A stretch of 64,000 nt of DNA from Pseudomonadota bacterium. GTDB lineage: Bacteria; Pseudomonadota; Alphaproteobacteria; Dongiales; Dongiaceae. The notes under the pieces are model-generated. The model saw only the letters and a program-made list of their open reading frames with translations. It was not told the DNA's origin and made no database searches. Of the stretch, positions 1 through 64,000 are shown piece after piece. The stretch is from the NCBI GenBank assembly GCA_016183985.1, contig JACPDN010000006.1, positions 558,001-622,000 on the forward strand. Reading direction: 5' to 3'. Each line of letters begins with the position of its first letter. Position 1 is the first letter of the stretch. Made by a program: the position numbers and the translations under genes.

Positions 1-1611
1 CGCCGTGCGCGTCACGGTGAGATCACCGAAGATCTGGCCGTTGGGCGACAGCATCGGGCACAGCACCGTGCGGCCCAGGGCTGGCAGCTTGTTGCTGACC
101 ATGCGATCCAGGAACGTCGCGGCGTCCGCGCCGGAAACCTCGATCTTGCCGTAGCTCGAGGTTTCCCAGATGCCGACACCCTCGCGCACGGCCTTCACTT
201 CGGCTGCGACATGGTTGAAGGCATTGGAGCGGCGATAGGTCGGCTCTTCCTTGGGCTCGGTGCCTTTGGGCGCGAACCACAGCGGGTATTCCCAGCCGAA
301 GGAGGCGCCGAACAGTGCGCCCTCGTTCTTCAGCAACGGATAGATCGGCGAGGTCTTCAAGGGCCGCGCCGCCGGCAGTTCCTCGTTCGGGAAGGTCATG
401 GTGAAGCGGCGGCGATAGTTCTCCGTCGTCTTCTCGATGGTGAAGGCGCGGTTGTTGTGCGGGCCGAAACGCGCCACATCCATCGCGAACACATCCATGC
501 CCGGTTCGCCGTCGATGATCCAATTGGCGACCACCATGCCGACGCCGCCACCCTGGCTGAAGCCGGCCATGACACCGCAGGCGGTGAAGTAATTGGTGAG
601 GCCCGGCACCGGACCAACCAGGGGGTTGCCGTCAGGTGCAAACACCATCGGCCCGTTGATAGTGCGCTTGATGCCGCCCTTCTCGAGGCAGGGGTAGCGC
701 GTCATCGCGAATTCCAGCGCCGACCAGATGCGGTCGACATCTTCAGGCAAGAGTTCATAACCGAAATCCTGCGGCGTCCCCTTCAAGGCCCAATGCCGGC
801 AGTCATGCTCATAGGTGCCGATGAGGAGACCCTTCTGCTCCTGGCGCAGATAACTCTCACCTTCGAAATCGATCGTCATCGGGATCTCGCGATCCAGCGC
901 CTCAACCTCGGGGATCGCGTTGGTGACGATGTATTCATGTTCCATCGGCAGGATGGGCAGATCGATGCCGGCGAGGCGCCCCACTTCGCGCGCCCAGAGA
1001 CCGCCGGCATTCACCACATATTCCGCCTCGATCGTGCCTTCCTTGGTGACGACCAACCAATGGCCATTGGGCTTTTGGCGTAACTCCAACACCGGATTGC
1101 GCAGCGAGATCGTGGCGCCCTTATTCTTGGCGGCCTTGGCATAGGCATGCGTAACACTGGAAGGATCGACATGGCCGTCGGCCGGGTCGAACATTGCCTT
1201 GGTGAATTTCGAGGTGTCGACCAGCGGATTGATCTTCTTCACCTCGTCCATGCTGACTTCATGAAGGCCAATGCCAAGGTAATGCGCCTTGGCAAGTTCA
1301 GTCTTGAAATACTCGGCCCGCGCCTCGGTGCCAGCGAGATAGAGGCAGCCCACACGATGCACACCGCAGGACTGGCCCGATTCCCGTTCCAGCTCGTCAT
1401 AGAGCTTCACGGTATAGGCCTGGAGGTGCGACATGTTCGGATCGCCGTTGATCGTGTGCATGCCGCCTGCGGCGTGCCAAGTCGAACCGGAGGTGAGCTC
1501 CGAGCGCTCGACCAGCATGACATCGGTCCAGCCGCGCTTGGTCAGGTGGTAAAGCACACTCACACCCACCACGCCGCCACCGATGACGACCACGCGCGCC
1601 TGCGATTTCAT
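1..1611 (-). CDS. FAD-dependent dimethylglycine/sarcosine dehydrogenase-family protein (3' end outside window)
   Basis: The first 537 codons are present and the frame is still open at base 1. The start is ATG at 1611. Residues 7-28 form the FAD-binding Rossmann motif (IGGGVVGVS). The motif SGSTWHAAG places His46 where dimethylglycine dehydrogenases carry the covalently bound FAD. A central FAD-dependent-oxidoreductase region follows, and from about residue 480 the aminomethyltransferase (GcvT-like, folate-binding) part begins (YGKIEVSGADAATFLDRM). Family members are about 800-850 residues, so roughly 300 residues are missing. The expected reaction is oxidative N-demethylation of a methylated glycine, passing C1 to tetrahydrofolate. 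The exact substrate (dimethylglycine, sarcosine or another N-methyl amino acid) cannot be told from sequence alone. It is divergent from the next gene, with an inverted repeat in the shared upstream region. Confidence 0.88.
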   Translation of the reverse strand, partial: MKSQARVVVIGGGVVGVSVLYHLTKRGWTDVMLVERSELTSGSTWHAAGGMHTINGDPNMSHLQAYTVKLYDELERESGQSCGVHRVGCLYLAGTEARAEYFKTELAKAHYLGIGLHEVSMDEVKKINPLVDTSKFTKAMFDPADGHVDPSSVTHAYAKAAKNKGATISLRNPVLELRQKPNGHWLVVTKEGTIEAEYVVNAGGLWAREVGRLAGIDLPILPMEHEYIVTNAIPEVEALDREIPMTIDFEGESYLRQEQKGLLIGTYEHDCRHWALKGTPQDFGYELLPEDVDRIWSALEFAMTRYPCLEKGGIKRTINGPMVFAPDGNPLVGPVPGLTNYFTACGVMAGFSQGGGVGMVVANWIIDGEPGMDVFAMDVARFGPHNNRAFTIEKTTENYRRRFTMTFPNEELPAARPLKTSPIYPLLKNEGALFGASFGWEYPLWFAPKGTEPKEEPTYRRSNAFNHVAAEVKAVREGVGIWETSSYGKIEVSGADAATFLDRMVSNKLPALGRTVLCPMLSPNGQIFGDLTVTRTA

Positions 1612-1687
1612 GATACCGGAACCCCTTACACTTCAGTTGGATAGTAAGTGCTTAAGTAAGGCAGGCGGGCTTGGCTGGAGAAGCCTG

Positions 1688-1714
1688 GAAAACTCATAAT
1701 TCGGGTGAGTTTTC
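1688..1714. promoter_or_regulatory. Perfect 9-bp inverted repeat in a divergent promoter region
   Basis: GAAAACTCA, 9 bases, then TGAGTTTTC. It lies between the divergent demethylase-like gene and the small membrane protein gene, about 77 bases upstream of the former. It could be an operator for a dimeric regulator. It is less likely a terminator, because no gene ends here. No regulator gene is adjacent. Confidence 0.4.
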
Positions 1715-1804
1715 GTTCGGTCCGCGAATGGAGATTTTTGATTGCATAAAACGCGTATTATTTGTAAGAACAATATAGGTACACGCTGCATAAAGAGCCA
1801 ATCT

Positions 1805-2239
1805 ATGACGGAAAATATCGCCTACCTTATAAGCCTCGGCATCGGCGCCGCAACGCTTGCACTGTCAACCTATCTGGGGATTTCACGGAATGTGCAGGGC
1901 TTCCGTATGAAGCGGAGTCGCTATCTATTCGCCATGCTTTTCATCCTGCTCGCCATGTGGATCGGCGGCAACTTTGTTGCCGTTATTTTGGCAATTCAGT
2001 TGCACATTACGGCGGACAATTTTGAGCGGTCACGATTGATCATGCAGTTGGTCATAAGCGCCGTGATCGGCATACCCGGGTTGACGGCCCTACTCCATAC
2101 TGTATCCGGTCGATGCCGAGACGCGGGCTATCGACCCAGTATCGCTTATCTTGGAGCGATACCGCTTCTGCAGATGCTGTTCTGGATCTGGCTGCTGTTT
2201 CCAAGATCCGTCGTCGAGCCTCAGACAGCAACTGCCTAA
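1805..2239 (+). CDS. Small four-helix membrane protein, DUF805-like C-terminus
   Basis: This is a 144-residue protein with four apparent hydrophobic segments, at about residues 5-25, 38-62, 75-98 and 112-135. The tail motif GRCRDAGYRPS, followed by a hydrophobic helix, resembles the R-x-x-D-x-G signature before the last helix of DUF805 membrane proteins, but the match is weak. ATG at 1805 is preceded by AAGAG at suitable spacing. An in-frame TTG at 1742, with GGAG upstream, would add 21 residues and cannot be excluded. The upstream stretch is AT-richer than its surroundings. No function is known. It ends at a strong bidirectional terminator shared with the convergent flavin oxidoreductase gene. 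Confidence 0.6.
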   Translation: MTENIAYLISLGIGAATLALSTYLGISRNVQGFRMKRSRYLFAMLFILLAMWIGGNFVAVILAIQLHITADNFERSRLIMQLVISAVIGIPGLTALLHTVSGRCRDAGYRPSIAYLGAIPLLQMLFWIWLLFPRSVVEPQTATA

Positions 2240-2242
2240 AAA

Positions 2243-2277
2243 AAACAGCCCCGCCGAAATGGTCGGCGGGGCTGTTT
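2243..2277. terminator. Bidirectional rho-independent terminator
   Basis: A perfect 15-bp stem (AAACAGCCCCGCCGA and its complement) with a 5-base loop, with A-rich sequence on one side and T residues on the other. It serves the two convergent genes on either side. Confidence 0.9.
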
Positions 2278-2297
2278 CGTTGGGCCGATGGCCCGGA

Positions 2298-3362
2298 TCA
2301 AGCGTCGACCAGATCCAGCGCCGGATAGTCGGTATAGCCCTTGGCATTGCCACCGTAGAACGTGCTGTTGTCCCATTCATTGAGCTTGGCGCCGAGGGCG
2401 AAGCGCTTGGGCAGATCCGGGTTGGCGATGAACAGCTTGCCGAATGCCACTGCATCAGCATTGCCGCTGGCAAGGATCGCCTCCGCGCTTTCCTTGGTAA
2501 AGCCTTCATTGGCAATATAAGCACCACCGAACGCCTTCTTCAGTGACGGACCGAGGCTGTCCGGACCGACATGCTCGCGTGCGGCGATGAAGGCAATCTT
2601 GCGCTTGCCGACTTGTTCAGCGACATAGCCGAAGGTTTGCGCCGGCGCCGAATCGCCCATGTCATGCGAATCTCCGCGTGGCGACAGATGCAGGCCGACA
2701 CGGCCGCCCCCCCAAACTTTAACCGCGGCATCCACTGCCTCGAGCATCAGGCGGGCGCGGTTTTCGATCGAGCCACCATATTTGTCGGTGCGCCTGTTGG
2801 TGCCGTCCTGCAGGAACTGATCGAGCAGATAGCCATTGGCGCCATGAAGCTGCACACCGTCGAAGCCGGCCTTCTTGGCATTCTCGGCGCCCTTAGCGTA
2901 AGCCGCGATGACGCCGGGGATCTCGTCCAACTCAAGCGCGCGCGGCGTCACATAGGGACGCTGCGGCCGAACGAGGCTGACATGGCCGGCCGGTGTCACA
3001 GCACTGGGTGCTACCGGCAGATCACCGTTGAGAAAGATCGGATCGGAAACGCGGCCGACATGCCACAGCTGCGAAACGATGCGGCCACCGGCGGCATGCA
3101 CGGCATCGGTGATCTTGCGCCAGCCGGCAACCTGTTCATCTGACCAGATACCGGGCGTATCGGCATAGCCGACACCCTGCGGTGTCACCGCGGTAGCTTC
3201 CGTCAGAATGAGACCGGCGGAGGCGCGCTGAACATAATACTCGCGCATCAGATCATTGGGGATGCGCCCTTCGCTGGCGCGCGACCGGGTCAGTGGCGCC
3301 AAGACAACGCGGTTGGGCAGATGCAATTCGCCAAAATTGACTGGCTGAAGAAGCTTGGACAT
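2298..3362 (-). CDS. nemA: NADH:flavin oxidoreductase, Old Yellow Enzyme family (N-ethylmaleimide reductase type)
   Basis: A 354-residue FMN-dependent ene-reductase. The N-terminus LLQPVNFGELHLPNRVVLAP is typical of the family. HGANGYL gives the His/Asn pair that binds the activated double bond, and YGGSIENRARL and FGKLFIANPDL are FMN-barrel signatures. Relatives reduce electrophilic alkenes, N-ethylmaleimide, nitro compounds and nitrate esters with NADPH or NADH. The natural substrate is unknown. ATG at 3362 gives the standard length; upstream in-frame starts would add 37 residues with no family counterpart. A T-N11-A-type dyad lies about 130 bases upstream. The gene is monocistronic and ends at a bidirectional terminator. 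The symbol reflects family resemblance rather than proven orthology. Confidence 0.9.
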   Translation of the reverse strand: MSKLLQPVNFGELHLPNRVVLAPLTRSRASEGRIPNDLMREYYVQRASAGLILTEATAVTPQGVGYADTPGIWSDEQVAGWRKITDAVHAAGGRIVSQLWHVGRVSDPIFLNGDLPVAPSAVTPAGHVSLVRPQRPYVTPRALELDEIPGVIAAYAKGAENAKKAGFDGVQLHGANGYLLDQFLQDGTNRRTDKYGGSIENRARLMLEAVDAAVKVWGGGRVGLHLSPRGDSHDMGDSAPAQTFGYVAEQVGKRKIAFIAAREHVGPDSLGPSLKKAFGGAYIANEGFTKESAEAILASGNADAVAFGKLFIANPDLPKRFALGAKLNEWDNSTFYGGNAKGYTDYPALDLVDA

Positions 3363-3492
3363 GAGGCTACCTATCATTCCTGTGAATTGGGTGTACGGGA
3401 TCAATGACGGGTAGGAATGCGGCACGCCCCTCCCCTTGTTAACGAAGCTAGGTAGCGTCGCCGCGCCGCACAATGCGCGCTAACGAAAGGGT

Positions 3493-3513
3493 GTATTGCT
3501 CGGTGTGCAATAC
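3493..3513. promoter_or_regulatory. Candidate LysR-type (T-N11-A) operator upstream of nemA-like gene
   Basis: GTATTGC, 7 bases, GCAATAC is a perfect dyad that contains the T-N11-A core typical of LysR-family sites. It is about 131 bases upstream of the flavin oxidoreductase start. No LysR gene is present in the window, so the regulator is unknown. Confidence 0.4.
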
Positions 3514-3584
3514 CGGATTTCACACGAGGTTACTGGTCAAATTTTGGGCAGAGCGCCCGGCCAGGCTGTGCAGGCGCCCGTTAT

Positions 3585-3616
3585 CGATAGGTGCCATTAT
3601 TGATAGGTGCCATTAT
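3585..3616. repeat. Tandem duplication of a 16-bp unit
   Basis: Two adjacent copies of (C/T)GATAGGTGCCATTAT, differing only in the first base, followed by a decayed third copy. The stop codon of the lipoprotein gene falls inside the second copy. It is probably a slippage duplication that did not extend the protein. Confidence 0.8.
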
Positions 3617-4071
3617 TGATATGTGATTGTGACGATGCGGCCGTCACTGGCCGTAGCCGTCGCAACGCCGGTGGCCCGGCCCTGCGTCTCCCGGAAACGG
3701 ACAACACCATGCGTCCCCTCCGAGCAGACGAAATGGCCGCCTGCGGTGAAGTCCGTCGCAGTCTTGCTTTCGACCTTGGTGGAATAGACGCAGAGCGTCC
3801 CGGCAGCCAGTGAGCCGTCGGTCGATCCACTGAAATGACCCGAGCAGCGAGACCGCCCCTCGACCTGACGCAAACTGACGAATTCGAGGCTGCCGAGGCA
3901 ATCCGCCGTCGTGCGGTCCGGCAGCAGTTCTAGCAGTTGATCCTCACTGGGTCTGGCGGCCGCCGGCTGTGTGCCATTGTTATCCGCCAGTCCGGCTGAC
4001 GACCCGCTGCCGCTGCAGGCAGAGGCGAGCAATGCCGCCGCGATGGACAGAGTTCTCAAACGGTCGCGCAT
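3613..4071 (-). CDS. Small putative lipoprotein of unknown function
   Basis: A 152-residue protein. Residues 1-18 are a signal peptide ending in a lipobox-like LLASA before Cys19, so it is probably lipid-anchored in the envelope. The mature part begins with a Ser/Gly-rich linker, followed by a compact domain with four further cysteines (DCLGSLE, SRCSG, TLCVY, HFVCSEG) that could form two disulfides in the periplasm. No known family was recognised. ATG at 4071 gives a proper signal peptide, so the longer in-frame start is less likely. It is divergent from the DUF486 gene. The 3' end carries a tandem 16-bp duplication. Confidence 0.65.
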   Translation of the reverse strand: MRDRLRTLSIAAALLASACSGSGSSAGLADNNGTQPAAARPSEDQLLELLPDRTTADCLGSLEFVSLRQVEGRSRCSGHFSGSTDGSLAAGTLCVYSTKVESKTATDFTAGGHFVCSEGTHGVVRFRETQGRATGVATATASDGRIVTITYQ

Positions 4072-4219
4072 TAAATCCCCCGACTTGCAAACCACCCCTT
4101 ACTTTCGACCGTAAATTATCCGCCCTGCATCCTGGCGGCAATGCTCCCTGCGGATTGCCACCCGTGACAGTGCCCTGATAGAAACAGCCCGATTATCCCG
4201 CCCCAGAGGAATCCTCCCT

Positions 4220-4573
4220 ATGCCGTCCTTCCTGACGCCGCAGCTCGTACCGATTGTGTTTCTGTGCATCTCCAACGTTTTCATGACCTTCGCCTGGTAC
4301 GGCCATTTGAAGTTCACGTCGAAGCCGCTCTGGATCGTGATCCTTGCCTCCTGGGGTATTGCCTTTGTCGAATATTGCTTCGCCATTCCCGCCAATCGCG
4401 TCGGGCACAGCGTCTATTCGGCAGCCGAATTGAAGACGATGCAGGAGATCATCACATTGCTCGTCTTCTGTGTTTTTTCGATCACCTATCTCGGCGAGGC
4501 CGTGCGCTGGAACCATGTGGTGGGCTTCGTCCTCATTGCCGCCGCCGGCTTCTTCGTCTTCCACAAGTGGTGA
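4220..4573 (+). CDS. DUF486 family small membrane protein (DMT-like)
   Basis: A 117-residue protein with four membrane helices. The sequence features match the DUF486 family, related to half-size drug/metabolite transporters: FMTFAWYGHLKF near the N-terminus, FVEYCFAIPANRVG in the middle, LGEAVRWNH before the last helix. AGAGGA stands about 8 bases upstream of ATG 4220. The family has no established substrate. Proteins this short normally work as dimers. The downstream deaminase-like gene begins 31 bases later on the same strand and may be co-transcribed. Confidence 0.85.
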   Translation: MPSFLTPQLVPIVFLCISNVFMTFAWYGHLKFTSKPLWIVILASWGIAFVEYCFAIPANRVGHSVYSAAELKTMQEIITLLVFCVFSITYLGEAVRWNHVVGFVLIAAAGFFVFHKW

Positions 4574-4604
4574 GCGATTGCGGGCATAAGGCGCTTGCGG
4601 CATC

Positions 4605-5057
4605 ATGCGCGGAGATTCACCCATTGGGGATCCGCACTTGGCGCCTTTGTCATCGGCCGATCAGGAACTCGTGGCTGCTGCCACCGATTTCATCCGTAGC
4701 CGCTATCTGGAAAACCGACACCATATCGGGGCTGCCGTGCGTGGCGGGTCCGGCCGGATCTATCTGGGGCTCCATCTCGACACCTATGTCGGGCGCTGCT
4801 CGGTCTGCGCGGAAGCGGTCGCCCTGGGCAGCGCGTTGTCAGCAGGAGAAACCAAGATCGAGGCCATCGTTTCGGTCCGGCATCCGCGTCCCAAGGAACA
4901 GCATGCCGAGCCCAAGGTCGTCTCCCCCTGCGGCATCTGCCGGGAGATGCTGACCGATTTCGCCCCGGGCAGCGCCGTCATCATGACCAGGGATGCCGCG
5001 CTGGACCGCGTGCCGGTGGCCGAACTTCTGCCCGAAAAATACCGCCGGGCGCCGTAG
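4605..5057 (+). CDS. Cytidine deaminase-like zinc hydrolase
   Basis: A 150-residue member of the cytidine deaminase superfamily. Cys68-Ala-Glu70 (CSVCAEAVALG) supplies one zinc ligand and the catalytic glutamate, and PCGICREML supplies Cys109 and Cys112. This C-A-E / P-C-x-x-C pattern, with Cys rather than His as first ligand, matches homotetrameric cytidine deaminases and blasticidin-S-deaminase-like relatives. The reaction would be hydrolytic deamination of a cytosine nucleoside or analogue. ATG 4605 lacks a clear Shine-Dalgarno sequence and the first 15-20 residues may not be translated. The substrate is not predictable from sequence. Confidence 0.8.
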   Translation: MRGDSPIGDPHLAPLSSADQELVAAATDFIRSRYLENRHHIGAAVRGGSGRIYLGLHLDTYVGRCSVCAEAVALGSALSAGETKIEAIVSVRHPRPKEQHAEPKVVSPCGICREMLTDFAPGSAVIMTRDAALDRVPVAELLPEKYRRAP

Positions 5058-5163
5058 AAACAGCCCTATGTGATTGAAAAAAGGGCTATTTGGCCGTATC
5101 GGAAGGGGCCTTTTCTTTTGTCGTGACCGGACTATGCTCCCGCCGCCTTTGAGAGTGAGCCAG

Positions 5164-6246
5164 ATGAGCCAGGTTCTGACCGACACCGCGACGATTGCCA
5201 CCGCCATCCCTGAGCGTGCCACCAGGCGCGCGGTCGGCCTGTGGCTGCTCGTCTGTTGCTTCATGGTGGCGGTCATGGTGCTGCTGGGCGGTATCACGCG
5301 GCTGACCGATTCCGGCCTTTCCATCATGGAATGGAAGCCGATCATGGGCGCCCTGCCGCCGCTGACCGACGCGGCCTGGGATCATGTCTTCGCGCTCTAC
5401 AAGCAGATTGCCGAATACAAGCACATCAACCCGGATATGACGGTTGAAGGCTTCAAGAGCATCTTCTGGTGGGAATATCTGCACAGGCTGTGGGGCCGGC
5501 TGATTGCCGTTGCCTTCCTGGTGCCGTTCGTCTGGTTCCTGATCCGCGGTCGCCTCACCCGCGCCGAGGCGCCGCGCCTTGCCGCCCTCTTTGCCTTGGG
5601 AGGCCTGCAGGGCTTTGCCGGCTGGTTCATGGTGGCGAGCGGCTTCCAGGACCGGGTCGATGTCAGCCAGTATCGTCTTGTCGTTCACCTGATGCTGGCG
5701 CTGGCGATCTTCGCGCTGATGCTGTGGTACGCGCTGGACTATCTCGACGCACGGCCATTGCAGGGCAATCGCACGCAGGCGGCGGATCTGTCGCGCCACG
5801 CGAAGTGGATGAACATCCTCATCGCCTTTCAGATTGCCTTGGGTGGCCTGGTCGCCGGCACCGATGCTGGCTTCGTCTATAACGACTTCCCGATGATGAA
5901 CGGGCATTGGCTGTCGCCCGACCTCTTTCTCACCTCTCCCTGGTATCTCAACTTCACCGAGAACCTGGCGATGGTGCAGTTCCAGCATCGCCTTACGTCC
6001 GGCTTCGTCGCCATCGCCGTCATCAGTTTCCTCGTGCGGCTCCGTCGCCGTGATTTCGACCGCGTCTTGAAGCGCCGTGCCATCGCCCTGCCATGTGCGT
6101 TGGCGGCCCAAGCGTTCCTCGGCATGGCGACCTTGTGGCTGGTCGTGCCGATCCCGCTTGCCGTCCTGCATCAGTTGGGCGCCTTCGTGCTGCTGGGGAG
6201 CGGCCTCGTGGCCCAGCATGGTCTGAAGCGCATCGCGAAAGCCTGA
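5164..6246 (+). CDS. ctaA: Heme A synthase (COX15/CtaA)
   Basis: A 360-residue, eight-helix inner-membrane enzyme that oxidises the C8 methyl of heme O to the formyl group of heme A for aa3-type cytochrome oxidase. The family hallmark GGITRLTDSGLSIMEWKP follows the first helix. The heme-ligand histidines appear in EYLHRLWGR, VVHLMLA, QFQHRLTSG and LHQLGAF. The length fits the alphaproteobacterial/mitochondrial COX15 type. ATG 5164 follows GAGAGTGAG; an upstream ATG at 5074 in the same frame would add 30 unconserved residues. The COG0523 GTPase begins two bases after the stop, implying translational coupling. Confidence 0.96.
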   Translation: MSQVLTDTATIATAIPERATRRAVGLWLLVCCFMVAVMVLLGGITRLTDSGLSIMEWKPIMGALPPLTDAAWDHVFALYKQIAEYKHINPDMTVEGFKSIFWWEYLHRLWGRLIAVAFLVPFVWFLIRGRLTRAEAPRLAALFALGGLQGFAGWFMVASGFQDRVDVSQYRLVVHLMLALAIFALMLWYALDYLDARPLQGNRTQAADLSRHAKWMNILIAFQIALGGLVAGTDAGFVYNDFPMMNGHWLSPDLFLTSPWYLNFTENLAMVQFQHRLTSGFVAIAVISFLVRLRRRDFDRVLKRRAIALPCALAAQAFLGMATLWLVVPIPLAVLHQLGAFVLLGSGLVAQHGLKRIAKA

Positions 6247-6248
6247 CC

Positions 6249-7349
6249 ATGGCCGAGACTGAGGTCAATGAACCGCCGGTCGAGCGCCTTCCCGTCTCGG
6301 TCATTACCGGCTTCCTCGGCAGCGGCAAGACCACCTTGCTGAAGCATCTCCTTGCCCATCCGGATATGGGCGAAACGGCCGTCATCATCAACGAATTCGG
6401 CGAAGTGGGCCTCGATCATCTGCTGGTCGAAAAGGCCGACGACGACACCATCCTGCTGGAATCCGGCTGCCTCTGCTGCACCATCCGTGGCGATCTCATC
6501 GATGCGATGCGCAGGCTCTACAAGCGCCGCGTCAAAGGCGAAGTACCGCCCTTCAAGCGTGTCGTCATCGAGACCACCGGCCTTGCCGATCCCGCCCCCA
6601 TCCTCCACACCTTGATGCAGGATCCTGTCCTCACGGCGGTCTATCGCTTGGACGGCGTCATCGCCACGGTCGATGCCGTGAATGGCGAAAGCCAGATGGA
6701 CCGGCAGACGGAATCGGTGAAGCAGGCCGCGGTCGCCGACCGCCTGCTGCTGACCAAAAGCGATCTCAGCGATCCGGCGAAGCTCGATGCCCTTGAGGCG
6801 CGGCTCTATCGCTTGAATCCGGCGGCGCCCATCCAGCGTATCGTGAATGGCGATGCCTCACCTGCCAGTCTCTTCAATGCCGGCCTCTATGACCCGGAGA
6901 CCAAGAGCCTGGACGTCCAGCGCTGGCTCAAGGAAGAAGCCTATGCCGAGCGCGACGCGCACGCCCATCACCATGGGCATGATCACGATCACGACGACCA
7001 TGATCATGGCCACGGCCTCGACGTGAACCGGCACGACGCCCATATCAGCGCCTTCTGCCTGACGCGGGATGCACCGATCGACTGGGCGAAATTCTGCGCC
7101 TGGGTCGATATGCTGACGGCCACCCGTGGGCCTAATCTGTTGCGCATTAAGGGTGTGCTCAACGTCGCGGGCGAAACGGCCCCGGTCGCCATCCATGGTG
7201 TGCAGCACCTGTTCCACCCGCCGGTCCTATTGCCGGCCTGGAGCAGCACGGATCGCCGTTCGAAGCTGGTCTTCATCACCCGCGATATTGATCGCGCTTT
7301 CTTGGCCGAATCCATGGCCGCTTTCCTGGACGACACTGCTCCCGCCTGA
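6249..7349 (+). CDS. COG0523/CobW-family metal-chaperone GTPase with His-rich linker
   Basis: A 366-residue G3E GTPase. Walker A is at residues 21-29 (GFLGSGKTT). The metal-binding CxCC motif is in ESGCLCCTIRGDL near residue 75, and the G-domain motif is LLTKSDLSD. Around residues 237-257 there is a His/Asp-rich metal-binding stretch (HAHHHGHDHDHDDHDH), then the CobW C-terminal domain. COG0523 proteins deliver zinc, cobalt or other metals to client enzymes. It starts 2 bases after the heme A synthase stop, so a role around respiratory metalloprotein maturation is possible, but this is inferred from position only. No Zur box was recognised. ATG 6249 is chosen because it places Walker A at the usual N-terminal position. 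Confidence 0.92.
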   Translation: MAETEVNEPPVERLPVSVITGFLGSGKTTLLKHLLAHPDMGETAVIINEFGEVGLDHLLVEKADDDTILLESGCLCCTIRGDLIDAMRRLYKRRVKGEVPPFKRVVIETTGLADPAPILHTLMQDPVLTAVYRLDGVIATVDAVNGESQMDRQTESVKQAAVADRLLLTKSDLSDPAKLDALEARLYRLNPAAPIQRIVNGDASPASLFNAGLYDPETKSLDVQRWLKEEAYAERDAHAHHHGHDHDHDDHDHGHGLDVNRHDAHISAFCLTRDAPIDWAKFCAWVDMLTATRGPNLLRIKGVLNVAGETAPVAIHGVQHLFHPPVLLPAWSSTDRRSKLVFITRDIDRAFLAESMAAFLDDTAPA

Positions 7350-7529
7350 CGGCCGGACAGCAGAATTGTCCAATTTCCGCCATGCATTAACGACAGACCG
7401 CCTTTTTGTGTTTTGCAATCCTGCGAACATTGCTAGTTTTCGCGTGGATTGAGGGGATACGGGCGATCTTGCGGACAAACGCCGCAGGGCCCCCTTCCCG
7501 TCTGTCGCCAACAAAGGGAGGGGTAAAAG

Positions 7530-8693
7530 ATGTCCTTGAAATGGAAATTGGCGGGTACCAGCGTGGCCGCCGCCTTGGTCTTGGGCGCTGTTGCTGCCCA
7601 GGCCGAGCCGCTGCAGAGCATCGGCGACGGCGAGGGCGAAGTCGCCATCGTCGCCTGGCCGGGCTATATCGAGCGCGGTGAATCCGACAAGAATTACGAC
7701 TGGGTCACCGGCTTCGAAAAAGAGACCGGCTGCAAAGTCACGGTGAAGACCGCGGGCAGTTCGGATGAAATGGTCTCGCTGATGAATGGCGGCGGCTTCG
7801 ACCTCGTCACTGCTTCGGGCGACGCCTCGCTTCGCCTGGTGAAGGGCGGCACGGTCCAGGAAATCAACACCGCACTCATCGCCGATTACGGCAAGATCGA
7901 TCCGCGCCTGCAAAACGCGGCGTGGCACACGGTCGACGGCAAGCATTTCGGCGTGCCATGGCAGTGGGGTCCGAACGTCCTGCTCTATAACGCCAAGACG
8001 TTCGAAAACGCGCCGCAGAGCTGGTCGGTTGTGTTCGAGGAGCAGAAGCTTCCCGACGGCAAATCCAACAAGGGCCGCGTCCAGGCCTATTACGGCACCA
8101 TCTATCTCGCTGACGCGGCGCTCTATCTGATGGCCAACAAGCCCGAACTCGGCATCAAAGACCCCTACGAACTCAACCAGGCGCAGTTCGATGCGGCTGT
8201 CGAGCTGCTGCGCGGTCAGCGTCAGCTGGTCAACAAGTACTGGTCGGATGCAGCGGCCCAGGTCGACGACTTCACCAATGAAGGCATCGTCGCTTCGACC
8301 AGCTGGGCCTATCAGGTCAACACTCTCCGCGCCACCGGCAAGGTGCCGGTCGGTTCGGTGGTGCCGAAAGAAGGGGCCACGGGCTGGGCCGACACCACCA
8401 TGATGGCCACCAGCGCGCCGCACCCCAACTGTGCCTATAAGTGGCTCAACCACTCGCTCAGCGACAACGCCCAGGCAGGTACCGGCTCCTGGTTCGGCAG
8501 CGTGCCGGCGGTGCCGTCCTCCTGCGCGGATCCGATTCTGACCGAAGGCGGTTGCGTCGCCAACGGCTCGCAGCTCTTCGCGCGTATCCATTTCTGGAAG
8601 ACGCCGGTGAAGGATTGCGCCAGCCAGAACGGCGAGTGCGTCCCCTATAAGGATTGGGTCGCAGCCGTGCAGTCCGTCCAAAGCGGACAGTAA
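7530..8693 (+). CDS. ydcS: Periplasmic polyamine-type ABC transporter substrate-binding protein, YdcS-like
   Basis: A 387-residue protein with a classical signal peptide (cleavage after AAQA at about residue 25). The sequence closely follows E. coli Ydc[70 protein letters not shown]. YdcS belongs to the PotD/PotF spermidine/putrescine-binding family. The C-terminal part has extra cysteines ([22 protein letters not shown]) that could form disulfides. A strong Shine-Dalgarno (AAAGGGAGGGG) precedes ATG 7530. It is the first gene of a four-gene transporter operon, followed by a hairpin that probably keeps its transcript more abundant than those of the membrane subunits. The ligand is inferred, not proven. 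Confidence 0.93.
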
Positions 8694-8710
8694 TCACAAC
8701 GGACTTACCC

Positions 8711-8740
8711 TTGGGGCGGATCAGCAATGATCCGCCCCAA
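8711..8740 (+). terminator. Intra-operon hairpin after ydcS (partial terminator/mRNA stabiliser)
   Basis: A perfect 13-bp stem (TTGGGGCGGATCA and its complement) with loop GCAA, followed by TTCTATAT rather than a long U run. Such hairpins after binding-protein genes commonly give partial termination or protect the upstream mRNA. Confidence 0.75.
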
Positions 8741-8767
8741 TTCTATATCAACGTTACGGATTTGATC

Positions 8768-9793
8768 ATGAACTCCACCACCGCTGCCGTTTCCTTCAAC
8801 CAAGTCTCGCGCCATTTCGGCGCGGTCAAAGCGGTGGATGCCGTCAGCTTCGACATCAAGGATGGCGAGTTCTTCGCCATGCTGGGCCCATCGGGCTCCG
8901 GCAAGACCACCTGCCTGCGGCTCATCGCCGGCTTTGAGCAGCCGACCGAGGGCCACGTCCTCGTGCACGGCGCCGATATGAACGGCGTGCCGCCTTATGA
9001 CCGCGACGTCAATACGGTGTTCCAGGATTACGCGCTCTTCCCGCATATGAGCGTACTCGACAACGTCGCCTATGGCCTGATGATCCGCAAAGTGCCGGCA
9101 GCCGAGCGCCGTCGCCAGGCCGAGGAGATGCTCGACATGGTGGCGTTGGGCGGCTTCGGCGGCCGCAAACCTTCGCAGCTTTCCGGCGGCCAGCGCCAGC
9201 GCGTCGCCCTAGCACGTGCCCTCGTCAACCATCCCAAGGTGCTGCTGCTCGACGAGCCGCTGGGCGCGCTCGATCTGAAGCTGCGTGAGCAGATGCAGGT
9301 CGAACTCAAGGCCATCCAGCGGCGTGTCGGCATCACTTTCGTCTATGTGACTCATGACCAGGGCGAAGCGCTCTCCATGAGCGACCGGGTGGCCGTCTTC
9401 AATCAAGGCAAGATCGAGCAGTTGGCGAGCCCGACCGAGCTCTATGAAAACCCGGCTACATCCTTCGTCGCCGGCTTTGTCGGCATCTCCAATCTGCTCG
9501 AAGGCGCTGCTGCCAAGGCCGTGACCGGAACGGAGGGTGCCTGCTCGATCCGGCCGGAGAAGATCCATCTCGATAGCGCTGGTTCGTCCGTTCCAGCCAA
9601 CGCAATGGGTGTTGCCGGACGCGTCAGTGCCATTCTCTATCTTGGCGCCAACACACGCTATGACGTGGCATTGCCAGGCGGCGGCGAGCTCACGGTTGCC
9701 GTCCAGAACCGCGATGCGCATATCGAGCCTAAGGAAGGCGAAGACGTACAATTGTGGTGGGAAGCGCGTCACCTGATGCGCTTCGCGCGCTGA
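8768..9793 (+). CDS. ydcT: ABC transporter ATP-binding protein, YdcT/PotA-like
   Basis: A 341-residue ATPase subunit. Walker A is GPSGSGKTT, the Q-loop is [11 protein letters not shown], the ABC signature is [15 protein letters not shown], Walker B is [12 protein letters not shown], and the switch histidine is in [10 protein letters not shown]. The C-terminal 100 residues form the TOBE/OB regulatory domain of the PotA/MalK group. The sequence follows E. coli YdcT closely. ATG 8768 gives the standard N-terminus, and longer in-frame starts run back through the hairpin. It would energise the two following permeases for uptake of the ligand bound by the YdcS-like protein. Confidence 0.94.
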
Positions 9794-9804
9794 AGGAAAC
9801 AGCC

Positions 9805-10731
9805 ATGACAGCCGCGACACGTTCCCTCAGCAACAACCTATCGACATTCCTCTACCAACGACCGCGTTTCGTGCTCATCCTGCTGCTGTTGCCGCCATTG
9901 CTGTGGCTGGGCATCATCTATCTTGGATCGCTCTTCACGCTTCTGGCGCAGAGTTTCTTCTCGATCGACGATTTCACAGCGCAGGTCGTCTATCAACCCA
10001 CACTCGATACCTATGCCAGGCTTTTCACCGCGACCAACCTCTCCATCATTTTCCGCACGGTGATGATGGCGGCCGTCGTGACGATCATCTCGGGCATCAT
10101 TGCCTTTCCTCTTGCCTATTACGTCGCCCGCTTCGCCAGCGGCCGCATGAAGGCTTTCTTCTATATCGCGGTGATGCTGCCGCTTTGGTCGAACTACCTG
10201 GTGCGCGTTTATTCCTGGAAGCTCATCCTGGCCAAGGAAGGCGCCATCCATTGGGCGGTTAACGCGTTGGGCCTCGGCCCGGTGCTGGATTGGATCCTGA
10301 CCCTGCCGGTCGTCGAGGGCTCGTCACTGTCGACCTCCTATATCGGCACGACGCTCACCTTCGTCTATATCTGGCTACCCTTCATGGTGTTGCCGGTTCA
10401 GGCGGCACTTGAGCGTGTACCAAGATCGCTGATCGAAGCCTCGAGCGATCTTGGCGCCAAGCCGAACGAGACCTTCCGCAAGGTGATCTTCCCGCTCGCC
10501 ATCCCTGGCATCGCGGCTGGATCGATCTTCACCTTCTCGCTGACCTTGGGCGACTACATCATCCCACAGCTCATCGGTTCGTCGCGCCCCTTCATCGGCC
10601 AGGCGGTCTATCAGTTCCAGGGAACGGCCGGCGACATTCCGATGGCCGCCGCCTTCGCCATGGTGCCGATCGTCATCATGGCCGTGTACCTCACTCTCGC
10701 CAAACGCCTCGGAGCTTTCGATGCCCTCTAA
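9805..10731 (+). CDS. ydcU: ABC transporter permease, YdcU/PotB-like
   Basis: A 308-residue inner-membrane permease with six predicted helices. The EAA loop is [20 protein letters not shown], the segment that docks on the ATPase. It starts at ATG 9805, preceded by GAAGGA and 11 bases after ydcT. Its last 11 bases overlap the start of ydcV, so the two permease halves are translationally coupled, as usual for heterodimeric PotB/PotC-type channels. Confidence 0.93.
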
Positions 10732-11557
10732 GACCACGACAGCTCCCGACCGCTCGAAGGGCAATGCCGGCTGGGGCCTCAAGGCCGCGGCCTGGTTCGG
10801 TGTGCTCTATCTCAATTTGCCGATCCTCTTCATCGTGCTCTACGGCTTCACCACTGACGAGGCGAGCTATTCCTTCCCGCCGCCGGGCCTCACAACGGAA
10901 TGGTTTGCCGTCACCTGGTCGCGCCAGGATTTCTGGGATGCGCTCGCCCTCTCTGTCCAGGTGGCGTTCGCCGCCATGGCGATTGCCATGGTGCTGGGTA
11001 CCCTGGCCGCTGCGGCCATGTATCGGTTCAAGTTCTTCGGCAAGGAAGCTGTGACGCTGCTTATCCTGCTGCCGATCGCGCTCCCCGGCATCGTCACCGG
11101 CATCAGCCTGCGCTCGGCCTTTGCCATTGGCGATATTCCGTTCAGTTACATCACCATCGTGCTGGGCCACGCCACGTTCTGTATCGTCGTCGTATACAAC
11201 AATGCCATCGCGCGCTTGCGCCGCTCATCGCCGGCCCTTATCGAGGCCTCGATGGATCTCGGCGCTGACACGTTCCAAACCTTCCGGCATGTGATCCTGC
11301 CCAACCTGGCAACCGCCCTGCTGGCGGGCGGCATGCTGGCTTTCGCGCTTTCCTTCGACGAAATCATTGTCACCACCTTCACCGCCGGCCAGCAGGAGAC
11401 GCTGCCCATCTGGATGTTCCGCCAGCTCGCACGTCCGCATCAGCGGCCGGTGACCAATGTGGCGGCGATCATCGTCATGATCATCACCTTCGCGCCGATC
11501 CTGGCCGCTTATTACCTGACCCGTGATACCGATGACGTCGCCGGCAGCGGAAAATAA
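10721..11557 (+). CDS. ydcV: ABC transporter permease, YdcV/PotC-like
   Basis: A 278-residue permease and partner of the preceding subunit. The EAA loop is [20 protein letters not shown]. Six hydrophobic segments are visible between about residues 22 and 265. The start ATG lies inside the end of ydcU (overlap 10721-10731). Its own 3' end overlaps the cold-shock-domain gene by 26 bases. In E. coli the next gene is an aldehyde dehydrogenase (ydcW); none is present here, so coupling to polyamine breakdown is not evident from this locus. Confidence 0.93.
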
Positions 11558-11774
11558 CGCAATCGTCAGCGGCACGGTCCTCTGGTTCAAGGGCGCCAAG
11601 GGCTATGGCTTCGTCAAACCGGATGACGGCGGAGCGGACGTCTTCGTTCATGTGGCGGAACTCGACGCCTCGGACCTGCGCGATCTCGCCGAAGGCCAGC
11701 GCATCCGCTTTCGCCGCGACACCCATGGCGACGGCCGGTTCTTCGCGGTGGGGATAGAACTGGTCGACGGATAG
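11532..11774 (+). CDS. Cold-shock-domain (CspA-like) nucleic-acid-binding protein
   Basis: An 80-residue protein, mostly one cold-shock domain. [20 protein letters not shown] carries RNP1 (KGYGFV), and DVFVHVAEL carries RNP2. The C-terminal strand region ([11 protein letters not shown]) is divergent from the classical Csp consensus. It binds single-stranded RNA or DNA by family analogy. The start is ATG 11532, inside ydcV, with an alternative GTG at 11523; both imply translation coupled to the transporter operon. An intergenic palindromic repeat follows immediately. Why a cold-shock-domain gene sits in a polyamine-uptake operon is unclear. Confidence 0.85.
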
Positions 11775-11775
11775 A

Positions 11776-11892
11776 TACCCTCTCCCCTCCCCCTCAAGGG
11801 GGAGGGGGAGGGAGAAGAGAAGCAAGACATCTTTTACACACTCGCTTGGTCCTCTCCCCCCTTGAGGGGGAGAGTTAGAGAGGGGGGGTATG
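11776..11892. repeat. Intergenic C/G-rich palindromic repeat, two facing units
   Basis: Two hairpin units of the type CTCCCC..CCTCAAGGGGGAG, about 70 bases apart, facing each other and flanked by runs of CCTCTCC and GGAGAG. A related double unit lies at 22234-22350. This layout is that of dispersed intergenic palindromic elements common in alphaproteobacterial genomes. No coding content was seen. Confidence 0.75.
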
Positions 11893-11929
11893 CCGGCAGG
11901 GGCTCGGTTTCCCCAACTATTACCCAAAC

Positions 11930-11962
11930 AAAAAAACGACCCGGGTTTCCCCGGGCCGTTCT
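11930..11962 (-). terminator. Rho-independent terminator of the peptide-binding lipoprotein gene
   Basis: Read on the minus strand, CGGCCCGGG, loop GAAA, CCCGGGTCG (one G-U pair), then a run of seven T. It lies 22 bases after the stop codon. Confidence 0.88.
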
Positions 11963-11983
11963 TTCATCCGATATGGACGGGAC

Positions 11984-13705
11984 TTATTTGTCCCACCACA
12001 TGCCTTCGCAGAAGTAATACTCCGTCGGATGCGCTTCGTAGCCCTTCAGCTGCTTGTCGAACGGCTGATAGCTCTGGCGCCAGAGTGGCTGGACGATCGG
12101 GCCTTCTTCCTGCATCAGGTGCTCGATCTCCGTGATCACTTCCTTGCGCTTGCCGATATCGACGAGGCCTTCTGCCTTGGTCAGCAATTCGTCGAACTTC
12201 GGGTTGGCGAAGTTGCTCTCGTTCCATGGCACGCCGGTCCGGTAGGCAAGACCCAGCACCATGATGCCGAGCGGGCGGTGCGTCCACACGGTGAAGCCGA
12301 ACGGTACCTTGGTCCAGACGTCCCAGAACTGAGCCGAGGGCAGAACCGTGAGCTTCACGCGGATATTGGCCTCTTTCCACTGCTCGACCATCGCCTGACA
12401 GGCCGTCGGCTCCCAATCCGGATCCTTCTTGGCATGGAGTTCGACGTCGATACCGTCGGGATAGCCGGCATCGGCGAGGAGCTTCTTCGCTGCCTCGAGG
12501 TCGCGCGGCATCGGCATGTCAACGAATTCCGGATGCACCGGCGAGACATGGTGATGCTGCGCCGCGGTGCCGAGGTCGCCATAGGCGATCTTGGCAACGG
12601 CCGCCGTGTCGATGGCAAGGCGCATGGCCTTGCGCACACGCGGATCGTCGAACGGCTTTTCGTTGCAATGCATGCGGGCAACGGCCGTCTGCGCCGTGTC
12701 GATCTTGTGGAGTTCGACATGCTCCAGCTTCTGGATGCTGGGATAGACCTTGATGTCCGCGTCGTAGAGCCCATCGACCTGCTTCGAGCTCAGAGCCGAC
12801 AGCTTGGTCGCCGGATCGTCGCCGAGGTCGATGAACTGAACCTCGTCCAGATACGGACCCTCGCCCCAATAGCCCTTGCGAGCCTTCAACACGCACTTCT
12901 TACCGACTTCGACCTCGACCGGCTCGAAAGCACCGGTGCCGATGGCGCCGACGCCCCACTTGCCCTCATCCTTCGGATGCAGGATCAAGGCCGGGTAGTG
13001 GAAGAGGTTTTCGGGGATGGCGAGCGTCGAGACCTGGCCGTTGAGCTTGATGGTATAGTCGTCGACCTTCTCGATCGCGTTGGCGTCCCACAGCTCGGTG
13101 GTCTTCTTGGGGTTGCCCTGCTCGTCCTTTTCGCCCGTCTCGACTTCTTTCAGGATGAAGCCCTGGAAGAGACCGAGAACCGACGAACCGACATTCGGAT
13201 CGAGCCAGCGCTTGATGTTCCAGACGACGTGCTCGGCATTGAGCGCGTCGCCGTTCGACCATTTGATGTCCTTGCGCAGGCGCAAGGTCCAAGTCTTCAG
13301 GTCTTCGCTGGGTTCCCACTTCTCAAGCAGGATCGGCACGGTGACGCCGTCACCGCGGGTGCGGGTCAGATAGTCATTGGCCTGACGCACGCAGTTGGAA
13401 TCGTAGACCCAAGAGAAGGTCGCCGGATTGTCGAGTGCCGGAACACGTGCACCGATTCGCAGGACGCCGCCCTTCTTGGGCGTACCCGGTGCCACCGCGG
13501 CCGTCTGCGTTTCGCCGCTGGATGCGGCTTCCTGTTTCTTTTCTTCACCGCAAGCTGCGATCAGTGTCGCCATGCTGGCACTCATGCCGAGCAATGTCGC
13601 CGTGCGGATGAACTCTCTACGCCCGATATGCCTTTTCTCTAGGGCATCAACGAGCTTCGGAATCGCTGGATGGAAACGATCGTCATTTCCGGAGCCGAAA
13701 GACAT
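11984..13705 (-). CDS. Orphan peptide-type ABC substrate-binding lipoprotein (family 5, Tat signal)
   Basis: A 573-residue SBP_bac_5 protein (DppA/OppA type). Residues 29-30 are a twin arginine (GRREFIRTATLLG) followed by a hydrophobic stretch and a lipobox ending at Cys52 (LIAAC), so it is predicted to be exported folded by Tat and then lipid-anchored. A Gln/Ala/Thr-rich linker precedes the binding domain. KDIKWSNGDALNAEHVVWNI is a typical family-5 segment, and DPRVRKAMRLAID is the C-terminal-lobe signature. Its ligand could be peptides, nickel/chelates or sugars. No permease or ATPase is adjacent, so it must pair with subunits encoded elsewhere. It is divergent from ribBX and ends at a clear terminator. 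Confidence 0.9.
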   Translation of the reverse strand: MSFGSGNDDRFHPAIPKLVDALEKRHIGRREFIRTATLLGMSASMATLIAACGEEKKQEAASSGETQTAAVAPGTPKKGGVLRIGARVPALDNPATFSWVYDSNCVRQANDYLTRTRGDGVTVPILLEKWEPSEDLKTWTLRLRKDIKWSNGDALNAEHVVWNIKRWLDPNVGSSVLGLFQGFILKEVETGEKDEQGNPKKTTELWDANAIEKVDDYTIKLNGQVSTLAIPENLFHYPALILHPKDEGKWGVGAIGTGAFEPVEVEVGKKCVLKARKGYWGEGPYLDEVQFIDLGDDPATKLSALSSKQVDGLYDADIKVYPSIQKLEHVELHKIDTAQTAVARMHCNEKPFDDPRVRKAMRLAIDTAAVAKIAYGDLGTAAQHHHVSPVHPEFVDMPMPRDLEAAKKLLADAGYPDGIDVELHAKKDPDWEPTACQAMVEQWKEANIRVKLTVLPSAQFWDVWTKVPFGFTVWTHRPLGIMVLGLAYRTGVPWNESNFANPKFDELLTKAEGLVDIGKRKEVITEIEHLMQEEGPIVQPLWRQSYQPFDKQLKGYEAHPTEYYFCEGMWWDK

Positions 13706-14039
13706 TTAAGACCTCCCTACTGGTAAAACGTCCCTGTGAGGCACGGCACCTGTTGGCCCGTGCCCGCCGTATCAACCGCCTTAGTATTTACCGGAACGCC
13801 CACCCTGGTTCGGTCCGCTTGGATTGTGGCGGTATGCCGTTAATATTAGTTTCAAGCAGTCTCGACCGAAAATCCTTCCATCGTCAATCGCTCATGCAAA
13901 AATCGCATCATGGCCTGAGCCTGGATCATTGACCGGCGGTGGTCCAGAATTGGCTCCACGGGGAAAGTGGCGTACTTGCGACATCGCGCCGGACGCGCTA
14001 TTGCCCGAATATGTTTTAAGCGCGCCAAGAGGCAGCATC
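13706..14039. other. 334-bp divergent intergenic region; nothing coding recognised
   Basis: This holds the promoters of the peptide-binding lipoprotein (minus) and ribBX (plus). The ribBX frame is open back to 13824 but without recognisable protein sequence. A short hairpin (GGCACGG / CCGTGCC) lies near 13740-13765. GACCGGCGGT near 13932 resembles one FMN-riboswitch segment, but the other conserved segments are absent. Confidence 0.5.
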
Positions 14040-15116
14040 GTGACAACCAAGCTAGACAAGATCGAAGACGCCATCGCCGACATCGCCGCTGGCCGGCCCG
14101 TCATCGTCGTGGATGACGAAGACCGCGAGAACGAGGGCGACCTCATCATGGCCGCGTCCAAGGCCACACCGGAGTATGTCGCCTTTTTTATCCGGCACAC
14201 CAGCGGTATCCTCTGTACGCCGCTGACCCGCAGCGACGCGCGGCGCCTCCATCTGACGCCCATGGTCGCCGACAATGTTGCGCCGCACGCAACGGCCTTC
14301 ACAGTTTCCATCGACTACGCCAAGGATCTCACCACGGGCATTTCGGCCCAGGAGCGCTGTGCCTGCATCCGGGCGCTGGCGAACCCGAATGTCGCTGCCG
14401 AGGATTTCGTGCGGCCGGGCCATATTTTCCCGCTGATCGCCCGTGAGGGTGGCGTCCTCATCCGTTCCGGCCATACCGAGGCCGCGGTCGACATGTCGCG
14501 CCTCGCCGGGCTGCCCCCGGTGGGGCTCATTGCCGAGCTGGTCAATGATGACGGTACGGTGAAGCGCCTGCCCGACATCCTGACCTTCGCCAAGGAGCAC
14601 AAGCTGCTGGTCGTCTCGATCGACGACCTCATCGCCTATCGTCAGCAGCGGGAATCGCTCATTACCCGGACTTCCGAAGGGCCAATCCTGACCGCCATTG
14701 GCCCGGCGCGGGGCGTGGTCTATTCGACCGCGATGGATGCCGCCCACCATATCGCCGTTGTTTACGGCGATATCGGCGATGGACGCGACATTGTCATCCG
14801 CCTGCAACAGGAGGACGCCATCACCGACGTCTTCAATCCCGAACAGGGCAGCGTCATGCGTGCACTGAAGCAGATCAAGGAGGCCGGCCGGGGCATCATC
14901 ATCTATCTGCGCGAGGGCGCCGTCGGCGTCACGCCGTCCGCCCCGTCGACTGGCAGCGAGGCATCGCGGTTGGAGCAATGGCGCGAAGTGGGTTTGGGCG
15001 CGCAGATCCTCAAGGATCTCGGTGTGAAATCCATTCGCGTCATCGCCACCAAGGAGCGGCAGTATATGGGTCTCTCCGGTTTCGGCGTCGAGATCCTCGG
15101 CACGGAGAAGCTCTAA
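14040..15116 (+). CDS. ribB: 3,4-dihydroxy-2-butanone-4-phosphate synthase with degenerate GTP cyclohydrolase II-like domain (RibBX type)
   Basis: A 358-residue protein. Residues 1-205 are a full RibB domain making the four-carbon riboflavin precursor from ribulose 5-phosphate: the acidic loop DDEDRENEGDLIMAA near residue 25, HTSGILCTPL, and GHTEAAVDMSRLAGLPP. Residues 210-358 resemble GTP cyclohydrolase II (RibA) in the tail (GAQILKDLGVKSIRVI, YMGLSGFGVEIL). The zinc site and GTP-binding core normally written around H-S-E-C-L-T-G-D and C-D-C are replaced by QQEDAITDVFNPEQG without cysteines, so this half should lack cyclohydrolase activity. Such RibBX variants are known in Proteobacteria. 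GTG 14040 is preceded by AGAGG. Confidence 0.9.
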   Translation: MTTKLDKIEDAIADIAAGRPVIVVDDEDRENEGDLIMAASKATPEYVAFFIRHTSGILCTPLTRSDARRLHLTPMVADNVAPHATAFTVSIDYAKDLTTGISAQERCACIRALANPNVAAEDFVRPGHIFPLIAREGGVLIRSGHTEAAVDMSRLAGLPPVGLIAELVNDDGTVKRLPDILTFAKEHKLLVVSIDDLIAYRQQRESLITRTSEGPILTAIGPARGVVYSTAMDAAHHIAVVYGDIGDGRDIVIRLQQEDAITDVFNPEQGSVMRALKQIKEAGRGIIIYLREGAVGVTPSAPSTGSEASRLEQWREVGLGAQILKDLGVKSIRVIATKERQYMGLSGFGVEILGTEKL

Positions 15117-15120
15117 GGCC

Positions 15121-15885
15121 ATGAGCGCATCCCGGATCGCCTTTGTTACCGGTGGCGCCAAACGCCTGGGCCGCGCCACCGCGCTGAAGCTCGCCGCGGA
15201 TGGCTGGGATATCGCCATTCACTACCATCAGTCGGAAGCCGACGCCGAAGCGACTGCCGGCGAGATACGCGCCCTGGGACGGCGCGCGATGATCCTGCAA
15301 GCCGATCTCGCCAGGGAAAGCGAGGTCGAGAAGCTGCTCCCCGCCATTGGCCGCGACCTCGGTCCGGTCGCTTGCCTCGTCAACAACGCCTCCGTCTTCG
15401 AGATGGACAAGATCGACACGGTGACACGCGACAGCTGGGACCGGCATATCGAGACCAATCTCAGGGCGCCCTTCGTTCTTGCCCAAGCCTTCGCGCGGCA
15501 GCTTCCCGAGGCTGCCGACGGCAACATCGTCAATATGCTCGATCAGCGGGTGTGGAAGCTCACGCCCTATTTCATGTCCTACACGGTGGCAAAGATGGGT
15601 CTGTGGACCCTGACCCGAACCATGGCGCTGGCCCTTGCCCCAAAGATTCGCGTCAACGCTATCGGCCCGGGCCCGACCTTGCCCAGCCCGCGTCAATCGG
15701 CGGAGCATTTCTCCGCGCAATCCGCCGCCATGCCACTGGGCCACGGAGCGACACCCGATGAAATCGCCAGGGCGGTGCTCTATATCCTCTCCTCGCCCTC
15801 GATGACGGGCCAGATGATTGCGCTCGATGGTGGCGAACATCTGGGCTGGCAGGTGCCTAATAAGGGTTTTCAACCCAGGGAATGA
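15121..15885 (+). CDS. SDR oxidoreductase, FolM/pteridine-reductase-like
   Basis: A 254-residue short-chain dehydrogenase. The NADP-binding start is VTGGAKRLGRATALKLA, with VNNASVFEMD after strand 4 and catalytic Tyr/Lys in MSYTVAKMGLW. The catalytic-serine region reads VNMLDQRVWKLTP, with Asp instead of Ser. This LDQ..P pattern is characteristic of pteridine reductase/FolM relatives that reduce dihydrobiopterin, dihydromonapterin or dihydrofolate. The gene starts 4 bases after ribBX and is followed by folB, which supports a pterin/folate role. The specific substrate is inferred. A general SDR of other function remains possible. Confidence 0.8.
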   Translation: MSASRIAFVTGGAKRLGRATALKLAADGWDIAIHYHQSEADAEATAGEIRALGRRAMILQADLARESEVEKLLPAIGRDLGPVACLVNNASVFEMDKIDTVTRDSWDRHIETNLRAPFVLAQAFARQLPEAADGNIVNMLDQRVWKLTPYFMSYTVAKMGLWTLTRTMALALAPKIRVNAIGPGPTLPSPRQSAEHFSAQSAAMPLGHGATPDEIARAVLYILSSPSMTGQMIALDGGEHLGWQVPNKGFQPRE

Positions 15886-16049
15886 CCAAAAGGGCGCCGT
15901 TCGGGGAATAGCCAGGGCGGAGCCGAAGCTCTATAATGGGGTTATGCATATGGGCCCCAGGGTGCGGCCCTCCCTTCCACCCCATTGCCCCAGAGCGCGG
16001 CGATCGGTGTGCGGTGAGCCTAGCCAAGAAATCCGGAGGTCCAGGGACC

Positions 16050-16457
16050 ATGAATCCATTGGAAAAAATCACGTCTTTGCCGAATGTGGCGCCGGTGCGG
16101 ACCATGCGCGTCTTTATCCGCGACCTCGTCCTACCATGCTCGATCGGCATCCATCAGCACGAGCGTCTGGCGCAACAGCGCGTGCAGATCAATGTCGAGC
16201 TGACCTGTGTCGAGCATCCGGCCATCAATGACGATGTCGACAACGTCGTTTGCTACGCGACAGCTCTTATGGGCATCAAGGCCGTGGTGGCCGATGGCCA
16301 TATCAATCTTGTCGAGACCCTGGCCGACCGCGTTGCCGATGTCTGCCTGGCCGACCGCCGGGTGCTGGCCGCCAAGGTCCGGATCGACAAACTGGACGTC
16401 TTCAAGGAAGCGTTCAGCGTGGGTGTCGAGATCGAGCGAACTCGGGCCGACCGCTAG
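16050..16457 (+). CDS. folB: Dihydroneopterin aldolase
   Basis: A 135-residue FolB protein that cleaves 7,8-dihydroneopterin to 6-hydroxymethyl-dihydropterin and glycolaldehyde in folate synthesis. The typical start MRVFIRDLVLPCSIGIHQHE holds the conserved Glu, and VRIDKLDVF matches the C-terminal conserved Lys region. ATG 16050 is preceded by CCGGAGG and AGGGA. An in-frame upstream start would add 38 unrelated residues. It follows the FolM-like SDR by 164 bases on the same strand. It is the last gene before the AT-rich gap. Confidence 0.9.
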   Translation: MNPLEKITSLPNVAPVRTMRVFIRDLVLPCSIGIHQHERLAQQRVQINVELTCVEHPAINDDVDNVVCYATALMGIKAVVADGHINLVETLADRVADVCLADRRVLAAKVRIDKLDVFKEAFSVGVEIERTRADR

Positions 16458-16901
16458 GCTTAACGAACATTTATTTTTCTCGATTCGGGCGCGAGAAAAA
16501 CCTGACCGATTTACCAAAAGTTAAGCCTTTCAGGACTCTATCGGCCGATTCCTGAGCCAAGTTGTTCACAACGGCCTTGGCGAGTCCGAACGGCCTATCA
16601 GAGTCAAGACTGAATCCCCTTCATGACCGAGTTGTTGCAAGTTTATTCTGATAAATCTATCTAAATCAATATATTAGCATTTTTGCCTATTATTTGTGCA
16701 GAAACGAGGAAAGCCTGATTCCGGGAGCTGACGGATGAAGCTCCCGGCGATATCGACAGACTTATCCACAGAAATGGTGGATATCCCCGAAGTTACCTGC
16801 AACCGCCCGGCATGCTAGTTTCCGGGTGTCCAAAACGGAGCCGATTCCGGAACTGATTCCGGCCAATTTTGTGCCCGTATAATTCCTTTTGCGACAAGCC
16901 G
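16458..16901. other. 444-bp non-coding region with AT-rich tract and DnaA-box-like sites (possible replication origin or strong promoter)
   Basis: No gene is seen. Bases 16641-16695 are 44 of 55 A/T, very unusual for this GC-rich window. An exact DnaA box TTATCCACA lies at 16762-16770. Near matches are TTGTTCACA at 16562-16570, TTCTGCACA on the minus strand at 16695-16703, and ATATCCACC on the minus strand at 16776-16784. A perfect 9-bp hairpin lies at 16721-16747. The combination resembles an unwinding region plus DnaA sites but could equally be the regulatory region of uvrC. Confidence 0.45.
16721..16747. other. Perfect 9-bp hairpin upstream of uvrC
   Basis: CCGGGAGCT, 9-base loop, AGCTCCCGG. 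No T run follows, so it is not a standard terminator. It sits between the AT-rich tract and the exact DnaA box. Confidence 0.6.
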
Positions 16902-18881
16902 ATGCGCATGATTGACGATCCAGAACATCCAGAAGAGGAAGAGGTCGAGGAGGAGATCGACCTCGACGAGCTTGAGACTCCGGACGATATAGCCCTACGC
17001 CCGAAGGGGACGGGCCGGCTGGCCCATGGTGTCGCGATCATCAAGGGCAAGGTTCGAACGCTGCCCAACACACCCGGCTGCTACCGCATGATCTCTGCCG
17101 ACGGCGAAGTGCTCTATGTCGGCAAGGCGAAGGATCTTAAGAAGCGGGTCACGTCCTATACACTGCCCAATCGGCAGCCAAACCGTATCCAGCGCATGAT
17201 CGCCGAGACGGCGACCATGGAATTCATGACGACCCATACCGAGGTCGAAGCGCTGCTGCTGGAAGCCAACCTCATCAAGCGCTACCGCCCACGCTTCAAC
17301 GTGCTGCTGCGGGACGATAAGAGTTTCCCCTACATCCTGATCACTGCCGACCATCCGGCACCGCAGATCACCAAGCATCGCGGCGCCCGCAACCGGCCAG
17401 GCCAATATTTCGGTCCTTTCGCCAGTGCGGGAGCGGTCAATCGCACCATCGTGGCACTGCAACGCGCCTTCCTGTTGCGTCCCTGTTCGGACTCGATCTT
17501 CGCCAGCCGCACGCGGCCGTGTCTGCAATATCAGATCAAGCGCTGCTCGGCGCCGTGTGTCGGTCGCATCTCCGGCCCCGATTACGCCGCGCTGGTCGAA
17601 GAGACGCGCGACTTCATGATGGGCAAAAGCGACAGCGTGAAGCAGCGCCTGGCCGCCGAGATGCAAAAGGCATCCGATGCACTCGAATACGAGCATGCGG
17701 CGCGCCTGCGCGACCGTCTCCAGGCCTTGGCTCTCATCCAAAGCCGCCAGGACATCTATCTGGAAGGCGTCGAGGAAGCCGACATCATCGCCGCTTATCA
17801 CGAGGCAGGACATACCTGCATTCAGGTCTTCTTCTTCCGCAATCACGGCAATTACGGCAACCGAGCCTATTTTCCGGCCCATGACAAGACGGCGGAGCCG
17901 GCGGAGATCCTGGCGGCCTTCATGGCGCAGTTCTACGAGAACAAGACCCCGCCGCGCCTCATCCTGGTAAATGAGATGCCAGCCGAGATCGAGCTTCTGA
18001 CCGAGGCGCTCACCCTGCGCGCCGGGGCCAAGGTCGAGATCGTCGAACCCCAGCGTGGCGAAAAGAGGAAGCCGGTCCAGCACGCCCTCGCCAATGCCAA
18101 GGAAGCGCTGTCCCGCCGCATGGCGGAGAATGCGAGCCAGGGCAGGCTGATGGCCGGCATGGCCGAGATCTTCGGGCTGGAAACGCCACCCAAGCGCATT
18201 GAGGTCTATGACAACAGCCATATCTCCGGCACCAATGCCTATGGCTGCATGATCGTCGCCGGTCCCGAAGGCTTCATGAAGAACCAGTACCGCAAGTTCG
18301 GGATCAAGCAGCCCGGCCCGGAATCCGGCGAGGCGCCGATCGAGCCTGGCGATGATTACGCCATGATGCGCCAAGTGCTCACCCGCCGCTTCACGCGGGC
18401 CCTGAAGGAGGACCCAGACGACACGCATGCGAGCTGGCCCGATCTCGTCCTCATCGACGGTGGGCAGGGTCAGCTATCGGTGACGCTCGAAGTCTTCGCC
18501 GATCTCGGCATCGACGATGTCGCCGTAGCGTCGATCGCCAAGGGACCGGACCGCAATGCCGGGCGCGAACGCTTCTTCATGCCAGGGCGCGAGCCGTTCG
18601 GCCTCGATCCAAAGCATCCCGTGCTCTATTACCTGCAGCGCCTGCGCGATGAAGCGCATCGTTTCGCCATCGGTACGCACCGGGCCAAGCGTTCGGCCGA
18701 TATCAGCAAATCGCCTTTGGATGAAGTGGCCGGTATCGGCGCCAAGCGTAAGAAAGCGCTGCTGATGCATTTCGGCTCGGCCCGCGCCGTGGCTCAGGCC
18801 GGACTTTCAGATCTCGCCGCCGTTCCCGGCATTTCTGAGACGGTGGCCAAGGTCATTTACGACCATTTCCATCCCAATTGA
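16902..18881 (+). CDS. uvrC: Excinuclease ABC subunit C
   Basis: A 659-residue UvrC, the dual-incision nuclease of nucleotide excision repair. After an unusually acidic N-terminus ([15 protein letters not shown], residues 11-25) comes the GIY-YIG domain at about 54-135 ([20 protein letters not shown]). A cysteine-rich segment follows ([15 protein letters not shown]), then the UVR/UvrB-binding helix pair at about 246-280 ([17 protein letters not shown]), the RNase-H-like nuclease domain ([31 protein letters not shown]), and tandem helix-hairpin-helix motifs at about 605-655. Start is ATG 16902, with ATG 16908 or TTG 16869 possible; none has a strong Shine-Dalgarno. Confidence 0.97.
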
Positions 18882-18908
18882 TGGTTCCGGCCACCAGATC
18901 ATATGCCG

Positions 18909-19412
18909 TCAGATCATATAGCTGTCGTTGAGGCGCGGCTTGTAGGTGGCGGAATAGGAATAGACCAGGATCTTGTCGACATTCTGCCCGTCGCCAGACA
19001 GAGGCAGATAGATTGTATCCTCCTCCTCGTGCCAGTTATCCGCTGTCAGATAGGGCTCGCGGAAGCAGAACGGACGCCGCTCGCGCACGACATATTCATA
19101 GGTGGCGAGCCCCTCCTCCAGGCTGGCCGCATAGAAGGCCTCGGCCACGGAAAGACCGGTCGGATCGTAACCCCGCCCGGCAACCTCCAGGGTTCCCACC
19201 AGCCGGTAAACGAACCGTCTTTCGTCCGGTACGACGTCAACCAGCATGATGCTCGGCAGAAACCGCTTGAGATCTATGGGGTCGATGTCCGTTCGGCCGG
19301 GCATTGGCCGCCCGGCACATTTCTCGCGCCAATAGACGACGACGGCACGAACGCTTTCGTGGCAGGCGGCGATCCTGCGTTCGACCTCGGCCTCGGACAC
19401 GTCTTCATACAT
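18909..19412 (-). CDS. PAS_5-family protein, copy 1
   Basis: A 167-residue single-domain protein of the PAS_5 family (short alphaproteobacterial PAS-like proteins). DIDPIDLKRFLPSIMLVDVV and FVYRLVGTLEVAGRGYDPTG are the conserved segments. No output domain is present, so it would act as a stand-alone sensor or ligand-binding module, and family members have no defined partner. ATG 19412 has TTGGAG upstream; a TTG at 19430 would add six residues. It is convergent with uvrC. The short repeat CAGATCATAT occurs twice (18895-18904 and 18910-18919) around its stop codon. A second family member lies at 40048-40518. Confidence 0.8.
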   Translation of the reverse strand: MYEDVSEAEVERRIAACHESVRAVVVYWREKCAGRPMPGRTDIDPIDLKRFLPSIMLVDVVPDERRFVYRLVGTLEVAGRGYDPTGLSVAEAFYAASLEEGLATYEYVVRERRPFCFREPYLTADNWHEEEDTIYLPLSGDGQNVDKILVYSYSATYKPRLNDSYMI

Positions 19413-19631
19413 GCCGCGGACAATCTCCAACCGGGTGTGTACTACCTCGTTATTGTCTCACAGAATGTGTTTACGTCAGGTTGATTCTGCCCCTTCTTCT
19501 CCCGCCGCACTGGCCCTATTCACCTTTTCGCGATGCAGCACGCACAGCGCCGCCGACCCTGTGACAGAGCCGGACCTTCCTGCTATGGTCCCAGTCGCTT
19601 TTCGTTAACTTTCTCGATCCATCGCCCGCAA

Positions 19632-20195
19632 ATGCCGAATATCGCCAATATCCTGACCCTGTCGCGGATCGCCGCGATCCCGCTGATCACCGCCTTGCTG
19701 TTCTTCGAACAGCCGGTCTTCCGCTGGACCGCGCTGGCTCTTTATGCCATCGCCTGCATCACCGATTTCTTCGACGGCTATATCGCCCGCCGCATGGCAC
19801 AGGTTTCGGCCCTGGGCCGCTTCCTCGACCCCATCGCCGACAAGCTGGTGGTGGGCGCCATCCTGATGGCGATGACGGCCACGCATCAGATCAGCGGCTG
19901 GTCTGTCCTCCCCGCCCTCATCATCATGTGCCGCGAGATCATGGTATCGGGCCTGCGCGAATATCTCGCCACCCTCAAGATCGGTGTGCCGGTGAGCCTG
20001 CTCGCCAAATGGAAGACGACGGCGCAGATGGTGGCTTTGGGGTTCCTCATCGTCGGCAATGCTGGGCCGGACTGGCTGCATGTGACCTTTATCGGCGATG
20101 TCCTGCTGTGGGTGGCAGCCATCCTGACGGTCATCACCGGCTACGATTACCTGCGGGTCGGCCTCAAACACATGGCGGATGGGCAGACCTACTGA
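19632..20195 (+). CDS. pgsA: CDP-diacylglycerol--glycerol-3-phosphate 3-phosphatidyltransferase
   Basis: A 187-residue inner-membrane enzyme making phosphatidylglycerol phosphate. The CDP-alcohol phosphatidyltransferase motif D-G-x2-A-R-x8-G-x3-D-x3-D is intact (FDGYIARRMA, then ALGRFLDPIADK). PNIANILTLSRIAAIPLI is the typical PgsA N-terminus, and about five hydrophobic helices follow. ATG 19632 matches the family start. One base separates its stop from mobB. Upstream bases 19413-19631 hold the divergent promoters, and nothing else was seen there. Confidence 0.95.
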   Translation: MPNIANILTLSRIAAIPLITALLFFEQPVFRWTALALYAIACITDFFDGYIARRMAQVSALGRFLDPIADKLVVGAILMAMTATHQISGWSVLPALIIMCREIMVSGLREYLATLKIGVPVSLLAKWKTTAQMVALGFLIVGNAGPDWLHVTFIGDVLLWVAAILTVITGYDYLRVGLKHMADGQTY

Positions 20196-20196
20196 G

Positions 20197-20703
20197 ATGC
20201 GCATTCTCGGCATCGCCGGCTGGAGCGGCGCCGGCAAGACCACCTTGCTTGCCAAGCTCATTCCCGAACTCACGCGTCGCGGCATCCGCGTCTCGACCAT
20301 GAAGCATGCGCATCATGCCTTTGACGTCGATACGCCGGGCAAGGATTCTTACGTCCACCGCGAAGCGGGTGCCACCGAGGTCATGGTGTCGTCGGGGAAG
20401 CGATGGGCGCTGATGCATGAGTTGCGCGACAGCACCGAGCCCGATGCCGCGGAGCTCATTCGCCACATGACGCCGGTTGATCTGCTGCTCATCGAGGGCT
20501 TCAAGAACGAGCCCCATGACAAGCTGGAAATCTACCGGCCCGAGAACGGCAAACCCCTGCTCTCAGCCGAGGATCCCACCTATGTGGCCATCCTGAGCGA
20601 CCAGATGGTGACAAGCACCAAACTGCCGGTCATCGACCTCAACGACATTCCAGCCATCGCCGATTTCGTCCTCAGCCACTGCCGGTTGGGTGTCCAAAGC
20701 TGA
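20197..20703 (+). CDS. mobB: Molybdopterin-guanine dinucleotide biosynthesis adaptor protein B
   Basis: A 168-residue P-loop GTPase. Walker A is WSGAGKTTLLAKL at the N-terminus. VSTMKHAHHAFDVDTPGKDS and VDLLLIEGFKNEPHDKLEIY are the conserved MobB segments. It assists MobA in attaching GMP to molybdopterin for DMSO-reductase-type molybdoenzymes. ATG 20197 follows the pgsA stop directly. In related genomes pgsA and mobB often flank moaD/moaE, but those genes are absent here. Confidence 0.93.
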   Translation: MRILGIAGWSGAGKTTLLAKLIPELTRRGIRVSTMKHAHHAFDVDTPGKDSYVHREAGATEVMVSSGKRWALMHELRDSTEPDAAELIRHMTPVDLLLIEGFKNEPHDKLEIYRPENGKPLLSAEDPTYVAILSDQMVTSTKLPVIDLNDIPAIADFVLSHCRLGVQS

Positions 20704-20820
20704 TTCCCGCTGGGCCTGAAACCCGGGACGATCCGCCGCAGGGGCAGCCCGCCCTTTCGCCACGCCGCGAAAATCGGTAGAACGGGCCATCAAATCCATC
20801 CCGTCCCCAGGAGACCAGAC

Positions 20821-22221
20821 ATGGCGAAGAAGCCGGCCACCCGCGTTGAAACCGATTCCATGGGCCAGATCGACGTGCCGGCCGACAAGCTCTGGGGCGC
20901 CCAGACCCAGCGCAGCTTGCAGAACTTCAAGATCGGCGGCCAGCGTATGCCGGCGGGTGTCATCCGCGCCTTCGGCACGCTGAAGCAGGCGGCCGCGCAA
21001 GCCAATATGAAGCTCGGCAAACTCGACAAGAAGCTCGGCAAGGCCATCGTCGCCGCGTCGTCCGAAGTGGCCGACGGCACCCTGGACGATCATTTTCCGC
21101 TGGTCGTGTGGCAGACGGGTTCGGGCACCCAGACCAACATGAACGTCAACGAAGTGCTCGCCAACCGCGCCAATGAGATGCTGGGTGGCAAGCGCGGCGA
21201 CAAGAAGCCGATCCATCCCAACGACCAGGTCAATTATGGCCAGTCGTCGAATGACAGCTTCCCGACCGCCATGCACATCGCCGCCGTGGATCAAATCGCC
21301 AATGAGGTCATTCCGGCGCTCGACCATCTCGCCGGCGCGTTGGAGAAGAAGGCCAAGGAATTCGCCAAGATCATCAAGATCGGCCGCACGCATCTCCAGG
21401 ACGCCACGCCCGTGACGCTGGGCCAGGAATTCTCTGCCTATGCGGCGCAGGTCCGTTTCGGCATCGACCGCATCATGGCAACGGCGCCGCGCCTCCTTTC
21501 CGTACCGCAAGGCGGCACCGCTGTCGGCACCGGCCTCAATGCCGCCAAGGGTTTCGACAAGGCCTTTGCGAGCGAGCTTGCCAAGATCACGGGGCAGAAA
21601 TTTACGACGGCCGCCAACAAGTTCGAAGGCATGGCGGCGCATGACGCCTTCGTCGAGCTGTCCGGCGCCTATAACGTCATCGCCGCCTCGCTGATGAAGA
21701 TCGCCAATGACATCCGCCTGCTGGGGAGCGGCCCGCGTTCGGGTCTCGCCGAAATCAATCTGCCGGAAAACGAGCCGGGCTCGTCGATCATGCCGGGCAA
21801 GGTCAACCCGACCCAGGCCGAAGCGATGACGATGGTCTGCGCGCAGATCATGGGCAATAACGTCGCCGTCACCGTGTCTGGTTCCAACGGCCATCTCGAG
21901 CTCAATGTCTTCAAACCGGTGATCATCCACAACGTGCTGCAATCGGGCCAGCTCATCGCCGATGCGGCCGTGAGCTTCACCGACAATTGTGTCGCCGGCA
22001 TCACGCCGAACCTCGCGCGCATCAAGCAGTCACTCGAGCAATCGCTAATGCTGGTGACCGCCCTCAACACCCATATCGGCTACGACAACGCCGCCAAGGT
22101 TGCGAAGAAGGCGCATAAGGAAGGCACCAGCCTCAAGGAAGCGGCCTTGGCCTTGGGCTTGTTGACGGCCGACCAGTTCGACAAATGGGTCCGCCCGCAG
22201 GATATGCTCGGGCCGAAGTGA
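20821..22221 (+). CDS. fumC: Class II fumarate hydratase
   Basis: A 466-residue, iron-independent, heat-stable homotetrameric fumarase interconverting fumarate and L-malate in the TCA cycle. The superfamily signature [13 protein letters not shown] (about residues 319-331) carries the catalytic serine loop. [14 protein letters not shown] and [17 protein letters not shown] are the other two conserved active-site regions. The length and all motifs are intact. The Shine-Dalgarno CCAGGAG is 8 bases before ATG. It stands alone on the plus strand. An intergenic palindromic repeat follows. Confidence 0.97.
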
Positions 22222-22233
22222 GGCCGAGGCTGA

Positions 22234-22350
22234 GAGCCCCCCTCCCTAGCCCTCCCCCTGAAGGGGGAGGGTTTTCTTGCCGAGCTCGTCCGCTCAACCT
22301 CGCTCTTGCTCCCTCTCCCTTTAGGGGGAGGGTTGGGGAGGGGGGCGTCT
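22234..22350. repeat. Intergenic palindromic repeat, second copy of the family at 11776-11892
   Basis: Two units, CCTCCCCCTGAAGGGGGAGGG and a second around CCCTCTCCCTTTAGGGGGAGGG, facing each other within CCTCCC and GGGGAGG flanks. The interior differs from the first copy, while the palindromic ends are alike. It lies between fumC and the ribbon-helix-helix gene. Confidence 0.75.
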
Positions 22351-22360
22351 CGGTGCCGGC

Positions 22361-22594
22361 ATGACCTCGCCCACTGCCCTCAAAAAACGCTCCGTCAACA
22401 TCGCCGGGCATTCGACCTCGGTGACGCTGGAGCATGCTTTCTGGGAAGCCCTGAAGGGAATCGCGGCGGCGCGGAACAATTCGGTCGCGGCCCTCATCGC
22501 CGACATAGATCGGGCGCGCGAGGCTGACCCCGGCGCGCCCAATCTTTCCAGTGCCATCCGTGTCTTCGTGCTGACGGCGACGAAGGCCCTCTGA
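22361..22594 (+). CDS. Ribbon-helix-helix domain protein (RHH_4-like)
   Basis: A 77-residue protein. KKRSVNIAGHSTSVTLEHAF provides the beta strand and the start of helix 1, and FWEALKGIAAARNNSVAALI the following helix-turn region. This is the pattern of the RHH_4 family of small alphaproteobacterial DNA-binding proteins. It probably dimerises to bind DNA; the target is unknown. It begins directly after the palindromic repeat and is convergent with the AsmA gene, 7 bases stop to stop. There is no toxin partner, so it is probably not an antitoxin. Confidence 0.8.
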   Translation: MTSPTALKKRSVNIAGHSTSVTLEHAFWEALKGIAAARNNSVAALIADIDRAREADPGAPNLSSAIRVFVLTATKAL

Positions 22595-22601
22595 ACAACC
22601 T

Positions 22602-25600
22602 TTACTGCGCCGGCGGCGTGGCACCCGGCTCCGCCCCGCTGGTGGCTGGCGGCAAGATCTCTGCCGGTGCAGGTGCCGCCTCCGGTTCAGCGGCCGGCTG
22701 CTGGGCCGGCGCCGCTTCAGCAGGTGCAGCCTCAGCCGGAGCAGCCTCAACCGGCGCAGGCGCTGCTTCCGCGGGTGCAGCCTCGGCCGGTGCTGGTTCA
22801 GCCGGTGCTGGTTCAGCTGGTGCCGTCGCGCCTGGCTCAGCGGCAGGCGCGGCCTCCACAGGAGCCGCCTCCGCTGGCGCAGCCTCAGCAGGTGCAGGTT
22901 CAGCCGGCGCCGCGGCCCCAGGTTCGGCGGCCGGGGCGGCTTCTGCTGGCGCAGCTTCGGCGGGTGCGGCAGCGCCCGGCTCCACGACAGCCCCCGGCTC
23001 GACGGCGGCTGGCGCAGCGTCCTTCTTCTTTTTCTTGTTGCCGCCCAGGAGATCGCCAACACCCGGCACGGATTCCAACAGCCCGCCAGCAGGTGCCGCA
23101 GCAGCTCCCGGTTCGGTCGAGGTGGCACCGCTGGTGCCCGTGACACCGCCGAGGCCCGGAATGTTGCCAACGCCCGGCAGGTTGAGACCCGGCACCAGAC
23201 TGCCAGCTGCACCGGCCGCACCTGCGGCACCATTGCCGCTGAAGGCCGGCGTCGGACCGTTGACCGGGCCGGTGAGGTTGATGCTCATGAAGGCCTGTTC
23301 GGCCTGCTGGCCAAAGAGATCGACCAGCATGTTCAGCGCCCAGGCACCGAGATCGACCTGGCCCTTGGCCGTGCCGCGCGCCTTCGGGTTGGTGAAGGCG
23401 AAGTCCTGCGTGTCCAAAACGCCCTTGGCGATGTCGAAGGTACCGGAGAGCTGATTGTCGACGCCGGTGAAGGATCCGAGCACCCCATTGATGCTGTCGG
23501 CCACACCCTTCACCTGCTTCACTTTCTGCCCCAGCACACCGAGCAGCGCCGAGCCCACTTGTTGCTCGACCTTGCCGATGATCATCATCGTGCCGCCGAG
23601 GTCGCCCTTGCCAGTCAGCGAGCGGACGATCGCCGCCTGGCTTTCGCCGGCACCGGTGAGGTCCAGATTGAGCGAGAGCGGGCCCTTCAGCTGGTTGCCG
23701 GCAATGCCGCCGCCCAGCACCTGGCCGATCTGGATCTTGTCGATCGCGACCTTCGCCGCAACCTGCGGCGTCGTGCGCGCATCGACCTGCGTGCCGGAGA
23801 GATTGAAGGCACCGCCATAGATATTGCCGGTCAGCGTGTCGACATTGAGCACGCCGTCCTTGATCGTGACCTTGGCGACGACATTGTCGATGCGCTGGTC
23901 GGGCATGATCACGGAATTGGCCTTGAAGTCGATGTCGGCGTCCTGGCCCTTGAGGGCCGAGAGATCCAGCGGTTCGTTGGACCAGGGCGAATTGCCGCTC
24001 TTGGCCGCGGGTGCGGCCTGTTGGCCGCCACCGCCACCCGAACCCATGAAGGGCACCAGATTGACCGTGCCGCCGGCAAGGCTCGCCTTCACCGTCGGCT
24101 TGGCGCCGGTCGCGTCGTAATCGGCATCGCCGCTCAAGGACGAGTCACCCCATTTGAAGTCGAGACCGGAGACGCTCGCCTTCTTGGTGGTGCCGCTTGC
24201 CTTGGCATTCAGCGCCAGCGGCCCCGCCTTCGTGCCGGAGCTTGGCATGTCGGCCAGAGCGAGGAGCTGCGTGAACTCCGGATGATTGGCTTGCAGCGAA
24301 ATATCGAAGGCCATCGGATCGGCCTTCGCCTTGATATTGCCGACAACCTTCGCCGTCGCACCGGCCGCCTGGAGCCCCAGATCGAGATTGAGATCGTCGG
24401 CGCCACCTTTCAGCGAACCCTTGGCAGCGAGCGTGCCCATCTGTTGCGCCTTCGGGCCAGCGAGCCCCGCGAGCTGCAGCAAGGGCGCCGGCCGGTCGGC
24501 ACGCAGATCCAGCGTGGTATCGACAGCAGGCGTTCCGGAGATACCAGTGATCTTGCCCGACAGCTTGCCCGCACCGCCGATGCCAGCGAGGCTGAGATCG
24601 ACATCATAGGCGAGATCATCGGTGCCGCTCTGCGCTGTGCCCTTGAAGGCGACCGAACCCAGATTGTCGGCAGCCTTGAGCTGTGTCGCGTTGTCAGAGC
24701 CGCTGCCGCCCAGCGCCACCAGCGGCGCCAGCTTGTCGATCTTGATGTCGAAGGTTGAATTGATGCGCGGGATGCCACCGGCAAGAAGGCCCGCCGCACC
24801 GCCCTTCGCGGTACCATCGAGGCCGATCCCGCTCATCGCCATGGCGACGTCGTAGGAAACCTCGTCGCCGCCACCCGACGCCTTGCCTTTGAGGGACAGG
24901 CTGCCGAGCTTGCCGGCCGGCGCCGCACCCGCCATCTGCGCCAGCTTATTGGCGTCCTTCGCCGTCACGTCGAAATCGAGATCGAAGCGCGGATTGCCCT
25001 TGAGCTCGACGATCTGGCCCTTGATGGCGCCCTTGCCGCCCATCAGATCGCCGACCGACAGATCCTCGATAGTCAGCACGCCACCGGCGAGGCCGATCAG
25101 CGCATGCAGCTTCTTGACCTGCTGATCGTTCATGGTAAGCGCACCGGCGCGCAGCTCGACATTGGCATCGAGATCGCCCAGCGGCGCCAGGGCCTTCAGG
25201 GGATTGCCACCGATATCGGCCGGCTTGTTGGTTGTGGCCGCTGGTGCCGCCTCCGATTTCTTCGCCGGCATGTAGCCGTCGAGATTCATCTGGTCGATAG
25301 AGAGGCCGACACCAAACGCCATGCGCTGGCGCTTCTGCCCGTCGGGCAGCGCCACGGTGACGCCGCCCGCGATTTTGGTCGCATCGAGCTTCGCCGCAAG
25401 GTCGGAAAGGGCCACTTGGGCCGGCGTGAAGGTGATGCGGCTGTTGAGCGCGAAGCTGCGCAACCGATCGCCCGGCACGGAATCCACCGCCCCCTTGGCA
25501 AAGGCGTCGATGAGGGCCCGCAGGTTGCCGGCATTGAGATCGAGCCCGCCCGCAAAAGCCGGCTGCCCATTCTGCGCCTGCAGCGTGCCGCCCAGCTTCA

Positions 25601-26858
25601 CCTTGGTGGCACCGGGCAACTGCGCCGAAAGCTCGGTGAGGTTGAGCTTGGCATCGGCAAGTGCGGCCACCAGCTTCACCTGGTCGATGGAACTGCCCTG
25701 ATAGACGACCTGATCGACCGTCACATTGGCGTTGGCATTGATGCCGGCGGGCAGGCTGAATGTGCCGGCCGGCGCCGCTTCGCTGCTTGCCGCGGCCGGC
25801 GCTTCGCCGCTATCGGCGGCTTTGACCGGCATGAGTTTGTCGAGATCGAGCCGTCCTATGGCAAGATTGGCATCGACCGTGGTCGTCTCGCCCATCTTCG
25901 CCGCAACCGAGCCCTTGGCGCTCATATCGCCGAGGCTCGCCGTGAAATTCTTGAGATCGGCGGCTGTCTTGCCGGCCACGATGTCGCCATCGAGGGCGAA
26001 GGCTTGGGCAAGCGGCCCTTCTTCCGCCTTGCCGCCGGACAGCACGGCGATGAGCTTGGCAACGGAATCGCCCTTGCCGGTCAGCTTGCCGGTGACGATG
26101 GGTTGGTCCGCCGTCTCTGCGGCCTTCAAATCCGCATTGCCCGAAAAGCCGATGCTGGCACCGGCATCCTCGACCTTCAACGTGACATTGATCGGCATCG
26201 GCTGCGCGGGATCGAGGCGCCCCACAGCGACATCGAAGCCCAACGGCATGCCAATCGCGGTGACGCCGCCCGTCGCCTTGAACGGCCCTTGCAGGCTGCC
26301 CAGCGACAGATCGACATTGAGATTCTCGACTCGCTGCTCACTGGCCGTGGTGAGGTCGCGATAGATCAGCGTGCCGTCCGTGATGCTGGCGCCTTCAATG
26401 GACAGATCGAACTTGCTGCTGCCGCTATCGGCCGTCGCTGGCGCAGCTTCGGTCGCTTGCGCGTCGCTCGCCGGCGCGATCTCCCAATTGCCTTTGCCGT
26501 CGGGCAACTTCTCCAGCACGATGCTGGGCTTCACCAGCTCGATGCTCTTCACCTCGGCCTTGCCCGAGAGCAGCGGCATCAAGGCGACCTTCACCTTGAC
26601 CTTCTCGATTTCCGCCATATTCGCGGCAGAGCCTTCGGCGGCATTGCCGAACTTGATGCCCTCGACCGAAACCGACGGGATGGGCAGCAGCGAAAGCGAG
26701 ATGTCGCCGTCGATGACCAGATCGCGGCCAGTTGCTTCCTTCGCCTTCTCGGTGATCAGCCCCTTATAGCTGTTGAGATTGATGAAGAAGGGGGCGACCA
26801 GCAACAGGACGATGATGACGGCGAGGATACCGCCGCCGATCTTCAGCGCTTTCTTCAT
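22602..26858 (-). CDS. Very large AsmA-family envelope protein with Ala/Pro/Glu-rich tail
   Basis: A 1418-residue protein. Residues 5-27 are an N-terminal membrane anchor (LKIGGGILAVIIVLLLVAPF), followed by the AsmA N-terminal region (INLNSYKGLITEKAKEATGR, LLPIPSVSVEGIKFGN). A long run of repeating beta-strand-rich segments (LSLAGIGGAG-, GTAQSG-type motifs) is expected to form an extended groove in the periplasm. The C-terminal AsmA_2 region (about 1040-1250) is intact. AsmA-like proteins belong to the TamB/VPS13-like bridge superfamily thought to carry phospholipids between membranes. About 130 residues at the end are a low-complexity Ala/Pro/Glu/Gly repeat. ATG 26858 gives the anchor at the very N-terminus. 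Confidence 0.92.
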   Translation of the reverse strand: MKKALKIGGGILAVIIVLLLVAPFFINLNSYKGLITEKAKEATGRDLVIDGDISLSLLPIPSVSVEGIKFGNAAEGSAANMAEIEKVKVKVALMPLLSGKAEVKSIELVKPSIVLEKLPDGKGNWEIAPASDAQATEAAPATADSGSSKFDLSIEGASITDGTLIYRDLTTASEQRVENLNVDLSLGSLQGPFKATGGVTAIGMPLGFDVAVGRLDPAQPMPINVTLKVEDAGASIGFSGNADLKAAETADQPIVTGKLTGKGDSVAKLIAVLSGGKAEEGPLAQAFALDGDIVAGKTAADLKNFTASLGDMSAKGSVAAKMGETTTVDANLAIGRLDLDKLMPVKAADSGEAPAAASSEAAPAGTFSLPAGINANANVTVDQVVYQGSSIDQVKLVAALADAKLNLTELSAQLPGATKVKLGGTLQAQNGQPAFAGGLDLNAGNLRALIDAFAKGAVDSVPGDRLRSFALNSRITFTPAQVALSDLAAKLDATKIAGGVTVALPDGQKRQRMAFGVGLSIDQMNLDGYMPAKKSEAAPAATTNKPADIGGNPLKALAPLGDLDANVELRAGALTMNDQQVKKLHALIGLAGGVLTIEDLSVGDLMGGKGAIKGQIVELKGNPRFDLDFDVTAKDANKLAQMAGAAPAGKLGSLSLKGKASGGGDEVSYDVAMAMSGIGLDGTAKGGAAGLLAGGIPRINSTFDIKIDKLAPLVALGGSGSDNATQLKAADNLGSVAFKGTAQSGTDDLAYDVDLSLAGIGGAGKLSGKITGISGTPAVDTTLDLRADRPAPLLQLAGLAGPKAQQMGTLAAKGSLKGGADDLNLDLGLQAAGATAKVVGNIKAKADPMAFDISLQANHPEFTQLLALADMPSSGTKAGPLALNAKASGTTKKASVSGLDFKWGDSSLSGDADYDATGAKPTVKASLAGGTVNLVPFMGSGGGGGQQAAPAAKSGNSPWSNEPLDLSALKGQDADIDFKANSVIMPDQRIDNVVAKVTIKDGVLNVDTLTGNIYGGAFNLSGTQVDARTTPQVAAKVAIDKIQIGQVLGGGIAGNQLKGPLSLNLDLTGAGESQAAIVRSLTGKGDLGGTMMIIGKVEQQVGSALLGVLGQKVKQVKGVADSINGVLGSFTGVDNQLSGTFDIAKGVLDTQDFAFTNPKARGTAKGQVDLGAWALNMLVDLFGQQAEQAFMSINLTGPVNGPTPAFSGNGAAGAAGAAGSLVPGLNLPGVGNIPGLGGVTGTSGATSTEPGAAAAPAGGLLESVPGVGDLLGGNKKKKKDAAPAAVEPGAVVEPGAAAPAEAAPAEAAPAAEPGAAAPAEPAPAEAAPAEAAPVEAAPAAEPGATAPAEPAPAEPAPAEAAPAEAAPAPVEAAPAEAAPAEAAPAQQPAAEPEAAPAPAEILPPATSGAEPGATPPAQ

Positions 26859-26987
26859 GACAAACTTCTCCCGGTCTTGCGGTCGCCCGCTTGAATGCGG
26901 ACCGAATTGCACCCATTATCACCTTACGCGGGAAGATGGAGCAAGGTTCCAGTGACCTGCCGAGAATGACAGTTCCGTGAGGCTGAA

Positions 26988-27200
26988 ATGGCCGAAATCG
27001 TCAATCTGAACCAGTTCCGCAAGGCCAAGGCGCGCGAATCGGATCGGCACCAGGCCGCCGAGAATCGTGTTCGATTCGGCCGCAACAAGGTTGAAAAGGA
27101 AAACGACCGTCGCGCGGCGGAGCGCCGCGATGCGCTGTTATCCGGCAAGGAGCTGGAAAAGAGTGGCGAGGACGCACCCGACGAGGGCGATCAGAAATAA
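26988..27200 (+). CDS. DUF4169 family small protein
   Basis: A 70-residue, highly charged protein. The start MAEIVNLNQFRKAKAR and the motif AENRVRFGRNK are the DUF4169 signature of alphaproteobacteria. It is predicted to be helical and very basic. No function is established. GAGG lies 5 bases upstream of ATG 26988. Its last 10 bases overlap the stop end of the convergent MgtC-family gene. Confidence 0.88.
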   Translation: MAEIVNLNQFRKAKARESDRHQAAENRVRFGRNKVEKENDRRAAERRDALLSGKELEKSGEDAPDEGDQK

Positions 27201-28528
27201 GCCTGAGCGATTGCCCCTACGGCGGCGGCTAGAATCATCCCGATCATCGCAGTCGCACTCCAACGGGCGAAGATTCCGCCGGCACGTACGGCGATGACCA
27301 CTTTCACCAACCCATTGGCGCTCATCGCCAGCAGGATGGCAACGATGCCGCCGGTGAAATCGCCGGCAGCATTGGCATGCTTGGCGACGGACAGGGTAAT
27401 GGCATCGACATCGGCCAGGCCCGCGATCGCCGCCAGCACATAGAGTCCGGCCTCACCGAACCGCTCGCTCAAGAACCGCTCCAACAGCAGGACGACGGTC
27501 AGCAGCAGCGCGAATTTGATCGCCTGCGACAGCTCGAACGGGTTGGTGATGCCAATCGACTCCGCCGACACCTGCGTCTTCTGCGTGCGGTGCCAAATGA
27601 ATGCCACGAACAAGGCGGCTGTCACGGCAGAGAGCCCAATCGGCACCAGCAACTCCATGGCGAATGCCGGCGCCAGTACAGCCGCCAGAATGAGGATGCG
27701 GGCCGCCATCACCACGTTTGCCAGCACCACGCCGGCGGCAAAGACCTGGCCTTGGCCGGGGGCATCGCTGGCGAGCTTGGCAAACGAGATCGTCGTCGCC
27801 GTCGATGAGACGAGGCCGCCGAAAAGGCCCGTCGCCAGCACGCCGATAGCCGCCCCCAGCCAGCGGATGGCAAAATACCCGACGAAGGACATGGCGGAGA
27901 TCATCACCACGAGCAGCCAGACCGTGCGTGGATTGAAGATCGCATAGGGGCCATAGCCCTTGTCCGGCAGCACTGGCAGGATGACCAACGAGATCACCAG
28001 GAAGCGCAACGTCGCCTTGAGCTCGTTTTGAGTGAGCTTGCCTACCAGCGTATGCAGGGTCGGCTTCAGATAGAGCAGCGCCACAACGATGACGGCGCCA
28101 GATACCGCGAGCTCGACCGCACCGATCGCTGCGAGCACGCCCAGAAGGACCGTGACCAGCGCCGCCACCAGCGTTGTCATATCCTCGACCAGCGCGAAAG
28201 TAGCACCGCTGCCGTTGGTGCGGCGGTCGTTGACCAGCAGGATCGCGAGCGCCACCAAAATCGACGGCACAAGCCAGGTACCGACGGCCATCGTCAACGT
28301 GCCGCCGAGTCCGCCCAGCAAACCCATCAAGCCAAAGGTGCGGATGCCGATGCGGTCGTGGTCCTCGGCGTCCTGCTTGCGCCACTCGCGTTCCAAGCCG
28401 ATGAGGAGGCCGATGGCCAGCGCCACCAGCAGCTTCATGGCCATGTTGAGATCGAAATTCGCGAAGTCGAAATCGACGGCCGCGGCGCTCAACACTGGAC
28501 CCGACTGGCTCGTCGCCTCAGTCCCCAT
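27191..28528 (-). CDS. MgtC/SapB family membrane protein with DUF4010 domain
   Basis: A 445-residue protein with about 11-12 hydrophobic segments. The N-terminal MgtC/SapB domain has LLVALAIGLLIGLEREWRKQ and GIRTFGLMGLLGGLGGTL, and the C-terminal DUF4010 domain has GLFGGLVSSTATTISFAKLA and GLADVDAITLSVA. Such fusions are widespread integral membrane proteins, with suspected roles in Mg2+ homeostasis or transport that have not been demonstrated for this type. ATG 28528 begins 12 bases after the COQ9 stop, so the two genes are probably co-transcribed. Confidence 0.9.
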   Translation of the reverse strand: MGTEATSQSGPVLSAAAVDFDFANFDLNMAMKLLVALAIGLLIGLEREWRKQDAEDHDRIGIRTFGLMGLLGGLGGTLTMAVGTWLVPSILVALAILLVNDRRTNGSGATFALVEDMTTLVAALVTVLLGVLAAIGAVELAVSGAVIVVALLYLKPTLHTLVGKLTQNELKATLRFLVISLVILPVLPDKGYGPYAIFNPRTVWLLVVMISAMSFVGYFAIRWLGAAIGVLATGLFGGLVSSTATTISFAKLASDAPGQGQVFAAGVVLANVVMAARILILAAVLAPAFAMELLVPIGLSAVTAALFVAFIWHRTQKTQVSAESIGITNPFELSQAIKFALLLTVVLLLERFLSERFGEAGLYVLAAIAGLADVDAITLSVAKHANAAGDFTGGIVAILLAMSANGLVKVVIAVRAGGIFARWSATAMIGMILAAAVGAIAQAYF

Positions 28529-28540
28529 GCGCTTGGCCTG

Positions 28541-29263
28541 TCAAGCGCGGCGGCGGCGGCGCGGCCGCATGCCGAGCGGCAGACCCTCGCGTGAGCCGGC
28601 CTGGGCCCCGCCACGCTGCAGCAGGTGCAGCGGATTGGGCAGCTTGTCGAAAACGGATTTGAGACGGCCTTTGACAGCCGGAATCTTCATCACCTCATCG
28701 ATACGGCGGTCGAGGAAGGCCCAGCTCGCCGCGTGCCCCTCGCTCTTGTCGTTGAGCCAATAGAGCAGCGTCGCCGAATAGACCCCGGCCAGGATCGCGC
28801 GCTTGGTGTAGAAGCTGAAATCGGTCGACTTGTCGCCGATCGCATGCCAGATCGCATCGACTGTGCCATAGAGCAGCTTCGGCCCCAGCGTCGCGTTGCC
28901 TGGCAGCATCAGGAAGGAAAGGCCGGCGCGCACCGCCTCGCGCTGGCCGCTCACCAGTTCCAGGCGCATCCGCACGGCCTGTGTGATGCGCTCGCGGATA
29001 CGACCGCTCCCCTGCTCCCGCGTCATGCGCGCGATCAACACCTGATCGTGCCGGCGATGGTTATGGGCCAGCACTTCAGGCATGCCGCCCGGGAAAGCGT
29101 TGAGCGCACGCGGCAGGTCGAGCCCGGCATCGGCGGCACCCGCCTTGAAGGCGGCATCGCTCCAGCCGTCGAAAGGCACATGCGGCAGAATGGCGTCGAC
29201 CAGCCGGTCGCGATCGGCCTGCCAGTCATACGCGCCTTCTGTTTCCGGTCCCTTGTCGCTCAC
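28541..29263 (-). CDS. COQ9-family ubiquinone biosynthesis accessory protein
   Basis: A 240-residue protein with a TetR-like helical fold. The segments LVDAILPHVPFDGWSDAAF near the N-terminus, IRERITQAVRMRLE, and STDFSFYTKRAILAGVYSAT match COQ9. COQ9 binds lipids and presents ubiquinone intermediates to the hydroxylase COQ7 in mitochondria and alphaproteobacteria. The C-terminus has an arginine-rich tail (RPRRRRR). GTG 29263 is preferred because GAGGAG stands 8 bases upstream; an earlier GTG at 29302 lacks this. Closeness to rpsU (about 1.3 kb) is common for COQ9 genes in this class. Confidence 0.9.
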   Translation of the reverse strand: MSDKGPETEGAYDWQADRDRLVDAILPHVPFDGWSDAAFKAGAADAGLDLPRALNAFPGGMPEVLAHNHRRHDQVLIARMTREQGSGRIRERITQAVRMRLELVSGQREAVRAGLSFLMLPGNATLGPKLLYGTVDAIWHAIGDKSTDFSFYTKRAILAGVYSATLLYWLNDKSEGHAASWAFLDRRIDEVMKIPAVKGRLKSVFDKLPNPLHLLQRGGAQAGSREGLPLGMRPRRRRRA

Positions 29264-29449
29264 GGTCTCAACTCCTCGTTCTTCGTCTTTCCATTTTGCC
29301 ACTTCCCGCCCCGGATCGCCACCTCCGAAGGCCTCCTGTGAAGTGCTTCACAGTTGCTGCAAACCGCCGCAGTCCCTCCGTCGACCGACAGGCATGGGCG
29401 AGAGAGCCCACGCGAAAGAGCGACCCCCCTACTATCAAGGAGACTGACA

Positions 29450-29758
29450 ATGAAGACCATGACTGTGTTTGTCGTTACCGCCATGGCGGCCCTGACAATG
29501 CTCAACAATGCGGCCCAAGCGGAACAGGAGCGTTACACCTGCCGCGCTGGCGCGCTCACCATCACCTCGACCTCGCCCTGTTACGCGACACTTCACGGCA
29601 TTTCGGTGCCGGGCAAAGGCGACATCGACAAGGAAGGCAAGAAAGACAGCGATGGCGGGGGCAAGAAGGGCGGGAATTTCGGCGGCCCGAAGGACTTCGC
29701 CGACAAGCCCAAGGGCGGCGGCTTCGGCGGCCCGAAGAACGTCAAGGACAAGGATTAA
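29450..29758 (+). CDS. Small secreted Gly/Lys-rich protein, unknown
   Basis: A 102-residue protein with a clear signal peptide (hydrophobic residues 5-18, cleavage after AQA near residue 24). The mature part has two cysteines (YTCRAG and SPCYAT) that may form one disulfide. The rest is a flexible tail in which the unit GGGFGGPKNVKDK or similar occurs twice (GGNFGGPKDFADKPK, GGGFGGPKNVKDK). No family was recognised. AAGGAG is 8 bases upstream of ATG 29450. The promoter shares the region with the divergent COQ9 gene. It is probably a short periplasmic or extracellular polypeptide. Confidence 0.75.
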   Translation: MKTMTVFVVTAMAALTMLNNAAQAEQERYTCRAGALTITSTSPCYATLHGISVPGKGDIDKEGKKDSDGGGKKGGNFGGPKDFADKPKGGGFGGPKNVKDKD

Positions 29759-29804
29759 GCTTCGCGCCCGTGTCATTCACCCGAATGCCGCGGGCGCCTT
29801 TGCT

Positions 29805-30362
29805 TCAGTCCTCGGCTTCCTTATCCTCGTAGCGGCGGAGTTCTTCGACGAAGCTCAACGTCGCCATATCCTTCATCCGCATCGGATAGAGGATGCCGTC
29901 GAGGTGGTCGCATTCGTGCTGCACCACCCGGGCATGGAAACCGCTCGCCTCCCGCTCGATCACCGACCCGTCTGGGGCCAGGGCCCTGTAGCGAATGTTG
30001 CGGTATCTTGGCACCATACCAGCGAGGCCCGGAACGGAAAGGCAGGCCTCGATTCCCTCGACCGTTTCCGGCCCCAAAGGGGTGATTTCGGGGTTGATCA
30101 GGGCGGTGAGCGGGATTCCTGGCGGGACTTGGCCGGACGCGCCGTCCTCTGCCGCCAGGCGGGTGCCAGGGACGTGGAAGACCACCACCCGGAGCGGCAC
30201 ATGAACCTGCGGGGCCGCGAGGCCAGCACCGCCGATATCCTCCAGCGTATCCACCATGTCATTGATTAGTTTATGAATTTCCGGTGCCGTCGGGTCAATG
30301 ACCGACTCCGCGACACGCTTCAGAACAGGGTGCCCCATGCGGGCGATTTTCAGGATGGCCAT
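29805..30362 (-). CDS. def: Peptide deformylase (paralogue outside a def-fmt operon)
   Basis: A 185-residue metalloenzyme that removes the N-formyl group from new proteins. Motif 1 is GGAGLAAPQV. Motif 2 is EACLSVPG (usual form EGCLS) with the metal-binding Cys. Motif 3 is QHECDHLDG with the two His ligands and catalytic Glu. The Gly-to-Ala change before the Cys and the lack of fmt next door suggest an accessory copy or a relocated gene. The zinc ligands and Glu are intact, so it is likely active. ATG 30362 is preceded by GTGGAAG. Confidence 0.92.
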   Translation of the reverse strand: MAILKIARMGHPVLKRVAESVIDPTAPEIHKLINDMVDTLEDIGGAGLAAPQVHVPLRVVVFHVPGTRLAAEDGASGQVPPGIPLTALINPEITPLGPETVEGIEACLSVPGLAGMVPRYRNIRYRALAPDGSVIEREASGFHARVVQHECDHLDGILYPMRMKDMATLSFVEELRRYEDKEAED

Positions 30363-30569
30363 CTTCCACTCGCGTCATTTCCAATGGAATATGGCTGCCG
30401 GACAGGGGTTTAGGAAGGGTCCATCAGCGGCCCAAATCGCCCTTCCGGGGCTTCACAAGCGCTGAGGGACATGATAGAGCATCCCCCGAGCCGGGCTTCC
30501 CTTGGGGCAGCCCGATAGTTATTTTCGTTTTTACGTTACTCCAATCGGCGAAAGGAGCCGTGGTAAACC

Positions 30570-30773
30570 GTGCAAGTTCTCGTCCGTGACAACAATGTCG
30601 ATCAGGCCCTGCGCGCGCTCAAAAAGAAGATGCAGCGCGAAGGGATTTTCCGGGAAATGAAGATGCGTCGCAATTATGAGAAGCCGTCCGAGCGCAAGGC
30701 GCGCGAACAGGCCGAGGCGGTGCGTCGCTACCGGAAGCTGATGCGCAAGCGCATGGAGCGCGAGGGCTTCTAG
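30570..30773 (+). CDS. rpsU: 30S ribosomal protein S21
   Basis: A 67-residue, strongly basic protein. [20 protein letters not shown] and [19 protein letters not shown] are the S21 signature. It is a component of the small-subunit platform near the 3' end of 16S rRNA. The start is GTG 30570, preceded by AAAGGAG about 12 bases upstream. A strong hairpin terminator follows at 30832-30867. The 207-bp upstream region holds an imperfect hairpin (CGGGCT / AGCCCG near 30495-30517) followed by a T-rich stretch, which may be a promoter or leader. Confidence 0.97.
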
Positions 30774-30831
30774 GCCTTCCGCCTCCGGCCGCTCCGAGAG
30801 CGGCCAGGGTTCGACGAGAGAACGCATGATG

Positions 30832-30867
30832 TCGCCCCGCTGGCCCCGCCAGCGGGGCGATGCCTTT
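30832..30867 (+). terminator. Terminator after rpsU
   Basis: A perfect 12-bp stem TCGCCCCGCTGG / CCAGCGGGGCGA with a 5-base loop, then TGCCTTTT. A smaller GGCCGCTC / GAGCGGCC hairpin precedes it near 30787-30806. Confidence 0.85.
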
Positions 30868-30958
30868 TGGGGATTCCCCTGCTTGGAGATTCTTCTGCAC
30901 GCTTGACCCAGCGCCTTGATTCAATTATATGTTCTCGTTTTGTTTCACGTGAAACATT

Positions 30959-31993
30959 TCAGCCAAGCCAGCTCTCGGTCAGCTCCAGCGTCTTGGCGCC
31001 GCAATCCAATCGCGCGGCAATGCCCTGCGGCAGGACGAATTGGGGATCGGTATGGCCGAAATCCATATTGGTCATGATGGGGAGATCGCGGCAGCCGAAC
31101 TCATTGGTGACCACCCCGACGATGGCGGTATCGAGGGCTGCCTTCGCCTCCGCATCGTAGCGGGCGGCGCGGCCGATCATCAGGCCGGCGATGCGTGCGA
31201 AGATCCCGTTCCGCCCCCAGCCCCGCAGCATTTCGGCCACCAGTTCCGGCCGCGGCGCCTCCTCCGACGTTTCAAGGAACAGCAGCCGCCCATCCCAGAA
31301 TTCAGCGGATGGCCAGAAGACGCCGCCACGCAGGCCTTCGAACACATCAATGCAGCCGCCGAAAAGACGCCCCTCCACCACCCCGTCACCCTGCAGCAGG
31401 CGCCAGCCCTCGGCCGGATGCGGATCGTTGACCTGCCCCGCCTTGGCGGTCTGTCGCCAATCGGGATAGCCGTCGCAATAGGTCATAAACGGCTGGTAGC
31501 GATAATCCGGCTCGGGAAGAAACAGCATCTCCTTCACATGGGCGGCGTAATCCGGCAGGGCCGACATCTGGGCAAAGCCCGCCATGATCGAGGGACCGTG
31601 CAGCGTCACGAGCCCGAGCTGCTGGCAGAAGAGATGCAGCGTGCTGGTATCCGAATAACCCATCAGGATCTTTGGGTTCGACTTGATGAGTTCGGCATCG
31701 AGGAAGGGCAGGATGCGATGGCTGTCATCGCCGCCGATCGCGGCAAAGATCGCCTTCACCTTGGGGTCTGCAAAAGCGCGGTTGATATCGTCCGCGCGCA
31801 AATCGGGCCGCGCCGCAAGCTCGGCGGCCTTCATGCGCGCCGTCGGATATTCGACCGGATGCAGGCCCCAACGGGTGAGCAGGCCCAGCCCCAGCTCATA
31901 GATATGCGGAAACACGCTCGCCCCACCCCAGGAGGGCGAGACGATCGCCACCGTGTCGTCGATGTGCAGACGTTCCGGCTTTAGAACTTGCAT
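30959..31993 (-). CDS. S66-family serine carboxypeptidase (LD-carboxypeptidase/MccF-like)
   Basis: A 344-residue S66 peptidase. The nucleophile Ser114 lies in LMGYSDTST, the Glu of the Ser-Glu-His triad in LFLETSEE, and the His in NMDFGHTDP. The fold hallmark IGGDDSHRILPFLD is present. Known members either trim the L,D-bond of murein tetrapeptides in the cytoplasm (LdcA) or cleave microcin C-type aminoacyl-nucleotides (MccF). At 344 residues, with its LETSEE motif, it is nearer the MccF-like branch, but substrate calls by sequence are unsafe. The start overlaps the end of the frameshifted monooxygenase by 13 bases, so it is the last gene of the pnt cluster. Confidence 0.88.
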   Translation of the reverse strand: MQVLKPERLHIDDTVAIVSPSWGGASVFPHIYELGLGLLTRWGLHPVEYPTARMKAAELAARPDLRADDINRAFADPKVKAIFAAIGGDDSHRILPFLDAELIKSNPKILMGYSDTSTLHLFCQQLGLVTLHGPSIMAGFAQMSALPDYAAHVKEMLFLPEPDYRYQPFMTYCDGYPDWRQTAKAGQVNDPHPAEGWRLLQGDGVVEGRLFGGCIDVFEGLRGGVFWPSAEFWDGRLLFLETSEEAPRPELVAEMLRGWGRNGIFARIAGLMIGRAARYDAEAKAALDTAIVGVVTNEFGCRDLPIMTNMDFGHTDPQFVLPQGIAARLDCGAKTLELTESWLG

Positions 31994-33206
31994 CCCGCCA
32001 ATGTGTCAGGACGAGCCGCCGTGAACAAGCCCGTCGCGAGGCCAGCGAAGGTCTCAAACATGCGGCGGCGCAACCAGGGGAAATGGTCGATCAGAGGCAT
32101 CGCCGCGTCGCGGAAATCCGCCAACAGCCGCGCGTCCGATTGAAAGAGCGGCGTCAGCAAGCGGCTCATCATCTGATAGAAGCGGATATGGCGGTTGCGA
32201 AGACCGGCATAGGCGCGTTGCGCAGCTGGTAGACCGCCCGCCGCCGCCAAAGCATCGGTCAGGGCCGGGCATCCAGCATCGCCATGGTAACGCCCGCCCC
32301 GAGCTGCGGGCTGGTCGAATGCGCCGCATCGCCAATGAAAACGACCCCTTCCGCAAACGGTACCCGCAGCGTGAACTGCGCATAGCGCGCCAGGGCAAAG
32401 GCGGAGAAATCGACTGTACCGTCGAGCAAGTCAGCAGCTTCTGGCCAGATCGCTGCAACCTTGTCACGCCACGTCTCGAATCCCGCGGCCAGCACGCCCG
32501 CATGGTCTTCCGGGCGGAGACTCCAGAACAATGTGACGAGCGGCGTATCGCTGGCTGGCAGTTGTCCTACCGGCAGTATCCCTACCATGTGCCGCGCGGC
32601 GACATAGCGCTGCAGCAGCATGTCGCGCGCGAAGTCCGTGTTGGGGAGGCTCGCCCAGATGGCGCCGTAGCGGTAGGGGCTCGGTACCGGAGATGCGCCG
32701 ACGATACCGCGCAACTGCGAGTTGACGCCGCTCGCGTCAACAATGAGATCGACGCAAGGCAAGTGGCGACCATCCAGGCAGAGCGGCCGCACGCGACCGC
32801 CGGCCGCTGGTGTTGCGCCGATGATTTCCGTTGCCGTCTCGATGGCGATACCGCGCGTCGTTGTCGCCTGCCACAACGCGCCAAAGAGGGAGGCACGGTG
32901 AATGCCGAGACCGTAGAGATTGCCGGAGAGTTGACTGTAATCGACTTCGACCAGTTGCCGCCAATCGGGCGCCGACCAGCCGCGAAAGCGGGTGATGCGG
33001 CTGCCCAGGGCTTCGACGCAGCCGCGGCAATTGATACGCTCGAGCGCCACGAGACCGGCGGGCTGGAGCATCAACCCCGCACCGACCGGCCGGGCCTCGG
33101 CAAAGCGTTCATAGATCACAGGCTTGTGGCCGGCATCGGCCAAAAAACAAGCGGCTGCGAGACCTGCTGGTCCGCAGCCGCTGATCGCTATCTCAAGCTG
33201 ACGCAA
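31981..33206 (-). pseudogene. FAD-dependent monooxygenase, disrupted by a single-base frameshift
   Basis: Two adjacent frames together make one PHBH-type flavin monooxygenase of about 408 residues. The first (33206-32259) has the FAD dinucleotide motif ISGCGPAGLAAACFLADAG and the second FAD motif GDAAHSTSPQLGAGVTMAML, then hits TGA. The continuation (up to 31981) reads in the next frame (ALTDALAAAGGLPAAQRAYA, FYQMMSRLLTPLFQSD). Adding one base in the G/C run near 32263-32268 restores a continuous reading through the family-conserved DA.AL.DAL segment. Either the gene is recently broken or the base was lost in sequencing. The start is TTG 33206, 15 bases after pntB. The hydroxylated substrate is unknown. 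Confidence 0.85.
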
Positions 33207-33221
33207 GATTAGAGCTTGAGT

Positions 33222-34628
33222 TTAATGCCCGAAGGCCTTCACCACGTCCTCGCACATCTTCTTCGCGTCGCCGAACAGCATCATGGTATTCGAGCGGAAG
33301 AAGAGTTCATTGTCGACGCCGGCATAACCCGACGCCATGGAGCGCTTGATGAAGAGCACGGTCTTGGCTTGCTCGACATCGAGGATCGGCATGCCATAGA
33401 TCGGGCTCTTCGGGTCCGTCTTCGCCGCCGGGTTGGTGACATCGTTAGCGCCGATGACGAAGGCGACGTCGGCTTGCGCGAAGTCGCGGTTGATGTCCTC
33501 AAGCTCGAAGACCTCATCATAGGGCACGTTGGCTTCAGCGAGGAGCACGTTCATATGCCCCGGCATGCGGCCCGCCACCGGATGGATGGCGTAGGAGACC
33601 TTGACGCCCTCGCCCTTGAGGAGGTCCGCCATTTCGCGCAACGCATGCTGCGCCTGGGCCACCGCCATGCCGTAGCCCGGGACGATGATGACGCTGGCCG
33701 CGTTCTTCATGATGAAGGCCGCGTCGTCGGCACTGCCGGCCTTCACCGGCCGGTCGGCCGCACCTTTCGCCGCTGCCGCGGCACCCCCGGCATCGGTGCC
33801 GAAGCCGCCGAGGATGACGTTGAAGATCGAGCGGTTCATGCCCTTGCACATGATGTAGCTGAGGATGGCGCCCGACGAACCCACAAGGGCCCCCGTAACG
33901 ATGAGCAGCGGGTTCGAAAGCGTGAAGCCGATGCCGCAAGCGGCCCAACCCGAATAGGAGTTGAGCATCGAGACGACGACCGGCATGTCGGCGCCGCCGA
34001 TGGGCAGGATCAGCAGGAAACCGAGCAGCAGTGAGACGATGACGATGCCCCAGAAGAGCGGATCGGATTGCCCCAGGATCAGCGCCACGATAAGGGCAAT
34101 GATGCCGATGCCCAGAGCCGCATTGAGAAGATGCTGCCCCTTGAAGACCAGCGGCGCACCGGAGACGAGGCCCTGGAGCTTCAAAAAGGCCACGATCGAG
34201 CCGGTGAAGGTGATGGCGCCGATGGCAACGCCGAGGCCCATTTCGACGAGGCTGCCGGCATGGATGGCACCGGGCTCCCCGATATGAAACTCGGTCGGTG
34301 CATAGAAGGCAGCTGCCGCCACGGCAACGGCGGCAAGACCGACGAGGCTGTGGAAGGCTGCGACCAGCTGCGGCAGGGCCGTCATCTGGATGCGTTGGGC
34401 AATGACCGCACCCACGGCACCACCGATGGCGAGTGCCACGATGATGCCGACATAGGATGAGGCCGCGACACTGGGCAGCGCCAGGGTCGTGCCGATGGCG
34501 ATCACCATACCGACGATGCCATAGCGCAGGCCGCCTTGTGACGACGCCGGGCTCGAAAGCCCACGCAGCGACATGATGAAGCAGACGGAGGCGATGAGAT
34601 AGAGGAAGGAGGCGAGATTCTGGCTCAC
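33222..34628 (-). CDS. pntB: Proton-translocating NAD(P) transhydrogenase subunit beta
   Basis: A 468-residue subunit. Residues 1-270 hold about nine membrane helices of the proton channel (domain II). The C-terminal NADP(H)-binding domain III has VPGYGMAVAQAQHAL, YAIHPVAGRMPGHMNVLLAE, VIGANDVTNPAA and KRSMASGYAGVDNELF. It converts the proton gradient and NADH into NADPH. The start is GTG 34628, one base after the pntAB stop. It is followed at 15 bases by the disrupted monooxygenase. Confidence 0.97.
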   Translation of the reverse strand: MSQNLASFLYLIASVCFIMSLRGLSSPASSQGGLRYGIVGMVIAIGTTLALPSVAASSYVGIIVALAIGGAVGAVIAQRIQMTALPQLVAAFHSLVGLAAVAVAAAAFYAPTEFHIGEPGAIHAGSLVEMGLGVAIGAITFTGSIVAFLKLQGLVSGAPLVFKGQHLLNAALGIGIIALIVALILGQSDPLFWGIVIVSLLLGFLLILPIGGADMPVVVSMLNSYSGWAACGIGFTLSNPLLIVTGALVGSSGAILSYIMCKGMNRSIFNVILGGFGTDAGGAAAAAKGAADRPVKAGSADDAAFIMKNAASVIIVPGYGMAVAQAQHALREMADLLKGEGVKVSYAIHPVAGRMPGHMNVLLAEANVPYDEVFELEDINRDFAQADVAFVIGANDVTNPAAKTDPKSPIYGMPILDVEQAKTVLFIKRSMASGYAGVDNELFFRSNTMMLFGDAKKMCEDVVKAFGH

Positions 34629-34629
34629 G

Positions 34630-34983
34630 TTACTTGCCCCCCTTGCTGTCTTTTTTCTTGAACATCGACAGCATGCGATAGGTCACGAAGAATCCGCCGA
34701 AGATGTTGACCGAGGCCAACGCCACGGCAACCAACCCCATGCCCTGGCTGATCCCGAAGGCGGCAGCACCCGCGGCGATGAGCGCACCGACGATGATCAC
34801 CGACGAGATCGCGTTGGTGACTGCCATCAGCGGCGAGTGCAAAGCCGGCGTCACGCGCCAGACGACGTAATAGCCGACGAAGCAGGCCAGCACGAAGACG
34901 GTAAAGAGTTGCACGAAAGGCATATGGTCTGCCGGTGCAATGGCCGCAGCGACATCGGCCGCGACGTTTGTTGTTTCATCCAT
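34630..34983 (-). CDS. pntAB: NAD(P) transhydrogenase subunit alpha, membrane part
   Basis: A 117-residue separate domain-II polypeptide, fused to domain I in E. coli but split in alphaproteobacteria. Three to four helices are visible, with [39 protein letters not shown] and [13 protein letters not shown] as conserved segments. It lies 11 bases after pntAA and 1 base before pntB. Confidence 0.96.
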
Positions 34984-34994
34984 GGCGTTTCCCC

Positions 34995-36143
34995 TTACTG
35001 GCCCTGGAAGGCGGGATGGATCACCTGGCCGCCCTTGGTGAGGGCGACGCCTTTGACGATCTCATCTTCCCAATTGATTTTGAGCTGCTTGGTTTCCTTG
35101 TCGATCAGCAGCGTCACGAAATTGAGCAGGTTCTTGGCATAGAGCGCCGTGGAATCGGCCGCCAGCCGGCTGGGCACATTGGCGTGCCCCACCAGCTTCA
35201 CGCCGTGCTTCTCCACCACCTGCCCCAGTTCGGAGAGCGGGCAATTGCCGCCCTGCTCCACCGCCAGATCGACGATGACCGCGCCCGGTTTCATGGTCTT
35301 CACCATCTCCTCGGTCACCAGCACCGGCGCCTTGCGGCCGGGGATGAGTGCCGTGGTGATGACGATGTCCTGCTTCTTGATCGTTTCGGCAATGAGGGCC
35401 GCCTGCTTGGCCTGATAGGCCTCCGACATGGGCTTGGCGTAGCCAGCCGCGGTTTCCGCCTGCTTGAACTCCTCATCTTCGACCGCCACGAAGGTGGCAC
35501 CGAGAGAGGCCACCTGTTCCTTGGAGGCCGGGCGAACATCGGTTGCCGAGACGATGGCACCCAAGCGCCGCGCGGTGGCGATCGCCTGCAGGCCGGCAAC
35601 ACCGGCGCCCATCACCAGCACACGGGCCGGGGCCACGGTGCCGGCTGCCGTCATCATCATCGGGAAGGCTCGGTTATATTCGGCAGCCGCGTCGACCACC
35701 GCCTTATAGCCGGCGAGATTGGCTTGGGATGAGAGCACGTCCATCGACTGCGCGCGCGTGATGCGCGGGACCAGTTCCATCGCCATGGCATCGATGCCGG
35801 CACTGGCATAGGCCGGGATTTGCTCTTTCGCCCCATGCGGGTTGAGGATGGCAATGAGGGTCGTGCCCTTCGCCAATTTGCCGAGCTCGTCCGTGCCTTC
35901 GGCCGAGGTCATCGGCCGCTGCACTTTGAGGACGATATCGGCACCAGCCGTTGCCGCCGCCGCGTCGGGTGCGATCTTGGCGCCTGCCGCTTCGAAAATA
36001 GCGTCCGGAATGGAGGCGGCAATGCCGGCCCCGGTCTCAATCACGACCTCCGCGCCGAGGCCGATATATTTCTTCACCGTCTCCGGCGTCGCTGCACAGC
36101 GCTTCTCGTGGGCGCGGCGCTCTTTCAGAATGCCGATCTTCAT
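34995..36143 (-). CDS. pntAA: NAD(P) transhydrogenase subunit alpha, NAD-binding part
   Basis: A 382-residue soluble domain I, homologous to alanine dehydrogenase. It begins [20 protein letters not shown]. The NAD Rossmann segment is [20 protein letters not shown], and the hydride-transfer loop region is [20 protein letters not shown]. It binds NAD(H) and passes hydride to NADP on PntB. It is the first gene of the pnt operon. The 200-bp region upstream holds the promoter and nothing else recognised. Confidence 0.97.
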
Positions 36144-36331
36144 GCGCTCCCCAATCTGGTCCTTACGGCGCTTAAGCCGTTGAACCGTTTGTCCTTATCA
36201 ACAGGAATCGAGCACCTGAAGCCGGTCGGTACCCCAACCCCCAAACGGCGCCAAGATTGCCGGGGGAAAATCCTATGCGCAAGCGGCGATTGGGGGCACG
36301 CATGGGCTAGAGAGAGGCTATGCCCCAATCC

Positions 36332-36361
36332 GTCATGGACCGCGCAGGCGGACCATGACGA
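36332..36361. terminator. Long hairpin between ABC1 kinase and pnt operon
   Basis: CGTCATGGACCGC, loop GCAG, GCGGACCATGACG: 12 of 13 positions pair. It follows the ABC1-kinase stop by a few bases on the opposite reading side and precedes no T run. It may be a processed 3' end or a weak terminator. Confidence 0.5.
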
Positions 36362-36367
36362 TTAGAA

Positions 36368-37726
36368 TCACAACCCCACCTCTTTCAACGCCGCCTTCTG
36401 GCGTTTGGCGAGTGCCTTCACGTCGAAGTCGCGGATGAGGTCGTGGAAGAGCTGGTACCAGTTGATCTCGGCTTTCAAGTGCAGGAACACTGAGCCGAGG
36501 CCGATGGCGGCGCGGTCCATGAAGACGAATTCCTTGGGCGGCGTGACCGGGCCTAGGCGCCGGAGTTCGGCGTGGACGTTCTCGGCCACCTCGCGGCCAT
36601 AGATGCCGCTCTCGGCTTCCTGGATCTTGCGCGTGCGGTCTTCGAGCAAGGGGCCATAGACGAATTTGGCCCAGAGGTTGAGGACGTCGATCACTTGCCT
36701 GTTGAGACCCTTGAAGCCCCAGCCTTCGTAGGCCGCGACCGCCATATCGCGGTCGCCGCGTTCCAGCGCCCAGTAAAGATCAATGACGCCCTTGACGAAT
36801 TTCGCCTCGAAAATGCGGATGCAGCCGAAATCCATGAGATTGACGGCGCCTTCATCCTTGGCGCCCTTGGGCCGTACCGTGTAATTGCCGAGATGCGGAT
36901 CGCCATGGATGACGCCGTAATCGTAGAACGGCACATACCAGGCGCGGAACATGTTGTAGGCAACCTTGTTGCGTAAAGTCACCGAGGGCTTCTTGTCCAG
37001 GAAGGCCATCAGCGGCTCGCCATCGATCCAGGTCATGGTGAGCAGGCGCTTGGTGGTGAGGTCGTCGACTGGCTGGGGCAGATGGACCTCCGCCTCCTTC
37101 GCCAGCATCAGGCGATAGAGCGCCATCGCCTTTGCTTCGCGCGCGTAATCAAGTTCCTCGCGCAGGCGGTCGGCAATCTCGGTATGAATATGCTCGGTCG
37201 CGATCGCCTTGTCGTAGCGCTCATAGAGGCGGAAGATCAGCTTGAGCTGCGAGAGATCAGCTTCGACGGCCGATTGCATGTCAGGATATTGCAGCTTGCA
37301 GGCAAGCTTCGCACCATCGAGCGATACGGCGCGATGCACTTGGCCGAGTGACGCGGCGGCCGCCGCGTCATGGCCGAATTCCTTGAAGCGGGATTGCCAG
37401 CCGGTGCCCAGTTCCGCCGCCATGCGCCGCTTCACGAAAGGCCAACCCATGGCCGGCGCATTGGCCTGCAGGTGTCGGAGTTCTTCAACATATTCCTTAG
37501 GGAGCGCGTCGGGGATGGTGGACATGATCTGCGCCACCTTCATCAGCGGACCCTTGAGACCGCCGAGTGCCGCCTTGAGATCGGCCGCGTGCTCCGCGCG
37601 ATCGACCTTCAGTCCGAGATAGCGATGGCCGGCAACGCGTGCCGCGATGCCACCCATGGCACGCCCGACTTTCGCGTAGCGCTTCACGCGGCCCGCCAAG
37701 GAATTTGCTTCGTTGTCGTCAGACAT
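36368..37726 (-). CDS. ABC1/AarF/UbiB-family atypical kinase
   Basis: A 452-residue member of the UbiB/COQ8 kinase-like family. The family KxGQ motif appears as KVAQ (residues 63-66) in LKGPLMKVAQIMSTIPDALP. The Ala-rich nucleotide loop is AAAAASLGQVHRA (about 121-133). Catalytic and metal motifs are HGDPHLGNYTV and LMDFGCIR. COQ8/UbiB proteins support ubiquinone synthesis through ATPase activity. The Gly-to-Ala change in KxGQ marks a subfamily distinct from UbiB proper, and its role is unclear. No C-terminal membrane helices are seen, unlike UbiB. The start is ATG 37726 without an obvious Shine-Dalgarno. Confidence 0.88.
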   Translation of the reverse strand: MSDDNEANSLAGRVKRYAKVGRAMGGIAARVAGHRYLGLKVDRAEHAADLKAALGGLKGPLMKVAQIMSTIPDALPKEYVEELRHLQANAPAMGWPFVKRRMAAELGTGWQSRFKEFGHDAAAAASLGQVHRAVSLDGAKLACKLQYPDMQSAVEADLSQLKLIFRLYERYDKAIATEHIHTEIADRLREELDYAREAKAMALYRLMLAKEAEVHLPQPVDDLTTKRLLTMTWIDGEPLMAFLDKKPSVTLRNKVAYNMFRAWYVPFYDYGVIHGDPHLGNYTVRPKGAKDEGAVNLMDFGCIRIFEAKFVKGVIDLYWALERGDRDMAVAAYEGWGFKGLNRQVIDVLNLWAKFVYGPLLEDRTRKIQEAESGIYGREVAENVHAELRRLGPVTPPKEFVFMDRAAIGLGSVFLHLKAEINWYQLFHDLIRDFDVKALAKRQKAALKEVGL

Positions 37727-37928
37727 GGGCAATCACGCGATCATTTTCCTAGGACCGATCATAACAGCGCATTCATCCGCCTGCAGAGAAAGAAATTAGG
37801 AGCGAATGCCGCAAGCAGCGTATCCGTTTTTTAATCAGATGCGCCTTAAAATCGCCTCACCCAAGCACGCCAGTCATTCAATAGCACACCCGACTCATCG
37901 CAGTCCGGGGACAAGGGAGGAAGTCAGA

Positions 37929-39914
37929 ATGTCGACGCCAGCCGCATCTGCAGCCGAGCGCAAAGCAGGCTTCAGCCTGAAGTTCATCCATAAAATTCTG
38001 CTGGCGACGACCGTCGTTATCATCGCCGCATTTGCCGCCTTCACCTTCTATATCGATCTGCAGCAACGCGCGAGCATCCGCACTTCGCTGGAGAGCCGGC
38101 TTGCCGAAGTCGGTCATTTGACCGCGAACAGCATCGCCAATTGGCTGCAAGGCCGCGTGCTGCTGGTGGAAACGGTCGGCGAGACCGTCGGCGGCGACAC
38201 CGCGCAGGCCAATGTCGACCGCACGGTGACACAGAAGATCCTCAATCAGAGCTTCATGTTCACCTATTTCGGCAGCGCCGACGGCGTCATGACCATGTCA
38301 CCGCCCGATGAACTGCCGGAAGGTTACGATCCGCGCCAGCGCCCCTGGTACAAGGATGCAATCGCTGCGAAAGCGAGCACACTCACCGAGCCCTATCAGG
38401 ATGCCTCGACCGGCAAGCTGATCGTCACGGTGGCGACGCCCGTCATCAAGGATGGGAAGGAACAGGGTGTCGTCGGCGGCGATCTCGATATCACCACGCT
38501 TGCGGATATCGTCAACACGTTAAAGCTCGGCGATATCGGCTATGCCTTTCTGGTCAATGGCGATGGCGTGGTGATCGCTCATCCCAACAAGGACTTCACC
38601 CTGAAGCCGCTTGCAGAGGCATTTCCCGGCGATCCCTTCCAGGTGAAGGAAGGCATGAACGAGGTTTCGCTCAAGGAGGGTGACAAGCTCTTCGCCTTCA
38701 CACCGATCGATGGCCTGCCCAGCGTCAAATGGTATGTCGGGCTCGCCATCGACAAGGACAAGGCCTATGCCAGCCTGGCCGAGTTCCGCCGCGGCGCCAT
38801 CCTCACCACCGTCATCGCTGTCGCCGTGATCCTGCTGTTGCTGGGGCTGCTCATCCGTCAGTTGGTCTCGAAGCCGGTCGTCGGCATGACCGACGCCATG
38901 AAGCGGCTGGCGGCCGGCGATAAGGGCGTCGCCATTCCGGGAACCGAGCGGCGCGACGAGATTGGCGACATGTCGGCGGCGGTGACCATCTTCAAGAACA
39001 ACGCCATCGAGATGGAGCGCCTCGGTGCCGAGCAGGAACGTGCCAAAGTATTGGCGGCGGAGGAGCAACGTGCAGCCCTCCATCGCATGGCCGATCTCTT
39101 TGAAGCCAGCGTCGGCAGCATCGTGGGTTCGGTCGCGCAATCGGCCACCCAGATGCAGGCCGCGGCCAAGAGCCTCTCTGCCACGGCGGAGGAGACCAAT
39201 AAGCGCGCCATCGCCGTCTCAGCGGCCGCTGCCGAGACGACCAGCAGCGTGCAGAGCGTTGCGGCGGCTGCCGAGGAGCTTGCGGCCTCGATCACCGAGA
39301 TCGGCCGTCAGGTGACGCATTCGACCGAGATTGCGGGCGAGGCTGTCTCCGGCGTCGATCGCACCAACGGCACGGTGAAGAGTCTGGCGCAGGCCGCCCA
39401 GCGCATCGGCGAGGTGGTGAGCCTCATCCAGAGCATCGCGGCGCAGACCAACCTCCTCGCCCTCAACGCCACCATCGAGGCGGCGCGCGCCGGGGAGGCC
39501 GGCAAGGGCTTCACCGTGGTCGCCTCCGAAGTGAAGGCGCTCGCCAACCAGACTGAAGGAGCGACCGGCGAAATCAGCAATCAGGTATCCGCCATTCAAG
39601 GCGTCAGCAACGATGCGGTGAAGGCAATGGACGGCATCGCCGGCATCATCCAGAAAATCAACGAAATCGCCAGCGCCATCGCTGCCGCTGTCGAACAGCA
39701 GGGGGCGGCGACCCAGGAAATCGCCGGCAATGTGCAGCAAGCCGCCGATGGCACCAATGAAGTCTCGAGCAATGTCGCTGCCGTCACCCAGGCGTCCGGC
39801 ATGGTGGGCGAAGCGGCGGGGCAATTGCTGAGTTCAGCAAGCGAGCTATCGACGCTGTCGGGCCAGCTGCGCGCCGAAGTGCACGGCTTCCTGGAAAAGG
39901 TGCGCGCGGCCTGA
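37929..39914 (+). CDS. Methyl-accepting chemotaxis protein with dCache sensor
   Basis: A 661-residue chemoreceptor. TM1 is at about 18-41. The periplasmic dCache domain ([50 protein letters not shown]) runs to about 285, with TM2 at about 288-309. HAMP follows ([20 protein letters not shown]), then the cytoplasmic signalling hairpin with the conserved tip [20 protein letters not shown] near 500-520. It senses small molecules and controls CheA. The W.P.....DA......T.P..D pattern is shared with dCache amino-acid/amine sensors, but the ligand is not established. There is no CheR/CheB tethering pentapeptide at the C-terminus. GGGAGGAAG precedes ATG 37929. Confidence 0.95.
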
Positions 39915-39931
39915 TGTCGCACCCCTATTCC

Positions 39932-39957
39932 TTGCCCCTGTTCGTTGCCCCTGTTCG
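39932..39957. repeat. 13-bp tandem repeat, two copies
   Basis: TTGCCCCTGTTCG twice in direct succession between the chemoreceptor and the second PAS_5 gene. It is probably slippage, with no function evident. Confidence 0.8.
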
Positions 39958-40047
39958 TTGATTGACAGGGGGGCCAACTGCCGACACCTTGACGAGCCCC
40001 GGTCGATCAAGGTCCGGATCAATAGCGAGGCCTTGCCGATCTTGGAT

Positions 40048-40518
40048 ATGCAGTCGCCGACAATGCCGCAACTGCAGCGCCTGCTGGCTCTGTGGCAGGC
40101 GCGCAACGGGCCCGAGCGTCTGCCGATGCGCAGCGATTTCGCCGATGAAGATTTACGCCCCTTCTTCGGCAATATCTTCATCGTCGACGTGTTGCCGCAG
40201 GCACCATATTTCAAGTTCCGTCTCTATGGCCTGTCATTGGTGAATGCCGCCAACCGGGAATGGACCGGCAAGACCATGGATGAGATTGATATCTCGCCTT
40301 ATGCACCTGACGTGTTCGACGATTATCACCGCGTGCGGGACGGCGGCCAGCCGATGGCACAGCTCCGGAGCTTCGAACCGCCGCCTGGCACCTTCACCGA
40401 TCAGTGGCGGCGCTATGAGCGGCTTTTGCTGCCGCTAGGTCAAGGCGGCCGCAAAGTGGAACAGATCATGGGCTGCTCCTACCCGCTCGCCGAAGGCAGT
40501 GTCAGCGAGCGGCCATGA
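40048..40518 (+). CDS. PAS_5-family protein, copy 2
   Basis: A 156-residue single-domain protein. PQLQRLLALWQARNG, RSDFADEDLRPFFGNIFIVDV and FKFRLYGLSLVNAAN follow the PAS_5 pattern seen in the copy at 18909-19412 (acidic dipeptide, hydrophobic strand ending in DV, F.FRL.G). It is a stand-alone sensor-like domain without output module. The start is uncertain: ATG 40048 or 40063 fit the family, and a TTG at 39958 would add 30 residues. It lies 133 bases downstream of the chemoreceptor on the same strand. Its last 17 bases overlap the stop end of the convergent MttB-like gene. Confidence 0.72.
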   Translation: MQSPTMPQLQRLLALWQARNGPERLPMRSDFADEDLRPFFGNIFIVDVLPQAPYFKFRLYGLSLVNAANREWTGKTMDEIDISPYAPDVFDDYHRVRDGGQPMAQLRSFEPPPGTFTDQWRRYERLLLPLGQGGRKVEQIMGCSYPLAEGSVSERP

Positions 40519-42028
40519 TCTCTTCCTTGCGGTGGGCGACATAGGCTTCAAGCGCGTCGAGCCGCGCCGGGTCGAGCACCGGGGCCTCGTAGCTGCGCAG
40601 TAACTCTTTCCAAATCGCGTTGGCGCGCTCCGTGCCGGTCTTCGCACCGGCCTCAGACCAAGTCTCGAAATTGCGCCAGTCAGAGAGCATCGGTTCATAA
40701 AAGGCACGATCGAAGCGCGCCAGCGTGTGCTGGGCACCGAAGAAATGTCCACCGGGACCGACTTCCTGCATCGCCTCGAACGCCAGATGCTCGTCATCGA
40801 TCTTCAGCGGATCGAGGAAGCTGCGCATCAATTGCAGCATCTCGGCATCGAGCACCAGCTTCTCGAATGACGCGGTGAGACCGCCTTCGAGCCAGCCGGC
40901 GGCGTGCTCGATGAGATGCACGCCACCCATGATGGTACTCCACAGCGACATGCCACTCTCATAAGCCGCCTGCACGTCGACGCAATTCGACGCCGTCACA
41001 TTGGAAGAACGAAACGGGATGTTGTAGCGCCGCGCCAGCTGCCCCGAGGCCAGCTGGGCCTTGGCATATTCCGGGGTGCCGAAGGCAGGCGCTCCGGTGC
41101 GCATATCGACATTCGAGGTGAAGCCGCCATACATCACCGGCGCCCCGGCCGAGACGATCTGCGAAAGCGTGATGAGTGCCAGCGCTTCCGCATTCTGCTG
41201 AGCCAGGGCGCCCGCGATGGTAACGGGACTCATGGCACCGGAAAGGGTGAAGGGTGTCATCGCCACCGGCTGGCCGGCGCGTGCCATGGTGCAAAGCCCC
41301 TCGCCCATCGGAATATCAAGGCGCAAGGGCGAATTCGAATTGACGATGGTGAGCGTCGCCGGATTCTTCTTCAGTTCTTCCCGCGATTGGCCGAGGGCGA
41401 TGCCGAGCATCTCGATCGCATCCTCGACCCGGTATCCGCCCAGGGCCCAGCACTGCCAGTTCTTGTCGCTGTAGCGGATGGCCGCGAGATAAAAATCGAG
41501 ATGACGTGTGTCCGCTGGCAGATCGGTGGGTTCGCAGGGGCAACCGCCTTCCTGATGGATGACGTTGAGCGACTGCACCACCTTGATGTAGTCGCACATG
41601 TCCTGGTAATTGCCGGCCCGGCGCCCGCGTTCGATGTCATGGGCGAAGGCCGGGCCGCCGGTCGCCGCGAAAATGAGACTTCCGTCGCCGACCTTCAAAT
41701 TCTTTGCCGGATCGCGCGCCTGCAACGTGAAGGAAGATGGCACCGTCCTGATCTTTTCCTCGATCATGGCCGGGTCGAAGCGAACCCGCTGTGTCGCCTC
41801 ATCAACGCTGGCACCAGTTGCCTTCAGCAGTGCGCGGCTCTCATCATGCATCACCTCCATGCCGATTTCAGCGAGAAGACGCAGGGAGGCATGATGAATC
41901 GATTCCAGCTCGTCGGCGGAGAGGAGCGCGATCGGTGGATAGCGGTTGGTCACCTTGGCAAAGGGCAATTGTCGCGGCGCGGAACTCACCGTCCGCCGCT
42001 CGCGCCGCTTCGTCGCGTCCCGCGTCAT
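40502..42028 (-). CDS. Trimethylamine methyltransferase (MttB) family protein, non-pyrrolysine type
   Basis: A 508-residue MttB-superfamily TIM barrel. Typical segments are LLSADELESIHHASLRLLAE, GMEVMHDESRALLKATGASV, and a C-terminal EHAAGWLEGGLTASFEKLVL. Archaeal MttB has an in-frame amber codon for pyrrolysine; here the frame is continuous, as in the large non-Pyl group that includes glycine betaine:corrinoid methyltransferase MtgB. Such enzymes move a methyl group from a quaternary amine to a corrinoid protein. No corrinoid protein or reactivase gene is in the window. It is translated 11 bases after the TMADH-like gene with a good Shine-Dalgarno (GGGGAGGGTG), so they form one operon. The substrate is probably a betaine-like amine. 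Confidence 0.87.
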   Translation of the reverse strand: MTRDATKRRERRTVSSAPRQLPFAKVTNRYPPIALLSADELESIHHASLRLLAEIGMEVMHDESRALLKATGASVDEATQRVRFDPAMIEEKIRTVPSSFTLQARDPAKNLKVGDGSLIFAATGGPAFAHDIERGRRAGNYQDMCDYIKVVQSLNVIHQEGGCPCEPTDLPADTRHLDFYLAAIRYSDKNWQCWALGGYRVEDAIEMLGIALGQSREELKKNPATLTIVNSNSPLRLDIPMGEGLCTMARAGQPVAMTPFTLSGAMSPVTIAGALAQQNAEALALITLSQIVSAGAPVMYGGFTSNVDMRTGAPAFGTPEYAKAQLASGQLARRYNIPFRSSNVTASNCVDVQAAYESGMSLWSTIMGGVHLIEHAAGWLEGGLTASFEKLVLDAEMLQLMRSFLDPLKIDDEHLAFEAMQEVGPGGHFFGAQHTLARFDRAFYEPMLSDWRNFETWSEAGAKTGTERANAIWKELLRSYEAPVLDPARLDALEAYVAHRKEEIMAAR

Positions 42029-42039
42029 GGCACCCTCCC

Positions 42040-44106
42040 CTATTTCACAAACACGAGTTCGCGCTTGAACGGGAATTGATCGGGATCGATCACCTCGCCG
42101 AACTCGCGCGCCGCCTTATGGCCGGCATAGACTGCATGGACGATGGCGCCGGGCACATCAGCATCGCCGATATTCTTGAGGGTCACGATGCCGGCTTGCG
42201 CCCGCGCTGCTTCGTCGACCTTGAGATCGATATAGAGCGCGTCGTCGGACAGGCGTGAGGTGACGCTGACCAGCGTCGTCGCCTCAATGCGCTTTTCCGT
42301 ACCCGTGTAATTACAGGCAAAGATTCCGTGATCGCCGTTCCAGGCAGCAAGGCGATGGGTCAGTACCAGCTTGACGCCCATTTTCATCAGCTTGACCTGC
42401 ACTTTGAACTGCTCGTCGGTATAGAGCGACCAGCTCGCGACATCGAGGCCGGGCGTTACGAAGGTGACGTTGCATCCGGCAAGTACCAGCTTTTCGGCGA
42501 TCACGGCGGCCATGTAATATTGGTCGTCGTCATAGACGATGACATCACCGCTGATCACCTTGCCTTTCATGACATCATCAGGTGTCACGACGTTGGCGAC
42601 GTCCATCCCCGGTACGGCGAAGTGGTTGTTATGGCCGACGCCGTCGCGTCGCCAGGTAGCGCCCGTTGCCAGGATGATGTGCTTGTAGCCGCTCTCCAAC
42701 AGGGCTGCCTTGTCCATGCGGCTTTCGCGGAAGATTTCGATATTGGGAAGTTTGGCTATCTGGCCCAGGCGATAGTCGCGCACGCGCACCCAGGCAGAAA
42801 GTGTGGGCAGTTTGGGCTCGAAGTTGAGGCGGCCGCCGAGCTCGCGCGCCGCATCGGCAAGACCTACATCATAGCCGCGCTTGGCCAGCGACATGGCGCA
42901 TTCGAGGCCGGCAGGACCGGCACCGACGACGAGGATCGCATCCTCGGCATGGCCTTTCTTCGGGTTCATGATTTCGGGATGCCAGCCGCGGCGATATTCC
43001 TCACCCATGGTCGGGTTCTGCGTGCAGCGGATCGGCACGCCGGTGTTGTTCTGGGCGCGGCAGATATTGCAGCCGATGCATTCGCGGATGTCTTCCTCGT
43101 TCCCCTCATCAATCTTCTTCGGAATGAAGGGATCAGCGATCGAGGGACGCGCCGCGCCGATGAAATCCAAGATCCCACGCTTCACCTGATCCGCCATTGT
43201 GTCGGGCGAGGTGAAACGGCCGACACCCACCACCGGCTTGGTGGTGAGCTTCTTCACGAAACCTGTGTACTTTTCCTGATGCGCTTCGGCACCGAAGCGG
43301 GAGGACATGGAATCGTTCTCGACATAGGAGATGTTGACGTCCCAGAGGTCCGGCAGTTCGGCAAGGAGGCGGATCACCGCCTCACCCTCTTCCGCCGCCT
43401 GCACGCCGCTCGGCCCCATCAACTCGTCCATGGCGAGACGCACGGCCACGGCACAGGTGTCGCCGATCGCGTCCTTGGTTTCCTCGATCATCTCCCGCAA
43501 CAGGCGTGCCCGGTTTTCAATCGGACCACCGTATTCATCGGTGCGCTGGTTCCAGCGCTTGGTGATGAACTGGAACGGCAGATAGCCGTGGCCGGCATAG
43601 ACATAGACGATATCGAAACCGGCGCGCTTGGCGCGTTTGGCGGCCTGGACCTGCCAGCGGCGCAGGTTGCGGATATCTTGCCTGTCCATGGCGCGGGTCT
43701 GCATGGGGAAGACGGCATGCTGGGTGGAGCCCGAGGGCGAGAGTGGCGTCTCTCGGCTCCAGCGGTTGGGACTGTGATTGCCGCCATGCCATAATTCGAC
43801 GCCGGCAAGTGCCCCTTGCCGTTTGATCTTCTCGGCCGTCAGAGACTGTGTTTTGACGTCGTTGTCGTCCCAGAGAGCGCATAAGCGATAGGGCGCGTCT
43901 TCCGACGACCAGTGCAGCGAACAATACTCGGTGTTGATGACACCCCAGCCGCCCTCGCCCTTGAGTTCGCGCAGACGCGAAACCGAATGCGGCAGGTCAT
44001 AGCCCATACCGGTGCAATGGGGGACTTGGTAGAAGCGGTTCTTTGCCGTCACCGGCCCGATCTTCACGGGTTCGAACAGAATGTCGTAACGAGGATTGCG
44101 CGGCAC
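42040..44106 (-). CDS. Trimethylamine/dimethylamine dehydrogenase-like iron-sulfur flavoprotein
   Basis: A 688-residue protein aligning along its length with trimethylamine dehydrogenase (TMADH). Cys31 (FYQVPHCTGMG) matches the 6-S-cysteinyl-FMN cysteine. Cys343, 346, 349 and 361 (ECIGCNICRAQNNTG, IRCTQNP) match the 4Fe-4S ligands. Residues from about 385 form the ADP/nucleotide-binding domains (VVGAGPAGLECAMSLAKRG). Of the three aromatic residues that cage trimethylamine, Tyr60 is kept (Tyr61), while Trp355 is replaced by Asn and no Trp stands where Trp264 aligns. It is therefore probably an N-demethylase for another methylated amine, for example a proline- or glycine-betaine derivative. AGGGGGAA precedes ATG 44106, with a palindrome just upstream. 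Confidence 0.9.
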   Translation of the reverse strand: MPRNPRYDILFEPVKIGPVTAKNRFYQVPHCTGMGYDLPHSVSRLRELKGEGGWGVINTEYCSLHWSSEDAPYRLCALWDDNDVKTQSLTAEKIKRQGALAGVELWHGGNHSPNRWSRETPLSPSGSTQHAVFPMQTRAMDRQDIRNLRRWQVQAAKRAKRAGFDIVYVYAGHGYLPFQFITKRWNQRTDEYGGPIENRARLLREMIEETKDAIGDTCAVAVRLAMDELMGPSGVQAAEEGEAVIRLLAELPDLWDVNISYVENDSMSSRFGAEAHQEKYTGFVKKLTTKPVVGVGRFTSPDTMADQVKRGILDFIGAARPSIADPFIPKKIDEGNEEDIRECIGCNICRAQNNTGVPIRCTQNPTMGEEYRRGWHPEIMNPKKGHAEDAILVVGAGPAGLECAMSLAKRGYDVGLADAARELGGRLNFEPKLPTLSAWVRVRDYRLGQIAKLPNIEIFRESRMDKAALLESGYKHIILATGATWRRDGVGHNNHFAVPGMDVANVVTPDDVMKGKVISGDVIVYDDDQYYMAAVIAEKLVLAGCNVTFVTPGLDVASWSLYTDEQFKVQVKLMKMGVKLVLTHRLAAWNGDHGIFACNYTGTEKRIEATTLVSVTSRLSDDALYIDLKVDEAARAQAGIVTLKNIGDADVPGAIVHAVYAGHKAAREFGEVIDPDQFPFKRELVFVK

Positions 44107-44139
44107 GGTGTTCCCCCTGGCGATCGGCTAGTCCTGGGG

Positions 44140-44155
44140 AAGCTGTATACAGCTT
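44140..44155. promoter_or_regulatory. Perfect 16-bp palindrome, candidate GntR-type operator
   Basis: AAGCTGTATACAGCTT, 34 bases upstream of the TMADH-like start. The TGTATACA core is typical of operators of GntR regulators of the FadR/VanR branch. The position, between start codon and promoter, suits a repressor. No GntR gene is in the window. Confidence 0.65.
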
Positions 44156-44166
44156 GGAAGCGCTCG

Positions 44167-45042
44167 TCAATCACGCCCGTGCGGCAGGCCCTCCATATGG
44201 CTCGCCGGGACCGATGCAAACCGCTGATCGATCACGAAAATCGCCAACGGCATGGGATCCATGGGCAGCGTGCTGACAGGCACCTGGGCGAGGCGCTGCA
44301 TGATCGGTCCCGTCGCCACCGCATAAGAGAGCCCGCGCTTGGTATCGAAGCCGGCAAATATCCCCAGGAAACTGGGCTTGCCGGCAACATCCATCAGGAT
44401 CACCGGTCCACCGCTGTCACCTATGCGGATGATGCAATCGGTGACCAGCAACCGGTTGCGATAGCTGGGAATGACATTGGGATCGTCGACGAGACCGCAA
44501 GTGGTGTGCTGCTCTAGACGCTTCATCCAACCCTGGCCATAGCCGGCGGTAAAGAGCTTGTCCCCGCGGCCGAGACGACGGACAGCTTCATCCATTGTGA
44601 GGTTTGCCGGCGGCAGCGGGGCGACGGCGGTGACCGCCGGGCGGATCTCAATCAGCGCCCAGTCCTTCATGAGTTGTTCAGGTCGCGCCAGATGACCTTC
44701 GCGGACGTCGCCACCCTCTGCCACCAGTTGCGTGCCCTGTGCCGACGGCAATTCCAGTGCGGCGCCGAAATTGGGTTGGAAACGCAGGCTGCCCGGGGGG
44801 CTTGCCGTCGCCTTCTGGTGCAGACAATGCGCCGCCGTGAGAATGAGCGTCGGCTTGACCAGAACGGCCGTACAGGATGAGGCACCCGCGACATCAAGGC
44901 GGCCGATGGCGGCCGTCCAGGGTGCACCTGCAGAAGGGGGCGTTGGCGCCGGACTTGGTGGCGGAGTGACGCGGGCCGCACAACCGGCAAGGCCGGCGGC
45001 CAGAAAGAGCAAGATAACTGTGCGCCACCTGCCGATGGTCAT
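44167..45042 (-). CDS. Trypsin-like serine protease lipoprotein, copy 1
   Basis: A 291-residue protein with a signal peptide and lipobox LAGC (Cys21), followed by a Pro-rich linker and a chymotrypsin-fold domain. The catalytic triad is readable: His in LTAAHC, Asp in MKDWALIE, Ser in GDSGGPV. The start is ATG 45042; GTG 45057 is possible. It is probably an envelope-anchored protease of unknown target. It lies 23 bases after its paralogue at 45066-45878, with the same arrangement of domains. The C-terminal 40 residues are an extension not seen in the paralogue. Confidence 0.87.
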   Translation of the reverse strand: MTIGRWRTVILLFLAAGLAGCAARVTPPPSPAPTPPSAGAPWTAAIGRLDVAGASSCTAVLVKPTLILTAAHCLHQKATASPPGSLRFQPNFGAALELPSAQGTQLVAEGGDVREGHLARPEQLMKDWALIEIRPAVTAVAPLPPANLTMDEAVRRLGRGDKLFTAGYGQGWMKRLEQHTTCGLVDDPNVIPSYRNRLLVTDCIIRIGDSGGPVILMDVAGKPSFLGIFAGFDTKRGLSYAVATGPIMQRLAQVPVSTLPMDPMPLAIFVIDQRFASVPASHMEGLPHGRD

Positions 45043-45065
45043 TGCCCGGCGCCGCACGGCTACGG

Positions 45066-45878
45066 CTACTGCGTCGATGTGGCGCTGGTGTTGCTGCCGA
45101 GCTTATCGGCGAAATAGATCGAGGCCGGGCCGAAGCTGACAAAATCTTTCTGCCCGTGATCCCCCCAGAGATTGGTCACGACACCGACGATGGCACGGTT
45201 GCCGCTGGGATCGGTCAGCATGATCGGCCCACCGGAATCGCCCGGAATGACTTCGCAACGGTTGACGATGATGTCATGCGTGACCTTCAGCATTTTGTCG
45301 GCGTCGGTCACCAGATGGCAATTGTCCCTGACCTGGAGCCGCTTGCCGGAAAAGGCACCATAGACGCCATACCCGGCATGGGACAGCTTGGCCCCTTTCT
45401 TGATGCGCGCATCGATGCCATCGACGTTTAGCTTCTCCACCTTCATCGGTTCGAGATAGGTGATGGCCGGCGAGATGCGCAAGGCTGCCCAATCGTCTTT
45501 CGGCTCGCCCCGCAACTTGCCGCTGGCGTCGGATTTGATGGGCCAGCCCATATCGATGACGGCCGTGACCTTGACCGGCTTCAGCCTTTCGCGGCCGACA
45601 TCGAGCGCTGGCGTGAATTGGAAGTCGGTGATGCGCGCCTCATTTCCCCGCCCATAGAGACAATGCGATGCCGTCAGGATCACATCCGGCCCCACAAGAG
45701 TGGCCGAGCAGGAGCCGTCTTCCGCATCAAGCCGCCCGATCGCTGCACTCCAGGGCAGCGGCCCGCTGGGCTTGTCCACGGTCCTGACCGGTGTTGTGCA
45801 AGCCGCAACCAGAGCGGCCAGCATCAAGAAACAAGCGGTCTTGGTGACCGGCAGATATGTCGGAAACAAGCGCGGCAT
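45066..45878 (-). CDS. Trypsin-like serine protease lipoprotein, copy 2
   Basis: A 270-residue protein with signal peptide, lipobox LVAAC (Cys27) and chymotrypsin-fold domain: His in LTASHC, Asp in KDDWAALRI, Ser in PGDSGGPI. PWSAAIGRLDAEDGSCSATL parallels PWTAAIGRLDVAGASSCTAVL in the neighbour, which shows tandem duplication. AGAGGG is found at suitable spacing before ATG 45878. Both copies keep an intact triad. The substrate is unknown. The order on the minus strand is nsrR, this gene, then copy 1. Confidence 0.88.
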   Translation of the reverse strand: MPRLFPTYLPVTKTACFLMLAALVAACTTPVRTVDKPSGPLPWSAAIGRLDAEDGSCSATLVGPDVILTASHCLYGRGNEARITDFQFTPALDVGRERLKPVKVTAVIDMGWPIKSDASGKLRGEPKDDWAALRISPAITYLEPMKVEKLNVDGIDARIKKGAKLSHAGYGVYGAFSGKRLQVRDNCHLVTDADKMLKVTHDIIVNRCEVIPGDSGGPIMLTDPSGNRAIVGVVTNLWGDHGQKDFVSFGPASIYFADKLGSNTSATSTQ

Positions 45879-45921
45879 GAAGACCCTCTAGCTTGCGGTC
45901 GTTGGCAGGGCGATCAACTCA

Positions 45922-46392
45922 TCACGAAGCGGTCGGACGGCGACGCCCGAGGTCGCTATCCAGCATCGGCAGCAACGCCGCAAGATCGCGACGATTGCTG
46001 ATGATGTCGGCCAGCGAATAGCGGTCGAGAACGCCCATGAAGGCTTCGAGCGCCTCGGCCAAGGCACCGTTGAGCCCGCAGACAGGGGCAATCGGACAGG
46101 TGTTGTGGACCACGTCGAAACACTCGACGATGGTGAGGTTGCCCTCAGTCAGCCGGACGGTGGCGCCAATATTGATCTCCGATGGGCGTCGGCTGAGGCG
46201 CATGCCGCCACCGCGGCCGCGAACGGTGTCAATGACGCCAAGGCGCCCTAATTTATGGACGACCTTTGTCAGGTGGCTTTCGGAAATGCCATAGGCCGCC
46301 GCAATTTCCTCAATCGTGGCAAGCGATCCATCGCGTAAACCCAAATATATCAGGGTACGCAGGGAGTAGTCCGAGAACTGGGTCAATTGCAT
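45922..46392 (-). CDS. nsrR: Rrf2-family regulator, NsrR-like (nitric oxide sensor)
   Basis: A 156-residue winged-helix regulator. MQLTQFSDYSLRTLIYLGLR and SESHLTKVVHKLGRLG are the Rrf2 DNA-binding segments. Cys91, Cys99 and Cys105 (CFDVVHNTCPIAPVCGL) have the C-x7-C-x5-C spacing of iron-sulfur NsrR. NsrR is a nitric-oxide-sensitive repressor of genes for NO detoxification and anaerobic respiration. No such target (hmp, norB, dnrN/ytfE) is adjacent. An inverted repeat at 46493-46518 lies upstream, between this gene and pyrF. ATG 46392 has a weak Shine-Dalgarno. Confidence 0.87.
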   Translation of the reverse strand: MQLTQFSDYSLRTLIYLGLRDGSLATIEEIAAAYGISESHLTKVVHKLGRLGVIDTVRGRGGGMRLSRRPSEINIGATVRLTEGNLTIVECFDVVHNTCPIAPVCGLNGALAEALEAFMGVLDRYSLADIISNRRDLAALLPMLDSDLGRRRPTAS

Positions 46393-46492
46393 GCCGGGCG
46401 CCGCCTGTCTTGCTCTGGCTGTCCTGTTCCGACGGAGATTAGCCCTTCGCGTTGTCGGTTGAAAGACCGCTCTCGCGCCCTATCTAGGATCT

Positions 46493-46518
46493 AAAATACT
46501 GAAAACGAGGAGTATTTT
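46493..46518. promoter_or_regulatory. Inverted repeat between nsrR and pyrF
   Basis: AAAATACT, 10 bases, AGTATTTT. It is AT-rich in a GC-rich region, about 100 bases upstream of nsrR and 78 bases upstream of pyrF. It may be an Rrf2/NsrR operator controlling nsrR itself. Confidence 0.5.
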
Positions 46519-46595
46519 TGGGCAAAGGGTGACGCTGCCGCCAATATAGGCTAAAAGCCGGCAGTTAAATGGGATGGCAGCTTGGGAGAAGGGCC

Positions 46596-47330
46596 GTGGG
46601 CAGCAAGGGACAGGTTCTGGCAGCACTCGATACGGTTTCGGTCAATGAGGCCGTCAATTGGGCGCATAAGCTCGATGGCGCGGTTGCCGGATTGAAGCTG
46701 GGACTCGAATTCTATCTTGCCAACGGCCAACTGGGTTACAGGCGCATCGCGGCGACCGGCATGCCGATCTTCCTGGATTTGAAGCTCCATGACATCCCCA
46801 ACACGGTGGCCGGCGCCGTGAAAGCGATCATACCGTTGCAGCCATCGATCCTCACCGTTCACGCCGGTGGCGGCCTTGCCATGATGCAGGCGGCACGCGA
46901 TTCGGCGGTGGAGAACGCGGACAAGCAGAAGACGAAGCGACCGCGCATCGTCGGCGTGACCGTGCTGACCTCGCTCGATGACGGGGATCTCAAGGCCGTC
47001 GGCCAGGCGGCGCCCGTGAGCGACCAGGTGAAACGTCTGGCTGAGCTTGCCCGTAGCGCCGGTCTCGACGGCGTCGTCTGCTCGCCGCACGAGATTGAAG
47101 CCTTGCGCGAGGCCTTGGGCGAGGATTTCCTGCTGGTCGTGCCGGGCGTGCGTCCCAGCGGCGAAGCCAGCGGCGATCAGAAGCGCGTACGGTTACCCGG
47201 CGATGCCGCCAAGGCCGGCGCCGACTATCTCGTCATCGGCCGCCCCATTACCCAGGCAGCCGATCCGCGCGATGCCGCCAGCCGTATCGTCCTCGAAATC
47301 GGATCGGTACTGGGGCAAGCCGCCAACTAA
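46596..47330 (+). CDS. pyrF: Orotidine 5'-phosphate decarboxylase
   Basis: A 244-residue TIM-barrel enzyme converting OMP to UMP in the last step of pyrimidine synthesis. FLDLKLHDIPNTV is the catalytic motif, and VVPGVRPSG and DYLVIGRPITQA bind phosphate. The start is GTG 46596, because GGGAGAAGG stands directly upstream; ATG 46569 would add nine residues but has no Shine-Dalgarno. It is the first gene of a run of plus-strand genes to folC. Confidence 0.95.
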   Translation: MGSKGQVLAALDTVSVNEAVNWAHKLDGAVAGLKLGLEFYLANGQLGYRRIAATGMPIFLDLKLHDIPNTVAGAVKAIIPLQPSILTVHAGGGLAMMQAARDSAVENADKQKTKRPRIVGVTVLTSLDDGDLKAVGQAAPVSDQVKRLAELARSAGLDGVVCSPHEIEALREALGEDFLLVVPGVRPSGEASGDQKRVRLPGDAAKAGADYLVIGRPITQAADPRDAASRIVLEIGSVLGQAAN

Positions 47331-47345
47331 AGCACTTGAAGAAAC

Positions 47346-48140
47346 ATGAACACCGCTCGATCTGAGGATCTACAGCCCTTCGGCCTCGCCGTTACCGCCT
47401 ATCGCCAGATTTGGCTGGCACGCGACGAGTTGCTGCGGCTTGGCATCATCCCGTTCATTCCGCTCTACCTGCTGTTCCGCCTGCTGGAAACCGTGCAAAC
47501 GGCGATGTTTGTGGAAATGGAGAAGGGCAAGGCTGCCGACATGACCGTCATCATGGATGGCTCGGTGCGATCCCTGTTGATCGGGCTCGGCTTGATGGTG
47601 GTGATCGGCGTCTTTAACGTGAACTGGATCCGGCAAATGACGCTTGGCCGGGAAGCGGTGCCGGGCCTCGGCCTGCAGCTTTCCGGGCGCCATCTCCATT
47701 TCGTCATCGTCATGCTGGCCATCGTCGCGGCGGTCTTCGTGATCGTATTCGTGGCGATCTTGGTCTTGACGCTGGTGGGCCTCGGCGCACTTGCCATGCC
47801 GATATCGATGCTGATCCTTATTATCGGCTATTTGATGCTGCTCGTTCGGCTGTCACCGAGTTGGATCGGCATCGCGATCGATGCGCCGATGCCGTTCGGT
47901 ACGGCGTGGAAACGGACTCTTGGGCAAACCAGCCGTATTGTCATCGGCCTGATGCTGTCGGCCCTGCCAGCCTTCGTGGCGCAGTCGCTGCTGGGGGCCA
48001 TTTTCTTCAACACAGGCCTTGCCGAGGCGGCGCCGCTGGCCCTCAGCGCGCTCTCCTCTTTCATCTCGCTGGTTTATATGGCGGTGCAGATCAACCTGTT
48101 CGTGCTGGCCTATCCGCGCTTCGTGTCGGAGACAGTGTAA
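47346..48140 (+). CDS. Polytopic membrane protein of unknown function
   Basis: A 264-residue protein with about five to six hydrophobic segments, near 30-50, 72-92, 115-140, 143-165, 190-215 and 230-255. Its layout resembles YciC/DUF-type membrane proteins, but no family was recognised with confidence. The SPSWIGIAIDAPMPFGTAWK segment, between helices, appears the most conserved-looking part. TTGAAGAA precedes ATG 47346. It lies 15 bases after pyrF, and its stop overlaps the trpF start (TAATG), so it is translated with pyrimidine and tryptophan genes without an obvious link to them. Confidence 0.7.
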   Translation: MNTARSEDLQPFGLAVTAYRQIWLARDELLRLGIIPFIPLYLLFRLLETVQTAMFVEMEKGKAADMTVIMDGSVRSLLIGLGLMVVIGVFNVNWIRQMTLGREAVPGLGLQLSGRHLHFVIVMLAIVAAVFVIVFVAILVLTLVGLGALAMPISMLILIIGYLMLLVRLSPSWIGIAIDAPMPFGTAWKRTLGQTSRIVIGLMLSALPAFVAQSLLGAIFFNTGLAEAAPLALSALSSFISLVYMAVQINLFVLAYPRFVSETV

Positions 48141-48787
48141 TGGCGATCGATGTCAAAATCTGTGGCTTGAAGACGCCTGCTGCAGTCGGTGCCTCTGTCG
48201 AAGGCGGCGCCGTGATGCTGGGGTTCAACTTCTATCCGAAGAGCTCGCGCTGCGTGACACCGGCCCTTGCCGGGGCGCTCGGTCAACTTGTGCCGGCGCA
48301 AGTCGTCAAAGTCGGCCTTGTCGTCGACGCCGATGACGAGACTATCGCCGCCATCCTGGCCGAGGCCGCGCTCGACATGTTGCAGTTGCATGGTCATGAA
48401 ACACCGGAGCGGACGGCCGACGTCAAGGCGCGCTTCAAGCTGCCGGTGATGAAGGTGATCAGCGTTTCCGACGCCGCCGATATTGCTGGGGCCCGGAACT
48501 ACGAGAAGGTCGCCGATCGCCTGCTGTTCGATGCCAAACCGCCGAAGACGATGAAGGATGCCCTGCCGGGAGGAAATGCCCTTTCCTTCGATTGGTCGCT
48601 GCTGAAGGGGCAGAGCTTCGAAAAACCCTGGATGCTGGCTGGTGGGCTTCACGCCGGGAACGTCGCCGAGGCCGTAAGGCGGACCGGTGCCAGGGCGGTC
48701 GACCTCTCCTCCGGGGTCGAGGATCGGCCAGGCGAGAAAAGCGTCAGTAAAATCAAGGAGTTCCTTGAATTATCCAAGACCCTATGA
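48140..48787 (+). CDS. trpF: Phosphoribosylanthranilate isomerase
   Basis: A 215-residue TIM barrel converting phosphoribosyl-anthranilate to the 1-deoxyribulose form. VKICGLKTPAAV carries the catalytic Cys, and VGLVVDADDE the catalytic Asp region. WMLAGGLHAGNVAEA and VDLSSGVEDRPGEKS bind phosphate. The start ATG shares one base with the preceding stop. It is the first trp gene of the trpF-trpB-trpA set. trpC, trpD and trpE are not in the window, as is common where trpE-G-D-C form another cluster. Confidence 0.95.
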   Translation: MAIDVKICGLKTPAAVGASVEGGAVMLGFNFYPKSSRCVTPALAGALGQLVPAQVVKVGLVVDADDETIAAILAEAALDMLQLHGHETPERTADVKARFKLPVMKVISVSDAADIAGARNYEKVADRLLFDAKPPKTMKDALPGGNALSFDWSLLKGQSFEKPWMLAGGLHAGNVAEAVRRTGARAVDLSSGVEDRPGEKSVSKIKEFLELSKTL

Positions 48788-48905
48788 CGGCGCTGGCGAC
48801 GGCGTTAGGGCTTTGACCTTTGGGCGCTGCTATGGTTGATTGCGCGCTTCTAGCGAATCCCTTGGTTTTGATCTGATTTTCCGCCCTCTCGGAGCTTTTT
48901 AAGCC

Positions 48906-50128
<1,223 letters not shown>

Positions 50129-50132
<4 letters not shown>

Positions 50133-50956
50133 GCACGCGTATCGAGCGCCGCTTCGCCGAACTGAAAGCGGCCAAACGCGGCGGACTGGTGGTCTTTGTT
50201 ACCGCCGGCGATCCCAATTACGAAGTCTCGCGCGAAATCGTGCTGGGCCTGCCGGGTGCCGGCGCCGACGTGATCGAACTCGGCATGCCATTCACCGACC
50301 CGATGGCCGATGGCCCTGCGATCCAGGCATCGTCCCTGCGTGCCCTGAAGAACGGGCAGGACATCAAGAAGACGCTGAAACTGGTCGGCGAGTTCCGCGC
50401 CAAGGATCAGAATACGCCGATCGTGCTGATGGGCTACTACAACCCGATCTATTCCTATGGCGTCGACAAGTTCCTCAAAGATGCCGACAGCGCCGGTGTG
50501 GACGGACTGATCGTCGTCGATCTGCCGCCGGAAGAGGATAGCGAGTTGTGCCTGCCCGCCATGAAGGCCGGCATCAACTTCATCCGTCTCGCCACACCGA
50601 CGACCGATGACAACCGCCTGCCGACGGTGCTGAAGAACACCTCCGGCTTCGTCTATTATGTTTCGATCATGGGTATCACCGGCACCCGTACCGCGTCCGA
50701 CACGGATATCACGGCAGCGGTCAGCCGGTTGAAGCGCCATACGGAACTGCCGATCGCGGTCGGTTTCGGCATCTCGACGCCGGAACGTGCTGCGGCGGTT
50801 GCCAAAGTGGCGGATGCCGCCGTGGTCGGCTCCGCCATCGTCAACAAGATCGCGGCCGAATTGGGTCCGGACGGCAAGCCCGGCCCGCGCGCGGCGCAGG
50901 CGGCGATCGATCTCGTGAAAAGCCTCGCTGACGGCGTGCGCGCGGCGCGTGCCTGA
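50129..50956 (+). CDS. trpA: Tryptophan synthase alpha chain
   Basis: A 275-residue TIM barrel cleaving indole-3-glycerol phosphate and passing indole to TrpB. The catalytic Glu and Asp are in [31 protein letters not shown] and [12 protein letters not shown] are conserved, with the phosphate loop GFGISTPE. The start is coupled to the trpB stop. Confidence 0.98.
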
Positions 50957-50971
50957 ACGGAGACATGAAGG

Positions 50972-51832
50972 ATGAGCTGGCTTACTAATTTCGTTCGACC
51001 GAAGATCCGCAAGCTGGTGCAGAAGACGGACGTTCCGGAGAATCTCTGGGACAAATGCCCCGCCTGCGGCCAGATGATCTTCCATCGCGAGCTCGACGCC
51101 AATCAGCGCGTCTGCACGCATTGCGGCCACCACATGCGCATTGACGTGAAGCGCCGCCTCGAACTCATGTTCGATGAAGGGAAATACGAACGCATCGAGC
51201 TGCCGAAGGTTGCCGTCGATCCGCTGAAGTTCAAGGATCGCAAGCGCTATGTCGATCGCCTGAAGGAGGCACAAGCCAAGTCAGACGAACAGGATGCCAT
51301 CGTCGTCGCCTATGGGACGATGAACGGCGCCGAGGCCGTGGTCGCCGCCTTCAATTTCGATTTCATGGGCGGCTCCATGGGCATGGCGGTCGGCGAAGGC
51401 CTCGTGGCAGCGGCTGAACTAGCCGTAAAGCGCAAGGCTGGCCTCGTCGCCGTGCCGGCGTCTGGCGGTGCGCGCATGCAGGAGGGGATTCTCTCGCTGA
51501 TGCAGATGCCGCGCTCGGTCATTGCCGTCGACCAGGTGAAGGAAGCGGGGCTTCCCTTCATCGTCCTGCTGACCGATCCGACCACGGGCGGTGTCTCGGC
51601 ATCCTTCGCGATGCTGGGTGACATCCAGATCGCCGAGCCCGGCGCACAGATCGGCTTTGCCGGCGCCCGCGTCATCGAGGAAACGATCCGCGAGAAGCTG
51701 CCCGAAGGATTCCAGCGCGCCGAATATCTGCTGGAACATGGCATCATCGACTTGGTCGTGGCTCGCAAGGATCTGCGCGAGCAGATAGGCCGCGTCATCG
51801 GTTTGCTGACCAAGCAACCGGCCAGCGCGTGA
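50972..51832 (+). CDS. accD: Acetyl-CoA carboxylase carboxyltransferase subunit beta
   Basis: A 286-residue subunit. An N-terminal zinc ribbon carries Cys29, Cys32, Cys48 and Cys51 (KCPACGQ, VCTHCGHH), then the crotonase-fold carboxyltransferase domain (MGGSMGMAVGE, VPASGGARMQEG, TDPTTGGVSASFAMLGD). It works with AccA to transfer CO2 from biotin to acetyl-CoA in the first step of fatty-acid synthesis. GGAG lies upstream of ATG 50972. trpB-trpA-accD-folC is a widespread order in this class. Confidence 0.98.
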   Translation: MSWLTNFVRPKIRKLVQKTDVPENLWDKCPACGQMIFHRELDANQRVCTHCGHHMRIDVKRRLELMFDEGKYERIELPKVAVDPLKFKDRKRYVDRLKEAQAKSDEQDAIVVAYGTMNGAEAVVAAFNFDFMGGSMGMAVGEGLVAAAELAVKRKAGLVAVPASGGARMQEGILSLMQMPRSVIAVDQVKEAGLPFIVLLTDPTTGGVSASFAMLGDIQIAEPGAQIGFAGARVIEETIREKLPEGFQRAEYLLEHGIIDLVVARKDLREQIGRVIGLLTKQPASA

Positions 51833-53133
51833 GTACAAGCGACATAGTCCTCGAACGGCTCAACAAGCTCCACCCCAAGATCATCGATTTGGAGCTCGGC
51901 CGCGTCGAGAAGCTATTGGAGGCCGTCGGCCATCCGGAGCGGAAGCTGCCGCCGGTTGTGCACGTTGCCGGCACCAACGGTAAGGGATCTGTGATCGCCT
52001 ATATGCGCGCGATCCTCGAAGCCGCCGGCTATCGTGTCCATGTCTATACCTCGCCGCATCTGGTACGTTTTCATGAGCGTATCCGCCTTGCCGGCAAGCT
52101 TATCGACGAACAGCACCTCATCGATCTGCTGGAGGAATGCGAGCAGGCCAATGGCGGCACCCAGATCACGTTCTTCGAGATCACGACGGTCGCAGCCTTC
52201 CTCGCCTTCTCGCGCGAGCCGGCAGATATCGTGTTGCTGGAAACTGGCCTCGGCGGCACCTTCGACGCCACCAATGTGATCGACCAGCCGCTGGCCAGCG
52301 TGCTGATGCCGATCTCCTTCGACCACATGCAGTTCCTGGGTGACAGCCTCACCAAGATCGCCGCCAACAAAGCCGGGATCATGAAACACGGTCGCCCGGC
52401 AATCGTCTCGCCGCAGCCGGAAGAGGCTATGGCCGTTTTCGAAGCCAAAGCCGCTGAACTCGGCGCCCCGCTCCTTCGCTTCGGCAAGGAATGGCAATGC
52501 GACGGTGAGCTTAAGACGGCCTTACGCTTCTTCGACAGTCGCGGCCCCCGCCTTTATCCGGTGCCGGGCCTTGCCGGGCGGCACCAGTTCCGCAATGCCG
52601 GCTGCGCCATCGCTGCCACAGCCGTGCTTGATGGCTTCACCATCAGCGACGCCCATATCGCGCAGGGCTTGCGCAATGTGAGCTGGCCGGCGCGCATGCA
52701 GCACCTGACCAACGGGCCTTTGATCGAGCGCCTTCCCAATGCGAAATGGGAGCTGTGGCTGGATGGCGGCCACAATGAAGAGGCCGGCGAGGTGATCGCC
52801 ACAATGCTGGCTGACTGGTATGCCCGGGACGGCAAGCCGGCGCATCTCATCTTTGGCATGCTCAACACCAAGGATCCGGTGGCCTTCCTGAAGCAGCTTG
52901 CCCCCCATGTCGAGGATATGGCCGCGGTGGCGATTCCGGGCGATCACGCCAGCCTCCTGGTCGAGGATTGCGTAGCAGCCGGCGCGGAAGTGGGCCTGCT
53001 CAGCCAGGGCTATCACTCCGTCGAGGCAGCCTTACGCGCGATCGTCGATGCCCACGGCGCCGATGATTCCCGGCGCGTCCTGATCTGCGGCTCGCTCTAT
53101 CTCGCCGGTACGATCCTTGCCGATAACGGCTGA
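51829..53133 (+). CDS. folC: Bifunctional dihydrofolate synthase/folylpolyglutamate synthase
   Basis: A 434-residue Mur-ligase-family enzyme adding glutamate to dihydropteroate and folates. The P-loop is VAGTNGKGSVIAYMRAI, followed by TSPHLVRFHERIRL. LETGLGGTFDATNV and ISFDHMQFLG supply the metal and substrate residues, and WLDGGHNEEAG is in the C-terminal domain. The start is GTG 51829, overlapping the accD stop. It is convergent with the large cyclase gene (1 base between stops). Confidence 0.97.
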   Translation: MSTSDIVLERLNKLHPKIIDLELGRVEKLLEAVGHPERKLPPVVHVAGTNGKGSVIAYMRAILEAAGYRVHVYTSPHLVRFHERIRLAGKLIDEQHLIDLLEECEQANGGTQITFFEITTVAAFLAFSREPADIVLLETGLGGTFDATNVIDQPLASVLMPISFDHMQFLGDSLTKIAANKAGIMKHGRPAIVSPQPEEAMAVFEAKAAELGAPLLRFGKEWQCDGELKTALRFFDSRGPRLYPVPGLAGRHQFRNAGCAIAATAVLDGFTISDAHIAQGLRNVSWPARMQHLTNGPLIERLPNAKWELWLDGGHNEEAGEVIATMLADWYARDGKPAHLIFGMLNTKDPVAFLKQLAPHVEDMAAVAIPGDHASLLVEDCVAAGAEVGLLSQGYHSVEAALRAIVDAHGADDSRRVLICGSLYLAGTILADNG

Positions 53134-53134
53134 G

Positions 53135-56100
53135 TCAGACAGGGAAGCTGAGACGAAAGTCGACCGCTCGCGCCTGCGCCGACAGATTGGCAATTTGCTG
53201 CTTTAAGCTGGCATTTTCCTGGTCGCGTTGCAGGCGTGCGAGCAGTCGGGCGCGATCAATGATCATTTCGACATAGGGCAGCGGTTCAGCTGCAGTGAAC
53301 TGCGCGAGGTCGCCGGCATAGCGCTCGACCTGGGGCCAGTCACCTCGCGCCATTGACCAATCGATCGCGAATTCACGGAAGAAGATGTGGCTGTGCGCCA
53401 TGCTGGTCTGCCGCAGCAAAGTTTCCCCGCGTTCGATGGCCTGGCGCGCTTCGGGCACATCGCCCAGGATATTGGCCCGGATGGCCTCGATGAGCGCGCC
53501 CGCAAAGCCGATGCCGGTCTCCTCGGCGATGCGCAGGGCGCGCGTCGACAATTCTATGGCCGAATGGTCGTCCCCGGCAGCCTTACGCGACATGGCAAGG
53601 ATGATGGCGGTGATCGATTCATAGCGACGGGCGCCGATCTCGGCGGCCAGATGACACGCCGCCTCGGCGGGTCCGGCGGCATCTCGCCAACGCCGCGCGG
53701 CCATCAGGATAAAAGCCGCGGATTCCAACCCGAACATATCCCCAAAGCGATCGCCGATCAGCAGCGCCGACTGGCGCGCCTGATGGATCTCCTTCAGGCC
53801 ATCGTCAAAACGGCATTGGAAGACCTGGCAATTGCCGACCATGCAGCGATTTGTGGGCAGGATGCGCAACAGACCGAAGGTTTCGGCAATGTCCACACAG
53901 GCCCGAAAATGCTCCAACGCCAAGGGATAGCGTCCTTGAAGATAGTAGGCATCACCAAGGCCGCTTTCAGCCCGCGCCAGCCATTCTGGCTCATTGGCCG
54001 CTTTGGCCGCCGCCAGGGCTGCGGAATGCGCCTCAAGGCAATCCTCGCCGGCGCCACGCGCGAAATGCAGGTTCCCGCGCAGGTAATTGATTTCGGCCAG
54101 GAGCACCATGTCACCGACCGTAATGGCAATCGGTTCGGCCATGGCAAGCCGGTCCAAGGCCGTCGCGATATCGCCGGATTGTCGATCGCAGGCAGCGAGA
54201 CCGATCAAGGCACGGCATCGATCGATGCCGGCGGCATCGGCATCGAGCGCGATCTGAAAGGCGATGCGTGCCGCCGGCGCATTGCCGATGTCGAGATGGC
54301 GCCGTCCGCTCGAAAGTGCGAGCTGGCAGCGCTCATCGACCTTGCGCGCCAGTTCCAGACCGCGCCCCGCCAACCGCGCGGCCCGGTCGAGGTGATGTTG
54401 CGTTGCTTCGCTTATTGCCGCCCGATGATAGGCCAGCGCTGCCTCCGGCGCTTCGGCACGGTCGAGATGTTCAGCATGCAGGATCGGATCCTTGTCGGCG
54501 TAAAGAGCGGCGGCCTTGCGGTGCAGGCCGCGGCGACGCTCCCGCGTCAGCGCCGAATAGATGCCGTCGCGGATCAAGGCATGGGCAAAGAGGTACCCAT
54601 CCGGTACCGGCCGCAGCAATTGGCGTCGCAGCATCGGTCCGGCATCGAAATCCGGCTGATCCAGCATCGCCGTCAGATCGGCTGCGTTGAATTGCTGCCC
54701 CAGGACGGAAGCAACCTGAAGGGCAACACGCTCGCCTTCCGGCAACTGATCGAGGCGGGCCAGCACGACATTCTGCAGCGAGTCCGGCAGGGCGCCCGGT
54801 TCCCCGCTCAGACGGCTGCGCAGCAATTGCTCGAGAAATAAGGGGTTACCTTCGGCCCGCGCGATGCATTCCTCGGCGAACTGGCCAAGATCGGCGGCAA
54901 TCTGCTGGGACATCTCCTGCGCTTCTCTTTCCGAGATGGGTGCAAGGTCGATCGTCACGACGTGACCCTGGCGCAGGCTGGCCCGCCACGCCGCATCAAT
55001 CGGATCCGGATCCAGGCGGCTTGTCATGAGGAGCATAATCGGCATGTTCGGCACGCGATCGGCGAGAACGGCCAGGGTCGACAGGCCATTCGGGTCGGCC
55101 CAGTGAATGTCCTCGATCACCAGCAGAAGCGGCTGTTTGCTGGCGGCATGCGCCAGCATGTCGGCCAAAGCTGCGGCACGCATGGCATGGCGTGCCATGT
55201 GGCCTATGGCATCGACGCGCTGTTGCAGCACCGGCTCCACAGCTTCGCCCAGCAGAGCCGCGAAGAGTGCTCGCGACAACGGCTCCAGATGATCGATACC
55301 TCCCGTCATGGAAGCCAGCGCGCGCGCCAATTGCCGATGCAGATCACGCTCAGCGCCACCGCCAAAATCGAGAATGCGAATGCAGATACTCCGAAAACCG
55401 CGTTGCCGTGCCAGGCGCGCAGCCTCCTCGGCCAGATGCGATTTGCCGATGCCTGGCACCCCACGCACCAACAATGCGTTGCCAGCATTGTCGGCTTTGC
55501 CGGCATCGAGCAGTGCCGAAATCTGGCGTAGTTCGGCACGGCGGCCGACGATCGGCTTCCATTCGCGCGCATTACCGATGGCATCGCCAACGCGATAGAT
55601 GTCGACTGGGACATCCATGCCCTTGATCGACTGGGCGCTCCGCTCCTCAACCGTATAATAACCATCCAGATGACGAACGATCTCGGCCGAAACCAAGGTC
55701 TCGCCGGGCTTTGCCAAAGCCATCAGGCGTGCGGCCAAGTTCACGGCGGAACCGATCACCGTGTAACTGCTATGTGCGGAACTTCCTAGGCCGCTGGCCA
55801 GCACCTCGCCCACGGCGATGCCGATATGCACGGCAAGATCTTGGCCGGTATTGGCGGCCAGCGCGGGCATGGCAGCGTGGATTGCTTGTGCGGCGCTGAC
55901 GGCGCGGCGCGGGTCGTCGCCATGGGCCGTTGGCGCGCCGAACAAGGCCATGACATTGTCGCCGATATGCTTGTCGATGCGGCCACCGCATTGCACGATG
56001 ATGTCGTCGGCCAGCGCGAAGAAACGCGCCAGTAAGGCATGCGCCTCCTCCGGGTCCACCTTGCCGGCCAAGGCGGTATAGCCGGCAAGATCAACGAACA

Positions 56101-56353
56101 TCACGCTCACCGGGCGGCGTTCCGCTCCCATCATCGGTGCAACTGGCATCGGCGCAGCTGTCATCGGTGCAGCTGGCATCGACGCAGTCGGGGCGGGCGA
56201 AGATGCCAAGGCACGGCCGCAACCGCCACAGAAGCTGTCATCTGGATCGTTGATGAAGCCGCATTTGGCGCATGCGCCGGCTAGCCCCGCACCGCAGGAT
56301 GCGCAGAATTGCCGGCCAGGCTTGTTTTCGGTGCCACAGGTCGCGCAGCGCAT
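53135..56353 (-). CDS. Zinc-ribbon / class III adenylate-guanylate cyclase / AAA ATPase / TPR signalling protein
   Basis: A 1072-residue cytoplasmic protein. Residues 3-45 hold four CxxC pairs, a double zinc ribbon. A Met/Ala/Pro linker (about 52-76) with APM repeats leads to a class III cyclase domain (about 80-255) that keeps metal-binding Asp88 (MFVDLAGYT) and Asp132 (HIGDNVMALFG) and the NLAAR motif (205-209). An NTPase domain follows (P-loop GVPGIGKS, 298-305; LLLVIEDIHWAD as Walker B), and from about residue 640 helical TPR-like repeats. Such proteins couple ligand or ATPase state to cAMP/cGMP formation or act as LuxR/SARP-like switches. The nucleotide product and signal are unknown. 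ATG 56353 is chosen because it starts exactly at the first zinc ribbon. Confidence 0.9.
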   Translation of the reverse strand: MRCATCGTENKPGRQFCASCGAGLAGACAKCGFINDPDDSFCGGCGRALASSPAPTASMPAAPMTAAPMPVAPMMGAERRPVSVMFVDLAGYTALAGKVDPEEAHALLARFFALADDIIVQCGGRIDKHIGDNVMALFGAPTAHGDDPRRAVSAAQAIHAAMPALAANTGQDLAVHIGIAVGEVLASGLGSSAHSSYTVIGSAVNLAARLMALAKPGETLVSAEIVRHLDGYYTVEERSAQSIKGMDVPVDIYRVGDAIGNAREWKPIVGRRAELRQISALLDAGKADNAGNALLVRGVPGIGKSHLAEEAARLARQRGFRSICIRILDFGGGAERDLHRQLARALASMTGGIDHLEPLSRALFAALLGEAVEPVLQQRVDAIGHMARHAMRAAALADMLAHAASKQPLLLVIEDIHWADPNGLSTLAVLADRVPNMPIMLLMTSRLDPDPIDAAWRASLRQGHVVTIDLAPISEREAQEMSQQIAADLGQFAEECIARAEGNPLFLEQLLRSRLSGEPGALPDSLQNVVLARLDQLPEGERVALQVASVLGQQFNAADLTAMLDQPDFDAGPMLRRQLLRPVPDGYLFAHALIRDGIYSALTRERRRGLHRKAAALYADKDPILHAEHLDRAEAPEAALAYHRAAISEATQHHLDRAARLAGRGLELARKVDERCQLALSSGRRHLDIGNAPAARIAFQIALDADAAGIDRCRALIGLAACDRQSGDIATALDRLAMAEPIAITVGDMVLLAEINYLRGNLHFARGAGEDCLEAHSAALAAAKAANEPEWLARAESGLGDAYYLQGRYPLALEHFRACVDIAETFGLLRILPTNRCMVGNCQVFQCRFDDGLKEIHQARQSALLIGDRFGDMFGLESAAFILMAARRWRDAAGPAEAACHLAAEIGARRYESITAIILAMSRKAAGDDHSAIELSTRALRIAEETGIGFAGALIEAIRANILGDVPEARQAIERGETLLRQTSMAHSHIFFREFAIDWSMARGDWPQVERYAGDLAQFTAAEPLPYVEMIIDRARLLARLQRDQENASLKQQIANLSAQARAVDFRLSFPV

Positions 56354-56420
56354 GAAGCGGCATGCCTTAAGCTGTCCTCGCCCACGGTGACAGCTTGCGC
56401 CCGTTGGAAGCCGCTCACAA

Positions 56421-56454
56421 GCAAAACCCCGCCCGGTTCGCACCGGGCGGGGTT
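56421..56454 (-). terminator. Terminator of trxA
   Basis: On the minus strand, a perfect 13-bp stem AACCCCGCCCGGT / ACCGGGCGGGGTT with loop GCGA, followed by TT. It lies 28 bases after the trxA stop. Confidence 0.88.
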
Positions 56455-56481
56455 GGCTTGAAACCTAATCTAGGACGCCGG

Positions 56482-56802
56482 TCAGATGACCGAGTTCACC
56501 CAGTCGAGCAGCTTACGCTTTGGCTCGGCGCCGACCTTGGTCGCCGCGACCTGGCCGTCCTTGAACAGCATCAGGGTCGGCACGCCACGGATACCGTACT
56601 TCTTCGGCGTCTGCGCGTTGCGGTCGATGTCGACCTTCACGACTTTCAGCTTGCCGTTCAATTCCTGAGCGATTTCTTCCAGCGCCGGTGCAATCGACTT
56701 GCACGGGCCGCACCATTCCGCCCAGAAGTCGACCAGCACCGGCTGTGTGGACTTCAAGACGTCGGCGTCGAAGCTCGCATCGCTAACGTGGGTCGTGCTC
56801 AT
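56482..56802 (-). CDS. trxA: Thioredoxin
   Basis: A 106-residue thioredoxin. The active site WCGPCK has Cys31 and Cys34, [20 protein letters not shown] is the classical stretch, and the cis-proline is in [14 protein letters not shown]. It is a cytoplasmic disulfide reductant for ribonucleotide reductase, methionine sulfoxide reductase and others. GGGAAGA lies upstream of ATG 56802. It follows addA on the minus strand after 158 bases, likely with its own promoter. Confidence 0.98.
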
Positions 56803-56960
56803 CCCGTCTTCCCTTTCAAAGGAGTCGCCGCCCCGGCGGTCGCTCCAATTCTACACATGAACGTCGCCCCATTTGCGGTGGGCGTCGTATGCGACTGAAT
56901 CTATGAAGCCCCCCAGGCAGCGTCAAGGTGAGCGACGCGTTCCGGCGTCAGGGCTGCTTC

Positions 56961-59900
56961 CTACGCATAACTGCCGAGGAGCTGGTCCGGTATTTCCATG
57001 AGTCGCGGCTCGGCACTCCAAAGAAGGTAGCAAGAGATTGTATGACTTGGATAAATCCGAGCAACCACAGCGCGATAAAGGGCAAGCTGGCGCAGGTATT
57101 GCGGCGAGACATGCTCAGGCTGCATGGCTGGCGGCCGGTTGCTTTTGAAATCGACGATGTGACAGGAATCGGCCGTTACGACGAGCCGGTCGATCTGCCC
57201 GCTCACCACTTGGCTGCGCCGGTCCGCCCCCAGAATTTCCGCGACAATCGGCACCTCGGCGCGGGAGCCTGGCATGAAGAGATGTGCGAACCGGACGTCT
57301 TCAAGCACTGCCATGACTTCGTCGACCAAGGCATCCTGCGCGGTCGCATCGGCATTGAGGCCGCTCACCCGATTGACATTGTCGAGCCACCGTCGCGCTG
57401 CCACGCGGCGCTCGCCAGTGGCGAGGTCGGGCAATAATTGAAAGAGCTTGTGAATGACGAGGCCACGCTGGAAGCGGAAACCCTGATCGCGCCCCAGAGG
57501 CGAAATCAGTGTGCTGTTATCCGGCGCGGCATTGATCTCGCTGCTTGGGCGAGACGGAATGAGCGGGCGTGGCGGGTCCGGCTCCGCCACCGCTGGCGAC
57601 AGCGCCCAATCCTGGAATGGCATGTCTAGATTGATGGAAAGTCCATGCTTGGATACCCCTTGCTCGGCGGCATCCGACTGCGTGGTCGTCAGGCGCAGCC
57701 AGTCGCCTTCCCAACCGTCCTCCCCCCGCCAATCGCGCGCAGCTTGCCGTTCGACACCCAGGCCCTCCTGCAGCATTTCGGTCAACGCATCGGAGACATG
57801 ATCGTGCCAGCTGGGCTGCGATTGATTGCGCTCGCCGCGCCAGCCGCAGACATAAAGCCGGTCTTCAGCGCGGGTCAGTGCCACGTAAAGCAGGCGGTTC
57901 TCTTCCTCATCGTTGCGCCGTGCGACATCAGCGCGCGCAGCGGCGGTTGCCTTTACATCGAGGGCACTCCGCGCCACCCAGACGGGAATATCCGCTTCAC
58001 TGGTGAGCCAAAAGAGGCCTGGCCGGTTCGGCCGCTGCCGGCGCTGCTCGGCGAGAAACACAATCGGCGCCTGCAGTCCTTTTGAACCATGCACGGTCAT
58101 GATGCGCACCTGGCCGCCGCCATCGTCACTGAGTTCGCGCTTCACCTCGGCCTCAGACACCTCAAGCCAATGCCGGAAGCCCTGCAGCGACGGAATGTGA
58201 TTGGCCTCGAAGGCCAGTGCGAGGTTGAGCAGTTCATCAAGCGCCTCACTCACCTGAATTCCCAGCCGCGCATGAAGCCTGCGTCGCAGGCCGCCCGCCG
58301 ACAGGACGTCGGCAATGAGTTCGTAAGGCGTCCGACGTTGCGCGTTCTCAAGATAGGTTTGCAGCAATGCGACGGCTGCAGAAAAGGCCGGGCGTTCGTC
58401 ACGACGGCTGCGCAATTCCTCCCACAGGCTGCGGGGGCCGCGGGCAACACACAAATCGAACAACGCTGTTTCGTCCAACCCAATCAGCGGACTCTTCAGC
58501 AGGCCACCAAGATTGAGGTCATCTTCGGGCAGGAGCAGGAAATCGAGAAATGACAGAACGTCCTGTACCGCCAGTTCGGAAAGCAGCTTGAGACGGTCGA
58601 TACCCGAGACCTCGACCGATCTGGCCTTCAGAGATTTCACGAGCGCCGGCACAAACGCATTTCTTGAGCGCACGAGTACCAGGAAGTCGCCAGCCCGCAC
58701 CGGGCGACCACGGGCCGGCAGGATCTCGCCCGCGCCAATCATTTCGGCAATGCATGTCGCGATGCGCTCGGCAAGCCGTGTGATCGGGTCCGCTGGCGCA
58801 GAATCGATCGCCGGCGGGGACCAGGGCAGGGGCAAGGCGGTCAAGAGCGGAATGGAAAGAGGCCATGCCTCGACCAAGCCGGCGGCCCCGCTGCGCGCCG
58901 CCAGATGGCGTATCGCATCGGCGCCGGGCTCAATCACACCCTGCTTTGCCGGTCCGGCAAAGACCTGGTCAACCAGCGAGAGAACGGCCGGGCTGGAGCG
59001 GAACGAGACATTGAGATCAACATTCTCGAAAGGCGTACGCGTATCGCTGCGGTCGACTGACCGATGCAACTGGGCCGCAAAATGATCACGCGCGTCGAGA
59101 AAGGCGCGCGGTTCCGCCCCTTGGAAACTGAAGATCGACTGCTTGAAGTCACCGACAGCAAAGATGGACCGGGGCTGATCCTCGCGTGGCCGGTCACGGC
59201 CCTTGCCGGCGATCAGCTCTGCCGCGATGGTTTTCAGGATGTCCCATTGGGCGGGGCTCGTGTCCTGGCCTTCGTCAATAAGAATATGGTCGATACCGCC
59301 ATCGAGCTTATAGAGAACCCACGGCGCAATCCCGGGCCGCGCCAGCAAATCGCGGGTGCCGAGAATAAGATCATCAAAGTCGAGCGCGGCGGTCAGCGAC
59401 TTCAAACGGCCGAAGCGCGCCATGAGATCGAGCCCCAGAGTGAGCAGAGCGGTCGAATCCGCCAGAATCTCGATGGCATTGAGACGCTCGACCACAGCAC
59501 ACAGACGCGCGCCTTCCGCGCGCAGCACATCGTCGATGTTTGACATGGCTGCTGCGGTACCCTTGGTCGCCATGATTTTGCGCAGCTCGCCTTCCTTCGT
59601 GCAGAAGACGCCAAGGTAACTCTCGAACAATGCTACGCGATCGACGATCGTTCCGGACAGCCAGGACGCCATCTTGCCAGCGCGCTCAATGTCAGTCTTC
59701 GTGCCGGCTTGCAATGCCGCGATGGATGCACGCAACGCAGCGCCATCAAAGGCTCCTTCTTGCGATGCACCCTCTAGCACCATGTGGCGCGTAGCATCGG
59801 CGGGGATTTGCAGTAACCGCGCTAGCGCATGCCGATACCCGTCAATGCCTGCCATGCGCCGCTGCAGCGCCAGAACGCGGCTGCGTGCATTCAGCAATTC

Positions 59901-60506
59901 CCGGATGACGAGGTCGCTGCTGAATTCGCCGGCGCGATCCGCAAGATGTGTCAATGCGGCGCAGAGGTCTGCATTGTTGCCGTTGCGCGCCGCTGTCAGC
60001 ATGTCTTCTCGCGCCTCGGCGAGCAGTGCCGCGGCGTCCTGTTCTTCGATCAGCCGAAAATGTGGAGCGATACCGGCTTCCAGCGGGAAACGGCGCAGCA
60101 ACGATTGGCAGAAGGCATGGATGGTCTCAATCCGCATCCCGCCTGGCGCATCCAACACCTTGGCAAAGAGCCCGCGCGCCTTGGCCTTGTAATCCGTGAG
60201 CGGGACATCGCCTAACAGATCCTTCAACTGCTTCTGCAGAGCGGTATCGGAAATTGACGCCCATTCAGCCAGCGTGGTCGCGACCCGGTTCGACATTTCC
60301 GCAGCGCCCGCCTTGGTGAAGGTCAGGCACAGAATCCGCTCTGGCCGCGCATCGTCGAGGAGCAGACGCAGCACACGGTCACGCAAGACCTTGGTCTTGC
60401 CGGAACCGGCCGAAGCGGACACCCAGACTGAAAGACCGGGATCGGCAGCGCGCCTCTGATAATCGGTGGCGAGCGCCGTGGGTGAAGATGAACGGGCCGA
60501 ACTCAT
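56961..60506 (-). CDS. addA: Double-strand-break repair helicase/nuclease AddA
   Basis: A 1181-residue UvrD-type helicase with a C-terminal nuclease. Walker A is SASAGSGKTKVLRDR, motif II is LIDEGQDTSPAQWDIL, and motifs V and VI are VHGSKGLQAPIVFLAE and LLYVALTRAEDRLYVCGW. The PD-(D/E)xK nuclease is in the last 160 residues (SGQIDRLVVTADSCHIVDFK). With AddB it resects broken ends for RecA, replacing RecBCD in alphaproteobacteria. ATG 60506 overlaps the addB stop (ATGA), so the pair is translationally coupled. It is slightly longer than average for the family. Confidence 0.97.
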   Translation of the reverse strand: MSSARSSSPTALATDYQRRAADPGLSVWVSASAGSGKTKVLRDRVLRLLLDDARPERILCLTFTKAGAAEMSNRVATTLAEWASISDTALQKQLKDLLGDVPLTDYKAKARGLFAKVLDAPGGMRIETIHAFCQSLLRRFPLEAGIAPHFRLIEEQDAAALLAEAREDMLTAARNGNNADLCAALTHLADRAGEFSSDLVIRELLNARSRVLALQRRMAGIDGYRHALARLLQIPADATRHMVLEGASQEGAFDGAALRASIAALQAGTKTDIERAGKMASWLSGTIVDRVALFESYLGVFCTKEGELRKIMATKGTAAAMSNIDDVLRAEGARLCAVVERLNAIEILADSTALLTLGLDLMARFGRLKSLTAALDFDDLILGTRDLLARPGIAPWVLYKLDGGIDHILIDEGQDTSPAQWDILKTIAAELIAGKGRDRPREDQPRSIFAVGDFKQSIFSFQGAEPRAFLDARDHFAAQLHRSVDRSDTRTPFENVDLNVSFRSSPAVLSLVDQVFAGPAKQGVIEPGADAIRHLAARSGAAGLVEAWPLSIPLLTALPLPWSPPAIDSAPADPITRLAERIATCIAEMIGAGEILPARGRPVRAGDFLVLVRSRNAFVPALVKSLKARSVEVSGIDRLKLLSELAVQDVLSFLDFLLLPEDDLNLGGLLKSPLIGLDETALFDLCVARGPRSLWEELRSRRDERPAFSAAVALLQTYLENAQRRTPYELIADVLSAGGLRRRLHARLGIQVSEALDELLNLALAFEANHIPSLQGFRHWLEVSEAEVKRELSDDGGGQVRIMTVHGSKGLQAPIVFLAEQRRQRPNRPGLFWLTSEADIPVWVARSALDVKATAAARADVARRNDEEENRLLYVALTRAEDRLYVCGWRGERNQSQPSWHDHVSDALTEMLQEGLGVERQAARDWRGEDGWEGDWLRLTTTQSDAAEQGVSKHGLSINLDMPFQDWALSPAVAEPDPPRPLIPSRPSSEINAAPDNSTLISPLGRDQGFRFQRGLVIHKLFQLLPDLATGERRVAARRWLDNVNRVSGLNADATAQDALVDEVMAVLEDVRFAHLFMPGSRAEVPIVAEILGADRRSQVVSGQIDRLVVTADSCHIVDFKSNRPPAMQPEHVSPQYLRQLALYRAVVARIYPSHTISCYLLWSAEPRLMEIPDQLLGSYA

Positions 60507-63500
60507 GTCTCGTCCTCGTTCGACCACTCGTCATAGCGTGCCAGGTGAGCGTAGTCATTGTAGGTAAGGCCGAAATCACCGCGCGGTTCGGCAAGATAGG
60601 ATGCGTCGTCACGGCTGAAATAGGCGACCAGATCTTTGAGACCCTGATAGGCCTCAACGGCAAGCGTCATGGGATCGGCCAGGGTCTTGCTTTCCGTATC
60701 CTTCACAGGGACAACCGCCGCGCCGCCGCGCCCACCCTTCAAATGCCAGAACTCGAGCGCTGCTACGGCGGCGGTCGGCACGTTGTCGAAACCGCCTTGG
60801 CTGGCGATCGCAGCCTCCAACGGCAATTGAGGGGAAAAACCTAAAATGACGTCCCGTGGGTTGGGCGGCCGGCCGGTCTTGTAATCGACGATGGTCAGGC
60901 GACCATCGCGCTGAATATCGAGCCGATCGGCCTTTGCCGTCAGTGTGAAGGGTGGTGTCACACCCGCGATGGTCATACGGCCGGTGCGTTCCGTTGCAAT
61001 GGCTGCGAGGTCGCTTTCGCGGCCACGCATCTCATTGATGAACCAGCCGGCCATTTGCCGGAAGCGCGGCCACCAGAAAGCCCAAACCGCCGGACGCGCC
61101 ATATGCAGAGAGAATTCCTGTTCGCCGATCGTCAGCAAGCGCGTCTCTGCATCCTCCGGCAATGGCAGCGGCGTTTCCTTGAAGAAACGATCAAGGATGC
61201 CATGGAACAGATTGCCGAGATCGGCCGCGTCGGCGTTCTGGTCCAGCGGATCGAGCGGCTTCAGCTTCAGGATACGACGCGCATAGAGCACATAAGGATC
61301 GCGCATCCACTTTTCGATATCCGTCACCGGCAGCTCATTCGGCCGATATTTGGCGCCCGGCTTCGGTGCCGGCCGACCGGTCGCCTGGACTCTTTCCGGC
61401 CGGTCCAGCCGCACCTGCCAGCCACGATACTGGCTGGGGCCCTCGATCGGTTCGACCAGTTCCAATGCCCGCAGGAACGCATCAAGCCGAAGCAACCAGC
61501 GTGACGGCACGCTGGGTTTACCGCCAACGCGTTGCGCGCGCGTCATGACGACCTGTGGCGCTCCCAATGCCTGCTGGAAATCATGCGCCGCGAGGCCGAT
61601 CTTGCGCTCCAGGGCCGGCAGGCCGAAATCGCGGCGCATCGGCCGACTGAGCCACGGGTCGACCGCGACCTCACCTGGCCATACGCCTTCGTTGAGCCCG
61701 CCCAGAATCATCAAGTCGACCTGCTGAAGGCGCGCTTCAAGCGGCCCCCAGATAAAGAGGCGCGGATGCAGGCCGAAATGCGGTCGCACATCGATGCTGC
61801 CCATCAACTCGCCCATCAGGGCGGCATAGGTGCTGGCATCCATCGCAGTCATGCCGGCGGAAGCTTGCAGCAACTCGGCAACAAATCCACCCAGCGCCTC
61901 GCCTGCTTCGCCATGCCACAGATAGCTGCCGCCCGTTGCATCCGGCCGTGCGGCCAGGGCTTCGGCAAAACGCACATGGGCCGTCAGACGATCGGCCAAC
62001 GGCAGGTTTTCCGACCAAAAGCCAAGATCACCAATCAACATCGTCAGGCGATCCAGCAATGCGCGTAGCGACCGGCGATCGGCGTCGCCGACACGCTCGG
62101 CCGCGGCAAGGGCTGCTTCAAGCCCGGCGAGGCCCGGCGCCGGTCGCGGGCCGCGGAGAACCTTTCGTTCCAATAGATGCACAAGGCGCTGAAAATCGAC
62201 TTGCGCCATGCCGGCAGCCGATAGCGGGTGCTTCAGCAAGGCAAGAAACGGCACTGGCGCCAAATCTTCGGCCAGCGCCTCCGCTATCAAGCGGAAGAAA
62301 AGGCCGTTCCCGGTCGTCGGCAATGGTGCACCGGCGGAATCGTCGATGACAATGCCCCAACGCCGCAACTCGGCAGCGACGCGGCGCGCCAGGCCCCGAT
62401 CCGGGGTCACCAAGGCGGCGCGATAGGGTGCCGGCTGGGCCACAGCCTCTCGTAGCATCAGCGCGATCACGCCGGCTTCTTCCTGTTCCGTGCGGCAATC
62501 GATACGCTCTACGTTCTGCCATGCAAGTTCGGCTGTCTCCTTCAGCCGTGCTGCGACGGTGGGCCACTCCTTCGTCGCTTCGGCGGGCAGCAAGGCAGCG
62601 CCTACAATGCGTGCACGGGATGGATGAGCCGGTCGGTGGGGACCTTCGGGCAAAACATGCGGCCACATCCACACCGATTGGGGCGTCGTCTTCAACCGTG
62701 CCAGCAATTGAGCAAGGCCGAATTGCGGGTGCGCCGGGTCACCGGATATTTCGCGCCATTGCCGCTCGTCGGCATGGCCATCAAGGCCCGGCAGAACGAT
62801 TAAGCCATTTGGCAGATCCGCAATCGTGGCGATGAGGTCGGCACTTGCCGGGATGGAGCCGGTGGAACCCGCCGCGACGATGGGGTGCACTGGCGGCCGC
62901 TCCCGCCACAACCGCGCCTGCCGCTGCAGCAGGAGGTTACGGCGCTTCGCGGCATCGACGGCACCTTCCTGGCGCAGGATCTCCGGCCAATTCTGTTGCA
63001 GGATATCGAGAAAACGCAACGTCAGCTGCCAGTGCTCAGCGAGTTCCGCCGGCGCCAGGTTGCGGATGTTTGCAAAATCGAGGCGTTCGGTCTCGACTTG
63101 ATCGAGCAATCGCGCCAGTTCGCTGGCAAGACGGGCTGCCTGATCGAAGGACATATCGCCGCCACCGGGCAATGTCGCTGCCGCCGCACTCTGTACAAGG
63201 CGCGCGAGCAGCAGGTGCCGGCGCATAGCCGGCATAGCCGCTGGCAGTGGATCGGAAAGGTCCTCACCCAAAGACAAGTCGAGTGCTACGCCTTGAAGGC
63301 CCAGTTCATTGTCGTCGAGGTCGCCGAGCGGCATGAGCCGTGGCAGCATCAGCGCACGACCGCCGCCGGCACCCAATCGCAGGAAGGCTTCCTGCACGGC
63401 GCGGCACGCACGGCGATTGGGGAGCAGCACTGTAATGGCACTGAGGCTCAACGGATCGTCGGCGGCTTCTTGCATCAGACCATGCGCCAACGCATCGACG

Positions 63501-63568
63501 AAGCTGACGCCCGTCGGAATGCAGCAGACACGCGACTCGCGCCCGAAAAGACTTGGCCGTCTATCCAT
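60503..63568 (-). CDS. addB: Double-strand-break repair protein AddB
   Basis: A 1021-residue partner of AddA. The N-terminal inactive-helicase-like part begins with RVCCIPTGVSFVDALAHGLM and TVLLPNRRACRAVQEAFL. The C-terminal nuclease domain has LTIVDYKTGRPPNPRDVILG and SPQLPLEAAI. This matches the alphaproteobacterial AddB type. ATG 63568 is used; GTG 63571 directly before it is possible. It starts 32 bases after the nucleotidyltransferase stop, continuing the standard nucleotidyltransferase-addB-addA order. Confidence 0.95.
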   Translation of the reverse strand: MDRRPSLFGRESRVCCIPTGVSFVDALAHGLMQEAADDPLSLSAITVLLPNRRACRAVQEAFLRLGAGGGRALMLPRLMPLGDLDDNELGLQGVALDLSLGEDLSDPLPAAMPAMRRHLLLARLVQSAAAATLPGGGDMSFDQAARLASELARLLDQVETERLDFANIRNLAPAELAEHWQLTLRFLDILQQNWPEILRQEGAVDAAKRRNLLLQRQARLWRERPPVHPIVAAGSTGSIPASADLIATIADLPNGLIVLPGLDGHADERQWREISGDPAHPQFGLAQLLARLKTTPQSVWMWPHVLPEGPHRPAHPSRARIVGAALLPAEATKEWPTVAARLKETAELAWQNVERIDCRTEQEEAGVIALMLREAVAQPAPYRAALVTPDRGLARRVAAELRRWGIVIDDSAGAPLPTTGNGLFFRLIAEALAEDLAPVPFLALLKHPLSAAGMAQVDFQRLVHLLERKVLRGPRPAPGLAGLEAALAAAERVGDADRRSLRALLDRLTMLIGDLGFWSENLPLADRLTAHVRFAEALAARPDATGGSYLWHGEAGEALGGFVAELLQASAGMTAMDASTYAALMGELMGSIDVRPHFGLHPRLFIWGPLEARLQQVDLMILGGLNEGVWPGEVAVDPWLSRPMRRDFGLPALERKIGLAAHDFQQALGAPQVVMTRAQRVGGKPSVPSRWLLRLDAFLRALELVEPIEGPSQYRGWQVRLDRPERVQATGRPAPKPGAKYRPNELPVTDIEKWMRDPYVLYARRILKLKPLDPLDQNADAADLGNLFHGILDRFFKETPLPLPEDAETRLLTIGEQEFSLHMARPAVWAFWWPRFRQMAGWFINEMRGRESDLAAIATERTGRMTIAGVTPPFTLTAKADRLDIQRDGRLTIVDYKTGRPPNPRDVILGFSPQLPLEAAIASQGGFDNVPTAAVAALEFWHLKGGRGGAAVVPVKDTESKTLADPMTLAVEAYQGLKDLVAYFSRDDASYLAEPRGDFGLTYNDYAHLARYDEWSNEDET

Positions 63569-63599
63569 CACCCTCGCCTCATTGGCGAGGCAGCTTGGC

Positions 63600-64000
63600 T
63601 TAGAATCGGATGCCGTGGAAGCTCAAATGCCGCTCGACTTCCACAAGGTGTTGCGGCGTTGAGACATGGTACCACTCGCCATCATGCCGCAGCCCGAAAA
63701 GGCGGTCTTCCTCGATCGCCCGGTCCCAAACGACATTGGTCGAAAAGGCGCCCTTGGGCGGATCGCGAAACAGGCGCGGATGGCAAATCTGAATGCCGGC
63801 ATAAAGGAAGGGCGCCACCTGCCAGCCGAGACGCCGGCGCACCCGGCCCTCCTGGTCCATGATGAAGTCGCCTTTGCCGTCATAGCCCACCGCCGTCACC
63901 GTCGATTGCAGCAGCAACAGCGCATCCATGCGCGCATCGTCCCAGTTCTGGGCAAGCCTTACCAGCGCATCGGTCTTGCCGTTGAGCCAGATGATCTTGG
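63600..64000 (-). CDS. Sugar-phosphate nucleotidyltransferase, MurU-like (5' end outside window)
   Basis: The last 133 codons are visible. WLNGKTDALVRLAQNWDDAR, then LLLQSTVTAVGYDGKGDF, and AGIQICHPRLF and EWYHVSTPQHLVEVERHL are characteristic of the NTP-transferase family that includes MurU (N-acetylmuramate-1-phosphate uridylyltransferase) and mannose-1-phosphate guanylyltransferases. In related genomes it follows an AmgK-type kinase and precedes addB, so muropeptide (MurNAc) recycling is the most likely role. The nucleotide-binding N-terminal part is outside the window. Confidence 0.85.
   Translation of the reverse strand, partial: KIIWLNGKTDALVRLAQNWDDARMDALLLLQSTVTAVGYDGKGDFIMDQEGRVRRRLGWQVAPFLYAGIQICHPRLFRDPPKGAFSTNVVWDRAIEEDRLFGLRHDGEWYHVSTPQHLVEVERHLSFHGIRF

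Follow-up and report, generated by a model that had tools for sequence, protein, structure and literature searches.

The window analysed here, bases 558001-622000 of contig C13 (G000:C13) of a 4.65-Mb genome, is 64 kb long and carries on its minus strand a gene encoding a flavoprotein of the trimethylamine dehydrogenase (TMADH)/histamine dehydrogenase (HADH) family (42040-44106; 688 aa; GTG start; ribosome-binding site (RBS) GGGGA), followed by a gene encoding a non-pyrrolysine MttB homologue (40502-42028; 508 aa; ATG start; RBS GGGGAGG). Open reading frames and RBSs confirm an earlier note on this DNA in that both genes are real and lie 11 bases apart on one strand; of the span given there, 40502-44155, the start holds, but the end lies ~50 bases past the likely flavoprotein start (44106). 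The gap (42029-42039, minus strand) contains the MttB RBS GGGGAGG and is, judged from the sequence, too small for a promoter or terminator. Predicted promoters and terminators showed no excess over shuffled sequence, and no NCBIfam model scored over its cut-off for the flavoprotein or the MttB homologue. Directly upstream of the flavoprotein gene, on the same strand, lie two tandem genes encoding trypsin-like lipoproteins (44167-45057 and 45066-45878), and the same-strand run is headed by a gene encoding an Rrf2-family regulator (45922-46392, minus strand), which occupies the same place in G012. Synteny of the lipoprotein genes is conserved within Dongiaceae only, where the tandem (44167-45878) is kept upstream of the MttB gene in several genomes, even those without the flavoprotein gene. 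The lipoprotein genes and the regulator gene are only possible members of the module.

The flavoprotein comprises Oxidored_FMN and Pyr_redox_2 Pfam domains and has the features of the TMADH/HADH superfamily: the FMN cysteine (C31, corresponding to TMADH C30), four Fe-S cysteines (C343/C346/C349/C361), and the Tyr/His/Asp catalytic triad (Y170/H173/D265). The predicted fold matches 6l6j, 2tmd, and 3k30 with Z of 41.9-43.1 over 645-661 residues; the AlphaFold model has low confidence at residues 31-37 and 343-365 and is too uncertain for pocket geometry. Alignment bears out the earlier residue readings (Cys31, the four Fe-S cysteines, and Tyr61 as the only residue kept from the TMADH cage): in place of TMADH Tyr60, Trp264, and Trp355 the flavoprotein has Y61, V262, and N353, the last assigned to the Trp355/356 position across a one-residue alignment gap. 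Its description as TMADH-like is correct for the family but not for closeness, since with the flavoprotein as query histamine dehydrogenase and HisD outrank TMADH (3k30, 717 bits; 6l6j, 679; 6de6, 674; TMADH 1djn, 570). TMADH (1djn, 2tmd) shares with the window flavoprotein the fold, cofactor residues, Tyr60, Tyr174, and the triad; in contrast, the window protein, 42% identical, lacks Trp264 and Trp355 and is linked to an MttB gene. Histamine dehydrogenases (3k30, 6de6) are 48-51% identical to it and share the Cys-FMN, the Fe-S cysteines, and the Tyr/His/Asp triad, whereas Gln65, Ile74, Glu79, Trp267, and Asp358 of 3k30 are replaced by Tyr, Asp, Leu, Val, and Asn, respectively. The proposed histamine site consists of Gln65, Trp267, and Asp358 (PMC10180351), and the window flavoprotein thus has Tyr, Val, and Asn in that site. 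Trimethylamine and histamine were both rejected as substrates because the site residues are not kept. A separate protein encoded in the same genome (L027 9228-11276; G000:C9:29224-31272) is 75% identical to the Rhizobium histamine dehydrogenase 6de6.

The MttB homologue matches the Pfam MTTB domain (PF06253) with 637 bits over residues 7-504, and its frame is open, with no in-frame stop and no amber codon, in agreement with its earlier assignment as an MttB-family methyltransferase without an amber codon; comparison with solved structures places it in the same family. It shares the MttB fold without pyrrolysine with MtgB of the MtgBCD systems (D. hafniense; Ruegeria pomeroyi, PMC12478193; 2qne/9yce; homologue 4yyc) and is probably vitamin-B12-dependent. 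Among the residues predicted to contact the substrate in MtgB, Tyr94, Asn199, Arg309, and His345 (PMC6855144), the last three are kept, but Tyr94 is replaced by Gly, as is Phe353, which may leave room for a larger compound. It also differs from MtgB in being paired with a flavoprotein of the TMADH/HADH type, joined in relatives by an oligopeptide ABC importer and a CocE hydrolase. Glycine betaine, named earlier as a candidate for the shared compound, is disfavoured and probably not the substrate of the window MttB, given the loss of Tyr94 throughout its clade and the presence in the genome of other MttB proteins, two of them of the Tyr94 type, of which one groups with 4yyc; the Tyr94-type paralogues, 38-43% identical to the window protein, appear to be better candidates for this substrate. 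One MttB with the MtgB Tyr94 is encoded ~1.4 kb before the window start (L018 13022-16638; G000:C13:553022-556638) and is closely followed by another FMN/Fe-S flavoprotein, of the 2,4-dienoyl-CoA reductase type, forming a parallel pair in the same genome. In Mesorhizobium, an mttB gene is salt-induced, yet its knockout has no salt phenotype (PMC4302635); the clade of that MttB may differ from that of the window protein.

The pairing is conserved. Among 17 Dongiaceae genomes, 11 carry the adjacent pair, the matched stretches being 15-190 bases apart; in the other six the adjacent pair is absent, and G005, G008, G009, and G011 retain the MttB orthologue without it. These 17 genomes hold 65 flavoproteins of the TMADH/HADH family, and the 11 located beside an MttB of the window clade are in each case the best-matching flavoprotein of the genome; for the remaining 54 the same search found no MttB within 10 kb. 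Beyond the family, 80 loci chosen from the genome_contigs set by similarity to the window MttB included 51 linked loci, 15 unlinked despite at least 3 kb of readable upstream sequence, and 14 too short to tell; linkage was found in 14 of the 15 loci with MttB identity of at least 62%. The closest named relative in this set is a Dongia MAG (MttB 87% identical), and linked loci include those of Rhizobiaceae, Mesorhizobium, Rhodobacteraceae, Aestuariivirga, and Rhodospirillales. In an even sample of the class (114 genomes; MttB threshold E <= 1e-175; linkage distance 1.5 kb), an MttB was found in only nine genomes, two of them Dongiaceae. None of the 12 non-Dongiaceae MttB proteins of this sample (52-59% identity), whose nearest tree neighbours are also unlinked, had a flavoprotein gene within 1.5 kb, and the link therefore belongs to certain MttB clades, not to all. 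Conserved adjacency in related genomes, on which the earlier reading depended, was thus borne out. No paper describing the pairing was found in the open-access literature, where a report in a subscription journal could be missed.

The surroundings of the Dongiaceae pair, housekeeping genes and the trypsin-like lipoprotein genes, are uninformative on the substrate. Their stability, with pyrF and trp genes next to the pair at a constant place in the chromosome, would be expected if the neighbourhood were mainly inherited gene order, in which case the MttB homologue might not act on quaternary amines and the flavoprotein could be a general amine dehydrogenase. We consider this very unlikely, as the pair occurs in other surroundings in Rhizobiaceae, Mesorhizobium, and Rhodobacteraceae, and the MttB homologue retains three residues of the predicted MtgB pocket (Asn, Arg, and His).

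That the flavoprotein and the MttB homologue share a task is likely because the MttB has been re-paired with partners from a different flavoprotein clade. The flavoprotein tree contains four MttB-linked clades, of which I (with the window protein), II, and III group together (support 0.95) and share Tyr60 and Tyr174 with TMADH, while clade IV is separate. The nearest MttB proteins outside Dongiaceae, those of Rhizobiaceae, are 78-82% identical to the window MttB, but they are paired with a flavoprotein of clade IV that shares 48% identity with that of the window and is encoded at the opposite end of the operon. This operon comprises a divergent BetI-type TetR regulator gene, followed by genes encoding the flavoprotein, an MFS protein, a CocE/NonD hydrolase, four oligopeptide-ABC components, SBP_bac_5, and MttB (gene order read in L195-L197, with other loci placed by coordinates); L199 contains only the flavoprotein, MFS, and MttB genes. 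A close MttB orthologue with a flavoprotein of a different clade means that the pairing was rebuilt. Over the MttB tree the partner clade changes at least nine times, compared with a minimum of three for four labels and an average of 28 for shuffled labels; support is weak inside some groups of this tree, but a node with support of 0.99 underlies the Rhizobiaceae case. Functional coupling of the two enzymes is well supported, given an adjacency that is conserved and arose on more than one occasion.

Pocket residues follow linkage as well. Tyr174 and Leu175 are present in all 53 flavoproteins counted as linked and Trp264 in none, whereas all 25 counted members of the unlinked clade that includes the histamine dehydrogenases and HisD have Trp264; a few flavoproteins labelled unlinked belong to clade I or IV, their flanks having been read over a short distance. 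Arg350, beside the third Fe-S cysteine, is invariant in clades I-III (35 of 35), its place being taken mostly by Val in the histamine dehydrogenase clade, and hints at an anionic group on the substrate. In linked clades II and IV, Ala replaces Cys30, which the window protein (clade I) keeps, and covalent FMN is therefore not needed for the linked role.

These residues also bear on whether the flavoprotein might be an amine oxidase and not an N-demethylase, cutting the MttB product at the C-N bond to the carbon chain and giving dimethylamine or methylamine and an aldehyde. HisD (6l6j), named a 6-hydroxypseudooxynicotine amine oxidase, is the top fold match (Z 43.1 over 645 residues, with TMADH and histamine dehydrogenase tied) and the second-best solved relative by sequence, and the histamine dehydrogenases of this family catalyse oxidative deamination; moreover, Cys30 is missing from HisD and from linked clades II and IV alike. 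However, HisD keeps Trp264 and groups in the unlinked clade, the window flavoprotein being opposite to it in both respects and in Cys30, and the absence of Trp264 from the linked clades together with the Tyr60 and Tyr174 that clades I-III have in common with TMADH makes such an oxidase role rather unlikely. Parallel action, with the two co-regulated enzymes serving different members of a methylated-amine mixture, seems less probable still. With six MttB genes and four of the TMADH/HADH type, the genome has mostly unlinked copies, and some Dongiaceae keep the window-type MttB without an adjacent flavoprotein, as would suit parallel action, but the pairing is found with flavoproteins of more than one clade, and the pocket type tracks linkage.

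Many loci of relatives also encode an oligopeptide-type ABC importer and a CocE/NonD hydrolase, and for this reason the substrate probably arrives with an ester or amide bond. Of the 51 linked genome_contigs loci, 22 contain CocE/NonD genes and 35 contain any of CocE, DppB, and SBP5; for the 29 unlinked loci the counts are 4 and 5, respectively, a difference that is inflated by some shorter unlinked loci. The only CocE gene of the window genome is unlinked to the pair and lies on contig C11 in an SBP5-Dpp operon beside a BKACE-type gene; this operon-like run (L194 394-10946; G000:C11) encodes the BKACE-type enzyme, a GlxA-like regulator, SBP_bac_5, an oligopeptide ABC importer, and CocE/NonD. 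Clade III loci carry, along with CocE, genes encoding a Rieske oxygenase, HpaB, RidA, and a 2-hydroxyacid dehydrogenase, and because of these additional enzymes substrates may differ between clades. In two loci (L134 1344-11178 and L165 1683-11656) the pair lies amid CocE, Rieske oxygenase, 2-hydroxyacid dehydrogenase, HpaB, and RidA genes, runs that could serve to oxidise an aromatic or heterocyclic compound.

The earlier note had found no MttB partner corrinoid protein locally and had left the methyl acceptor open. The first statement is true of the 64-kb window, which contains no corrinoid gene, but not of the genome, whose single B12-binding_2 match is an MtgC-like protein encoded ~20 kb past the window end, scoring under NCBIfam cut-offs. 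The genome search answers the second in part, since a gene set of the MtgBCD type is present: in addition to the MtgC-like protein, the genome encodes one RACo-type activator, on another contig and clustered with a methyl-THF:corrinoid methyltransferase (PRK07535 over cut-off) and MetF-type genes. Genes for ETF were also found in trans to the pair. Sharing of one corrinoid protein by several non-pyrrolysine MttB proteins is known from Eubacterium and has been proposed for marine bacteria (PMC12478193), and with helpers in trans the missing local corrinoid gene is therefore no obstacle. The cluster that holds the activator, the methyltransferase, MetF-type, and other C1 genes (L025 9503-15319; G000:C2) is likely a common methyl sink.

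Adjacency, pocket type, re-pairing, and neighbouring genes support a model in which the two enzymes act one after the other on a single quaternary amine, and we give about an even chance to their catalysing successive reactions in the degradation of one quaternary N-methyl compound. In this model, the MttB-like enzyme would transfer one methyl from the quaternary nitrogen to Co(I) of the shared MtgC-like corrinoid protein, from which it would pass to tetrahydrofolate via the methyltransferase encoded beside the RACo activator. The remaining tertiary amine would be oxidised by the flavoprotein through 6-S-cysteinyl FMN and [4Fe-4S], and then probably ETF, and in the simplest outcome a second methyl would leave as formaldehyde. 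We infer that the substrate is shared, that the steps occur in this order, that the flavoprotein demethylates, and, from Arg350, that the substrate has an anionic group; accordingly, of the two successive demethylations proposed earlier, functional coupling is well supported by the conserved and repeatedly assembled adjacency, and the flavoprotein's demethylation keeps the standing of a proposal. The suggestion that a dimethylglycine-dehydrogenase-type gene (1-1611) acts on the product found no support, the gene being 40 kb from the pair. More tentatively, and with less than even confidence, we propose a hitherto undescribed aerobic alphaproteobacterial pathway of oligopeptide-type ABC uptake, CocE/NonD hydrolysis of a quaternary ester or amide, B12-dependent demethylation, and flavoprotein oxidation, whose enzymes would have been re-paired repeatedly.

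New in this analysis are the conserved pairing, the four linked clades devoid of Trp264, the re-pairing, the enrichment of CocE and oligopeptide ABC genes, and the corrinoid helpers in trans. An aerobic bacterium may have as many as seven MttB-type genes, most of them with unassigned substrates (PMC12478193); for one large MttB clade, the conserved partner, importer, and hydrolase narrow the substrate search to quaternary esters and amides. If true, the proposed pathway would add another B12-dependent step to carbon and nitrogen cycling by soil- and plant-associated Alphaproteobacteria.

In a Mesorhizobium locus (L135 91-1740), a gene encoding a DUF1989 domain fused to GcvT-type (aminomethyltransferase) domains lies upstream of an amino-acid permease gene and the flavoprotein-MttB pair; a folate-binding partner at this locus would fit formaldehyde capture.
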